The notes below the pieces were generated by a model. The model was not told the origin of the DNA, did not search any database, and worked only from the letters and a program-made list of their open reading frames with translations. From Tomocerus qinae (Eukaryota > Arthropoda > Collembola > Entomobryomorpha > Tomoceridae): a stretch of DNA of 64,000 nucleotides. The stretch covers positions 91,884,001-91,948,000 of the forward strand of contig CM034546.1 of NCBI GenBank assembly GCA_020055645.1. The letters run 5' to 3'. A program made the translations under genes and the position numbers. Below are positions 1-64,000 of the stretch, in pieces; positions within the stretch are counted from its first letter, which is position 1, and each line of letters begins with the position of its first letter.

Positions 1-1392
1 ATTTGGTGTTTAATGATTTCATTAAGCAAGATCTGTCTTAAAGTCGTCGTTCCTTATTCTTGTTAACGTTTTCTGAGAGGAGTTGATGATTACAAAACTA
101 CAAGACATAATTTATCCGCACTAACCGATAAAATTCAAAGTTTCCCATTCCACTATATAATTATCACAAAGCTTAACCATTATACTATTATGCATAATAC
201 TTGGGTTACATACTCTAGTTCATGAATGCAAACCTAAACTACATTAAAAAGAGTAGGTAATGATCTAAGATAAAGTCCTGTTTTCATTTCTTCCTGTTTT
301 GGTTCGGTCGGTTGGGTGAGACGATAGTCTATGAATCACTCTGATGATCCCCATGTCAAATTAAACTAATAATTAATGGGCTCGTTTTCCTCCCAAAAAC
401 ACGTTTCCTCTATCCAGATGGTGTCATGTCATCACATTTTCCTATGTTGGGGCTCATTATGTTTCATTGGTTTATTGGTCGAGTCTTTACGTGATTAGCT
501 AATGCTTATAAAACTGGATAAGAAGTTTGCGTGGCCAGCGTGAAGACTTTATTTGCATAAATAAATGCTTAAACAAATTATTGGTATTGGCTTAGTTGAG
601 ATCAAAGATCTGTGAAGGGTTAAAGGCTATTTCATCATCCTCTTACATATTAAGCGATCAATATTGTAAAATCAATACACCTTGTTTGGTTTTCAAAATG
701 CCTACATCTGAGGATTGGAGAAAAGTCAACCAATATCAACTTGATTATGTTTATGTAACACCGTCAATACTGGTTATAAAGCTTATTTAGGTTTTTATGA
801 GAACAACAAACACATTTTATTACACATATACAGTTTCTGTTGGCTGATGTTAAGTTTGAAGGCATTATTTGTTAACAAGCTTGTAATAAATTCTTTCTAG
901 CTTAATTGTACGAAAATAGTTTATGAGTGTTGTAATAAATGCTACATTGTATTTTGCTAACAAGTACAGATAGATATGCTAATCCTAATCTCCAATATAA
1001 AAGAAGTTGTTCTTATACATAAGTACACGAAAATAGCTCAGATACTCACGCCTACAGAATTGGGTAGTTAGTAAATCTAGCAAAGATAGTGTTATACAAA
1101 GGAATGAACATCATAATGTGCTAACTATAGTGGACTTGAGTAAGTTAAAATTGTTACGAGACAAGTGAAAGTTTTCGTTTAATTTTTCTGGGCTTCGTAG
1201 GCAAGGCACGGCTTGGCATGGTGTCCTGTGATTTCATTTGTTCACCTGTCAATCAATTCTGAGCTTGGAGGATTTCTGTACAGCTCTCAGTGTGCAGTGC
1301 TCTCAAATATCCGGTGATGTCCATTTAAACCAAGGAATAGAGAATATCTAAATGTATGACTTGGGTAGGTACTATATGTTAAGAAGACAATT

Positions 1393-1671
1393 ATGAAACT
1401 TATGCACTTATTGATACTTGGCTATTTACATTCTCAACTGCCCCTTGCCCATCCTTATAGATGTCTACTTAACAAAAGATTGAAAAGCTGTCGAAACGAG
1501 AAGAAAGTGAGCTGTGAACAGAGAGGATTAAACACTAAATGTTTGGATGTAGAACACGATTTTAATAACTATTTCGTACAGGTAGATAGTCAATGCTTTC
1601 GACTCGTTTCCTTTCCATTGTGTCGAAATCTAAACACAATCGGGTGGGCAGGGAAGGTTCTAATTATATAA
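1393..1671 (+). CDS. Doubtful small secreted cysteine-containing protein, 92 aa
   Basis: I do not recognise this frame. It opens with ATG and encodes a moderately hydrophobic N-terminus (about residues 4-20, LILGYLHSQLPLA) that could act as a signal peptide, although two histidines interrupt it. The rest is rich in charged residues and holds six cysteines at about residues 24, 33, 41, 50, 68 and 77, an even number as in disulphide-bonded secreted peptides. Against it are the AT-rich context, no clear TATA box upstream and no AATAAA close downstream. A good splice-donor-like sequence (CAG/GTAGAT near 1579) could mean that only the first part is an exon. It may be a chance frame. Confidence 0.2.
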   Translation: MKLMHLLILGYLHSQLPLAHPYRCLLNKRLKSCRNEKKVSCEQRGLNTKCLDVEHDFNNYFVQVDSQCFRLVSFPLCRNLNTIGWAGKVLII

Positions 1672-4600
1672 TCCCATCTGCTGCTCAAGTATTGAGGTAG
1701 GTACTTTTATTGAATGCGGCATTGTGGTGCAATATGTACAGTTAACATCCCAGCAGTCAAAATAGTCATTAAATAATCTAGTGCTCTACAAGAATGTGTT
1801 GAGAGTGAATTCGCATGAACGCATTTAAATGTTATGTTAAATGAATCTGAAATCCGGAAATTAAAATCACTGGTCAAGGAAGAGCTGAAAGAAAGATGTC
1901 AAATTGACTTGAGAAGAGTTGCTTCCAAAATATAAACTAATAAGGAAGCAAGAAATAATGCTATTGTCCTCCATTTTAAAGCTTGGATTCAATGGAATTG
2001 CAAAAAATGCAATGAATTGCTAAAAGACTGGTATTCTAGGTACAATAGGTCTGACAGGAGAGATATTACAGGTGCAGTACTTGCAATACTGATTCTATGT
2101 AGTACATAATATTTTCTTTTTTCGCCCATTGCACTAGTGCATTGGCATTCAAAATTGTAATTGAAGTAGTTTAACAATTAAAAGGAAGGTAAGTCATTTA
2201 GGTAAGGAAGGTAGGGTTATAGCTATACTGGCACAAGCTGGGTTGCTCATTCCTATCTATGTTTAAATGCAAAATGAAATGAATTCGGTCCAATTGCTAC
2301 CGTCCAGTAGGTACAACTCCATTAAATATGCAGATATACTTGTAGCCTACCCCTTTGCTTGAGCATTTCCAACAATAAATGAATTCAGAGAAGGCTTGCT
2401 CTCAAGAAAATTGCATAGTTGGATATTACTGGGAGGAAGGAGAAGTTAAATGCAAGCTGCAATTACAAGAACTAAGTAATTACAGTCGGAGACAAAAGGA
2501 CAAAAGCTTTAGGTTGTAACTTACAATTTAGAATACGATAAAAACAGTTTCAATTTAGAATGGCTTTTTTGCCTTGGATGTAGTTAGTACGAGTGGCAAA
2601 AGCTGTGGACAACTACTGGTTAATAAAATACAAACAGAAGTAACAAAAATCTTCAGACTATTTTGTTTGCTCTTATTAACTCGAGCATTTTATGGGTCCG
2701 AGTCCTAATCTCCTACTACTGTATACTATTTGCAAATCTGTCATTGAGTTCTGTGAGAGGCAAACAAACAATTAATAGTAAAGTTATTGTGAATATAAAG
2801 TAAGACTTTACTTTTGTCAATCTGATTACATGCCCTGCGTTTTAGTTCAAGATCGACAATTCCACTTAATCTTATTTACTTGCCTGTTCAATATCTGTAA
2901 AGAGTGTTTACGAAATAAATAATTATGGCTGTCCGCCGGTGGTTGGCTTCATTTCTTTCCTTCTATGTCCAATTCAATCTACGGCTATAGAGCATTGTAC
3001 TTGAGAATTCAACTTTGCTTACAAGCAATAATAAACAACTTATTTGGGGCTAAGTTATGAATGCATGCTAATACGTGCTACATTATAAAATGGAACAAGC
3101 AAGGGAAATCTAATGGAAAACGTCGTTGAATTCGAGTCGCTTGATTTGATTCATCTTTTGACTTGACTCAGTTGTGTTCTCATTTGCTTCTACAAACATT
3201 AAGAACTGTATGGTCATTCAAACTACTACTACTAATGCAAAGTAGGGCTCATTTTTCCGATTCAATTCAATTAAGTTAGCATACACTCTTCTCATCTCTG
3301 AGTAAGTAGTAAAGTATCATAGAGAACTAACATAACCAGCGCAATGGACTAATGGGTAACAAACGGCTCAATTTTTACTTACTAATCTGTACGTGCACCT
3401 ACAGATCCATCACTTTGTGTGTAAGCAAACAGACACAAACAAACATTGCTTACAGGCACTCGAGAACATAGAAAAACATTTAGCATTAGTATGCGATACA
3501 GATACAAATAAGGCAATGTTGGTCTGTTTGTAATGAGAAAGAAATACAGATTAATATTACACTACTAGCATACAGCAACCTGAACAGCAATGTGCCTACT
3601 TCACTTTGAAGTGGCTACTAAGAGCAGATTAGGATGTTTGCAGACATATTATATACTTACATATGCATCTGTATCTTCTGATTGTCTCTGTTCTACTGTA
3701 TTACTTTGGTGCATTACTCACTCCTTTATTACCTTTAGGGGGATCTGTCCATGCGTGCATTGAAAATCAATATAAATTTCAATTTACTCTGACCACCTAT
3801 CAGCTTCTGGTTTGTTCTCTGACGGTGACAAGACAGCGAAAGCAATGACAAAGAACTAATGACTTAAAGTGCATTGACAAACAGTCCATTCATTTCCCAT
3901 GCGTATTGTAGTTGTGTAGTTATTGTTGGCATTTGCCTAGTTTCAGTTTTCTTTTTGGTTTGTGGACAAGACTAATGTCCCTCCATGTACGAGATAAAAG
4001 CGAAGGTACGTAAATAGAAAGATAAGACATAATTAACGAAGCACTTACCTACCTCAGCTACTCTGTAATTCGTGTAGCCTGAAACCTATAGCCATGAGCA
4101 AATGATAAGTTATAAACTTCTGTAACTTCTTTTTGCAATATTATCTTGTAAGGATATTTATTACATTAATGTGCGTCTTACACGCAAGCATTACTTTAAA
4201 AGCACATGTTACTTTCAAATGTTGGTTATTGGTAAAGTTAACTCAAGACACAAATCAAAATCAGAGCTTTTAATGTTCGCGTCTGACCATCACTCCAATA
4301 ATTGACCGAGATTTCTCGTTTACTTTTTTGATCCTGTAATCAATTTCAGAGAATAATCAAGCAATTAACTGGTATGCACATACAACTTTGAAAAGTATGT
4401 GAAGTCAGACCTCCCTTAACAATTATCATCATTTTATTAGTGTTTTATGGCTACATAACAGCTTACATGGAGAAGGCAAGCACTGGGAGCATCAGGCTTT
4501 GTTTGATTATGTCCGCCTGAAGATTTGTCAGTTCCTATATAGTAGACGGTGAACATGAATTGGTATCTCTCCTGCATATCAAACGCTTGTTTCAGGCTAA

Positions 4601-6777
4601 TTAATAATTCGTTTAGGCTGTTCTTCGTATCAGTAAGGATAGGTTCTGATAGAGTAGTCCGCGGGTGTACTTTACGTGGTGTGGGTGCCGCTTAGAGTTG
4701 CAAGCTTGATGATCATGTCTGTCAGTTCTGAAAGCGATGAATGAATTTACTTGCATTTTTTGCCTATTTGGGCAGCATAATGCTTTAGAAATTTGTTAAA
4801 ATTCTAAGAAACAACGGTAGGCTGTTGTAGGGAATGAATTATATCCTGATATAATTACATGGCTACTTAAGTGCATGTAACCTATAGCATTGTATTAACA
4901 TTGTTCAAAAGAGCTAGCATGCAAGTCAATGGGATACAATGAACATAATATGTACTTTTTAACACAAGAAGTGTTCGGAATAAGTATTAAACCGGAATTG
5001 ATTGCTTCGGTTGTTTTTGTATTAAGTATCTGTAAGGATTTTATTGCTTACTGCAGCGTTGGTTTGGAATGTAAGGATTTCGCCTTAAACTAGTCGTTAT
5101 TAGGGAGTCTCGTTGAATTCATGTATGGACAAACGTATAATCGCGCAAGATAAAGCCTCCAATTCGAACAAATGCCATGCTTTGTTGCATAGCTGCTTTG
5201 CATTTGAAACGGGTTGTTTTACGATTGTTAAGGCCATATTCTCTATACAGGGACACTTGAGCTACACCTAGGCTCGGAGTCAAAATCCTTGGTTTACCAT
5301 TTGCTAAAGATAGACCCACGTCATGTGTAGGAAGACACAAATTTACTTATCAATATGCTGAACAATAGATTTGGAATATTTGTGGTCATTTCTTTTCTTT
5401 TCATGCTTGGAATAAACTAAACATTATATACGCCTATTGGTGTGCAAGATTTGCTAGATAGAGAATATATTTTGTCTTTGGTGCATAACGGGCAGGCAGA
5501 TAAAGTAAACTATCATTGTTCCGTGTCAAATTAAGTTATGCAGCATGTGCTGGCCTGAGGTGGATGGGTTAGCTTCATAAGCTACGCTAACGGATAGGCA
5601 ACCCGAAAGTTATACGGAATGTAGCTCTTATGTATTATATTATGTTCTAAGAATTTACGATTAGTGAGGATATCTGAGAATTAATGTTGAAATATTTGAA
5701 ACAGGTTTATCTCTACAAGACACAGCGTTGATGATTCAAGTAAGACTTGACTGCTCAGACAGTTGAATATACGAATAATCATGGGATTATCCGCAATATA
5801 ATATCGGTTTCTTTTATTCACTCTAGGAATAAATATCTGTCTTTGCGTTGCATTTTGTTAGCTGTCTCTCTCAATTTGGATTTTTTAGCATAAATACAAA
5901 ACAAAAGCTTGTCTGATGTTCTATATATAACGAACAATTCATGTTCAATTAGTCTCTAAAAGAAAATTCTCAGGGATTAGTTTAGAAAAGCATCGATGGT
6001 GTTTTGTGCTTATATTTAAGGTGCATATCTGATATTCTAAATCGAATAACAGTGATTATTTTAATCAGAACGTGTTCAGTTATCATTTAAGCACGCACAG
6101 TTCAATATGCACAAGTTTCCAATTTGTTAGCAATTTCACATGTATTAGTGAATAAGTCGTGGCTATGACTAAAGCATGTCTAATGCGTAGTATCTGAGCA
6201 AATATCTGAAATGTCTAATAAATGGCGAAGGTCATGGTAGATATAAACATGTCGTGCTATTTCACGATTTGTTGGAGTCCAAGTCATTTCATATTCCATT
6301 TTGTCACGGGGAAACAAGTGTTAGGAGAAGTTCATAAAAATGCGTAGAACGTTCTATAACCTAACTGCATAGGAAGATAAATCTGTGCAAATTGTTGTTA
6401 CCTAGCTGTAAACATAACAGATACATAGTATATATGCAAATGAAACATTGTACACACACAATTGATGTTGATGCCTACCACAGTCGCACATACGGAAAAG
6501 ACAATTTTAATATTTTTGTTAGAGGTGCTGCTAACAAGAATAATAATTAATAGATAGGCTATAATATACATTTATGAGCATGTCCTTAGCTAAATCACAA
6601 TTAAGCTCGCCACTATAAACGCAGATTATATTTGTTCACGCCAAACAAAGTTGTATGTAGGCATTTTCAGGTTACCTGAATACAGAAGCAGGTATTGGCA
6701 AGTAAAACATAAAAATATTTGTGGTAATAAGTTTGTCGAGACATTTACGAAGACAGATAGCATAACTTAAGGTGTGC

Positions 6778-6791
6778 ATCATCATCATCAT
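6778..6791. repeat. (ATC)n microsatellite, short
   Basis: About four and a half perfect copies of the trinucleotide ATC, followed by TGCAAT. It is a minor simple repeat with no evident function. Confidence 0.8.
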
Positions 6792-9174
6792 GCAATTGTC
6801 TTTTGTAGATACACAGTTAGGCGAGTTAGGTTTCGTTTTATGTGTGACATGAATTTTTAGTAGTTTCGTTCTGTAATAAAATCTTTAGAAGGAGATATCT
6901 CATAAGGAAGCTGAACTAGCCATGTCTGAACTGAGAAGGTGTAGCAAAAGAGCTGAGCAAGTGAAGTGGCTATCTTGAATTTCTAAAGCATCAATAAATA
7001 ATCGTGTGTGTAAATGTAGAATCGGGACGAGTCAGAAAGAAAGTTATCACATCATTAGAATACTTATATTATTATACGATAAGTAGTAATAGGTAGTCTT
7101 CTGATTAGGTGATTGAATGTGAATAACTGGCTTTTATATGCGGTATTGGCATCTAATCCATAGCTGCAAAGTAATGTTGTCTATTGAGAATAAATCAAGA
7201 GGAATGGATTGCATTAATCAAATGAAAAGTGAAGGAAAGCGATGAATAAACGAGTCAAGTTTTAGATCTTCATTTGATTTCGTTCCTTCGCTCGGTCCGA
7301 GCAAAACTGGACTAATGTGGTGTGAGGCTTTGTTTTGTTGTAATTTCAATAGGAAGGTGGATCTTGATAAAGCCGGAATGTAATTAAGCTATAGAGAAAA
7401 TTGGCATGCAAGTTACAAGTTAGCTAATCATCCATCCCACTCGCTAGAAATGTACCTACTTAATTCATGCGTTTATTCTTTTGCTGATACATATATGTAC
7501 GGAGCTGAGTGATGTGAGCGTACACGCCTTATTAGTTTCCAAGCCAAATCAAAATAAAAGCTCTGCCGATTTACTACACTGCCCAGCACGTGTACCGAGC
7601 AATAGCTGATATTGTAGTAAGGAAGCAAGTTCCAACTTCACATTACAGGTGCACAGCGCAGGTAAATCGTAGTCGAGTCATGGATATTGTTACTCACTGT
7701 GCAAATCAGTGCATTAATAAATAGAACAAAGAAATTGACACGGTTGGACTTGGAGGGAGGGATGTAGCGTTAGTCAGATTCAGATCTGATCAACTCACTC
7801 ACACAACAGTTCAGTGCCATGCCAAATGCAAGCTGTGCTATTATATTATGACAAGTGTATTCAGATTAGTGGGAATTGTTGATTAGACAGCCCTATTTGG
7901 TCAGAATTGTTTTGATTTGATTATTTGGATGACATTCGCCTTTCCTATTATTCAGTTTTGCTTTCATTTACTCTTCTCATAATAACAATAACAGAGCAAT
8001 GGGAAAAGTACGTTGATGTTCCCCTGCTAAGACCAAGATCTCTCACTTACGTTATGTTACATTTCTTTTTGCTCTACAAATTACTTCTTGTATTTATTTT
8101 AGACTGGCTATGCACAACAGTTACTATTAGTTTATTAATACCGTAGCAATTCCTCTTATGGCTTTGTTTTCATTGACAATTTTCTATGCTGAATTATTTA
8201 TGGACTAGCAATCTGAGCCCTGCTGAGAATTGATGACCAATTTGGTATTAATTCCTGGTACTCAACTACCACTGCTTAAATGCATTCAAATACAAAACAA
8301 AATTCTTTCCAAATCTAGAAGGTGAAATTCTTTCAACTACCTTCCATTCCATGCTGATTGAGAGATTGAGACTGTCACTTTTGTCTATATATAGTACTTT
8401 AAACCAATATCAGTGATCATATCAGATGTAGGTCTCTTAAGACTTATCTCAGAATCTCTTTAATTATTATCGCCTCACACCTGACCATTAGTAAAAGCAT
8501 CATTAATTTCTTCAAACTTTTATGTATGTTGATTTATTGAGTGCTTTAATACAGAAAATATAATAATACTTTTGATCGTAAGGATAGATCAAAAGTCAAC
8601 TGAAGGCTGCGTACTTTTAAAAGGATAAATACAGGATAAAATTAATTATATAACACATTCCAACCTTATTTCATACAAATATATGACAATTTTTCTTGTA
8701 TCGACAATATGCAGAAAAATCTGTGAATAAGTTTAACCTGTTTGTAGCACAAAATCCTTTTTAGTTACTATTTGTGTGTATTGTTGAGTGCATGTTATCT
8801 AAAAAAAGAACTTTAGAACATTCCAGCGGAATGTATCATAAATATTAATACTCGTGAATGCTTTGTATCATTCATTTTTATGGCTGGAAATGACAAATCG
8901 TATAATGAAAAATGTACAAAATGTAATTAACCAGGCATGTAGTTGGCGCCCGTCGTCACCTCTTATTGCGATTTGAGCTTTTTTGCGTAATATATGGTCC
9001 AATGTTCACTTTATCTGTATCAGATATCATTTTCCATAATAAAAACAGGATTCTTTTTATCCAGTCTGCTAAACTCATAACAAGCAATTACAATAATATT
9101 ATTGACACCTCATCCAAATGTCCTTTTGTGAGTCAGCAAATGTTTTGCACTGCGTGGTTGGTCGGGAGTTATGT

Positions 9175-9179
9175 ATAGT
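9175..9179. repeat. Target-site duplication, left copy (ATAGT)
   Basis: The five bases ATAGT directly precede the left LTR and recur directly after the right LTR at 16474-16478. A 5-bp duplication is usual for Ty1/copia integrases. It fixes both outer borders of the element and shows that both ends came from one integration event. Confidence 0.92.
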
Positions 9180-9579
9180 TATTAGAAGAATGCACAGTGA
9201 CATAAATAGTTTGTGCATGATGTCTTATTATTATTATTATGAAACCTTTAGCTCGGTATTGTCGAGGTTAAAGGACATTGTATCATACATTCTTATAATA
9301 CTAGTACTCCTTATAAATATCATAAAAGTTTTATTGCTGTGTTTACTAAATTCTGTTCTAGTTTCTATTTGTCAATGTACATACCTTACCCACTTTTCAT
9401 GTTACACTCAACCTTCAATATTTGTATAAATACTGCTGCTCTATGCTTGAATAAATCACTTGTTAACTTTAACCAGTCAACTTCTCTTCTCTTCACTGTT
9501 GGTACTAAAACCATCAGATTGCATACTCACTCATATGGACCAGGCGAACTAGCCCTTCGAAGAGGCAATTCATGCTTCA
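9180..9579 (+). repeat. Left (5') LTR, 400 bp
   Basis: It begins TATTAGAAG and ends CATGCTTCA. Read side by side with the right LTR it shows no difference that I could find over 400 bp. It contains a TTA microsatellite (about 9225-9240), a TATA box at 9425-9431 and an AATAAA at 9450-9455. The end is the usual CA, but the start is TA, not the canonical TG. The hydrophobic frame that runs through both LTRs is probably non-coding. Confidence 0.95.
9425..9431 (+). promoter_or_regulatory. TATA box of the 5' LTR promoter
   Basis: TATAAAT lies about 245 bp into the left LTR, with about 150 bp of LTR downstream. This is a reasonable position for the U3/R boundary, with transcription starting roughly 25-30 bp further on. 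The same motif is present in the right LTR at 16319-16325. The assignment rests on sequence and position only. Confidence 0.6.
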
Positions 9580-9594
9580 CGTTATACCAGCACA
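9580..9594 (+). other. Candidate primer-binding site (anticodon-loop, half-tRNA type)
   Basis: No TGG complementary to a tRNA 3'-CCA end follows the LTR. The bases directly after it, CGTTATACCAGCAC, resemble the reverse complement of the anticodon arm of animal initiator tRNA-Met (GTTAT then CCAGCAC), with about three bases missing between the two blocks. Drosophila copia is known to prime with a 5' half-fragment of initiator tRNA-Met that pairs with exactly this part of the molecule. The gap makes this tentative, and another tRNA, such as one with a related anticodon arm, may fit better. Confidence 0.35.
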
Positions 9595-10003
9595 AGTTCT
9601 ACCAAGCTAAGGAACCTGGCCGACTACAATTTTTTATGAGGAGCTTTTCTTTCATGTTTTAATTTTTTGTCCATTCAAATTTAGAATTTTGATACTGCGC
9701 TGTCTGGATTAAATTTTTCACCTTAGTGAAAAATTCTGCAATCACCAAGTAGGACTGGAGATACGGAGGATACTCATCAATAGCTGCTGTGGGCCGCCAG
9801 AATTTGATCGGAGGAGTCCCCCTGAATAAACTCGTCACTAGCCGCACCTGTCTGAAGGAAGTAGAAGTTGCCTTGCAGACCTGACTGGAGTTTTTGGAAA
9901 TCGTCACAGTTGTATCCTTAGAGCCTGTGGAACGGATTTCATTGGACTTATATCTCGTCTACTTTTTGCCGAATATTTTTGATTGCAGCAGGACCATTCC
10001 ATT
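9580..10003 (+). other. 5' untranslated leader of the retrotransposon
   Basis: This stretch of 424 bp lies between the 5' LTR and the first ATG of gag. Beyond the candidate primer site, no conserved protein frame is visible. The packaging signal of the element would be expected here but cannot be recognised by eye. Confidence 0.7.
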
Positions 10004-11170
10004 ATGTCGAAAGGAATTAAAATTGATTGCGGGAATATCGACAAACTCACCGGGACGAGTGATTTTCCGCTATGGAAAATCAATGTGAAGAACGTCTTCA
10101 CCGCCGCCGGCATTTACAAGGTAGTAAATGGAATGGAACCCAGACACACCACTGATGCAGATAAACAGGACGAATGGGACAAAAAGGACAGCGCGGGAAT
10201 GGCTGTCATACTACAAACCGTGGACAAGAGCGTCGTATGCCACATCTATTCGGCACTGACAAGTAATGTCATGTGGACTATTCTGGAACAGACCTTTGGA
10301 CGATCCACCGTCTGGTCACAGGAAGTACTGATCCAGAAATTTTATTCGATGCGTCTTGGAAATAAGAGCGCCGTGGAAATGATCAACGAATTACAGACCA
10401 TCTCAGGTCAATTGATAACCCTTGGATACACAGCAATTGACGAGCGAGCAGTGATCTCGCGGGCCACTTTCGAGCTACAAGGACCTAGTTACGATTCATT
10501 CGTAGCTACTTGGGATTGCTTACCATCTGCTCAGAAGAATTTGGGGAATATGATACAAATGCTCAACAAACATGAAGATAGACAGACAACTTGGCGCCAG
10601 AAGGAGGAGTCCACGTCCTCTGATCGAGCATTTTGGCAGAGAAGAGATGACCACCCCAACACGCCCCGACCAGGACAACAGAGATGGAATGATGTGGAAC
10701 CAAGGTCCAACCCTAATTGGAAGCCGTCTAATGGAAGACAACAGAAGAAGGGTAACAGGTCAGGCAGTTGCTTTGACTGTGGTGAAGAAGGACATCATAG
10801 AGGAAGTCCGGACTGTAAAAATCCCAAACCGAGGGATGACGACCGCCAACCGAATAATAATCATCAAAGGAACAACAATCAGAGGTCCAACAACCGTCCT
10901 CGGAATAATGGCAACCGTCAGAAGAACCGGAGCAACCACAGCAACCAGAAGAAGAATGACAAGCAGCCTGAAAATAAGCCAAGGAGTGCACCGTTGGAGG
11001 ACGAGGATGCAGCCTTTGGAGTCATCTTGAAAGCTTCCCAGGATGACTACTCGTCGTTTCGAGTCGCCACAAACGACGATTGGTACTGTGACAGTGGAAC
11101 GAATGTCCACCTTTGCGGCGACAAGAGTTGGTTTTCTTCATATACGGATTACAACCCCCGAGAAGTGTGA
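10004..11170 (+). CDS. gag: Gag (capsid, zinc-knuckle nucleocapsid) running into the N-terminal part of protease
   Basis: Capsid/nucleocapsid precursor of a Ty1/copia element, 388 codons from the first ATG (MSKGIKID...). Upstream codons in this frame hold no ATG. The N-terminal two thirds have the copia Gag (UBN2-type) pattern, including a DFPLWK motif near the start and an MRL/EMI helix region. A CCHC zinc knuckle lies at 10769-10816 as CX2CX4HX6C, two residues longer than usual, followed by a long Asn/Arg/Gln/Lys-rich basic tail suited to RNA binding. The frame then enters the aspartic protease, with the catalytic DSG at 11090-11098. It stops about 25 residues later at TGA 11168-11170, so the protease is only completed in the -1 frame. 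Confidence 0.93.
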   Translation: MSKGIKIDCGNIDKLTGTSDFPLWKINVKNVFTAAGIYKVVNGMEPRHTTDADKQDEWDKKDSAGMAVILQTVDKSVVCHIYSALTSNVMWTILEQTFGRSTVWSQEVLIQKFYSMRLGNKSAVEMINELQTISGQLITLGYTAIDERAVISRATFELQGPSYDSFVATWDCLPSAQKNLGNMIQMLNKHEDRQTTWRQKEESTSSDRAFWQRRDDHPNTPRPGQQRWNDVEPRSNPNWKPSNGRQQKKGNRSGSCFDCGEEGHHRGSPDCKNPKPRDDDRQPNNNHQRNNNQRSNNRPRNNGNRQKNRSNHSNQKKNDKQPENKPRSAPLEDEDAAFGVILKASQDDYSSFRVATNDDWYCDSGTNVHLCGDKSWFSSYTDYNPREV

Positions 11171-13155
11171 CCGTAGCGTCCAAACAATCCGTGATATGCC
11201 CAGGAGGAGGGACGGTGACACTAGAAGCTTTCATCTGTGGAACATGGAAGGTCATCCAATTACATGATGTAATTTACCTGCCTGGAAGTACGAACTTATT
11301 TTGCCACAGCAAAATATTGCGTAAGGGGTACACTGTGAATTCAACTCAGAAAGGAACAATTTTTAAGACCAGCCAGAACAAACGAAGCATCGAGGCTACG
11401 TTTGATGACGACGGACTACAGAGGATGGTATTCCGGAGATTGCCACGTGATAGAGCCTTCTCAGCCGTTTCTATGGGAGAAAGATGGCACGAGCGCCTTG
11501 GACATACTAACTTTGAGTTTTTGAGAAACTCAGTTACGAAGAATGCAATTAAGCTGGGAACGAATGGCAAATTGGAGAAGAAATTTAACTGCGATGTTTG
11601 CGTGAGAGCTAAGGCTCCGCTACATCCCTACCCATCCCAACCGGAAAGGAACTACCCCGTCGGAGAACTGATACACACGGATCTAGTGTATGCTGGAGGA
11701 CTAAGTAACCAAGGAAATAAATATTATTTACTCGTGAAGGAAAATACTTCTAATTTTAGGCTGGCGTATTTTCAAAGAACGAAGGATGCCTCCACAACGA
11801 CCAAGAATATGAAAGATGCGGTAAATTGGTTTACCAATAAAACCGGAGTTCCAGTGAAGATCGTCAAATCGGACCACGGTACGGAGTACGTCAACAGTCT
11901 ATGGAAAGACTTCGTGTCAGAAAAAGGGATTACACACGAATTGACGCCCGTCGGATGTTCTCAATCGAATGGAAAGGTCGAACGAGATGTGAGAACTGTA
12001 AGGAACATGGGTCGAGCGATGCTTCTGGAAGCAAATCTCAAGGAGGGATTCTGGCAGGATGCGATCGGCACTGCAGTCTTCTTGCTGAACAGGTTACTCA
12101 GCACTACGAATGGAACGAAGACGCCCCTTGAAATGATCTCCGGACAAGTCCCCAATCTTGGAAGAATAAGGATATTTGGCAGCCCTGGTAGAGCAAGAGT
12201 GCTCACCCCCTCTGGAAAGATGGCTGACCGAACACGAGCAGGGATACTCGTTGGCTATGTACCTGCATCGAGAGAATATAAACTATGGGACAAGACAACT
12301 AAACAATACTTCACCTCTCGACACGTTGTGTTCAGAGAGGACTGGATACCGTCAAGTTCTCTACCGGAGGTAGTAGCAGAACAGGAAGACGAAGACCGCA
12401 GGCCTCTGGGTTCCGCAGAGGTCGAGGAACTAGATGACGAATACGATGATGATGCCGGAGCTGAAGCAGCAGCTCGACAAGATGACGCAGCGGCAGCCCA
12501 AGGAGAAGCAGCCGCAGGTGACGCAGCAGAGGACAACGATGAAGATAATTTCTGGAGAGACTGGAACCTCAGCGAGGAGGAGGACTCCGAGACGACAGCT
12601 GATCCAGTGATAGAGGCCATTGAAGGCACTCCAGAACCTCCTGAACAACCAAAGACCGTTGTTAAACGCGTCAGGAAACCTAAAGGAGTCACTCAGCCTA
12701 CAAGGGAGATGACCAGACATACTCGAGGGGTACCACCTCCGTGGTACCAAGCGTCACACATTGTCAGCAAGAATGACCGGATCATACCAATTCCCAAGAG
12801 TTACGAAGAAGCTATGACCAGCTGGGACAAGCTGGACTGGTTGGACGCCATGCAACGGGAGATGGAGAGTCACCAGATGATAGGAACTTGGGAACTAGTT
12901 CTATGCCCCAAGAACGGGAAGATACTTAAATGCGGTTGGATTTATAAAGTCAAGAACAACCCGGGTGGAACACCGCTTTTCAAAGCCAGATTGGTTGTTA
13001 AAGGATACGCACAACGCTGGGGATCGACTTCTTCGACACCTTCTCATCAGTCATCAGAATGGAAACTTGGAGACTCATCTTTGCGATTGCCGCAATTTTC
13101 GGATGGTCAATTTTTGGATCTGATGTTAAAACAGCGTTCGTCAACAGTGAGCTAA
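11113..13155 (+). CDS. pol: Pol, first part: rest of protease, integrase, start of reverse transcriptase
   Basis: Open frame in the -1 phase relative to gag, without an ATG of its own (it opens at TTG), so it would be made as a Gag-Pol fusion. The meaningful part starts near 11155 with the second half of protease (DVIYLPG segment). Integrase follows: zinc-binding HHCC with His at 11488 and 11503 and Cys at 11590 and 11599, then catalytic Asp 11680, Asp 11872 and Glu 11980 with 35 residues between the last two (DD35E). The integrase tail carries a long Asp/Glu/Ala-rich linker (about 12376-12600). Reverse transcriptase begins near 12790 (PKSYEEAM, LVVKGYAQR). Copia similarity ends near 13020; the last 45 codons to the stop at 13155 are out-of-frame read-through. 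Confidence 0.92.
   Translation: MRRQELVFFIYGLQPPRSVTVASKQSVICPGGGTVTLEAFICGTWKVIQLHDVIYLPGSTNLFCHSKILRKGYTVNSTQKGTIFKTSQNKRSIEATFDDDGLQRMVFRRLPRDRAFSAVSMGERWHERLGHTNFEFLRNSVTKNAIKLGTNGKLEKKFNCDVCVRAKAPLHPYPSQPERNYPVGELIHTDLVYAGGLSNQGNKYYLLVKENTSNFRLAYFQRTKDASTTTKNMKDAVNWFTNKTGVPVKIVKSDHGTEYVNSLWKDFVSEKGITHELTPVGCSQSNGKVERDVRTVRNMGRAMLLEANLKEGFWQDAIGTAVFLLNRLLSTTNGTKTPLEMISGQVPNLGRIRIFGSPGRARVLTPSGKMADRTRAGILVGYVPASREYKLWDKTTKQYFTSRHVVFREDWIPSSSLPEVVAEQEDEDRRPLGSAEVEELDDEYDDDAGAEAAARQDDAAAAQGEAAAGDAAEDNDEDNFWRDWNLSEEEDSETTADPVIEAIEGTPEPPEQPKTVVKRVRKPKGVTQPTREMTRHTRGVPPPWYQASHIVSKNDRIIPIPKSYEEAMTSWDKLDWLDAMQREMESHQMIGTWELVLCPKNGKILKCGWIYKVKNNPGGTPLFKARLVVKGYAQRWGSTSSTPSHQSSEWKLGDSSLRLPQFSDGQFLDLMLKQRSSTVS
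12376..12600 (+). other. Acidic, alanine-rich linker between integrase and reverse transcriptase
   Basis: About 75 codons of mainly Glu, Asp and Ala (for example EELDDEYDDD and AAAAQGEAAAGDAAED), probably disordered. Copia integrases have variable, low-complexity C-termini here, often carrying nuclear localisation or host-factor contact sites. Basic residues (KRVRKPK) follow at about 12664-12684 and could be a nuclear import signal. That function is inferred. Confidence 0.7.
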
Positions 13156-14246
13156 TGGAGCTCATCTACATGGAACAACCACCCGGATTCGTCACCGGAG
13201 GAGGATACGTATGCAGACTAAAGAAGAGTCTGTACGGGCTCAAACAGAGTCCCAGAAATTGGCATCGTCTCATGACGGAGAAACTACTGGAACTGGGATT
13301 CGTCCAATCCCAGTACGACAACTGCTTATTCATCTATCAGGACTCCAAACATACAGTATATATGGGACTGTATGTGGACGACTTATTGCTGACTGGAAAC
13401 AAACCGGAGTTCATGGAAGATATTTTGAAGAAACTAGGAAAGCAGTTCACCATGACGACGACCAGGAGGGTTACCAAATTTCTAGGTGTGGAGGTCAATG
13501 TCACGTCAAGAGGGATCCACCTGCACCAGGAGCAGTACATATTGGACTTGATGACCCGATTTGGTATGGAGCAGTGCAAAGGAGCACAGATACCAATGAG
13601 CCCCTCACATAAATTGGATCCATGCATCGATAAGGAGGGTAACTTCCCAAATCACGACCCTCGCCTTCCATATCAACAATTAGTTGGTGCGCTATTGTTT
13701 ATTAGCCGATGCACCCGACCCGACATCGCGTTTGCTGTGGGCAAACTGTCCCGCTATTTCACCGTGTACGAAGACAAACATATGAAGGCAGCCAAGGATG
13801 TACTGAGGTGCCTGGCGCAGACAAGAACACGTGGAATTTGGTACGGAAAGGACAAGGAGATGCGGATGGAAGGATTTTCTGATGCAGATTATGCCGGCGA
13901 TCACGTACAGAGCAAATCGACGTCTGGCATTTTATATACTATAAATGGCTCACCCCTGACTTGGACCAGCAAGCGTCAAACTGTGATTGCACAGTCAACA
14001 ACGGAATCAGAGTACGTTGCCCTAGCGACCGCCAGCAAGGAGGGAATCTGGATAAGAAACTTACTATGTGAACTAAAACTTAAACCTGGGATACACCGTT
14101 CACCATCCACATGGACAGCCAGAGTGCACAACGGTTGGCACTCAATCCGAATTCCACACAAGGACGAAGCATATGTCCGTCCGCTGGCATTACATCCGAT
14201 TACTGGTAGAAACAAATCAAGTAAAAATCCAGTACACACCCACTGA
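13059..14246 (+). CDS. pol: Pol, second part: reverse transcriptase core and most of RNase H
   Basis: RNA-dependent DNA polymerase and RNase H that copy the genomic RNA into cDNA. Copia-like sequence in this frame starts a little upstream of the first ATG, near 13023, in the -1 phase relative to the integrase frame. Reverse transcriptase shows the first catalytic Asp at 13122 (SDVKTAF), the KSLYGLKQSPRNWH block and the YVDD box at 13371-13382. RNase H shows Asp 13881 (SDADYAGD) and Glu in the STTESEY motif (14004-14012). After about 14090 the frame stops matching RNase H. The third catalytic Asp is found in a different frame at 14114-14116. The last 50 or so codons to 14246 are out of frame. 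Confidence 0.92.
   Translation: METWRLIFAIAAIFGWSIFGSDVKTAFVNSELMELIYMEQPPGFVTGGGYVCRLKKSLYGLKQSPRNWHRLMTEKLLELGFVQSQYDNCLFIYQDSKHTVYMGLYVDDLLLTGNKPEFMEDILKKLGKQFTMTTTRRVTKFLGVEVNVTSRGIHLHQEQYILDLMTRFGMEQCKGAQIPMSPSHKLDPCIDKEGNFPNHDPRLPYQQLVGALLFISRCTRPDIAFAVGKLSRYFTVYEDKHMKAAKDVLRCLAQTRTRGIWYGKDKEMRMEGFSDADYAGDHVQSKSTSGILYTINGSPLTWTSKRQTVIAQSTTESEYVALATASKEGIWIRNLLCELKLKPGIHRSPSTWTARVHNGWHSIRIPHKDEAYVRPLALHPITGRNKSSKNPVHTH
14093..14148 (+). pseudogene. pol: RNase H fragment in a third frame, with the third catalytic Asp
   Basis: A stretch of about 18 codons that matches the end of copia RNase H only in the frame beginning at 14093 (mod 3 = 2). It includes the Asp of the HMDSQSAQ motif at 14114-14116. 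Upstream RNase H is in the +1 neighbour of this frame and downstream RNase H in the -1 neighbour, so two separate one-base losses (or equivalents) lie within roughly 60 bp. I infer this by comparison with the general copia RNase H motif order. Confidence 0.7.
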
Positions 14247-15114
14247 AGAATTGGTCGCTGACGCGCTGACGAAGCCACTACCGAAGATCAAGTTCGATGA
14301 AAAAGTGAAGCAGATGGACCTCAGGTTCAAGGAGGACCTGGAACTGGCGAACAATCAGTTCAAGGAGGACATCAAAAGAAGATCAGGGACCACGACACAA
14401 ACGAAGAAAGTCACCTTTAACTGTCTATCAGCACTTTTGCTGATAGGACAACTCATGTTCGCTTTATGCGACAAACTACCTACTGGAAGCCCAGTAGTTT
14501 GGCGAAAAATGGACCAGCCCGCAGTGATAGGTTTCACTAGCGTCAACCTGAAGATTAATCTGGTATCGCCCTGTAAACTACTACCACTGGAAGGACTTCC
14601 GGCTGTGACTTCTATCAAACTGAAGAGGCAATGCGAGGACCAGTACAACAAACTTTTTCTGGATGAGCTGGAAAAAGTCTGCCCTCAGAGAGATGTGTCG
14701 GACCGACAGAAGAGAGCCATATTTGCCATTATTGGCATATTACTCATTTCAGCAGTCGCAAGCGCAGGAGTAGGCATGGGAACCTACGCCGTACATCAAA
14801 CGGATCAACTAGAGGTCACGGAAGCTGAAATCGAGAGAACACTGGACGACCTGGAAGCTAAGGCTAAGATTAATAGTGAAGATATACGGATTCTTCAACA
14901 AGAGGTTAAGAAGCTTGCCTTAACCGTCAACAAACTCATCATGGACGTGAACAGCCTCACAGAAAAATCAATCGAGATGCAGTACCTCGTGTCTTACATC
15001 GTAGCAAGACTTGTCGTTGGCAGAGGAGTCATTAGCGAGATGAAAAGAAACTGGAAGAAAAAGGCTATGGACGACAGCTTTTTCGAATTCATCAACTTCA
15101 CCCCTGCCTTGTGA
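14143..15114 (+). CDS. env: RNase H C-terminus continuing in frame into an envelope-like fusion protein (F2-like subunit, cleavage site, fusion peptide, coiled coil)
   Basis: The frame first carries the end of RNase H (EFHTRTKH, RWHYIR, then YTPTEELVADALTKPL to about 14280). With no stop it reads through a charged linker into a hydrophobic signal-peptide-like segment at about 14413-14466 (LSALLLIGQLMFALC). Next come about 80 residues with three Cys, a furin-type RQKR at 14704-14715, and a Gly/Ala/Ile-rich hydrophobic segment at 14716-14800 that would be the fusion peptide. A long heptad-patterned helix follows at about 14815-14970. This order is that of class I viral fusion proteins with a short N-terminal subunit (paramyxovirus or baculovirus F and errantivirus Env). 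The family match is architectural; I cannot assign a closest relative. The frame ends at TGA 15112-15114, inside the ectodomain. Confidence 0.85.
   Translation, partial: QSEFHTRTKHMSVRWHYIRLLVETNQVKIQYTPTEELVADALTKPLPKIKFDEKVKQMDLRFKEDLELANNQFKEDIKRRSGTTTQTKKVTFNCLSALLLIGQLMFALCDKLPTGSPVVWRKMDQPAVIGFTSVNLKINLVSPCKLLPLEGLPAVTSIKLKRQCEDQYNKLFLDELEKVCPQRDVSDRQKRAIFAIIGILLISAVASAGVGMGTYAVHQTDQLEVTEAEIERTLDDLEAKAKINSEDIRILQQEVKKLALTVNKLIMDVNSLTEKSIEMQYLVSYIVARLVVGRGVISEMKRNWKKKAMDDSFFEFINFTPAL
14704..14800 (+). other. Furin-type cleavage site and fusion-peptide-like segment
   Basis: RQKR at 14704-14715 fits the R-X-K/R-R rule of furin-like proteases. It is followed at once by a hydrophobic run with a Gly/Ala pattern (AIFAIIGILL, then ASAGVGMG). 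A cleavable basic site directly before a hydrophobic N-terminus, then a coiled coil, is the hallmark of class I fusion glycoproteins. Function is inferred. Confidence 0.8.
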
Positions 15115-15325
15115 GCCTGATTGTCCACTGGAATATGGAGAGTCTAAAGATTGTTACCTAGACTCTAAGAAGCAGTCACTCTACATGAAATTTACAGTAC
15201 CCATTGTAAATGACAACCTAACAGTCGTGGAAGCAGACCCGTTCACCCTGATGGTCAAGGAAAAAGGAAAGACTTGCAGAGTCTCATATTTTGGACCCTT
15301 TGAACGCGATGGTCTCCATCACTGA
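15098..15325 (+). pseudogene. env: Envelope-like ectodomain, middle fragment in a second frame
   Basis: The frame one base ahead of the previous segment is open here and reads as a cysteine-rich ectodomain: Cys at the CEPDC motif (about 15110-15124), another in KDCY, an NLT glycosylation sequon and a TC pair near 15272. It stops at TGA 15323-15325. Composition (balanced, less AT-rich, Cys and sequons) fits the flanking envelope segments and not the host DNA. The join to the upstream frame lies between about 15085 and 15112. Confidence 0.65.
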
Positions 15326-15506
15326 GGACTGCGTGTATGCTGTTGACATGGGGAACGCCACATCGGAAAAGGATTTTATACGCCCCTGTTCGAAATTGTC
15401 AGAAGCAGGAAAGCCTGACAGATGTCAACAAAGTATACCGAATTACGGACTGCAAAATAAGCATATTAGGAGACGAGACGGAATTTGTTCAAGTGAAAGC
15501 TTATAA
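15291..15506 (+). pseudogene. env: Envelope-like ectodomain, third-frame fragment
   Basis: This frame opens at TTG, not ATG. The plausible envelope part is about 15291-15410, with a CVYAVDMGNATS segment holding an N-glycosylation sequon, and Cys residues near 15334 and 15386. After about 15410 the neighbouring frame is the better match, so the tail to 15506 is read-through. Boundaries on both sides are approximate. Confidence 0.55.
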
Positions 15507-16035
15507 CAATAAGTACTACATTTACTGCCCAGGACTACAGTACAAACTCGGAGAAACACGTGTGGTAGATTGCCCGAGTAAAGTCTTCACTCTTCCGCTC
15601 ACAGCGACCTTTTCGCTGAACAACGTCACCTACCAAGGAAAAATGCTGAATCTCGTTTACAACGAGAAGGAGGACCCACTCTACGTGGAGAAGCTGGAAT
15701 GGCATCTGACGCCTCAGGTCAATTGGGACGAGTTAAACAAAACGTTCCCTGTGTTGGACACTCTGGATCCCAATCACTGGAATCAACACCAGGACGGACA
15801 CCTGATTAGTATCTATACGATACTACTTACCAGCTTGGCTATAATTGGAGCCGTGTATACCTACAGATGCATTAAGAAATGTAAATGCATTAAGAAGAAC
15901 AGAAGGCCGCATAAGAAGTCTCGGAAGACTGGAAAGAGCAGCAGTTCACCGCCCCAGGAAGTGCAACTGGATGAACTTCACGAATTGAAGGAATCAGCAC
16001 ATTGCAGCTCTAGCGAGGAGACTATCAATGGATGA
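15337..16035 (+). CDS. env: Envelope-like C-terminal part: ectodomain end, membrane anchor, basic cytoplasmic tail
   Basis: Real similarity to an envelope ectodomain begins about 15410 in this frame; the nominal ATG at 15337 is probably irrelevant. Seen in order: Cys-containing ectodomain (ITDCKISIL, YYIYCPG, VVDCPSK), NVT and NKT sequons, and one transmembrane helix at about 15802-15867 (ISIYTILLTSLAIIGAVYTY). Then comes a tail of about 57 residues that starts with a Cys/Lys cluster (CIKKCKCIKK), suited to palmitoylation, and runs into basic, then Ser- and Glu-rich sequence. A single C-terminal anchor with a short tail matches a type I membrane glycoprotein. The stop at 16033-16035 lies about 30 bp before the polypurine tract, so this is the last gene of the element. 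Confidence 0.85.
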   Translation: MLLTWGTPHRKRILYAPVRNCQKQESLTDVNKVYRITDCKISILGDETEFVQVKAYNNKYYIYCPGLQYKLGETRVVDCPSKVFTLPLTATFSLNNVTYQGKMLNLVYNEKEDPLYVEKLEWHLTPQVNWDELNKTFPVLDTLDPNHWNQHQDGHLISIYTILLTSLAIIGAVYTYRCIKKCKCIKKNRRPHKKSRKTGKSSSSPPQEVQLDELHELKESAHCSSSEETING

Positions 16036-16064
16036 TTACTACATGCGAGCGTCAAGGATTTCAT

Positions 16065-16073
16065 AAAGGAGGA
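16065..16073 (+). other. Polypurine tract (plus-strand primer)
   Basis: The nine purines AAAGGAGGA directly abut the right LTR start. Position and composition are those of the RNase H-resistant primer for plus-strand DNA synthesis in LTR elements. Confidence 0.85.
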
Positions 16074-16473
16074 TATTAGAAGAATGCACAGTGACATAAA
16101 TAGTTTGTGCATGATGTCTTATTATTATTATTATGAAACCTTTAGCTCGGTATTGTCGAGGTTAAAGGACATTGTATCATACATTCTTATAATACTAGTA
16201 CTCCTTATAAATATCATAAAAGTTTTATTGCTGTGTTTACTAAATTCTGTTCTAGTTTCTATTTGTCAATGTACATACCTTACCCACTTTTCATGTTACA
16301 CTCAACCTTCAATATTTGTATAAATACTGCTGCTCTATGCTTGAATAAATCACTTGTTAACTTTAACCAGTCAACTTCTCTTCTCTTCACTGTTGGTACT
16401 AAAACCATCAGATTGCATACTCACTCATATGGACCAGGCGAACTAGCCCTTCGAAGAGGCAATTCATGCTTCA
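16074..16473 (+). repeat. Right (3') LTR, 400 bp
   Basis: Begins TATTAGAAG and ends CATGCTTCA. By eye it is identical to the left LTR over its whole length, which means integration was recent or the pair was homogenised. It also holds a TATAAAT at 16319-16325 and the AATAAA listed below. Confidence 0.95.
16344..16349 (+). terminator. Polyadenylation signal in the 3' LTR
   Basis: AATAAA lies 25 bp after the LTR TATA box start. In the 3' LTR it would direct 3'-end formation of the element's RNA. In the 5' LTR the same hexamer (9450-9455) falls close to the expected transcription start. Confidence 0.6.
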
Positions 16474-16478
16474 ATAGT
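16474..16478. repeat. Target-site duplication, right copy (ATAGT)
   Basis: Perfect copy of the bases before the left LTR; see the left copy at 9175-9179. Confidence 0.92.
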
Positions 16479-19400
16479 AAATGGGATGCTAAAATTCCTT
16501 CATATCTACTTGTACTTCAGGCATAGAAATGTTGACAGCTTGCAACATTAACATGATAAGAGAAGCTTGTCTCATGTCATATTGCAATCCTAAAATACAT
16601 TCACAGTTGACTGAATACTTCACTAAAAATGATTTAGAAGGTAATGAAAGTCAAAACAGAAAACTGATATGTGTTTGGTTTTTATTGTATTTTCATTTTC
16701 TTGAAATGAAACTGCTGACACGCTGTAGCAAGGTTCATAAGTTTCGCAGATATAAGTGTCATATTTCACTTTTCTGCGTAACGACATCATTTTTCTTTCA
16801 GACGTCTGCCATTTTGTCATATAGTACCAAGCCTTTAATATGTAAATCAGGTAACATAATAACACGCATTTACACTTGAGACTAAATGAAAGCTAAATCC
16901 CATCGTGATATCATTATAATTCGATGTAAATGCAATGTTAGCGAGTGGCAATGAGATTCTAATGGGTTAACCAGGATTGTGCAAGCGAAGCCATCTCACG
17001 CAGAAACCAAATAAAGGATCGCATTTCTTGTCGAAGAATAAGGAAGAATTTTCATATTGAAACGAATCTACTTAACTATACATTGCAGTAATATTTCGTT
17101 TAAGAGTCTAACCAAGGCCTAAAGCCATCAGAAAGGAAAACAAGGCACAAACCAAAAGATGAGATCAAAGTTCAGTCTTGAAACAGGAGAATGTTATTAC
17201 AAGATGATTTCAAAGGATGAAAGTCTGCTAGGTTGAATATTCTGATAACAAAAACAACTCTTGTTGGTAGCTGGAGATTTTTTGCCGAGTTTTTTAGTAG
17301 AGTCTGCTCGAGTGTCTTACTTCCCGTTCTGCCTGCTTGTCTCAACGGTTGAAAATAATGTAAATTCCATTCCAGTTACTGTCTCGTCTCAACCGAAGAG
17401 ATAGAAACGAGACTGTCTCATGCATGTACTGGGAGAACTGACTTATCTGTAATCTGAGCGTGTAGTATATATAGATTAATAGCTGATTTTAAAGTGGTAA
17501 GTAACTAGGTATGTAAACTGCTCTATAGATCTTCTCCTCTGGCTTGGCATCTCATAGTGTGGCATGACAGTAATGAACTCATTCTCCGCAATGCAAAATA
17601 CATACAATAAATACTTCAGTGCATAGAAAGAGAAAGAGGTTGTTCATGTGAAGATTTGCAAAGGAACCTTCTGTGAGTGTTGTCAGTGGATGACCTTAAT
17701 AGTGCACACTTACACTTGCAACGCTTTGTTTCACTCTCGAGGAATTTGAATGAATTGTGAGCTTCGGAATGAAATTAGAATACACGTGCGAATTTTCACG
17801 TTTGGCTCAACTACCACCATAAACTATAATCATAAAAGATTCCATTTCCACACTTTAAACACTTACTCGACTGTAGTCAACCGGGCCATTAGTTTTGTTG
17901 TCTTTTCCTACCATAAAAATTAAACTTCATTTCCAAACCCGCATTAGATTGGGATGTAACTATAATAAACACATTCTCACTCACTACGTGGATTAGGTTA
18001 GGCTCCTTAAGTGCAATAGGTACATAGCATCTCCTCTTTTCTTTTTTCTGGATTCATCTACTTACTACAAGAAAACATTTCATGCCATGATAACTCATTG
18101 TTAGAAAAACAAACTTGAGTTACTACTCCTTTGCCTAAATTCTTATTGTAGTCCTAAACAGTAAGGAACACATCATCCTTGTTGACTATTGCTAACCATC
18201 CCAGTTAATGTAAGTAAACTGATATTTGACATGACAGCTTGTTGCGTATGGCTTTTATATGTACCTTATCTGCGAAATTAACGTTATATTTAGTTGGCAT
18301 TAGTTATAGTTCGCCACGTCATAGGCAAAGAGTATTTTGAGAAAATCTTTAGTGAGTGTTAGAAATTGGACTAATGAGGAATGAAGGCAGACTTATCGTT
18401 AGAATAATACAAAGCAGAATTTCTCTTGAGAAAGGATAACGCAGAGCTAGCTCGTGTTATTGCATTTTACACGTTTATTTTCATCATTCATGCTTTTAGC
18501 TGATGGATAATGAAACGTTCTCTGCTTTAGTATTCTTACTTTGCAAAAGGTAAACAATAAACTTTACTTAACCTGTGTGTAGTAGTACTACGCATGAATT
18601 TACAAAATTATTATTCTGTAGAAAATAGGAAATGGTTTACCTCAAATATGTTATGGTTTTATGGGTGTGCCTATACCCACCGTTCATATTGAAGGATCTA
18701 TGTCAAAATCTCAAATCAAGGACTAAACGACCGCCTTCAGAGGAATTTATGATAATATAGAGCATCATCTCTCATAGAAAATAAGCACTGAGGTCGCTTT
18801 CCATAAATCCATGCAAAGTTCTTATAAATACGAAGGATGCTTGAGAAACAAGTAATGATCAGTTTATTCTGAATGCAAACTCTTTTAATTGCTCTTCTTT
18901 TCTGAAAGAAACTCCTGAGATCGGTGCACGGTATTGCATATCAATATTTTATAGACACTTACTAACTTTAATTCAGGACCAAGGCTACTAAAAGATCCTC
19001 ACTTATACTGGGTTGTAAGTATCACAAGTTTCTATTATCCTCAGCTCGTGAAATGATTATAATGGAAGTTGTGGCTTGCCTAGACTTGAGAGTCTATACT
19101 CAATTTCCCATAACTAAATTCGCATTAAAAATTATGGCTTCTAAACTGGATTAATAAATTGTTTTGTGATTAAGTAGTGTGTACACTCGCATTACTGCAG
19201 TTTTAATGTGCCTTATAATGTTCATAGGATGGTTGTAAACATTTACGAATAGGAGTTAGTTCTGTAGACTCACTTAAGAAAGCCATAAAAATGTTTAAGA
19301 GGTTACAGGTTGACAGTTTTCGATATTTATGAGAGAATCGTTAAATCACACCGTTCGGAAACATTGCAGAATTGTCGTGTCTTGATTTAGTAGCGTATAA

Positions 19401-22400
19401 AAGCAACCTTTTTAATTATTTTGTACTAGTTGAACTAAATAAGTCCGCATTCTGCATGGAATATAACTGATAGGCGGCTACCGAAAGGTGTGTTAACTCA
19501 TTTACTCACATGAATAAAGTAGAATTGAATGCTCTACACTTCCTTAGTTAAGTTGTAAGAATATCAAGTGAAGTTTTTCACTTTTACAGTACAATGTACA
19601 CATGGGTACCGTTGTACTGAAATATACTTATTGAATCAGTAGCCTGCACACCGGACTTTCATCTACTGATTATTGAATGTGCAAATACCTAAAGAACTTT
19701 TAGTATTTATAATCAGATATGAATTTGACTTTTCTAGATAAATTCTACCGTTTTTCTTGTACTTCTATGAGTTGAAGTGGTACTACAAAATGCACAATTT
19801 ACGTAATGAGGTAGTACAGTAAATCTCTTGTCTCTCCCAGAATTTAAATCTAGTTGGGTTTGGTATGTACGTATATTATTTTGTCCTTAGTGTAGCTGTC
19901 TTGTCATTTTGTTAGTTTTTATAACTGGTCTTCTATGCTTATTACATGTCACTCAGAAATGAACCGGTATAGGATACTCAGACACTCAGACATGTATCAA
20001 TATACGAGTGTGTGTACATATTATGCTGCATGTGGGATATAAAAAGTTTAAAGAGGTGAGACTGAATACGACTAAAAGCACAGAAATTGTAATTCTTTTA
20101 CTGATAACATCAGTAGGAAGTTTCAATTGAAAGATTCGTCAGAACAATGAGTGAACAGGTGGAAAATTGCTTTATATGTGTAGTTTGAGTATAAGTTTGA
20201 CTGCTTTTTCGGCCGGTGTGATATGAGTGTCTGGTTCTTAAGAGCAAATAATCTCAGGCTTTCAGTCACATTGTCAGTATTCATCTTTTAAAGAGAAGAC
20301 ACATCAAGTCAAGTCAAGCCGGAGACAGGAGATTTAACTCAAACAGCCTAAGCAATTTAGTATGTGTGTAAAAGTTAGAATGCATACATGAAATGCACTT
20401 GACTAAAGCAAGATAGGTTCTCTTACCCTAAACATCTGAAAAACCTGTGGGGAATGATTGTAAAGGAATAATGCACCAAAGGCAAGAAAATAAAAACAGT
20501 AGTCATTTTATGGATGTAATTTATAAAGCAAAAGCAAAGAAAATCATGAAGATTTATAATCCAGTGAAAAAACGATTTTTTTTCAAGAAACAAGAGTTTT
20601 TTATTTGATTCGATCGCTATAAAGATAGCGTGAGGGAATGATGAGAGTTTATGAGTGTGCAAACACACTGGGTATGATGGCTTGTAAGTAGTGGATAAGT
20701 ACAAGTTACACTATTGTTCCAAGATAAAATTAGATCCCTCTGGGCATGCTTGTAGTAGTGTTTCCATCCAATTATCTGATAAATTTTTCTTTCTTCTTTC
20801 CATTTTCTTCAAGGTTTTCATTTGATTTAGGCAGAAAATGGGCAAACACTACGTAGGGCTAACATATTTGAAAATGAATTGGTTGTTTGGGAATTGAAAA
20901 GCTATTCATCAAATATATATCGGAAATTGTTGCGTTTCTTTTTCTCTGTATGACATGACATTTTTAGTGTGCAATTATTATTACGTGCATGTAAGTTACT
21001 TGGCTATCAATAAATATTAAACAAAACTCAAGGTGTGTCTGGTTTTGTTGTCTGATCTAGTGTGGTCTGGCCGGGGTCTACAATGGGTACCAATCTGCCT
21101 TCACAGTACTCTGTAGCATGAAAAGAATGTTCTGATCAAATTCAAATTTGTCTATTAGTAGGACATGATGTGATGTGAGTGAGCAAGCACAAATTAGATC
21201 TGATTTTCTAGTCGAGTCTAGTCCACCCATATTGTTTATGACCTCCTTGGTAATTCCGTACTGGACTAGATTACAAATTGAAATGGGGAGTTTCATTATG
21301 CAGCCTAATTGCACTTTGTTTACATAGATTGTGAAGAATACTATATAATAGAAGAAAGAAAAATTAAGTACATATTGGATAGTACTCGTACTTTAGCATG
21401 GTATAACTAATAAACTCCCTACTGGTAACTTATGTTCATCTCATCGTAATACAAAAGTGTTTACAATGGGTACGTAGGAGTGGGATGTAGAAATAGTAGC
21501 GCGTAGCAAGTGAGGTTAAGCTATGTTATCTTTGCTTTTATGATTTATTGCCAACTGTTTTGATGAAAAATTGAAGAATGATGTGAGTGTGTCAATACTG
21601 AATGGGAAAAACAAAAGAATTAGTTAGTAATAAGGGCCGATTGGACTGGACTTCTTTGGGTTGAGTTGATATACTGCATTTACCTTCATCTTAGACGTGC
21701 GAGATGGTGTACGGTAATAAACAAGAGTATTATGTACGTACAATCTCCGCATGTGTGTATCTGTGTTTACAATATGAAGTTGTTCCGTTAGTTAACAATT
21801 GAATTCATTTGTCTTGAGTTGTTGTACATCACATAATGTACTACATCGTGTGATGTGATGTTAGTTAATACATAAATACACTTTACCTGTTGCTAGAGAC
21901 ATGAGGGATTCTGTTTGAAATAGTACGAGACACGAAGTCCAGTTTAAAAACTTCATAAAATCCAATAGGGACAACCTGAACGTGACCATTTCTTTGCTGC
22001 GACTATTAGAACACGAAAATCTCAGCACCCAGATTGGCATGATTCGTAAATCATTCTTTTGTTTGCTCTGGCCCTTATGACGGAGTTAGTGTAGAACGGA
22101 TGGACAGACATGTTTTGCCATCTTGGCCCATGTTGTTTGCACTTGTAGATGTCTTTCGCAGAAAAGGACAGATCCGTCCATCCTATATTGCAGGCAATGT
22201 ACAGCTAATTTAATCTTTGGACAATTTTCATGTAAAATTCTGTATACATGCGATCTCACGTTCACTAATTTTATTTTTACAGTGAACTTGTCATATACGT
22301 CAATTTAAGAATTCCTCAGGGATTTTAATGCAATTGTAATTGGGCAATGATACTATTACCTACATATTCTTCGAACATCACTGTCAAATTGGTCACTACG

Positions 22401-25400
22401 ACTTCATTTGCCCAATGGAAGAGTTGCTTGGCTAGTAGTATAGATACGATGCGTCAGTTATCAGTGCCAGGGGTCATTTCAGATGACATGACCTACGCGA
22501 GAGTAGGATAATGGACACTCGACTTGATTTGACTCACTCGCATCTCAGATCGTCTGTACTTAGGGCACTAATGTATCTTGTAATTAGATTATTGATCTTT
22601 GTTTGTCCTAGTCTTGGGATATTAAATGATTTACATGACTGTGTTAATTCGGTTATAAGAGAATTGGTTAAATAGGCTGACGTCGAGAGTGGATGGAAGT
22701 GCATAGGTATGAAAACAAATGCACTAGGCAATGTACCCTGGTGGATGTTGCACATAAAATATTGCAGTTCAAGGCTTTTTGTCAATCATTTACATGTAGG
22801 AACAATACTCAGCTGGGCTACAATGAATTCTATAGAAATAAAATTAAGATGAAGAGATAGATAGAATGCATTAGATGAAAAGCGATGTGTACACATTTGC
22901 AATAACGAATTGCCTCCTGGCATGGTTTCATTTTCCGGACGGGCTGTCAGATAGTTTATGATGTGCGTGCGTGAGACTTGAACTGAAACCGTCAAGTGAT
23001 CTTTTTCACTATTAATTTATGAAGAAATTGCAGTATTTGTGTCTAACTTTGCTGTGCTAACCGATGCTGGGGCAGATTAAAGAAGAATTAAATGGCGAAA
23101 TTATTTCTCCATTTATTTTACTCATTTATGTGTGTACCTATGAATAGTAGGTATAGCTGTAGTAGCTGTACATGCACATAGGTATTGGCTATCCGAAAAG
23201 ACATTAAATTTTTAATGGAAATTGAGATTCCGTTAGTTTGTAAATATATGTTATTTTCGCCAATAACTGTCAGAAAGTCAAATACGAAAACCTGTAAATT
23301 ATTGTCGAAAACTCTTTTAGTATCTGCTAAACACAAGATTGTATATGTTGGATTGGGCTGAAAAAGAATCATTTAGATACAATCAGCTCAGTTACCCACT
23401 CTGTTAGATTTCTAATGGGGTTCCGAATTGACAATCAATACTATAATTTCGGGGCAATCATACAGATAATTACAGCTTTGAGCTCCTTGTTAAGAAATCT
23501 GTTTTGTCTGAATGCATTTGAGTTTATCCCTATAATGAATAAATCGATGTAAAGATGATAATAAAGGGTAGCCGCATTGTTTTTCTGGGATTAAGCCAGA
23601 GTTTCCAACTCACGCAAATCCGGACAATCCGGACCCTCTGTTGTTGAAGTGATTATTATATCCACTGCGGATATGAATTGTAAATGTACAGAGATGTGTG
23701 ATGTTAGAAGTGGTGGTATTATTTCCCTTGCAGCATATCATCGTTGAACTTAGCCTAGAACTTTATTACGATTTTCCTGAATATGTGAAATTGTACACTA
23801 GGAAATGAAAAGCATATACACGGTAGTGCAATAATTGTTAGGAATACACATGTCCATGTATCTCATACATATCAAATACCAAATCCACAGAAATGTTTAT
23901 GATGCTGGAAACGTCCAGAAATTATAGTGGTTAATTTATATAGATTTGACATTTATTGCCATCCTACCAGCAAACCCCAAAGTTGCTTACTCGCACCACC
24001 CTATTATTTACATATCTCTGTCTATGTACGTTTCGTTTTCGTTCTGCATTTTGAATTCAAATCTGAGTTGAATTACAGGAACACCATAACTCATGAATTA
24101 GATAAGATTCTAAGAATTTTTTTTGACTGTGCGTTCGTTTCATTCCATTTATTGATTGCGTGTAGCCTATCAGTTCCATCGGGGAGACCTACCTATTTAA
24201 GTTAACCAGTAAGTTACCATGTATTACTGCGATGTATTCGGAGTAGAGAGGCATTGTGATATTTGTTCATGTAGGCAAGGCATGTCCTTATGTGTATTTT
24301 TGAAAACAATAAAATGCAGTAGTAATAAGTTGCGTTGGCATACCAAATAGGAATATAGGAGTAGTAGGAGTGTTGCGTTACGTTACGTCCTTTGGGCATA
24401 ATGGAGTAGTCCTACCTTAGAGTCTTATAGTAAGTACGTGTACCTTGCTCTTGATATCTACTTGCATATTGCACATGTAGTTAATATTAGTTATGTACAT
24501 ACAGAGGTATGCTGTATTTACTACATGGGTTTGTAAATATTAGTTGGTAGTCCAGAGCTGAGCTAGACAAACACTACGAAATACAAAACGAAATAGAACA
24601 ATAGTGTGTGGTAGTGGTGGAAGTAGGAGTCTCATATTGTTAAAATACAATGGTAGAAAAGTAAAGTAACTCATCTCATGATATTATACATGAGGATATG
24701 AGTCACATTCACAGCACATCACTTCAGAAGGCATTAGCCACACCGTTCTTGTGTTAGATCCTAGCATAAGTAACTCTATAACGTTGCATCCACTCTAAAG
24801 TACGCTCAAGTTGAAGTAATCAAAGAATAATGAAGAAAACCTTATAGAGAGGGTTGAGACAGTGAAAGAGCAGTATTAGTAAAACAGTGCTTATGCACTC
24901 TTTTATGCAGAAACACATGTACATAATATTATGTGATATTAAAGGCGGATACTATACTAGGAAAAGGGAGATAGTACAGACTGCATGCTGGACTGAACAG
25001 TTTTGAACATTGCATACACATCCACATACATATCGTAGAGAACAGTAAAGAACAGTGCACCTGTGTTTCACCCTCTCCGTCGTCCTCTCTAACTCTGCAC
25101 ACTCAATCAGGTAAGGTATAGTAACTGGTAGTTCTGTTCATGGTGAGGCAATCCAGCTAGTCATATACTAAGGATAAGGTAAAGGTAAAAGGTAATAATC
25201 ATGAGAATGGAATGAGAAGGAAGGTTGTGGAAGGAGAATATGTTTCCTCACTCACTGCAATGTACAATGCTGTTTGTAGGATGGAATAGTGATGGCCATC
25301 TAGATTTTCGGTCATGCAAGTGAGTCAGACTGTCAGATAGAGACGGTAAATGCAAGTAAACCTCCTATAAGTATATTGTACTTGTACTGGGTATGTAGAA

Positions 25401-28400
25401 TAATAGTGCATAATATGGGCATAGAATGGGCTCTACATGTTTAACTTGCATACATAGACATAACACAACTTGACTTGGTCGAGTACTCTTTCAACGAACT
25501 TTTCTGTGATGTGAATTTTTTGAATTTTATTAATTTCTGTGTTGTCCGTGATTTTTAAACATTCCAATTTGGTAGGGGAGTGGGGAAAGGGAGTAGAGGC
25601 TCTTTGGTAAGATTTTTTATTCGATTTTCTAACGATTCCTTCAATATTTTTCTGTTGTTATCACTCAGGAATATTTATTTTGTATAGATTTGAGGTGATA
25701 GGGTGTACAGTATGTATAGTTGGAGGAGCATAGGAAGTGTTTGGAATGTGTTTTCTAGGACTACGTTTAGATAGTCGTTGGAAAACATTTAGGGTGCGTA
25801 TGTGTACGGATGATTGTGAAATTACTCAATCAACCCATTCTTCTTTGCGTGAGTCATTTTTCAAGTGTCACCCGATTAATTTTTATGTTGTCAAATGATG
25901 TTCTTTACACTTCTGCACCCGCCCGCCGTTCCAATCTATATCCACATTTGAAGTCCAAATGCAATGAGCAAATTCCAATGTGTTTAAGCTGATAGGGAGA
26001 CATTTAATGCTAAACCGAACATATCTCTGCTAATTTTGTGATAACTGTATCTGTAGCATAATGTGTACCTAGATAATTTAATTTGTGTATCTCTAGATTA
26101 TCCATCCTGAACCACTGCAAAATATGAATCCCTAATGTGTTTACATGTAAACAGTTATGCATGTAAGTTAGTAAGATAAGGATTTATCTCTATTTGTCTG
26201 CAGCTTTAAGAATTTTTACATTAGCCATACAGTTCTACTAGGCATTCTACCATGAGAGAAGCAATAATAGACTCGTTAATCGGTAGATGAGTTAGAGTCA
26301 GTGTGCTATATTTGATCATGTTTTCGCAAGGATGAAGCCGAGTTTATGCGTTGAGTTACATAGTATTAGTGTAAATCTGGTCGTCAGCACTTCTATTAAT
26401 ACTTTTATTGCGGCTCCTATTTAAGTGCTCACCTAACTTTAGTTATGGTTGTTAACAGTTTGTCAGCACATTCTGTTTACATTAGGGAGGCAACAGGCAT
26501 CTTGCTTTTTCTCTGACGTAACCCATATAATTTGCCAAAATTGAAGTTCTATGTAAGTAATAATGCAATTATGCCATGATACCTTCTCAAATATTTGCTT
26601 TCGCATTTCGCATTTACAAGTGCAGAACTGCTTAATTGACAGCAAAGAAAGAATGTCAGCAGTTTTGCTATGTGCCGACTCGGAAAATTGTGGCACGTTT
26701 TTTTGTGGTTGAGTTTCTTCAACTATTTATGTGCCAATTAAGAGCAGGATATCCGAAGTAATCAACTGAAAGGACAAAATCATTGTAACATAATCCAGTC
26801 ACGAAACTTTATGCTTATAACGTACAAGTTTTACTTACATACTTAACATAATCAGCAAATATACTTTTTATTAATTTCCTCCGACAATAATTTTATTGAT
26901 TCTTAATTTCGATAATTTCAAAATTGGAATCTACAAGAAATTGATTGCATGCAAAATGCAAACTATGGGTAGTTTTAGATACTTTACTATTATAATAGCA
27001 GTCTTGTGACAAGTAGTAAATCTGTTAGTGGTACTTCAATAAATATAGAATTTCAATTTCAATATTTTCAATAGAATATAGAATAGACTGATGATGGTGA
27101 TAAAACCGGCAATGCTATATGAGTAAAAAAATGGTAAACCTCTGCATATTTTATCTTGTTTGATTCAGCCTATTGGAACTCATCAAAATTATGGTTTATA
27201 CTGCTAGACTACAGCTACAGATATATATCACTTCCCCAGTAAATGCACAGAAGCATATAAGCAGCAAATCCATTAAAAGGACTTATTAAGGCCAAGTGTC
27301 AACTTAGTGGAATGCTGAATGTCATATTACTAACTGTGACGTTCATGATTAAGATGACGAAATTATAGTTCTGAAGTCATATAAATAGTACATAGTATTT
27401 TCGAAGAACAACTTTTGTGCAATACGGTTGACTCGTGTGGACTCACAACAAAGACAATATGGCAAACAATGTTAATGTTAAGCTTCTTACGCAAACAGTT
27501 GGCACAGATAGCATCTACATGTCTCAGGAATATGGTTGCTGCAGTGGAAAAATAACACTATTATTAGGATATAATTGTTTCGTTTTATAAACGTTTAATC
27601 GTTCCCCAATCGGTCGCAGTTATTTAGTAACCAAGCTCATTAGTAAGTACTTTATGGTTATCGCTAAATAATTGTTTGATGCCTATTAAAGATGGTCAGG
27701 TTATAGCGTCTGTAGGCCGTATCTTGTATTGATGGTCTTTGTGATTTGCCAAAGAGATAAAATAATTTAGAGACTTTTATAGTGTCTCAAGCTGTTATTA
27801 ATCTGTCTGTACAAGACATAACCACTTTTATAGAAAGATGAAGTAATGTAAAAATGAGATGGACATGACAAGACAGAGCAAGAGTCAATAGACAACTTGT
27901 TAAAATATAAGATAAAGTAGCTTCATCCAGCTCTGCTGGATTGGCTCTGTTGTTTGTGGTAGTTCTGGTTCTGAGTTCTGATGACTAGCCTGGCATGCCA
28001 GTTGTGCTATACGATGACCTCGTCTGAGGCTATAATCTAATTATATATTTACATCAGGTTACGTATTTCCTACTTCGCCTTTCGCTTTCATTTACTACGA
28101 AATACGAGATAGAATAGATTTACCTATGGATAGGTATTGCTAAAAATGGCAATTGTCTGCATTCAGCTTGACAGACAGCACAATAACGTATTACGTGATA
28201 AAAATATACCTAGATATACCTTTCCATTATGGGGTAAATACGAATTGAATGGTACCTAGGATTTTATCATAATTCCTGATGGTATCAGCTCATCTCTGAC
28301 ATGACACGACTGACTTTAATAATAAGAATTTTTATAGCAGATAATCCAGTCCACGATAATTTATTCCACCCACAGATGTATTTCTCTGTGCAGTGTTTAG

Positions 28401-29040
28401 GAGTCATATGGGGCTGCATACCTATTCGAAGATACAGATACATAAAATAATGAAGCTCCAATGTAGTTATTTAGGTAGGCACGATAATGATCATTTAATA
28501 ATCACATTATTGTTTGTGCTAGAGCGAGAGATGTATATGCCTAACGTTTCATTACTAGTTTGCTAGTTTACTAGAGCATTGTAATAAAATAAACTTGAAT
28601 ATATTTTTATAATGACTGTGTTTGTTCTGTACTATACTGAATAGAAGTAGGTACATTGAATCTCTATATGGCTGTTGGCTATATAACTTGGTAATGAATG
28701 AAGTATATAATTGGCTACTCTTTGTCAGATGTGTGAGAGCAACGTGCGATTTAATCGTTTTGCTTAACTTTTTGTGAGGAAGAGCTTTGTGGGTACACTG
28801 GCTAATAAGATATAATGAAATAATGGTTACTACTAGATCGAGATCTCATGGTCACCCAGTTTACACTGAACTTGAGAGTTTCGGCTACTGAACTGACGTT
28901 GTGAGTGAACTATACCCACAAGAGCCACTCTTCTTTGTGCTGGACTGGAGTTCGTTAGAACTGGAATATTATAGCTATTCATGTAGTGTGTAATAGAATC
29001 AAGAATATTTTTACAAGTTTCGTGTATTTGTACGCTGTAG

Positions 29041-29163
29041 TAGTTAACATTCCACGCTGGAAACCAACCGGCGATTTCTTCGAATCGGCCGTTGTAACCT
29101 TTAAGCAGTCAGAGTCAGAGTTCGTTACAGAATGGAGAAATTCTCCTCTACTCATACATAAAT
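29041..29163 (+). CDS. Weak candidate exon upstream of the spectrin-repeat gene
   Basis: A short GC-richer patch in AT-rich DNA. In the frame of 29046 it reads as an acidic/aromatic peptide (PRWKPTGDFFESAVV, then SESEFVTEW) and is open back to a TAG at 28956-28958. A CTGTAG or GTAGTAG preceded by T-rich sequence could be the acceptor. The only donor candidate after it (AAATA/GTACAT at 29164) is poor. The minus strand is also open here (28979-29170), so the strand is not certain. If real it may be an earlier exon of the gene at 30.9 kb. Confidence 0.22.
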
Positions 29164-30382
29164 AGTACATTGCACAAAGATAAGAGTTTCTTTGTTTTAG
29201 TGAACCTAGTGAGGTTAGAGTTTATTACTCTAACACATATATATAATCCTTGTACAAAGAACTCATAAACCTAGACTCTATTTTCCCGATGACAGGAGCC
29301 ACTATGTGATTTGCTGACTGAGTCTTAGGAAAATGGACTGATAGTGGCTGATTTAGACAAACATAGAGGAAATTCTAAATAATCTATACGTTGACTCAAG
29401 CTGACTAAATAGAAGGTAGAGGATGTGTTTATCATTGCCTTACTACTGCTCGCGTTGTAGTATTTTTATCTGAAGAAAAGTAAGACTAACGGTTAAAAGT
29501 GCAAAATATTTCGTGCAATAAGGTTTTATTAGATAATAGTAATAAGCCTCGGTTTTGTTTTTGCTTTATGACTAAAAGTTATTTGAACAAGAATAGGACG
29601 GAAATGGTGAATAGGTATTAGAGGTCACCAACTGCCAGCAAGTTTTATTAGAGTGATATGAAGAAACGTCTTAACTGACAATGTTTACAAAAGTAGTTCG
29701 TTGGAGTTATTTAGATGTGCACTACAGTTTGTGGATGATACAGATTTAACACTATGTGATATTGTGATGTGCTTAGTGCAAGTAAAAGAACTTCCCGTTT
29801 CCCACCATATTGTGCCGCGTTTTGGCTGGGAGCATATACTATCGGTATAATATGTATAATAAAACTTATGCAGTTTATATGAGCATGTGCATGTGATTGG
29901 GTTTAAATGTGAAGTTTAAGTAGCAGGGAGTACTACTGTATTATATACTGCACAGATGGGAATTAATTGACACTAGTTTGTTTTGGGTTCAACTTATCTT
30001 ATCAGGTTTGTTAGGAAATCCGTGACATGTCTGTTATGTTGCCTGTGTAAATGTAGTAAGGTTATTTGTAGGTGTTTTGTCGACTCTAAACCATTGGGGC
30101 ATGCATGCAGAGTATCACAATTATAACGTTTTGGCTCTATACTGTAGTTTTCTCCCGTATCGAAAACACAAAAATAATTATGTACTGTTAATACATAAAT
30201 ACGTGAGTAGTGTGATTTGTAGCAAAATACTTCAGTTTTGTCTGTCGAGGAATAGTTTTACTAATTGAGTTTTATTTTGTTTTGCAGAGCCTAGCCATGG
30301 TTCGCTGAAATGGCTTAACCAAGTTCCAGGCCTCGTTACATAAGGTTAATTCTGTTACACGACCGATTAGTCTTTGTAAGAA

Positions 30383-30397
30383 GTAACGTAACGTAAC
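30383..30397. repeat. (GTAAC)3 tandem repeat
   Basis: Three perfect copies of a 5-bp unit. No function is evident. Confidence 0.8.
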
Positions 30398-30940
30398 GAA
30401 GTAAGAATGCGGGACTTAAGCGATGAGAACATTCAGAAGAATCGTATGAAGACGAGCTCAAAATTACTTATAACAGACTGAATTCAAGACGGAAAAAAGA
30501 CTGAAATCACTAAATTTTTGACGATTTACTAAAAACAACTAACGAAAGTCCAAAACAAGACGGAAGATAACATTTTGAAATTGGAGTCTACACTCTACCT
30601 GGTGCCAAATTGTATTGGAAGAATTGGAGAACGGAAAATTACTTCTCTTTACTCTAATACTTAAAGACCTACTTCAACACGACCGAATAGATTAATTGCC
30701 AAATTCATCCCTAAAAATTTTGTAGCTGTGATTTACTCTGAGCTTTCTTATCTTATCTTTGTGTTGGACAGCAAAAATTCTACGAAAAACAATGGAATCA
30801 GCTCTCGATTTATTTAAAAAATAATTTTACTTTTCCTCGTCAAAATCACTGCTCTATTCATGTAAGATCTCTATAAACTCGTATTCACGTATTCATTTAA
30901 ATTATCGCAAGTTTCTTACATGTTGTGTCTTCATTTGCAG

Positions 30941-31082
30941 TTAACAAAATGAATCAGATGAAGTGTAGCATATCCATGTCATCTTTGGATTCTAACTCGA
31001 AATTCTTGAAGACTCCAGAAAGTCTTAAGAAGTCCGAGTTTGATTCAAGACATTGCAACAGCCTCAACTCTAAGAAACCCAG
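30941..31082 (+). CDS. Spectrin-repeat gene, exon 1 in view
   Basis: Acceptor TTTGCAG at 30934-30940 and donor AG/GTAATA at 31083. The T-rich tract before the acceptor means at least one exon lies upstream, coding or untranslated. The exon gives 44 codons plus two bases from ATG 30949. Confidence 0.75.
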
Positions 31083-34000
31083 GTAATAGAACAGAACATT
31101 AAGAATTAATTTAAAGAGAATTGATAAAGTGTTTGCTTACGTTACCCATTTTCCTGAGTATCATCTATGTCAAATGACCGATTAGGATGCAAACTTTCTA
31201 TGACATATTGTCTAGAGAGTGGCTGTAATTAAAAGTATTATGTGTTATTGTCTAAGAATACAATATTGTTTCGAAATCCGGTTTTTCCTGCAACACGTTC
31301 TGTTTATACAACCTAAAAATGCAAGTTTCGTAGAAATAAACAAAGTACTACCCCACATTGCTTAATAAGGATTGACATATGCCAATAGCTGACTTGCAGT
31401 TTATATTTAAGCTGTTGTTTATTTGCTTTGAAATAATGGTATTGGTTATAGTAAGTGACGTAACGTGTGTGTTCATCGTATATCATATATTAAGTTTGTA
31501 CAAACTGAGATATGTCAATATACAATTGGAAGAACATTGCCTTACACATTCACAAATGGTTTAGTGTATGAAGAGAGGTTTTATTTCCTTGTTAGTTTTA
31601 CACAAATGCTAACATAAAAATGCACCTTGTCTATCAATATAAGTGGCAAAAGGAAATATTATTACTTAATACTCCGTTTCCTGATGCCTTGTTTATAGCT
31701 AGTTGGGCTGGATAGTTGAAGCCGGAGCCATTTGTAAGAGAAAAAAGTTTTTAGAGTTCAGTTTTGTAAAAAGAATAGACACAGAAAGTTTAGGGTTAGA
31801 ACAAGTGCGACAAATATATATTATTTAACATGAATTACTTAACTGATTTTGTTTCGAGCCTGTGGAATGGGTATTTAATTAAAATTACTGTTTCTTTTGT
31901 TGTAAAAACATTGGTTATTATAGTTGGTACTCAATGTGTGATATTGTGATGTGATAACGTTTGTTTTTTTATGTTAGGCGCACATTGGAAAAGAAAATGT
32001 GGAGGCGATCTTGGGGTTCTTCAGAGGAAGGGCATCAGGAAGAATTTTGGAAAACATGCATGCAAACCTGTCAGGTAAATTGTTTTTTTGACTTTGCGTG
32101 AGTTTGATTAAGAATTTAGAGCCTGTATGTGAGTAATGTGTAATGAAGTTGGGTAGCATTTTAAAAGATGACATTTTTTCGTTTCAACAACTATAAAAAA
32201 TTGGGAAAGCACAGAAAGGTTTCCAGAAATCATTTTAATAAATTCTTAAAAACTATGCATTTGATGTGATAATTGCAATTATGATAATTGTAAGATAATT
32301 GCCCTATTAACTCTCTTCTTGAATTATATAAAAGATTAGGTAAGTTTTCCTTTAAATAACGTGCATTAAGTTCTTTAAGTGAACTTCGAAACCTATAAGC
32401 TAAGAACTCTTTGAATCTCAAACAGAAGTTTATATTTAGTATTATAAGCACATTTGTGGCTCGTAAATCGTGTTAGCAATAGAATTAATGAACTGTTCTA
32501 AGTCTTTAGTGTGACCCACAAGACGTTAAGAAACGATCATCATGATTTCCTTGAATCTACTATTAAAAATGATGGAATAAACTGTAACAACCATAAAAAT
32601 CTGTACACAATTCGAATTTTGATTATCTAGTTTATTCACTTATATTTTTTTTAAATATCTTAAATCCCAAAAGTCCTTTTTAGGTTAGTATTTCCCTTGA
32701 TTCCATTGTAAACTAGTGGATTAAATATTTTTCGATGGTAACTTTTGTAGATATGATTTAGAGTTTCATTATATCGAAATCTTTATGTCAGAAAATTACT
32801 ACCAGTTATATTGGTTTTATATACTTACTACATAATGTTATGGTTCAAGAAAACGAATGTCTGTTACAATACAATGTCTTGATAATTTTGAAACGATGTT
32901 TATACAGGGGTTATCGAACGGTAACGCTGATCAGAATGGTTTGAAAGATTTCCTGGAACATTACACAAAAGCATGCGAATGGCTGAACTCTGTTCAAATA
33001 GAAAGAGGTCGATTCGCGGATGCCAGTGAACTTTCTATGCTGGTAAAAATCCTTTTGTCATAATATCCATTTCATACAAAAATAAATTACAGGAATTTAT
33101 GTGCCTTTCATTTTTGTAGGCAAAGGAATTGCTGAATAAGAAATCCTGGAGAGAAGAAATAAACGGAAGAGCTACAGTTCTCACCCAAAAGTATGTGAAT
33201 GTTAAGGCGTTATATATTTTTACCCGTTCTGCTTTAGCATGAAGAGTCGGTGTTTAATAACCTGATTTGTGAACCTATATTGGGGGTCTAGCTATTATTT
33301 ACGCAATGTGCAGTTTTTCATAATATTTACATTAATGAGTATGGAATTTTGGATATAACTCTTTAATATATAGTTGTAATAGTTGCAGTAATCTGATTTT
33401 AATTGTGATGTAGTACACATCTTGGTAGAATAGTAAGTAAATCAATTAAGAGAGGATTTTCCTTTTCTTGGATTGGGGAAAATCTCTTCAATGTAGTAAG
33501 TTCAGATTCAGATGACATAGCGAGACAATAGCTGCCATATCACGGTGAAATAACGAAGCTCTAGGAGAGGCAAGTTAGGTAGCTGTGCTCTCAAATGAAT
33601 TAATGTGAATGAGATGAGTAACATAGGAAAATAGAAGGAGCAAAATTATGGCCAAGGCTGACTAGCAGAGTGCCTATCTTGTTAGACCTTGATGTCAATG
33701 CATGTGAATTGTTACAGCATCCATTCTCCAAGCTGTTATTATCATTATTACCATTTTAATCTTACCTAAGTTGTCATTAAGATGCAGGATGTTATTTATA
33801 TGAAATGATGATGCCCTACAACGCAACCAATATGTCTTCATGTGGCTTAATTGGTTTTCTATATAATGGGCAAAATTAACAAGTTCCAGCTCAAACGCAT
33901 TGCTACTTCAACATTAAGTAGAACAGTGTATCCTGTCGTTGGAAACATTTTACTTAAGAACTATTACTTATGTGCAAATTGATAGTGAAAGACATTTTTG

Positions 34001-35623
34001 CTAAATGCATTTTCATTAAGTTTTGGAATCCAATTGCTTTAAAAGTGTACATATAGATTTATGTGAATATCATGTTAAGTACAGATTCTGAAGTATTTAG
34101 ATCAAGTTGTAGGCTGGCTGTTCTAGTAGGTGGTAACTAGTAATTTTAGGCGAACATAGTAACTTGACCTATAGAAACAAAATATATAGACGTAAAAAGT
34201 AATTGTTATTGGTCCATGCATGTTGAATTGAAACTGATGCTTGAAAGAACTACTATTATGTAAGAATACTCAACAAATATTAATTTCAAATATTTTATCG
34301 ACACACAGTATCATGTAACAATTTGTGAAATATGAGTAGCTAGATATTTATTCGGAAGTTAGCCTTCAGTTCAGTGGGCATGTAAATGGCACAAAATATA
34401 CCATAAAGTTATAGTAAAATAATTTGTTTTAGGTTTGTACTAAGTTTGTATTGTAGCTGTAAGTTGAGTAGAAAACACAATAATATGTCGTATTATAAAT
34501 ACAGAAGATTTACTACTGAAAAATATACCAACGGTAATAGTTGACAAAATCGAAAACAATTTTAGAAACTTATGTTATAGATACTTATAGTTTGCAAATG
34601 TTTTTTAAATTTGCATACACTTATGTGATGTATGCATTTATTGTATTTACTTACGTGTACTTGTCTTTTCCATGTCAGGATTCACTATGTAAGGGTTTCA
34701 TTAATCAACATCCTCGAAGCTCGAACTAAAATCTAATCAATATGCCTTGGAATGTCATGATTGCAGATGCTAAGATTATTTTTTGGCATGAAACTCATGT
34801 TTTTATCGATATGAGGACTGACTGACCACAGTGAGCACTGAGTAGTATCATTGGATAATTGTGATTAGGCAGACCTTTATTTGAACAAAATACGCGCAAT
34901 CATTGCTGTATATTATTGTCATTTAAAATCAGTGCTTATATTTATTTCGCCATAAAAATTCCTTTACGTTCTAAGTATACTGTAGTATTTACATAGTACA
35001 ATATACAACATCAGGTATATTTATAATATGTTGTGCACAATGCCGGAAAAGAGACCACATTACGACATGTGGATTAAACTTTGGCATACAAATTACGTGT
35101 GCAACATTTCAGTCCAATACTATAGGTTGGTTATAGTTATAAGTTATTATAGCGTACTAGCTATAAGTGTTTTATAAATAAATTATGTAACTATTACGAA
35201 ATAGTTTCTTGTTAACCACATTTGTCATTATTCTGATAAAGACTCCAATGTAATAATAATTTCGATATGTTTAATTTTAGTATTCCTAAGCTGAAGGAAG
35301 AGTTTCACTGGAGAATAAAACATTTGAATTCTCAGTGGGATGCATTAGAAAAGATTCTTTCTTGTCAAAGTTCAACCAGCGACTACTCTGTGCCAACGGT
35401 TCCGGGTAAAGTCATAAATATATCTTATAATCTATTAATTTAAAAATTAATCTTAGATTTTATGCTAATAATGCTATGCCTGTTGTCATACTTAGGTAAA
35501 GAAAATTGCGATATCGAGTGGGTACATAATTGGCTGAAGGAACTGGAAAAAGAGCTTCAACCCTTAGACTTTCGTGCAACTTGGTCAACACAACATCTTC
35601 AAAATGAATTACTTCGATATAAG
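30949..35623 (+). CDS. Spectrin-repeat-type protein, partial (six exons, 230 codons, 3' end not in window)
   Basis: Six exons join in one open frame: 30949-31082, 31978-32074, 32908-33042, 33120-33190, 35281-35405 and 35496-35623. Each border has AG acceptor and GT donor, and phases agree (2, 0, 0, 2, 1, 0). The first 55 residues are Ser/Lys-rich and probably unstructured. Exon 2 is rich in Trp (KMWRRSWGSSEEGHQEEFWK). Exons 3-5 have the heptad pattern and Trp positions of a spectrin repeat (CEWLNSVQ, then IKHLNSQWDALEKIL). Exon 6 starts another (VHNWLKELEKELQPLDF). Candidates are nesprin/MSP-300, Klarsicht or AKAP6-like scaffold proteins that link nucleus, membrane or centrosome to the cytoskeleton; I cannot choose. 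ATG 30949 lies 9 bases after an acceptor and the short exon part before it has no stop, so it may be an internal Met. Confidence 0.85.
31978..32074 (+). CDS. Spectrin-repeat gene, exon 2
   Basis: Acceptor T-rich plus GTTAG at 31973-31977, donor CAG/GTAAAT at 32075. It completes the split Arg codon and adds 32 codons with three Trp. Confidence 0.82.
32908..33042 (+). CDS. Spectrin-repeat gene, exon 3
   Basis: Acceptor TATACAG at 32901-32907, donor CTG/GTAAAA at 33043. Exactly 45 codons, phase 0 at both ends, encoding the first helix of a spectrin-type repeat. Confidence 0.85.
33120..33190 (+). CDS. Spectrin-repeat gene, exon 4
   Basis: The intron before it is only 77 bp, ending TTTTTGTAG. 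Donor AAAA/GTATGT at 33191. The exon adds 23 codons plus two bases. Confidence 0.85.
33191..35280 (+). other. Intron of the spectrin-repeat gene, 2,090 bp
   Basis: AT-rich with no recognisable gene or mobile element inside. The frames at 34541-34729 and elsewhere have random composition. Introns 1 and 2 (31083-31977 and 32075-32907) are of the same nature. Confidence 0.75.
35281..35405 (+). CDS. Spectrin-repeat gene, exon 5
   Basis: Acceptor TTAATTTTAG at 35271-35280, donor CCGG/GTAAAG at 35406. It encodes a helix ending with the SQWDALEKI signature, then a Ser/Thr-rich linker. Confidence 0.85.
35496..35623 (+). CDS. Spectrin-repeat gene, exon 6 (last in view)
   Basis: A 90-bp intron precedes it (acceptor ACTTAG). 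The donor AAG/GTACGT at 35624 is strong, so the gene must continue downstream. The frame is amphipathic and begins a further repeat. Confidence 0.85.
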
Positions 35624-38600
35624 GTACGTATTTTAATCTAAAGCATCAATTCCCATATAAAGCCCTAACCATGGTAAAAGTCATCCTAAAGATTTAGTTA
35701 ATGCACTATAAGTTGCACAGAGTAGTATAATAGAATCTTTGCAAACGAGAAACGCTACCGTTAAGTCCTAAAAAAGTCAGCTTTCTTCAAATGCTAACCA
35801 CATACTTATGGCAAATAGTAAACTATGTACATGTAAAAGACATGAAATAATTCTTGTTCAATACGAAACAATTTACGTGAATACGTGTTACATATATTGC
35901 AAAAAAGTCTTTCATTCACTTTTTAGAAATATTGAACTTTTGGAAAATACTGCAATAGCTGCATTGACAATGGAATATCTTAGTGTTGACAATTTTCTGT
36001 CGGAATGTACATTGCGTAGATAAAAATATATTTTTATAACAGAATGAAACAAACCTGAATAGCTTGTTATCTATTTTAGTATGCATTTATGCAAGAAGCA
36101 CTACTGCATATCAACACAGTATGAAAATTGTCACCACACAAGCCAAACCTGTTAGATGAATTGCATGGTACAAGTATATGAATATAGTTTACTTGCCACA
36201 ATGTGTAGCAGTTTGTTGGTGGTACTAGTTTGTAACTAGTTTTTGAAAGGATGACTAAATGACTTAATCGTGGCGAAAGCACGGCTCACCGCATTGGGAA
36301 TTATAAGGGGAGCTAACTATCCGTATTTCCTTAGAGAAAAGCCGATTTTTTGCAGTATTTTTAGTTTCAGCAGATGCGTTTCGTAATTCGTGTAACTGCA
36401 ATGTAATGCAATATGAATGCACTCGTGCAGGTTTAGACTTCCTGTTCAAGTACCCACATCATGACAAATAATTGCACATAAACGAAGCATATAATCATAA
36501 TATTTTACACAGTTCTATAACATACTCTTCAGCAAAAATCCACTTACATTCAATACCATTATAAGTACATGAGCATGGAAGCAATGTACTAAAGAGCACA
36601 ATAATTGTGTTTGATTTAGCATGCATCTGTTTATTGCTACTGAGCGTGGTTTATTTCCAACCTTGGAGATTCCTGTTCATAAAAATTGTTTCATAAATTG
36701 CTAACTGATAAGGTTAATGTATTAAATAAATGTTTAGGCTACATAAATCAACAATATTATCATTATTTGATGGATTGTTTCACTGTGAGTGGTGAGTGAG
36801 TTCTAAGGTGTTTTTATGAAATCTAAATACAAGATATTACAGATGTACATGTCCATGTAGGTACTAGAGTTCCACATCGTAAACATTCGTACCTAGGATT
36901 GTAAAATTGAATTATTGGCGTTTCTTGTGAGGTACAAATGTTCATGGTGGGAAACTTGTACTCGCCTAACTATGTGCAAACTTGAGAAATATTAATGTAT
37001 TTGGATTTATTATGCTTTGCTACATGTTTATTGCTTTTCCAACTTTGGTTTACATATAAAATTCTTTGAAAAACATTCAAAAAAGTCTTGCGTCACTATG
37101 AATTCTACAGAAAGAGATTTAAGGTACATTTTCACACGGTAGTGGGGTGAAATCATATTCAGCTTGGTATTTAGATATTTCTATTCAGTTAATAAAAGTA
37201 ATGATACATAACAATAGATTGTCAATATTTAAGTGCCTCTGTCTTAGTGCATATGATCTGTGCAATCAAGCCCTACCTCAGACTTTTTCATAAAATGAGG
37301 GAAAGTAATGTTTGTAATGCCCTACCTGCAGTAGGAAAAACAAGCAATAGAAATACCTTTAGCACAAGTTGCAAACTTGAGCTCTAAATATTTAGTGTTG
37401 CAATTTGAAGGGATTTCTTATCAGAAAAGGTAATTAATACAATCCATTAGTGTTGATTGCGGCAGTTAGAGTGTAGATATATTGCAGTAGATGTGTAGGA
37501 CTTGTAGGAAACAATGAGATGCTTTTAGCTGGTCGTAACGAATTAATTTCTTTTAGCAAAAATGTTCAAATAGACTACTGCTTTCACTGTTAGTAGTTTC
37601 TTAATTAATTTTAATGTCTTGGACATTGCAGGTAGGTCTTGGTAGGTACAAGAAACTCTTAATTGATGATGTGTCCTTATTACTTTGTCATTAAGGAAAA
37701 CATATTGTTCTGTAGGTGAGGAAAAGTAATAGGGTACATATATAAGTACAAAGAATAAACAAGTATGGACACACAGCCAGGTAGCTGGCTTCTGACATTA
37801 AGATAACTTGAACAATTCAAGTAGTGATAGCAAAATGTGGGATTTTACGTGTCGCATGTTCAATGCACATTGTTGTAGGTTCTTATGAAGTTATAAACTT
37901 TGTTATTTTATTGTACGAAATGGAATTTATGAGATCGGCAAGTCAAAGAAAACATTTCTTATAGTTTCTAGCTGCTGCTCTCTGTCTATTTAACAACTTT
38001 ACAAAGGTTGCTCACTTGCATTCACTCTAATCCATATAGAATTTTAACCATATTAGGATGTGACTTTAGATTTATTGTTCAAATTGTAATTTTGGGCGTT
38101 AGTCATATTATTGTGGCTTAGATGTTTCTTTACCACTATGTAACATAACGTAATAACAATCCTACCATGTACTTCAGCCAACGTGAACATAAAAGACAAA
38201 ACAGGACAAAATGGGTTTGAATGACTCAAAAGCTAGATGTGATTGTGAAGGAAACCAAAGCAAATGAAGTTAGCTTCAGTTCACTGCGAGTCTGTTGTAC
38301 ATCTATATAGCGACTGAGCAAAGTAAAGTAAATTTGTTGAAAGTAGGTGTGTAAAAAGTCGTCATGCCCTAGAGATTCTTGATCTGGTTCTTGTTTTGTC
38401 TTGTCTCATCTATTTTCTCATTTTAATTTACTGTCATTCACTATTAGCATTTCCATAGAATGAGACTGCACAGAATAGCACAAAAGTCTAATAGCTTCAC
38501 TCAGAACAGATTACAATTAAATTTAACATGCAAGGGCTACGGGGTAATAAACACCAAGCGGATAGTAGAACATTGAACAGGAGAAAACTGCACCTTGTGT

Positions 38601-41600
38601 ATGCAGACGATTAATTGATAAATCAAAATAAAATTAGCATTTTATCGATTTCTCATTCATTATTATTGTTCTTTATTGTTTCCCTTTATTTATCATTTCT
38701 AATTTCTACATTCATTCGTCTTCTCGCAAGTTTCTCAGGATTATCAATTGGAAAAAATCTAATTTTTACCATCTCTTATTATTATGCATTACTGGTGTAA
38801 CGTGTTTCTTATTGCAATTTCTGACTGTGACTGTATACGTGGTTCTTGCCCCATAGACAGAACTGACATATTCATTACCAAGAGTGAAAATTCTCAATAA
38901 TAGATGATAGCTCATAATTTATGAATAACACAACAGATCTTATAAATTGTCTTTGTAATAAGCATTTAGGTATACCGTTTGCACGCAGAGTCCTTTGTGT
39001 CATGTCCCTGACAGCAACAGTCAACCAACTCCTTTGATACCCTTGTTTGCCCATTGTAGAACAATTTTGTAGGAAATTATTGTTAACTGTCTTATTCAAT
39101 CGGTAAATCTATCTCTACGCTAAATTGATGTTGACGTGACAGATTCGTTATGAATTGGATACTTTTTCTAACTCCTGTATGTTTTTTGGTGCATGGAAGT
39201 CAAAGTTTCATTTTAGCTGTACATTGTGAAACGAGCGCGTGATATGAAGATTCAAAATGAAGATAAAATGAAAGAAAATTGATTGATGATATTGATATTT
39301 AGGATTCAGGTATACATGGAATAGAAGGATTTGATTGGAAATTATGTTTTTATGGATTATCTTCTCTCCAATCTTTCTACGATGATAATTACTCTCAGTG
39401 GGATACTTAGTTGCCTGATGTTTCAAATACAAATGTTTAGGATCTCTTGTTTGCATCTAGTTGGTTTCTTGCACTTTGCACTAACATTTACATGTGTAAT
39501 GGTTGTTCATTTGTTCGTACATGAAGAAGAGCCATGTTCTCATCGACAGAATATGTACATAGGCACGGCAGTTAAAGTCACCATAAAAAGTCGAAGCAAG
39601 TGTTCATTCTACGATAGTAGGTAGGCACTTTACCCATAGTTAGTTAAGTAGCATGGCTTGAAGTCTGAATTGCTCGTAGGTACACAATGTTGGAATCTAT
39701 AGATTGAACAAAGTGATAAAGTAGCATGATGATATTAATGATGACTTCGTGGTTCACATGTTGTAGTAGTACAAGAAATGTTCAGTTAAAATAGCATTCT
39801 CGTCAGACTTGGAATATTATTACTTTTTTGCCTTTGGGAGTGATACTTTTGGTAGCTGCATAGAAATTGTATGCATTCATTCACATACTTAGCTCAGTTT
39901 TGGAGAATTCTATTTGATTGGGTTGACTCATGACTCGTGGTGATATTCTCTACGATGCCACCTTGTCCTGTTCATGATGTAGTCGTATCTCTTAAGTTCA
40001 ATGTGGATCTAATGTGTGGTGATACGCAGTAGTAAACTTTGTGAGCACAATAGTAGCGTGCTAATGTAACATAATAGAAGTGGTATCTTCAGCTATGACT
40101 GTTATTATAAGTACTATATATAATGTGACCTGGAAAATTTCGCCAAGAAACTACCACATTAGAACTGAGAGCTGCCTGGGCTGAAGAGACGTTAATGATA
40201 AATTTGGAAAATGGTCACACGGTTTTTTGCGGATCTATCCTCTCGCTATTACTAGGACACATTGGGATGACATGACAGGAGAGGTTGTGCATGTTTTTGG
40301 TGAATTTAGGTAGGCCGATGTGTATCTTTGCTCAAATTATTCTAGTTTTATTTATGTGTACAATTAGATAGGTAGCTGGTAGGCACTCTGTTAAATTAAG
40401 GCAGAGAAGCATCGGAATACTTTAGTACAATAGATAGAACAGTTGACGAATGTAATGTAACATAAGGATGGGAGCTTTGATGAAACCGTGGAGAATTCAC
40501 AGAATGAGTTCAGGTTCAATGTACGCAAAGATCGGTGGTGCATAAATGTGGACGGTGAGAGAGAGAGGAATGACGATAAGATGAGCCGTACCATGCTCTA
40601 TGTACTTAGAATATACCAGGCTAGGTAAAGTAAGAGATGTTCAAGAAACAGCCAAATCAAGTGAAGACAGCACCATGCAAAAGTAAAATAAAGTATATTT
40701 TATGGGAAAGCTCTGGGTAAAACTTGCTATATGCTATTTCATAACTATAGACATACAGGTAGTACAGTACTAGACTTCTAGGCATCATCTGTTACTCCTA
40801 TCCGTTTGGTGTTTGTTAAAAAATTTATTTATGAGGAACAAACATTTCATATCTACTTACTATGTATGTATCATTTAGAAGAACAAGGTAGTTCATGTTT
40901 TCAGCTCTTTTTGACTAATTTGTTTTTTCACACCTCCTGCTTTTTGCTCACAGTTTACTTTATCGTCAGTCATGAGTTTGATAGAACGAGGCTTGATTCC
41001 ATTGGAAGGGATGACTGTCCCGTTGTAATTTCAAATGACATAGAATGCTCGCTTTATTATTCTCTCATGTCGTTTTGTCTCGTCTGGTTTGGCCCTATTC
41101 GACTAACTAACGTAAGTTAATGGCTATTGCAGATGAAAAGTTACATGAGTTTACTACAAATACATTAAGGAGACAGGACAGGACACGACGCAAAATAAAA
41201 ATGAATGATAGATAAAAAGATTGGGACATTGTACCATAACTGGCTATATTACACACTGATGTGATATCTGTGTCATTTTCCTTGATGTATACTTGTATTA
41301 TGTGCTTACAAGGATTAGCCTGATACTATCTTTAGCACAGAATGAAACCACAAAAATTTAATTGCTCTATAAAAATGATCGTGTAGACGATGTCGTCCAA
41401 ATCTCGTTTTACTACTTACTGAGCATGTAAAAGTGCGAGTGTTGAATTAGATGTGTTGTAAATCGTAAGTTTTTGATTTGCTTAACACTCAGAATTTGTG
41501 TTGATGTTGATTTGAATTAAATTGACTTGACTATGCATGCAAGTAGAGAGAAGAGGAGAGTGGAATTGAATGAAGTGGACAGGATTGACATGGCAGACGG

Positions 41601-44600
41601 CTAGCTGGACAGAAAGTAGATTAACGTTTTATTGTGTGTGGCAACATTCATTTTACTCTTAAAAGCAAGATGATAGAGCAGATTTCAATTCGTAAGTAAG
41701 AGCAAAAGCTCTTTAAATATATTGCTGGTTATGAATGACTATCCGATATATCAGGCATATAGCTACTTAGTAATAAGCCTTATCACCAGCTAAATAAATG
41801 ATCTACGAACGAAACCAAAGGGAACTGTTGTTACTCATTATTAGGCCATACATTGTCAAAAGTGTTTAATGTCTTTGTGTGGACTTAACTAATGCAGGGA
41901 AAGCGACCAATTTCTTTTTTCGCTTGTTCTGTTTTGTGCATAAAGTCATGTTAGCCGAAACGAGTGTTCTCTATTCTCTGCTCTTGTGTTGTAAGAGAGA
42001 AATGGGTGTCGGGTCACACTTATGCATTGTCATCCTCATCCGCCAAATCTCGCATATATACAGCCCAACACGTTAACTCAAATGCAAGCATAAGGGAAGT
42101 TGATCAAGTGCCTATTTACTATTTATGTGTACCTACCTACTCATTTCACTGAGTCTTTTCGCTTTTTGTTTACTTATTGCTTATTCCAAGTAAGAGTAAT
42201 ATCAAGTGGTGCTTGTAAGTATTCAAAAAAGGTATGATATGTTTATAAATTACCCAAGTATAGATATAGTATCGTAAACAGTACAATACAACTTTGCTGT
42301 GTAATGCATCTGTGGCCACTAAAAAATACAATACACTCCATGTTTACGACCTTCTCTGTTGTGTGGCAAATCTTCTACTCTTTACTAACATATTACATCC
42401 GTATAATGTTTTTTTGTGCCAAAAACGAAGCAAATGTGTTTGGATTTTTTATGGTTTTACATATTGTGCATACATAGTTATGTAGCTCGGCAGTTAGTAA
42501 TAGTAGGCAAGGCTGTTATTTCCGGTATGTAGAAAAAACATGAAAACAAATGAGATTTTTCCTTTTAGCTTTTTATGCTTTAAGCTTTCAGTTTTAAATT
42601 GTTGAATCGAATCAATGTTCAAAGGGCATTGTTTCATAGACTATATACTTGTGTGAGGGTGAGCTTTGTTCAGGAAGGGACAAAGTAGGGTTGTTGTGGA
42701 CACATTGCACGACTACATCCAATTCACATGAGGGTGATTGTCACATCCGGAGTTTAAAATTTGAAACGGTCCGAGAAGTTTAAACTACAGATACATGAAC
42801 TCAACTCGGCTATTGTTCGAAGTGATTTGAATTTCAAGCAAATCACCTTTGTATTTTATTAACCCTTTACGTATTGTGGAGATAGTAAGTACTACTCGTT
42901 TATTACTTTTATTCACTGCTTAAAGTAGGATATTAAAGGATCTGCAAAACCACATTAGATTAAGCACTCAAAATATTTGGAGGAGTTAATTTCATGCAGA
43001 TAAATGAAATAATCTTTTTAGTATTTGGATTAAAAGGCTTTTGAATTTGGATACGTTGTACGTTATAATTACTTCATTGACAGAGTATGCAGATAAAATA
43101 TTTACAGGGTAGGTATTACGTTATGCTATGCTGTTATGTATTAGTGAATGGAAGTGGTGCGCACTATAATAATATATTTATTAGATGGCGATAGTAAATG
43201 TTTGCAACTATCCAGGTTGGTCTATGATTGGCATTGTATTGGCAGACGAAGGATGTAATTACATACTGAATGAAAGGAAGGCATATTGAGCGGTAGTGTG
43301 TATGAGCTGCAAAATTAATCATGGACATTGACATGCAAATGTTGATTTGGTAGCACGGGCCTAACGGCTTGTATTACATATTGTGAAGGTACACTGGTGT
43401 ACTGCCCAGCAAATTGAAAACTTGTCTTTTTTAAACCGTGACTTCATGACTTGAGACTAGGAGGTTGACTGTGAGTGATAGGATCATTGAAAGCTGTTCC
43501 GTAAGGTGAGTTGATGATAGGTTAGCAGATTGTTTTAGCTATTAAACCAGACGTTTCATTCATATCATATTATTCACATAGGCACTTTATATCTTGATGA
43601 TTTTATGTGAGAGCTAAGGGCTTGGTGCTACATTTGTTACATGAAGGACAGACATTTCGTACGCTGAGAAATTAAGTGAGGTTAGCCAGGTTGGTTCTAT
43701 AAATGTATACAGTCATTTGATGTCAAGACCATTTTCTAATGTATTGTGTGTGGTAGTAATATGAGAGTTACAAAATAAATGGACTATGTTATAACACATA
43801 CATAAATTATATTAGACATAATAAGCAATTATAGAATGCTCTGCATGCTTTGCTCTTGTTAACTGCTATGACGGGATAAATGGCTAGAGTTATTTTTATT
43901 TCTTTTCTATTGTTGACTAATGCGATGAAACGGCCGTTTAGATAAGAATGGCTTGAACTAAAGCAATTCACTGCAACATTTAGTTGTATTTGTATTTTGA
44001 ATGTCTACTTTTGTATTTGGGCAGCCAAGTCCATAGAAATTGAATCAATTGAGTCGTGTAGACCGGTACTTATGCTCTCTGCATACACAATGCAGTGTAT
44101 TAAGTAACTTGCTTACGTGTCGACGGATTGAATAAGCAAGACTACAAGTAACTCATGACATGACATAACTGAGAATTTGTTTGACTTGACGTGACTTTTA
44201 CTGCAGGCCTTCCGCGGTTGTACCTTGTTTGCGTTTCGAATGTGTGTGTTAGGAAAAGTAAAGAAAGAGCTAGGCTGCAATCGGAACTTCAGAGATGTTG
44301 ATTGCCTAAATATTTGCACGCACAGTTTCAGTTTTTTATTAAGTGCCCATTTCCTACAGTCGAACGAGAGCTAAGTAAGATTTGGTTATTTGTGGAGAGG
44401 ATTTTTGATATGAAATGAAAATATGGATTCTGTACGCTTAGACGACTTAGCGTTATCTTGTTTTTATGAGCTGCGTTTACTTGTACATATCGCATTGTGT
44501 TATGCTGATTAGAGTCAGAGTGGCTTTTGTTGGTTAGTCTTGGTTAGTTTGGATTGGATTGCATTTATTTTCCTATCATCAGACATATCATATCGTATCA

Positions 44601-47600
44601 CATATTCGCATCGCTTTATATCATGTCATAGTAGTAACTTGTTGAGGTTCATTGCACTTGTTTGCACTCGATTAAGTCGCAGTCCTTTTCAATAAAACAT
44701 GTCTCAACATAATTCATAGTTCTATATTCTCTCTGTCTGAACGCAACGGAATTATATACACCTTTTACTTTACACTTTGCTATATAGTGTTACAGGAAAT
44801 TGCTTCAGATGAATTTATAGACCATGTTTGCATTTACTGATATTATTTGTTTCTAAAAGTTTCTAAATGTGAACCGAGCAAGAAAGTTCGTCAAATGTTT
44901 CGGTAACAATGAACTCTGCACAAATTGCGGAATTGATTCAGCGGACCTTTTTGGGTGTGTTTTAGATTTACTCTATCCACAGCTTACTCATATTTATTTA
45001 CCCACAGCACAAGTTCGAAATGAAGCTAACATGGCTTGTTACAAATATATTTTCTTTTTTACTACTACGAGCTGGTAGAGAAATTATATCGTGCATGCAT
45101 GCGTTACATTTATGAGCGTCTGCACATACAGTAAATGCAATTACGAATTTGATATTTTATTGTGCTGCTACATACATTATGCATTAATCTGGATTACTAA
45201 TGTTACATAACAATGCGTAATGCTGGTTACGTCCGTCCGTCCTAGATAGTAGTTAGATTTGCAAAATTTATTTTCATTTATGAAAAATGAAATGAGTCAG
45301 GTCATGGAGTATTATTAAACAACGTTTTGTCGGACAATGCCATGTATTGAGTTTGTTGTTGACGCCAGAGCGTCGCGTCGCCTCATGAAGGCGAGGCTCA
45401 AAGTCAGGGTAGCCTTTATTTATAATGGAGCTTGTCCAGCGTAGCATGGTATTCTGTTGTTCATGTTTGCAAAATTTGAGTCATGCAACGCATTTGTTTA
45501 TCGTAGCGCAAAATAATACTCTATATAAGGAGAAGAATAATACTATCATAACATAGTATTAGTTATAGCTCTTGATTATCAGCTTATCTCATATCTCGTC
45601 TCCATTTGCTTCTGTTTGTTTAAGTAAACCAGAGCATTATTATTGTTGTTAGGAAGTCTTTTCGGTGTTGTATGGCAAATGTGAATTTATCATTTCAAAT
45701 GCAAATTAGGTTTCTGCAATAAGACACCATGCTCTTGTCAGATAAAACAAAATGCATTAAATTTATCGACATGATTTTATGGTTTACGTAAGTACCTACG
45801 TGTGTTCTTATTCACGGTGAGAACTGAATAGGAGAGAACTAGCATCAGACGACGAAAGGAAGGAGCCAAATGCGTGATTTGAAGTGCATGGAAGAAATAT
45901 TGAGTCAAAGTCAAACCCTACCTTATCATTTAGAATTTTCCCAGCAGTACAGCACTGCAGTAGTTGAAGTCAGACTTAATGGCATCAAAGGGCATAAGGT
46001 ACGAATCTAATTTGCATGTTTAGATACCAACTTCTTCTAGCCAACATGAATAGGATAAACACTATCAGCTGCATAGAGCTTAATGGCCGTACATTCGTAA
46101 ATGATCTCTCTCTGCTCTATTACACGATATTTTAGTTGATAAATAAAGTAAAGCCTAACTAATGTGATTGCATTTATGTATGACTCATTACCATACCACT
46201 TAGGTTGGATGGGACGAATCTCTGAGCTTATTCGGAGTATTTCTATTGTGTATCTCTACAGTTGTGAGATAAAGATGATTTCTTCTGAACTACGGATTAA
46301 AGCATAATGACTTGACAATAAGGGGTAAATTACTATACCATTAGCTATACTCAAAAATAGAATAGGATGATTTGGACTCGAACAGTTTCTGAGCCTCCAT
46401 TGAGCTCGCAGTGTTGTTCTAGATGTGGCGTCTCTCGTCAACAAAGTTTTAGTAATTCTGTGCTTGTGTTGAAAAAGGAGAGGCTTGCTTAACCTTAAAG
46501 GGTAAAATGAATAAAAATAAGAAAGAAAGCAGAGCAGAGTTTATTGGGGTGTGACCGAGTGGAGACAGCTTTGAAATACTACATAATGCAATCATATAGT
46601 CAAGTGAAAAACCGGGAGACAGGGACGGACCGGACGTCGAACGACGGATGGTCACACAAGGGAACACAACATGCCATATAGTTCACTTTATGATATTGGA
46701 AAAAATCCGTCGCTATGAATATTGTATATAGCTAAGTGGTAGTAGGTGGATATAGAAATAATTAAGTATAGCTTGATAGTGGATTCTAAAATGTAGCCGT
46801 ATGTTTTGGTTTTTGGTGTTGCACACTTACCTGGTGCCTGAAGGTGTATCAGTCTACCATTTACCTTGTGCCTTGTGTAATTATTATGGGCGACAGGACA
46901 GGCAGGACATGACAACGCTTTGGCTGATTTGACTATATGTAGTAGTAGTCTACTGTGGAGTGTGTAAGTGCTGTTGAGTGTGGCGTTTGATAGGCAAGTT
47001 ATGTGCATGGTACCATTAGTAGGTACGTAACTTACAATTAGGTTGTTAGAGTTTTATAGATACTACTTTATGTATTGTTGTGGGGTTGCATTTGGATTGG
47101 AATTACACACGTAGGTACGTACACTTATACACAGGTAGACTTGGAGCACTGGCTATCAGAACCGCGTGTTCATCTAACCAAGTCAGTTAGTTTCCGACGC
47201 TCGTGTAGTGCTCACTGTCTAGTTCTGTTGCTCTCAACTGTGCGTTATACCTACAGGTACTCCTCGACGATGTAAAGTACTGAGTCTATGTACGTAGAAT
47301 AGAAGTAGGCATAGTTTTACTTTTGGTCTTAGTCTGTCTCGAGTAATCCGATCGACTGATTCCTTCCAGCCCTATCTGTCTCACTCTTCTGTGTAGCACC
47401 TGAGTTGCTGAAAGTATTCTTGTTTCTACAGGAATACATTTGAGTGTGTCCGATTTAAGAAGGAAAGTGTGAATGGAAAAGAGGGCTGTTTCATACCATA
47501 ATAAATAACCTGGATTTAACTTACTAACTCTTGCTTCATCGCTGCATGAACGTGTAATTGTGTGTACTCCTTGTATTAAGATATAAATACAACGACTGAA

Positions 47601-50600
47601 GACCGCCTTTTGTCAGTTTTGTCTGCTGTCAGATAAGGTGACTTGACATACATACATCGAACAATTATTATGGACTTGCATAGATTAATGTGAAGAGTTG
47701 TTCAGTCAAGTGGAAGGTGTTTGTACTAGAGACTGACAGTTAATGAGCAGTTAGCTGAGAAATTTTCTCCAGTGTATGGACTATTATTACTTATCTGCAA
47801 AGGTGTACCATATGCCCTGTATATGTACATGTATCAAATGACGTAAGTACTAAGATTGGATTGAGAATTTCTCGCTGTAGTTTCACAATCGAAGAAAAGT
47901 TTAATTCTGTGGAATCCTGTGTAATTTGTGTACGTGTCACAGAACAAAGATTTGATGATTGATAAGGACTCTTTGGCTAATTTCACAGGTTCAATAGAAA
48001 CCCAATTAACAAAAGACTTTGACTATTAGGGGAGAAACGAAAGTGAGATTTTCAGTTGTTTTCCTAAGGTGAAGAAAAATTGGAACCATTTGTTCACTAA
48101 CTAATGTAAATCGATTAGTTTTGTTCTTGTCCAATGTTGTAATGAGACAATAGCACTAACGTGAAAAATCAAAACTCTGTTGGCTGGAGCGAGTTATTGA
48201 GTGAGCTGAAGGTTTCCTTGAGAAAGTTGTCGGAGATTGTTTTGGTGTTGTGCATATGAAATACAAACTGATCTCCCAATGTCAATCGGATAAAGGCTTT
48301 GTTGCTATTTGGTAAGTTTTGGTCTTATACATTACTAATCTCACGCTAGCCTGCTTTTCTTCGTCATGTAAGGGCATCCAGTCTCACTCCATGTTCAAAC
48401 CGCTAATGGTCCTTTCCTGTAGTCTTCGTTGGTGTGCAGCAAAAACTTTCAAGTTTATTTATTATTCACAAAAGTTGATTTACAATTAGGAGAAAAGAAT
48501 CGGCGTGTCCCCTTCTTCGGCAATAGTACCAGTAAGTAAGCAGTATAAATAAATCAGCTTTTCTGTACACGAAATATGGTTTATTACTATAAATAGTCAA
48601 AATTCTAGGATGGTTGGTAAGGACTTGGCTTGATTTGTAAGTTGCGAGTTGAAAGGGAGGAGAATTTAGTCCCAACTGTATGAGATGTGTAGAGGGTGTA
48701 AACATTTTAGTCAAGAGGCAATAGAAGATAAGAAATTTAATTTACGAGCAGAGCACCCGTGGAAAAACGATATTTTAATTCCCGCAGAGGAGCGATTTAA
48801 TACTTTTAAATTAAACCTGTGGCAACGCCAAAGGAGTTCGGTTTTTGAAGTGCTGTTAACGTAAGTTGGATCATGTAAGCAGTAGATAGTAAAATATACT
48901 CACAATAACCCATTATCTGAAAACGGTGATAATAAGTTAAGTGAGAGGGGATTCTTTATCCTTTTGCTCGTATACTAGCTATCTAACCCCAAGGATGGGG
49001 TCATGGGCTGTTGTGTTAAATATACCAACCACAATGCAAGCGTTTATGATTCTGCTTAAAAGGAGATGTTTGTTAAAAGGGAACCATCTGCCTTTAGTAC
49101 AAAGCAGTAAGTCTTTGTTGTGGAATTTTTGTGCATGCAAGACGTAGGCCTACTTTACCAGTTATATCTACCTATAGGGCTTTGCACCTTAATTCTTAAA
49201 TCAATATGGTAGAAGAAACGTTCTTTACATGGATATCCTTAACTAGTGAAAAGAATAAGAGAAGAAAGGAAACATATGCATTTCGTAAAAATAGCTCGTG
49301 CCACGACATTTGTTATTGCTATGTAAGTGTTCTGCAGGGGAAATTTCTGGGATTTTTGGGTCGATAGAGTAGTTAAATGATATACCTTAGTAAATCTTCA
49401 GGTGTTGCTTCATCTTGTCTTACTTACCTGGTCTGGGTCCACTAGATAAATCCCAAGGAATTGACTGAGGAGTAACTCGAAACTTTCTTGAGGGCATGTG
49501 CATGTAATGCAGCATGAATGTATATAGTTCAGCATGAATGTATGTAGTGCAGGTAATTGTAGAGGAAACTGTCATGCAGGGAATTCGGTCCGGTTAAATT
49601 CAGAATGGAAATGCCTTCGCAGAGTTTATAATGAACTGAAGTGGAATATTGTACAAATGAGGAGTCCATCCAACTGTGTGTTGTGGGTGAAAAGCACAGA
49701 TGCAGCAAGGGAAGAGAGGAAAGGGAGAAGGTGTGTGCAATGAAATAGTTAACACATAATATGCATAGCAGTGAATAAGGGTGTAGTGTGCATTCGTAAT
49801 ATAGCGAGCAAGTGGAAGTAGATGATCTTTTCCGGAACGAAATTATTGAACGCATCCTGCTGCTCGGCTTCTTTTATCGAACCAACATTATAATGTACAT
49901 ATAGTAGTGGCCTGGTATAGGAGTAGAGGGAAGTACTATATGGAATGGCATGTCATACTTTCAGCGTGCAACTTGAGAGAGAAGGCAACGCACATTACGG
50001 CAAGTTCAATGCATTTTGCTGGAAAGCCAGGGCAGAAGAGTCAGGAGAGAGGAGGGCATGGAAATCGACATCGAAGACAGCCAGACCAAACCAGGCAGAC
50101 GAAGCTAGAGCAGGCTAGTAGTAGGACGCATGAAGTGAATTGTTTTGTAGGCGTAGGTTGTGGCACAGGAGTAGTAGCCGTACTCCTCGTGGAGATCAAC
50201 ACCACAACTCTATGTTTTCATTTCTGTTGTATTTGTGAGGCTTTTCTCTGGATGTAATTCTGGAAGTGGTCGTCATTGCATATACGGAAAAAACAGAAGC
50301 TAACGCAACGCATCAACAAAGTCAGAACAAAGGCAAACGCAAGTAGGGATCGTCAGTCTTTCTTTTACACTTCTTGGGTATTGTACATATCGTTAATTTT
50401 AACTACTTGTGCATATAGATATAAGTATTTATAGTACGTCTGTGTGTTGCGGACTAACGACTAACTACAATTTCTCAGAACCCTTCACATTCACATAACG
50501 AAAACATTTTTACTACAGCCAATCCGTCCCCTTTGTGTCATTCCATCAAGTATTAGTTGTTTTTAAATTTGCTTCGAGTGCATTGTAATGTGGATAAGCA

Positions 50601-53600
50601 AGGTGAAGTGATTATGTGTCTTCTGTGAACACAAATACTTGATTTACCTAGTACTTAATGTAGGCGGGGAAATTCTCAAAATAACATAACAATTATAGTT
50701 ATAGGTTCAGGCAGAGCGCAGGTACATTCTGAAGAATTCGTGCACTGACTTCTGGGGAATTCAATCTCACATGAGTATTACATATATTTATAGTGTTTCT
50801 TCGCTGAAGGAGTTGACTCGAGTTTGCTTTTGCTACTGTGAGAAACGCAAGACTGGATGCATTTATACTAATAATGTAGCGTGTGATGTATAATGGATAA
50901 CACTTGGGAAGAAATGAAGCTGTGCCATGCAAAACTGCGTACTCCTAGAACTTAATATATGTACACAGAAGGCATATATTGTGGATATGTGATGTGCGTG
51001 AACAGAATTTGCTCATGACAAATGAGTTGTTCTGACTCGGCCCAACTTAACTTTCAGTTGACTGACTTGACTTTTCTTCCGGTTGTGTGCAATATTATGC
51101 TAATCTCATGTAATGATGAATTAAAGAATTGCTGGGTTGGTGTTGGCTACGGGTCCTTGCTCATTTAAGCTCACCATTTGTTGCCTAACTAATAATTTAG
51201 TCATTTAAAGGCTTTTAGCCTTTGCTGCACGACTTGAGCCGACCAGGTAAATTAAATACGGTTCCTCCTTTCCTTTATTACACATCGTGGCAGATTGAGA
51301 TAAACTATCTAAGCTAATGGAGACGAATGCGATTAGTGCGAATTATATAAGTAACATTTTTTCATATGCATGTTGTAGTAGATGGCAGATTTCTCGAACC
51401 AAATCTTCTTTAATTCCTATATATGCGGTTTGCAGAGATAAATGTTAGATTAGATCTTTTTATAACGCAAATATCTAACATATCAGATGAGCCTTGTTGC
51501 ATTTTCATGTATATTATGAATGAAAATCTTTGCATTAGCAGTTAGTACTGGTCGGGATATTTTGTGCATTTAGATTTACAATTTCTATTTAAACAAAATC
51601 GTGTACATAACTTTATTAGTATGTACTGCCATGCCATACTGGATCGTGATAGCCTACTTTGAGAAAAAATTTGGCAATATTTTCATTTGCTTTAAGCATA
51701 TGCAATATGGTCTGGCTAATAAATATGAAGTGATAATTTTTGCAAAGTCATTTAGTAATGCTAAGGTAGAAGTGAACAATTCAATTATAATGTGAAATCT
51801 CTTCATGAAGTCATTTTCATTTTGATAAGTTAAAATGGAATTATCCAAATGAGTGAGTGCCCATGAATATACCTAGAATTAATGAGTTGAAGTGTAGATT
51901 TGAATGTGTAATTTACATACGTGAACTTGTTATACATAAGTACCTACTTTTATTGTGTGTGGAGTTGTCCGTTGTACCTACGTAAACATAGGTGCTTGAG
52001 TATAATTTGTCCTTCACGGCCAAAGTTGCTATTTACGAGTAAACATCGACTAGCAATCTATAGGAGGTCTTTGTTAGTTGCTGAGCCAAGTGAAAAACCT
52101 TTATGAATAATAGACAGTTAAATTATCCAATCGAATGAAGTTGAGTTATTGGTTAGCTTAAGTTTACTTTGGTCATTTAGTTTCAGTGAAGAGAATCCTG
52201 AGAACTATTGCTAAGTTAGTGTGGTTCTAAAGGGTAAAGTATGTTAAACCGTTGTTGCTGGGTTAAGGTGTGTAGGGTTTGGTTAGAAATGAATATTGGA
52301 TTTACTGAATTCTTTTGTAGATGGAAGGGAAACTAGAACGAAACTTAATGAAGTGATGGAGAGGACAAAACAGAAAGAGAAAGAATGAAGTTGTTGAATT
52401 GTTAGTTAAGGAAGGCAATGTCTAGAATTCCTTAGTTTAAATCTCCATTCTTTGTTTGGTCATTTGTACACAATAGTTAGTTGATCTACTTAACAGTAGG
52501 ACCTTCTACAAGGCAATTGTAAGTAAATAGTTTCTTATCTCTTCGTGTTAGGTTGGGTGATGTTGAAATTTGGGAGATTATTAAAATTCAATTGAATTAT
52601 TGGGATTACTGATATTTCAATATTCCTTTGATGTGCGCTAAACTCTTCGTATAAGGTCTTTCGAACTGTGACCTGAAAGACCGGTTGCAACTTTATACTG
52701 CGGTCTTTAACTTGGAGTTTATTCGTTTTGGTCGTGGCTTCTTGGTAGGTACAGTTGGCAGTATAATATTATATTTTGGATTGGATTTCTTGCCCTGTCT
52801 TGCCTTACATGCTAATAATCTTTTTGCTAGTTTGCATTGTTCTCCGTGTTTATAGACAGAGGTAGGTAGAATCCTAATGTTGATGAGGTGCGAGGGAATA
52901 TAATCTGAAGAGTCAATTCTGCACGGCTGTACCTATGTCGAATAACAGAATTACATCCTTAAGTAGGTATGCACCAGTGCAATAGTATAATGGCATATTA
53001 AACTATGATTAAGCTTATATCATCATCGTTCAATTGTCTTCAAGTGACTTCGCTTGGATTTTGCGAGCTACCTTGCTAATGGGAATTTGGAATTCGATGC
53101 GGATATGTTGAATGATAGGCCTTACTCGTGGCTTTGCTTCCCAAGTAAAAAATCTACGAAAATTCACACATATACCTACATACAATCATAAAGCAGTATT
53201 ATATTTTTTGTTTCGGAAGCGTAAGTATAGGTAGTGACTAATGATGCTTTTATATATTTCACTAGGCTATACTTATACAGAGTGAGTTTTACTACAGTAC
53301 ATAGTACAATTCACAGATGATCATTTGCAAAGTTTTTATGGGGACTGTGTTGTAATAGGTTTATAATGTGCAAGTCTAGGTAAGCAGTGCAGTACAGTGC
53401 AATAAGCTCCATTGTATTTTATTTTCTGTCATGTTTTTATGCATGTACTGCACGGTAATTCTATTGCACTATTTTCTCATTGAAATGGTTACTGGTTAAG
53501 CATGAATTGCTATTTAGTATTGGCTAAAGTGGAAAAGACGATCTTTCTTCATTGGCTGAGACTATCTCTCTACGTTCGCGAGCAGATGAAAGAGTCCATC

Positions 53601-55130
53601 TTTTGCATGCAAGAAAGTATTAAATAAATACTCAGTCTAAGTTCACTTCGTTTTACATAGATAAATCATTTATGGTCGTTTTTTACTCTATGTTGTGGTA
53701 ATGGCTAGTGAAATGGTGACGTAGGCTATAGGATAATAATGAAAGTTTATAGCTTAGACTTAGACTTGAGTTCTTTGGTTGGGTTCTTTATATTTTAAAT
53801 AGCCTCTGAAGGCCAATAGGAATGTTGGGATGATAAGCCTACCTTAAGTAGCATCGTATTTACTAAATTTATGCAGGTATTTATTACCCCTCCTAGACTA
53901 ATTTGTATGTGAATTTATGTGTGACTTTATAATTTTGAGACTAATTGGTGCCAGAAGACCTTACTTTAGTAGTGTGCCCAACATTCCTTATGCTTGATGC
54001 TAGGAACTGATAATCACTGTGATTAGAATTACTATTGCACATTAACCAATTATGTCGGAACGTGTTGTTCTCTACAAATTGTGTTGGTGCTTAGGTATTT
54101 ATTTACCTGATGCAATTACATACTATATCAAACTTCCTTGGTGGAGAAACAAAAATATACAATGTAACAATTAAGTGACTGACTCTCTCAAGGAAAAGGC
54201 TTGCTTATAACCGTAACTAATAAGTTTAACTAAAAATTAAGGAAAACACTACCGCTACATCACTGTGCACTTGCAATTTCTAATGGCCGTTGCAATTGAA
54301 TTTAAGAGAAATTCTGCGAATTAAAAATGTCATTTTTTCTTTAGTTGGTTCATGTGGAGCAGAGACGACTTGTCTTCCAACATATTCTACCGATGTGTTT
54401 GAACGCTGCACACACAAGCATACCACACTCCTATACTACTTACCTAATTAATCTCCATCTCTACAGTAGTAGTGAGTTTCAGTTATAAAAAATACTGGGA
54501 AGCATAACTCAGAATTCGTCAGATAATTATTTGAAAGACTTTCCATGATTTTTGTGAGAGTCTGCTGCTATACAAAGTACACACTTATTAGATTTGATAA
54601 AGTAGCTGATCTGAGTCTGAGGGACATAATTATGGAGTTAGCTCACAGCATCGTACACGAGTTTCTTGTGGCATATACAAGTAGCAGTTCTTGTTATATT
54701 GTGTTCCTAGTGGACCAAACGGTTACAATTTTATTACTAGATTACTAGATGAGCGTTGAAAGTTGTCGAATCCAGTGGTTTGTTTCACGAAATAAGGAAA
54801 GGCACGCATGATAAGTCATTTAAGTATAGGTCTCTGTATCTTTTATTCTGCAAGCTGGCAGCTAGTAGCCTACTGTGAATATTATCCATATCTGGTCAGT
54901 AGGCATGGAATATTAGTAAATAGACATTGTGGGAAGGTATCCATTGTTTGCTACATGTGTACTTTTTTATTAACGAACTAAATTCAACAGGGCCATGAAT
55001 GAATAGAGGAACGAAATATGGAGAGGTGAACGTTGTCGTATTCTGTTACCATTAGTGTATAAGGATATTTGTTAGTCACTGCCAACTCTGTAGGCGAATT
55101 TGTAATAGATACCTACATTTACCTATATGA

Positions 55131-55143
55131 ACGTACGTACGTA
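55131..55143. repeat. (ACGT)3 short tandem, self-complementary
   Basis: Three copies of the palindromic unit ACGT plus A. Minor simple repeat. Confidence 0.8.
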
Positions 55144-57803
55144 TATTAATCATAAAATAATTGGGCTCACTCGCTCCATTCATCAAATTATCAAGAGGGT
55201 TGTCAAAGAATTAACTCTCCGTTTTTATTTCGATATTATAGTAATAATGTAGATAGAAATAAGCCAAAGTGACTACGGTGCATGTCTTACAAATTGTCTA
55301 CATGAGCAGTAACATGGCTTACATTTGCTTTATTGCGATACTTCTAAATGATAATGGTAGTTATTGAGGAACAAGGAATGGATCTGTAAATGTAAATCAC
55401 ATAAAAGATGGGTTATCAGTTTATGGATTTTGTTTTTTGTTGCATTGATGGGCTTGATATATTATTTTGTTTGTTTTATGTGCTCTTTTTCTATACGTGC
55501 TCATTTCGTGCATGAAGTTTCCAATAAAAAGGGTATCTCTATACGAATTTGAAGATGAGAGAGGATAATATTTCTGTACAAGGAAACCTTCTGCCAACTA
55601 ATAGTAAAATAGTAATACGTGAATGCTAAGAGCACACGAAGTTACACTCTAAATATTGAATTTAATAGTATAAGGATGGGAATTGAATGCCCGACAAACC
55701 CTTAGGTCATGTCATTCCATACGAATTGAAGATTAGTTTTTAATCGAAGAATTTATTGTAATTCTTTGTGTTCATTTCTATTTTACATTAGAATTCCATT
55801 CCGCATTTCATTTGAATCTGTGGCATTCCTAATGTATGTATAAACACACGAGAGGCAGGACTGAGTTTGAGATAAATGATGACAGTAAAATGTGAGTAGG
55901 ACACATGCACGCTCGTTTCAGAGTCTCAAGCCAAGTCATACTGTCGTATCGTATCTTTCACGAGTTTTTTGTGTGCGTAAGGGTTAAGGTGCAGACATTT
56001 AAGGGTCTTGTGGCGTGGCATTTAGTAGTTATAGCAAATATCAAATGCTTAGGGAGTAGGATGGTATTTGTAAAAGCCTAAGCTTACAAAATGATTTATT
56101 CATCTGAGTGAGATACGGCCCACCATTACAATGTATTACTACTTACCATGGTTTTACATCCATTGAATATCTGTAAGATTTTATCAACTCTTATAAAAGC
56201 CTTACGAAAGTGAAGAGTCGAATTGTTGATGAGAAGAGGACGTTTGTTATGTTGTGTATGTCTTGTGCACAGTTTTCCTGAGAAGAAATGTTACAATACT
56301 CGTGTTTAAGCATCCACCCTCCCCACACACATGTCCAAAGCTATTAGTACTCATTTCCCCGTAGTTGACAGTGGCAATCGTTCATAAAGACAGGAAGGGT
56401 CGGCCTCCTTGTCAAAAAGCGCAAAAAAGCCATTAGAGACAGAACGTAAGGTTATATGAGCTCCCCAAATGAATGTGATGAGGTTTCAAATTAGCTAGTA
56501 AATACGTACTTTACCTGTGTAGAAGAACTTTGAAGAGATGAGCTATCTACGTGTTTGTGTTGCTTCACATTTTAAGCTTTAAGGTGTGGGAGTGAATAGA
56601 TATGTGATTTGTGTCTGTTTGAATATGTTTGTCATGTGAAGTATGAAAATATAATGGAGTAATCATTATTTCAGCCGTCATGATTATTAAAAGGGTTTTG
56701 CATAAAAGCCCAGTGCCGCACCGAGCCACTACCAACTGCCATACAACTGTGAAACAAACACACCAAGTACACAGGGCTGTATGTGAGATTGATGAAGAGT
56801 AGTGCGGGCAAAGCAGTACGTCAGTCTTTAATGAGTTTCTCCTCCTGAGTTATTTAAGCTATGATGTTCGTTGACGCAATCCTCCATAGCCCAAGCACCA
56901 AAAGTTTATTGTAGGTAATTCTAGCGCAAAGGTAGTAATGATTATTATGCCATGCCAATTGTTGCACTTGGCTCAAGGCTAAGAGCATATTTCCACCATA
57001 AGAACCAACTAGCTTCAGGAGATCTCGTCGTCAGTCATTAGCAAAAGAAGAAATGTTCAAATAAAAATCAAGCGAAGGAACTGAGAATGATTCTTTAGGA
57101 AGACTGCAGGTACATAGTAAAAAAGAATTAAACTGAATGCAACTGGCGAATCCATTCCGTTTGCGTCAGGAGGATAGATTAGCTTACTGTATAATGGCAG
57201 TCTGCAGAAACTGTGTAGGATTCTCATTTGGCTCGCTCGCATTAGCTTCTTAATTTTCTATTTGTCTTGGGGTTTTAATGTTTGTATTCTAAAGCCAGTT
57301 AAAGTGACAGGATGAAAAACTGAAATGCACACGAAGATTGCACAATATATAATTGTATTTATCGCAGCTACATTTGTGTACATAGCTAAATATGCACTAG
57401 GGCTATTAGTATTTAGTATGTCAACTTAGACTGGATTGTATAATATGGTAGAGTGTGAATATTCTGATAGAGACCTAGTTGCGCTGTTCTGCATTGTTAA
57501 GCGAGGACTTGGCGGAATCCCGGTCAGAATCAAGTCTCTGTTACTAGAGTGTGGTATCTATAGGTGGGCAATTTTGGTATTCTGTTGAAGTATTTAATTT
57601 TGCTACGAAATCGTGACTATACAGTTTCTATGTATGGACCTCTTGTTGAAATTTCTTATGTGAATAATGAGGAGAGTACTTGACTGTTATGCATCATTGT
57701 GACGATGTAGAGAATGAGTTAAAATTTAAAATAGAATAGGCAACTGACAAGGTAACGTACATTCGTTACAACAACAACATTACAAATAGCGAATGAATTG
57801 AAT

Positions 57804-57817
57804 GGTAGGTAGGTAGG
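57804..57817. repeat. (GGTA)3 short tandem
   Basis: Three and a half copies of GGTA, one of several places where the GTAGGTA/TACCTAC word family piles up in this window. Confidence 0.8.
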
Positions 57818-60800
57818 ATGCTATAGAGGGGCATTGGTCTGTACATGTACAGTCACTAACTATTATGCCATGCCAGTAGTTCTCAATTGAATTGAGTCAA
57901 ACTACATGCTATTAACAACAACGAGTTAACTATGTGGTAATACAATAATGCACTATGTAATGCAATTCTTCTGCTATCGCAGAGTATTTCCAGAGTAGTG
58001 CTTGCTAGTATTTGCTATTCTATTCTGCAAAACTGGTGACAAAAGAGGATTCTGCTCTTTTTTCAATCTCTCACGTCACAGGAATCCTATGGTTGTGATT
58101 TTGAGTTTGTTGTAGTATGGCATGGCGTGGCACAAAATGAATGGTAGCTTCGCTTACGTTAGCTGCGCCTTTGCTATTATTGTGGTCACTTGAGCGAGAC
58201 GCTTTGATGGACTTGAGAATGTTATTTTTATTGTTGAGAAAAGAGAGAGAGACAAAGTACCTTGTGGTGTGTAGGTTGTCTAAGATTGTTGAGTGTATAG
58301 AAACAGATACAGCAAATTGTAGGTGAGACTATGCACAGAATTGAAACAGAGTCTAAGTCTTGTAAATCTCCTATTCAACCCTATCATTTACATGACATTA
58401 TAATGCAACTGGCTGAAAGAACATGGTAGTTTAACTCATGTAATTCTATTGGGTATTATGAGATGAGCTGAGTGATGTGATGTGAGTAGAAAGATTGAGA
58501 ATGTTATTATTATGGTGAGAAGAGAAGACGAGGAATCAAGAAAAAGTTTCTTTTCTATTTTACTGTTTGTTGGTTATTGTGTGCATAGTAGCTCTGAATG
58601 TTGGGTACAGTAGGAGATTAGAGATTCTTCGGAGGCACTTTCTTGTTTCGACTACAGCGTGTCCTATTGTAATTTATGAGATTGTAGTAGCAGGGAATTA
58701 CGTGTATAAATGCAGCTATTTTATGCTAATGCATAATGTGTGTGTATGCATTGTGTCTAGTATTTTGTAATTTAGCATGGGATTTACATTGTGTGATGAA
58801 GAAAGTCGCATTTTAATATTCCTCCTATTGTCAGATGGTCACGGTTGACGATGGTAATTGTGATGTGCTTTGGTTACCTATTAAGAATATCGTCAGTGTC
58901 ATTCATAGTCGCGTCATATCATGCCATGCCATTTTATTACAAGATAGAAAGACTTATAATGGGATATAGCCGACTTCCCTCTATCTGTCACAAAAATCAG
59001 CGTGATTCCTCAAAGTCGGGAAGTGAAAAGAGAGAATGCATGAATGAATCCCTCGTTCCTACTATTTGGCGATACTGTGACTTATTGGGATTTACCTACT
59101 TTACTAATGTTGACTGAACTGATTGGGGATGAAAGCTGATTATCCGAACAGATTTCAAAAGTAAGCAGAATATGGAAAGATATTCTTAATGTTGCACGTC
59201 GCACTGCAACTGAATTTATATGACCTGAGTATCATTTTTTTCTGATAGGGATAATGATAGTATTGTATATAGTATCATTATCTATGATACGTGGAAATGT
59301 GATCTGATCTGAAGAATCTGCTTTTACTCACGTTGCATTTAAGATTTAAGACATGTTAGTTTTCGTCTTGTTAGCTCTCACTGTCCCGAACATCTGCTCT
59401 AGTGTACTTAGCTGTGACCATAGATGAATTGTTGGTAGAAGAAGGATAATAAATGTAGGTATTCTACAGAGGTGGGATAGACATTTGCATTAAGTATGAT
59501 TAGCTTTATTTGAACTACTCAAGTGAGTTTGTCCATTCTTGTCAAATTGGATTAACGTGTTATGGCGATGTGGGAAGAGACAGAAGGTTAGATTACTTCA
59601 GCCTGCACATTAAGCATTGCATTTCATATCACAGATTTTTTTAGTTGCCTTTTCTGTGGAACGTTGAATAAGAAATTGTCAATAGTCAAGGTAAGACACA
59701 CAGAGAGTCGAGACATAACAAGACGAAATGAATCTAGTCAACTATGTCTGTCATGCTAATAGATACGATAATTTGTGTGAAAATCTTGCCCTAAGTTAAA
59801 TCGTGGGATGATATCCTCCAACAGGATTGTAATATGGAAATATTTAATGCTAGGTTCCCTTATCCGCATAAAAACTGAGAAATCATACTTAATGGCGACA
59901 GCCAACGCAACGGACACATAGTTGTGAAGGTGAAGTAGGCATAATGCACGTACTTTAAGACAATCTACGTAAATTCATACTGGCCAGACTTACTTAAGTT
60001 GTAAATTCCACCTTACTTATATTTATCGTCAGAATATGCGTCGTTAGAATTTACTTGCCCTTGCCCAGCTCAGCTGTATGTACGTTCATTAATATTACAT
60101 AATATTTCATTCTCCTCACTCCTTGCCCAGTTATACATAGAAAAACAACAGTATTGCTTTAGTAGTGTACGGCGCAGGGCAACAACCTTGTTTAGTATTG
60201 CAGAGCAATTTTATTTTCTACATCATAATTTCTTCCCAAATGGTTCATATTACTTATACATACGAAGACGAAAAGTAAGCAGTTAGAAATATCTGTTATA
60301 GAAAGCAACATGCTCGACTCTTTGCATTCCTTATATTCTACGTAATACTACTGTTTTTTAAACCGAAAAAAGCACGATCACCACATGTTCTTATTTGGTT
60401 GGTAGTGGAAGGCTATCTAGACTGTTAGTTTAGGAAAGGGTTACTGTATTTGATTGTTTGGATATGTTTAGTACCTGTGCAGGTAATTTAATGGACTCGT
60501 ACAACCTATTTGCTACTAACTATAACATCACGTTTGTTTTCCTACTTTGCTGATTAAGATCGTGAAGAGGACAGAGCTGAGCTAACCTTACCCGTACTCT
60601 TAGTCTAAATGCACTGCAATTTCACCCTTAGTTTCCGGTTTAATTATAAGGAGTGGTATCAATTTATGTACTATGCAGAGGCCAAATACCAGCATGAAAC
60701 ATTGTCTCATGCTAGCTTGGAATACACCAATACTTGCATCATGAAATTGGTCAGTAAATTTCGCTAAAATGGTCTAATGGGCTCTCAAGCAACTGCAATG

Positions 60801-63800
60801 TTGTTGTAACGTGTCTAATATAGAAAGAAAATGCTTAACACTCCGTTTAACGATTTTAAGCAACCATCTAAAATTGTAGCATAGCATTGCTTATAGGTTT
60901 CTTGGTGGTTGAGAATGATGGTTTTGTATACTTCTCTCGGTTTGCTATTATATTCTAGTAGTTTAATTAGATGCAACCAATCCTTTAATAATTTATTAAG
61001 TACAATGTTGGGTGATCTTTTCTTATAATGATGAAGTTGTCCCTTACGTTGTAATAAATTGTGCCGCATGTTCCACTAATCAAAATTCAATAAACATTGC
61101 TGTAGTTAATACTTATAAATTGGTAAGTAGTAATTTTCAGATTAGATGAGGTTCGAGGGATGAGTAAGGTGCATTTATAATTCAGAATGGGATAGGTGCA
61201 AGTATGTGAACGCGTGAGGATGTGTGTCAGGTGTGCTGAGATAATCTCCTCTGCTAATGTAAGCTTACTGGTCATTCCATTTCACACCACAACAGAACAC
61301 AACTAACAGTCTTAATACATCCCTCGAGTCGAGTGAGCTACGGTTTAATTTATGCACGCATATAAAATGAACTAAATAGTAACTATGAGGCATCTACTAG
61401 AGAGGTACCTTTATCTACGGCTGGAAGGTAGTTACTAGAAAACAAAAAGCAAACCAAGCCAGGTGCTGATTGTTTATACAAAAAGTCCGTTTCACTATAG
61501 ATTGAAACTTGTATTTATGTGCTGTCTAATTCATTTTCTCTGCAAACTACGTCTCTACAACAGTTGCTGTTAATGATGGCAACGTAGACAAACTGGATTG
61601 ACCTACCACACTTGCACCTCTGTTCGGTGGATATAGGGAATACCTACTAGTGGGTATAGTTGTAGTGCTTATTTACTAGTAGAGTAATAAAAGCAAGTGC
61701 AGTACCAGGATAAGCAAGGTATCAACTGTCAGATACTAAATAAATGATATTTGCTTTTGATAATTGCTTTTCATTGAATGGACAGACGAAGTCAGCAGGA
61801 ATGGTAAAAGTAGGAAGGGTGATTTGTGAATAATGTTCTAATATAGTTATACTACTCGATCATATATGGAAGTGACAGCTTTTAGTTAGTCAGTCGATAA
61901 CTGTGTTTTGGATAGGAGAGTGTTTATCATGATTATCATATTGTAAGGTAGACATATTTCGTGCCCAACCGTGCAGACTTTATTGGTGGTGGTATTCGTG
62001 GTTTTATTATAGGTATAATTTGGGCAGTTGAGCTAAGTCTATTATCTCAGGTCTGCATATTAAATAGCCTGATCAATGCGAGTGTAAATCAAATAAACAT
62101 TTTCTTTGTGCCTATTGGGTTACATTGTACTGTATTGTATTTCATTAGGTATGTTAGCGTGTGTCCATTTCCTAAACATCCGCTCTTTACTTCATGTTCT
62201 GACGTTGACATGAAAATAATACTGTCTTTCAGTCAGTCATAGTCAGTTTAAAGACTCAAATCGAAAAGTGTCTAGTGAGTCGGAGCATGATTCTTTAAGT
62301 AGATGATGAAGGTATAGAAGATATTCATCAACCTAATGTAGCTAATTGAAAGTAGGTAATAATTATAATATTGAAACTAAGTAAGTAAACTTCCTACCTA
62401 ATTGTATTTGACCAACTAATAAGTAGTGATCTATATAGGTACTGCGTAGAAGCAAGAAAGCCAAATTCTTGACAACAAGAGATAATTTATCTGTGGAAGA
62501 GAGATCCGCGTGTTTTCTTGTTTGGGGATGCAAACATGCATAAGTAAACCTTTCTGCATGCATAGACATTATGTGGATGCAATGAAATGATGTTGATTTT
62601 CAGTTGTGTTGGTTGGAACATTAAAATCAAGTGAAATGCTACAGTTAATTTAACTCACTCACTAACAATGAGATAGTTAATGTGATGAACTTACTTGACT
62701 ACGTGTTCTACTGAGTTCGATTATGCTGTGTGTTACATTAGTGTATATTAGTCAAGGCAGGTAGTAATTAGTTGTTATTAAGAATAGTCCACTCCCCCTC
62801 AGCCTGGCAACTTGTATTAGTATACTTCTAGAATATGCTCTACTCTTCTAACTATCGTTTCTCTACTGTTCTATTCTGTGATTACGATTACTAATGGATG
62901 GAAATTTATGTTTAGACCGTTATGTTGGCAGAAATTACGGCTCTTCTACTTCTAGATACTCCACTTCTTCCTTGCACTTTATTATCTGGTGAATTTCCTT
63001 AGGTTGTGTTACTTAAAGGAAGCTCACAATGCCTACTTTTCTTCTGCAGCTGTGTGCATTATTTAATTTAATAGACCGTAGGAGTATGAAGTGGCAGTAA
63101 ATTGCCTGAACTGATTTGGCTTGAGTGATGCGATGTTGTGCTCTGCTCTTTCATGCTGGCACTAACTCTATCTCCTCCATCCAATAACGCTATTGTGTGA
63201 ATTCATTTTTGATATGATTATTTGTCTTGTCTCGCTCCGATAAAACTTTCTCCCATCATCTTAAACAAACTTATCTAACCCAACTAACAATACCTACCCA
63301 AGTTGAATGAGTGGATTCAATTGAATTGTAAGTACATTACTTTGTGAGCAAAGGAGGTAATAATTGGAAGTGAAGAAATTGGAAAAGATGAGTTGACGAG
63401 AGTCTCTCTATAGCAGACAAATAATGTAACTCAATGTAACACACGTAGAGCAATCAAATTATTCTGAATGACAAAGCAAACGTGATTGATTCTTTTTCAA
63501 ATAATAGGAAACAATGGAAAACGCTATAGAGATTATAATATGAAATTAAGTTAGAATAATAGTCACAGTCTATTGAGATTGTCTTTTTCATTTCTCGCTC
63601 AGGATGATGCTCAAATTAATGTGGAGTTTGAGTGATGTGCTGTTGAGCGTTAAGTATCCTGATTTATGTTCTAATGTACCTAAACTATCTAGTTATGTAT
63701 GTTTAAACACAAGCAAAGATGCTTTATCTATTGCGAATTATTATACAGTACCTTGACTATACCTACTCTTACTTACAAGGGGAATATATGTATCTTTTAA

Positions 63801-64000
63801 GTGTATAAAGTATATATGTATGTTTAAGATGTAGAGGAAGTCTTTTCTTCTTCTGGTCGTTATTTTCTCCCCAGATTTTATTACCGTCAATGCACTTTTT
63901 GGCGAGCGTACAATGTGCTGTTCTTCATACTAACTAAGTAACAGAAAAGTTGCACCTTACCATTTTTCTCGTACAAAAATCTATAATTTCTTTTCCGTTG

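What the first reader, a model, noticed from the sequence alone, without database searches (positions are those of the whole stretch)
14404..16035. Ty1/copia retrotransposon of an animal-type genome carrying a class I fusion (envelope-like) glycoprotein
Downstream of an unmistakable copia pol and before the polypurine tract lies about 1.6 kb with signal-peptide-like segment, RQKR furin site, hydrophobic Gly/Ala fusion-peptide-like segment, coiled coil, Cys-rich sequon-bearing ectodomain, one membrane helix and a basic tail. Established knowledge: env acquisition is well known in Ty3/gypsy (errantiviruses) and BEL/Pao of animals, and env-like frames occur in some plant copia (SIRE1 group). An animal copia with an F-like protein would be an independent capture and a candidate new retrovirus-like lineage. 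Donor family is unknown.
Basis: partly seen in the sequence, partly recalled or inferred. Interest (0 to 1): 0.88.

Follow-up and report, generated by a model that had tools for sequence, protein, structure and literature searches.

The report
Copia retrotransposon with viral fusion protein
A family of Ty1/copia "jumping genes" in what looks like a springtail genome carries, fused to its own enzymes, a virus-type membrane-fusion protein, so a group of elements thought to stay inside the cell has probably become virus-like in animals.

Summary
Window 9180-16473 is a Ty1/copia provirus (LTRs 400/400 identical, 5-bp target duplication) whose last ~1.6 kb encodes a class I, F-like envelope glycoprotein, broken in this copy. 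It is no chance insert: in the host genome (334 Mb, probably a springtail) 60 of 68 clustered copia RT loci carry the gene 0.6-1.3 kb downstream. In 11 loci gag, RT and env share one open frame of 1,780-1,995 codons. RT and env diverge together (r 0.97); on an RT tree all 22 env-bearing rows (8 from this genome) fall in one clade of 26, SH-aLRT 99, whose other four rows look truncated. The only named hosts of env-bearing relatives are Collembola. Predicted structure and a sequence profile both match paramyxo-/pneumovirus F. Close copies suggest purifying selection. Best reading: one old capture of an F-type fusogen by a copia lineage, with Env kept at the end of a gag-pol-env polyprotein. Fusion activity, virions, expression mode and donor are not shown. 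Seven paper searches on the subject listed no earlier animal copia with a recognisable Env.

The parts
9180..9579 (+). 5' LTR (400 bp)
   Evidence: 400 of 400 identical to 16074-16473; preceded by the 5-bp duplication ATAGT
9580..9603 (+). start of the internal region, where a primer-binding site is expected (primer not identified in this subfamily)
9983..11170 (+). gag and start of protease region (ORF piece 1)
   Evidence: PF14223 E 9.4e-17, Pol_BBD 2.4e-5, zinc knuckle weak
11092..13155 (+). integrase, SH3, start of RT (ORF piece 2)
   Evidence: PF13976, PF00665, PF25597 and N-terminal RVT_2
13002..14246 (+). reverse transcriptase and RNase H (ORF piece 3; the natural frame changes near its end)
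   Evidence: PF07727 E 6.4e-49
14077..15114 (+). RNase H C-terminus running in frame into linker and Env N-terminal half
   Evidence: 50-59% identity to five Env homologues, two of which (P0001, P0003) also begin with the pol C-terminus
14410..14466 (+). hydrophobic signal-like segment of Env
   Evidence: Kyte-Doolittle 1.91 over 19 residues; comparable cores in relatives
14704..14715 (+). RQKR furin-type site
14716..14793 (+). fusion-peptide-like hydrophobic Gly/Ala segment
   Evidence: Kyte-Doolittle 2.52; profile aligns cleavage site and fusion peptide with F
14797..15010 (+). heptad-repeat A coiled coil
   Evidence: helix 200-258 at the homologous place in the model of P0003; aligned with F HRA
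15044..15325 (+). Env middle piece in another frame
   Evidence: 44% identity to the P0006 Env part
15304..16035 (+). Env C-terminal piece: Cys-rich ectodomain, membrane helix, basic tail, stop
   Evidence: 49-50% identity to homologues
15802..15858 (+). transmembrane helix
   Evidence: Kyte-Doolittle 2.08
16065..16073 (+). polypurine tract AAAGGAGGA
   Evidence: read from sequence, directly before the LTR
16074..16473 (+). 3' LTR (400 bp)
   Evidence: target duplication ATAGT follows at 16474-16478

Best explanation
The element is a Ty1/copia LTR retrotransposon of a springtail lineage that captured, once and long ago, an F-type class I viral membrane-fusion glycoprotein and kept it as the C-terminal part of its polyprotein. 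Shown by computation: copia core, LTRs and target duplications, env at a fixed place in most copies, pol-env (in 11 loci gag-pol-env) in one frame, co-divergence, constraint, F-like predicted fold. Inferred: an internal signal sequence sends Env into the ER; signal peptidase frees it from Gag-Pol; furin cuts at R-x-K-R to expose the fusion peptide; trimeric Env on budded particles (or on the donor cell surface) fuses membranes, letting the element pass between cells, for instance soma to germ line, and occasionally between animals. A spliced env messenger is an alternative route to the same product.
Confidence: 0.82

Rival explanations
1. The captured gene is an F-type glycoprotein, but it no longer works as an entry protein. 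It acts inside the cell (membrane anchoring of Gag-Pol, or direct cell-to-cell transfer like the short transmembrane protein of some Drosophila elements) and the element is not infectious.
For: Env is fused to Gag-Pol in one frame, which is unusual for an entry protein. A different transmembrane protein is proposed to move env-less retrotransposons between cells (PMC11952523, a preprint; abstract and passages).
Against: Cleavage site and following hydrophobic stretch are kept in 11 of 13 covering rows, among them subfamilies about 30% identical to P0003; coiled coil, cysteines and membrane helix align in the family.
Confidence: 0.13
2. Donor question: the gene came from a baculovirus or an errantivirus (F of the DNA-virus branch) rather than from a paramyxo-, pneumo- or lispivirus-like RNA virus.
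For: Errantivirus Env related to baculovirus F is established (PMC12992720, passages).
Against: The sequence profile ranks metapneumovirus F first, and Pfam PF00523 is the only F family among those shown, below cut-off, in 2 of 23 and 1 of 8 scanned proteins. BFVD ranks mix baculovirus, herpesvirus, arlivirus and paramyxovirus proteins within a few orders of E-value, so fold does not decide. Whether a baculovirus F is among the PDB sequences was not checked, which weakens the profile argument.
Confidence: 0.3
3. A host membrane gene picked up by the element, or an unrelated insert next to it.
For: The Env part matches no Pfam family above cut-off. Ten env places without a scored copia RT nearby exist and were not examined.
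Against: Same place in most copies, in frame with pol, inside the LTRs of fetched copies; found with copia RT in other species; F-like predicted fold.
Confidence: 0.03
4. Assembly chimera or contamination.
For: The assembly carries many homopolymer indels in these copies.
Against: Dozens of copies on several large contigs with their own flanks and duplications, and relatives in other springtail records and metagenomes.
Confidence: 0.01

Closest known systems
Errantiviruses / insect endogenous retroviruses (Metaviridae, gypsy, ZAM, idefix)
   Same: LTR retrotransposon of arthropods that gained an F-type class I fusion glycoprotein with furin site and fusion peptide (PMC12992720 passages)
   Different: Those are Ty3/gypsy (RT before integrase, recalled) with env as a third frame. 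Here the backbone is Ty1/copia (integrase before RT) and env is fused to pol, in 11 loci also to gag, in one open frame.
Bdelloid rotifer TelKA LTR retrotransposons with a paramyxovirus-type F
   Same: A retrovirus-like LTR element with an F glycoprotein most like paramyxovirus F, with furin site, fusion peptide, coiled coil and anchor (PMC5408684, abstract and passages)
   Different: Env about 600 aa as ORF3 of a rotifer element with strong similarity to F; this one is copia, apparently in springtails, with far weaker similarity to F.
Sireviruses (plant Ty1/copia, SIRE1)
   Same: Copia backbone, often with an envelope-like gene (PMC3599292 abstract in listing)
   Different: Plant-specific; whether such plant frames really encode an envelope is said to be unclear (PMC5408684 passage). 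Here the F fold and cleavage anatomy are recognisable. Sirevirus sequences were not compared.
Drosophila copia (recalled)
   Same: Single open frame for gag-pol
   Different: No env; here the frame goes on through env.
Anakin elements with chuvirus envelope
   Same: LTR retrotransposon with an envelope taken from an RNA virus (one sentence in PMC12440569)
   Different: BEL/Pao backbone and another glycoprotein class (both recalled).

Membership tests
Ty1/copia (Pseudoviridae) | RVT_2-type RT placed after integrase; copia-type gag | tested here: met
   PF14223, PF13976, PF00665, PF25597, PF07727 in that order
Ty1/copia (Pseudoviridae) | LTRs, polypurine tract and 5-bp target duplication | tested here: met
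   (duplication at 13 of 14 printed elements, window included; not seen at L024)
Ty1/copia (Pseudoviridae) | primer-binding site complementary to a host tRNA | tested here: inconclusive
   TGG... sites in several other subfamilies; the window subfamily starts CGTTATACC...; none was matched to a tRNA
Errantivirus (Metaviridae) | gypsy-type RT followed by integrase | tested here: not met
   integrase lies before RVT_2
Class I viral fusion glycoprotein, F fold | furin-type site followed by hydrophobic fusion peptide and long coiled coil, C-terminal membrane anchor | tested here: met
   (sequence and model; no biochemistry)
Class I viral fusion glycoprotein, F fold | F ectodomain fold | tested here: met
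Paramyxo/pneumovirus Fusion_gly (PF00523) | score above Pfam's cut-off | tested here: not met
   best E 0.0024 in 2 of 23 members and 15.3 bits against 29.8 for P0047; so F-like, not filed in this family
Baculovirus F (PF12259) | Pfam match | tested here: inconclusive
   not among the families shown (25 of 80 families shown in 102); own-genome searches with it did not complete
Infectious retrovirus | enveloped particles, Env-dependent transmission | not testable with these tools
   sequence only
Sirevirus | plant host and sirevirus non-coding motifs | not tested
   named relatives that carry this env are springtails

The most novel reading that the evidence does not exclude
A third animal LTR superfamily, Ty1/copia, has given rise to its own retroviruses: an old, still recently active springtail lineage that makes Gag, Pol and an F-type envelope as one continuous polyprotein, with an internal signal sequence separating cytosolic Gag-Pol from the membrane glycoprotein.
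Probability: 0.5. Interest if true: 0.92.

Novelty: new variant of a known kind. Interest (0 to 1): 0.84.

Why it matters
Capture of an envelope is the step thought to turn an LTR retrotransposon into a retrovirus. In animals it is documented for gypsy-type elements and a few other LTR groups. A copia backbone with a recognisable fusogen, kept through deep divergence and present in very young insertions, gives an independent replicate of that transition. The gag-pol-env single frame poses a direct question of how a membrane protein is made from the end of a cytosolic polyprotein. It also suggests a source of virus-like particles in soil arthropods that domain-based annotation would miss, since no Pfam family scored this Env above its cut-off.

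Tried and rejected
Rejected: chance motif cluster (five strong homologues); insert specific to this copy; host gene. A scan of viral contigs with the Env alignment gave 336 pattern matches and no relative. PDB sequence searches with the single window pieces gave weak, mostly helical or coiled-coil matches or nothing; only the many-row profiles found F. No donor search among virus sequences beyond Pfam, PDB and BFVD was made. Splice acceptors: a simple scan found one acceptor-like site (11 of 15 pyrimidines) in the window, sites in two of four other loci and none at a shared place; not decisive. Baculovirus F and telomere-repeat searches of the own genome did not complete.

Papers. Ten searches: seven on envelope and copia or LTR elements and three on springtail genomes; most show only their best-ranked part. 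Passages seen in PMC12992720, PMC11117352, PMC8220671, PMC10432511, PMC2774666, PMC12440569, PMC5408684, PMC11952523, PMC6327564, PMC12693562; none was read whole. PMC3587641 (crustacean copia) has no whole-word env or envelope in its main text. Nothing seen reports an animal copia Env; most subscription papers are not in the library.

Results against my reading: 8 of 68 RT loci showed no env by the genome-wide match; two of them (L031, L034) do by tblastn, one (L035, a short RT fragment) does not, and five were not looked at. 11 of 78 env matches (10 places) have no scored copia RT within 3 kb, unexplained. Genome-search counts are lower bounds by the tool's own statement (one search scored 76 of 128 candidates). 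The dN/dS values rest on near-identical copies with few changes. The RT tree was a quick search without bootstrap, over the 120 best of 6,061 hits.

Full report
WHAT IS THERE. Window 9180-16473 is an LTR retroelement of 7,294 bp. Its LTRs are 400 bp and identical over all 400 bases. It is flanked by the 5-bp duplication ATAGT, and a polypurine tract lies directly before the 3' LTR. The coding part has copia gag, pre-integrase, integrase, SH3 and RVT_2 domains in copia order. It is split by several frame breaks in gag-pol and two in env.

THE OBSERVATION. No Pfam family matches the env pieces above cut-off. A search of 5.8 billion proteins with the N-terminal piece found five proteins at 50-59% identity. 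A profile of those five found 19 (the five included), among them proteins of Folsomia candida (P0007) and Allacma fusca (P0009), both springtails, and one metagenome protein, P0006, in which RVT_2 and Env are one natural chain. In P0001, P0003 and P0006 the pol C-terminus stands in front of Env in the same frame, as in the window. The furin-type site is kept in 11 of 13 covering rows of A4, including distant subfamilies of the host genome; the two others read GKKR and RLPR.

THE HOST GENOME. The window lies on a 140-Mb contig of a 334,443,149-bp assembly. The size and the 71.8-Mb second contig fit what I recall of the Tomocerus qinae assembly; this was not confirmed in print, and host identity is an inference. 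RVT_2 gives 80 matches, clustered into 68 loci with the window; P0003 gives 78 Env matches. 60 of the 68 RT loci have Env within 3 kb downstream on the same strand, 639-1322 nt away. By best identity to P0003, 13 loci are near the window's subfamily (49% or more), 17 at 40-48% and 30 below 40%. In 24 loci RT and Env lie in the same open frame; in 11 the gag match also reports the same frame length, 1,780-1,995 codons (compared by eye). The frame that holds env ends about 20-40 nt before the 3' LTR in the window and in L019-L021, L024 and L026, and about 130 nt before it in L018.

AGE AND STATE OF COPIES. Of 27 fetched loci (the first 20 and the last 7 of my list of 67 RT loci besides the window, ordered by score), 21 show an LTR pair of 99.5-100% identity, two more form a tandem, and four show no clear pair. 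Thirteen of 14 elements with printed ends show a matching 5-bp flank; L024 does not. Insertions are thus recent. Many copies nevertheless have broken frames. Among 13 copies of one subfamily, each compared with L021, there are 97 indels against 76 substitutions; 83 indels are single-base and 53 of these fall in runs of four or more, which hold 7% of the bases. The window against its sister L028 shows 14 substitutions and 17 indels, 8 of them in such runs. That looks like long-read assembly error more than decay, so the broken state of the window copy may be partly an artefact. This cannot be settled here.

ONE CAPTURE, INHERITED WITH POL. Pairwise RT and Env identities among seven single-frame representatives (L010, L024, L026, L027, L029, L032, P0006) correlate at 0.967, reached by 1 of 5040 permutations; dropping L029, a near-duplicate of L010, gives 0.92, 2 of 720. 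The RT search with P0006 gave 6,061 hits, of which the best 120 are listed; of the 119 besides P0006, 13 carry the Env domain behind RNase H, including two each of Orchesella dallaii and Allacma fusca. In a tree of 127 RT rows (119 database, 8 from this genome) all 22 env-bearing rows fall in one clade of 26 (SH-aLRT 99; quick search, no bootstrap, rooted on one plant sequence). The four env-less rows in it end 0, 41, 44 and 74 residues after the RNase H match. P0030 stops inside RNase H, and P0053 and P0028 have a hydrophobic stretch there that by eye looks like the start of Env. As labelled, the tree needs five changes of state, at least four of them forced by well-supported branches. Env-less named RT relatives in the list include plants, a brown alga and a pseudoscorpion.

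CONSTRAINT. For L010/L018 dS is 0.041 and dN 0.004 (ratio 0.09); L010/L029 gives 0.13 and L018/L029, with very few changes, 0.26. For L010/L024 synonymous change is saturated (pS 0.80) while pN is 0.16. Env appears to be kept as protein.

HOW IT LIKELY WORKS. Mature Env would start near the PVLWR motif shared by many rows, after a hydrophobic signal 37-113 residues downstream of the motif or frame start from which the script counted (its automatic choice failed for P0029, P0047 and P0059). In two relatives (P0033, P0040) no Met precedes the signal within that linker, which speaks for translation as part of the polyprotein or for a start codon brought in by splicing. Furin-type cleavage, fusion peptide and heptad repeats then give the usual class I machinery. 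Cell-to-cell or animal-to-animal passage is inferred by analogy with insect endogenous retroviruses (PMC12992720, passages).

KNOWN AND NEW. Envelope capture is known for gypsy-type errantiviruses, for bdelloid TelKA elements with a paramyxovirus-type F (PMC5408684) and for Anakin, with a chuvirus envelope (one sentence in PMC12440569; BEL by recall). Plant sireviruses are copia with a disputed envelope-like frame (PMC5408684 passage). The seven paper searches on the subject listed nothing on an animal copia with a recognisable Env, and a paper on crustacean copia has no whole-word env or envelope. I rate this a new variant of a known kind, near the top of it: new backbone, new host group, new gene arrangement.

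Noticed in passing
host genome, copies related to L021: Near-identical young copies differ mostly by single-base indels, many in homopolymers; the assembly probably under-polishes recent repeats, so broken frames in this genome should be read with care.
   Followed up: partly
host genome C2:19712726, C5:12435914, C1:99312990, C4:10626702 and others: Copia-type gag matches in open frames of about 500-600 codons with no copia RT match listed nearby; possibly gag-only genes or non-autonomous elements.
   Followed up: no
host genome, 10 places such as C1:67045024, C1:65013268: Env matches, two in open frames over 1,000 codons, without a scored copia RT within 3 kb; could be elements whose RT was not scored or another backbone with the same Env.
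   Followed up: no
L014 and L015 (C5:15744135-15760193): Two copies head to tail about 6.06 kb apart with long identical overlap, as expected of a tandem sharing an LTR.
   Followed up: partly
subfamilies L009-L022, L024, L025/L026 and the window: The start of the internal region differs between subfamilies (TGGTGTCAG..., TGGTAGCA..., and non-TGG starts CACAAG..., CGTTATACC...), suggesting different primers.
   Followed up: no
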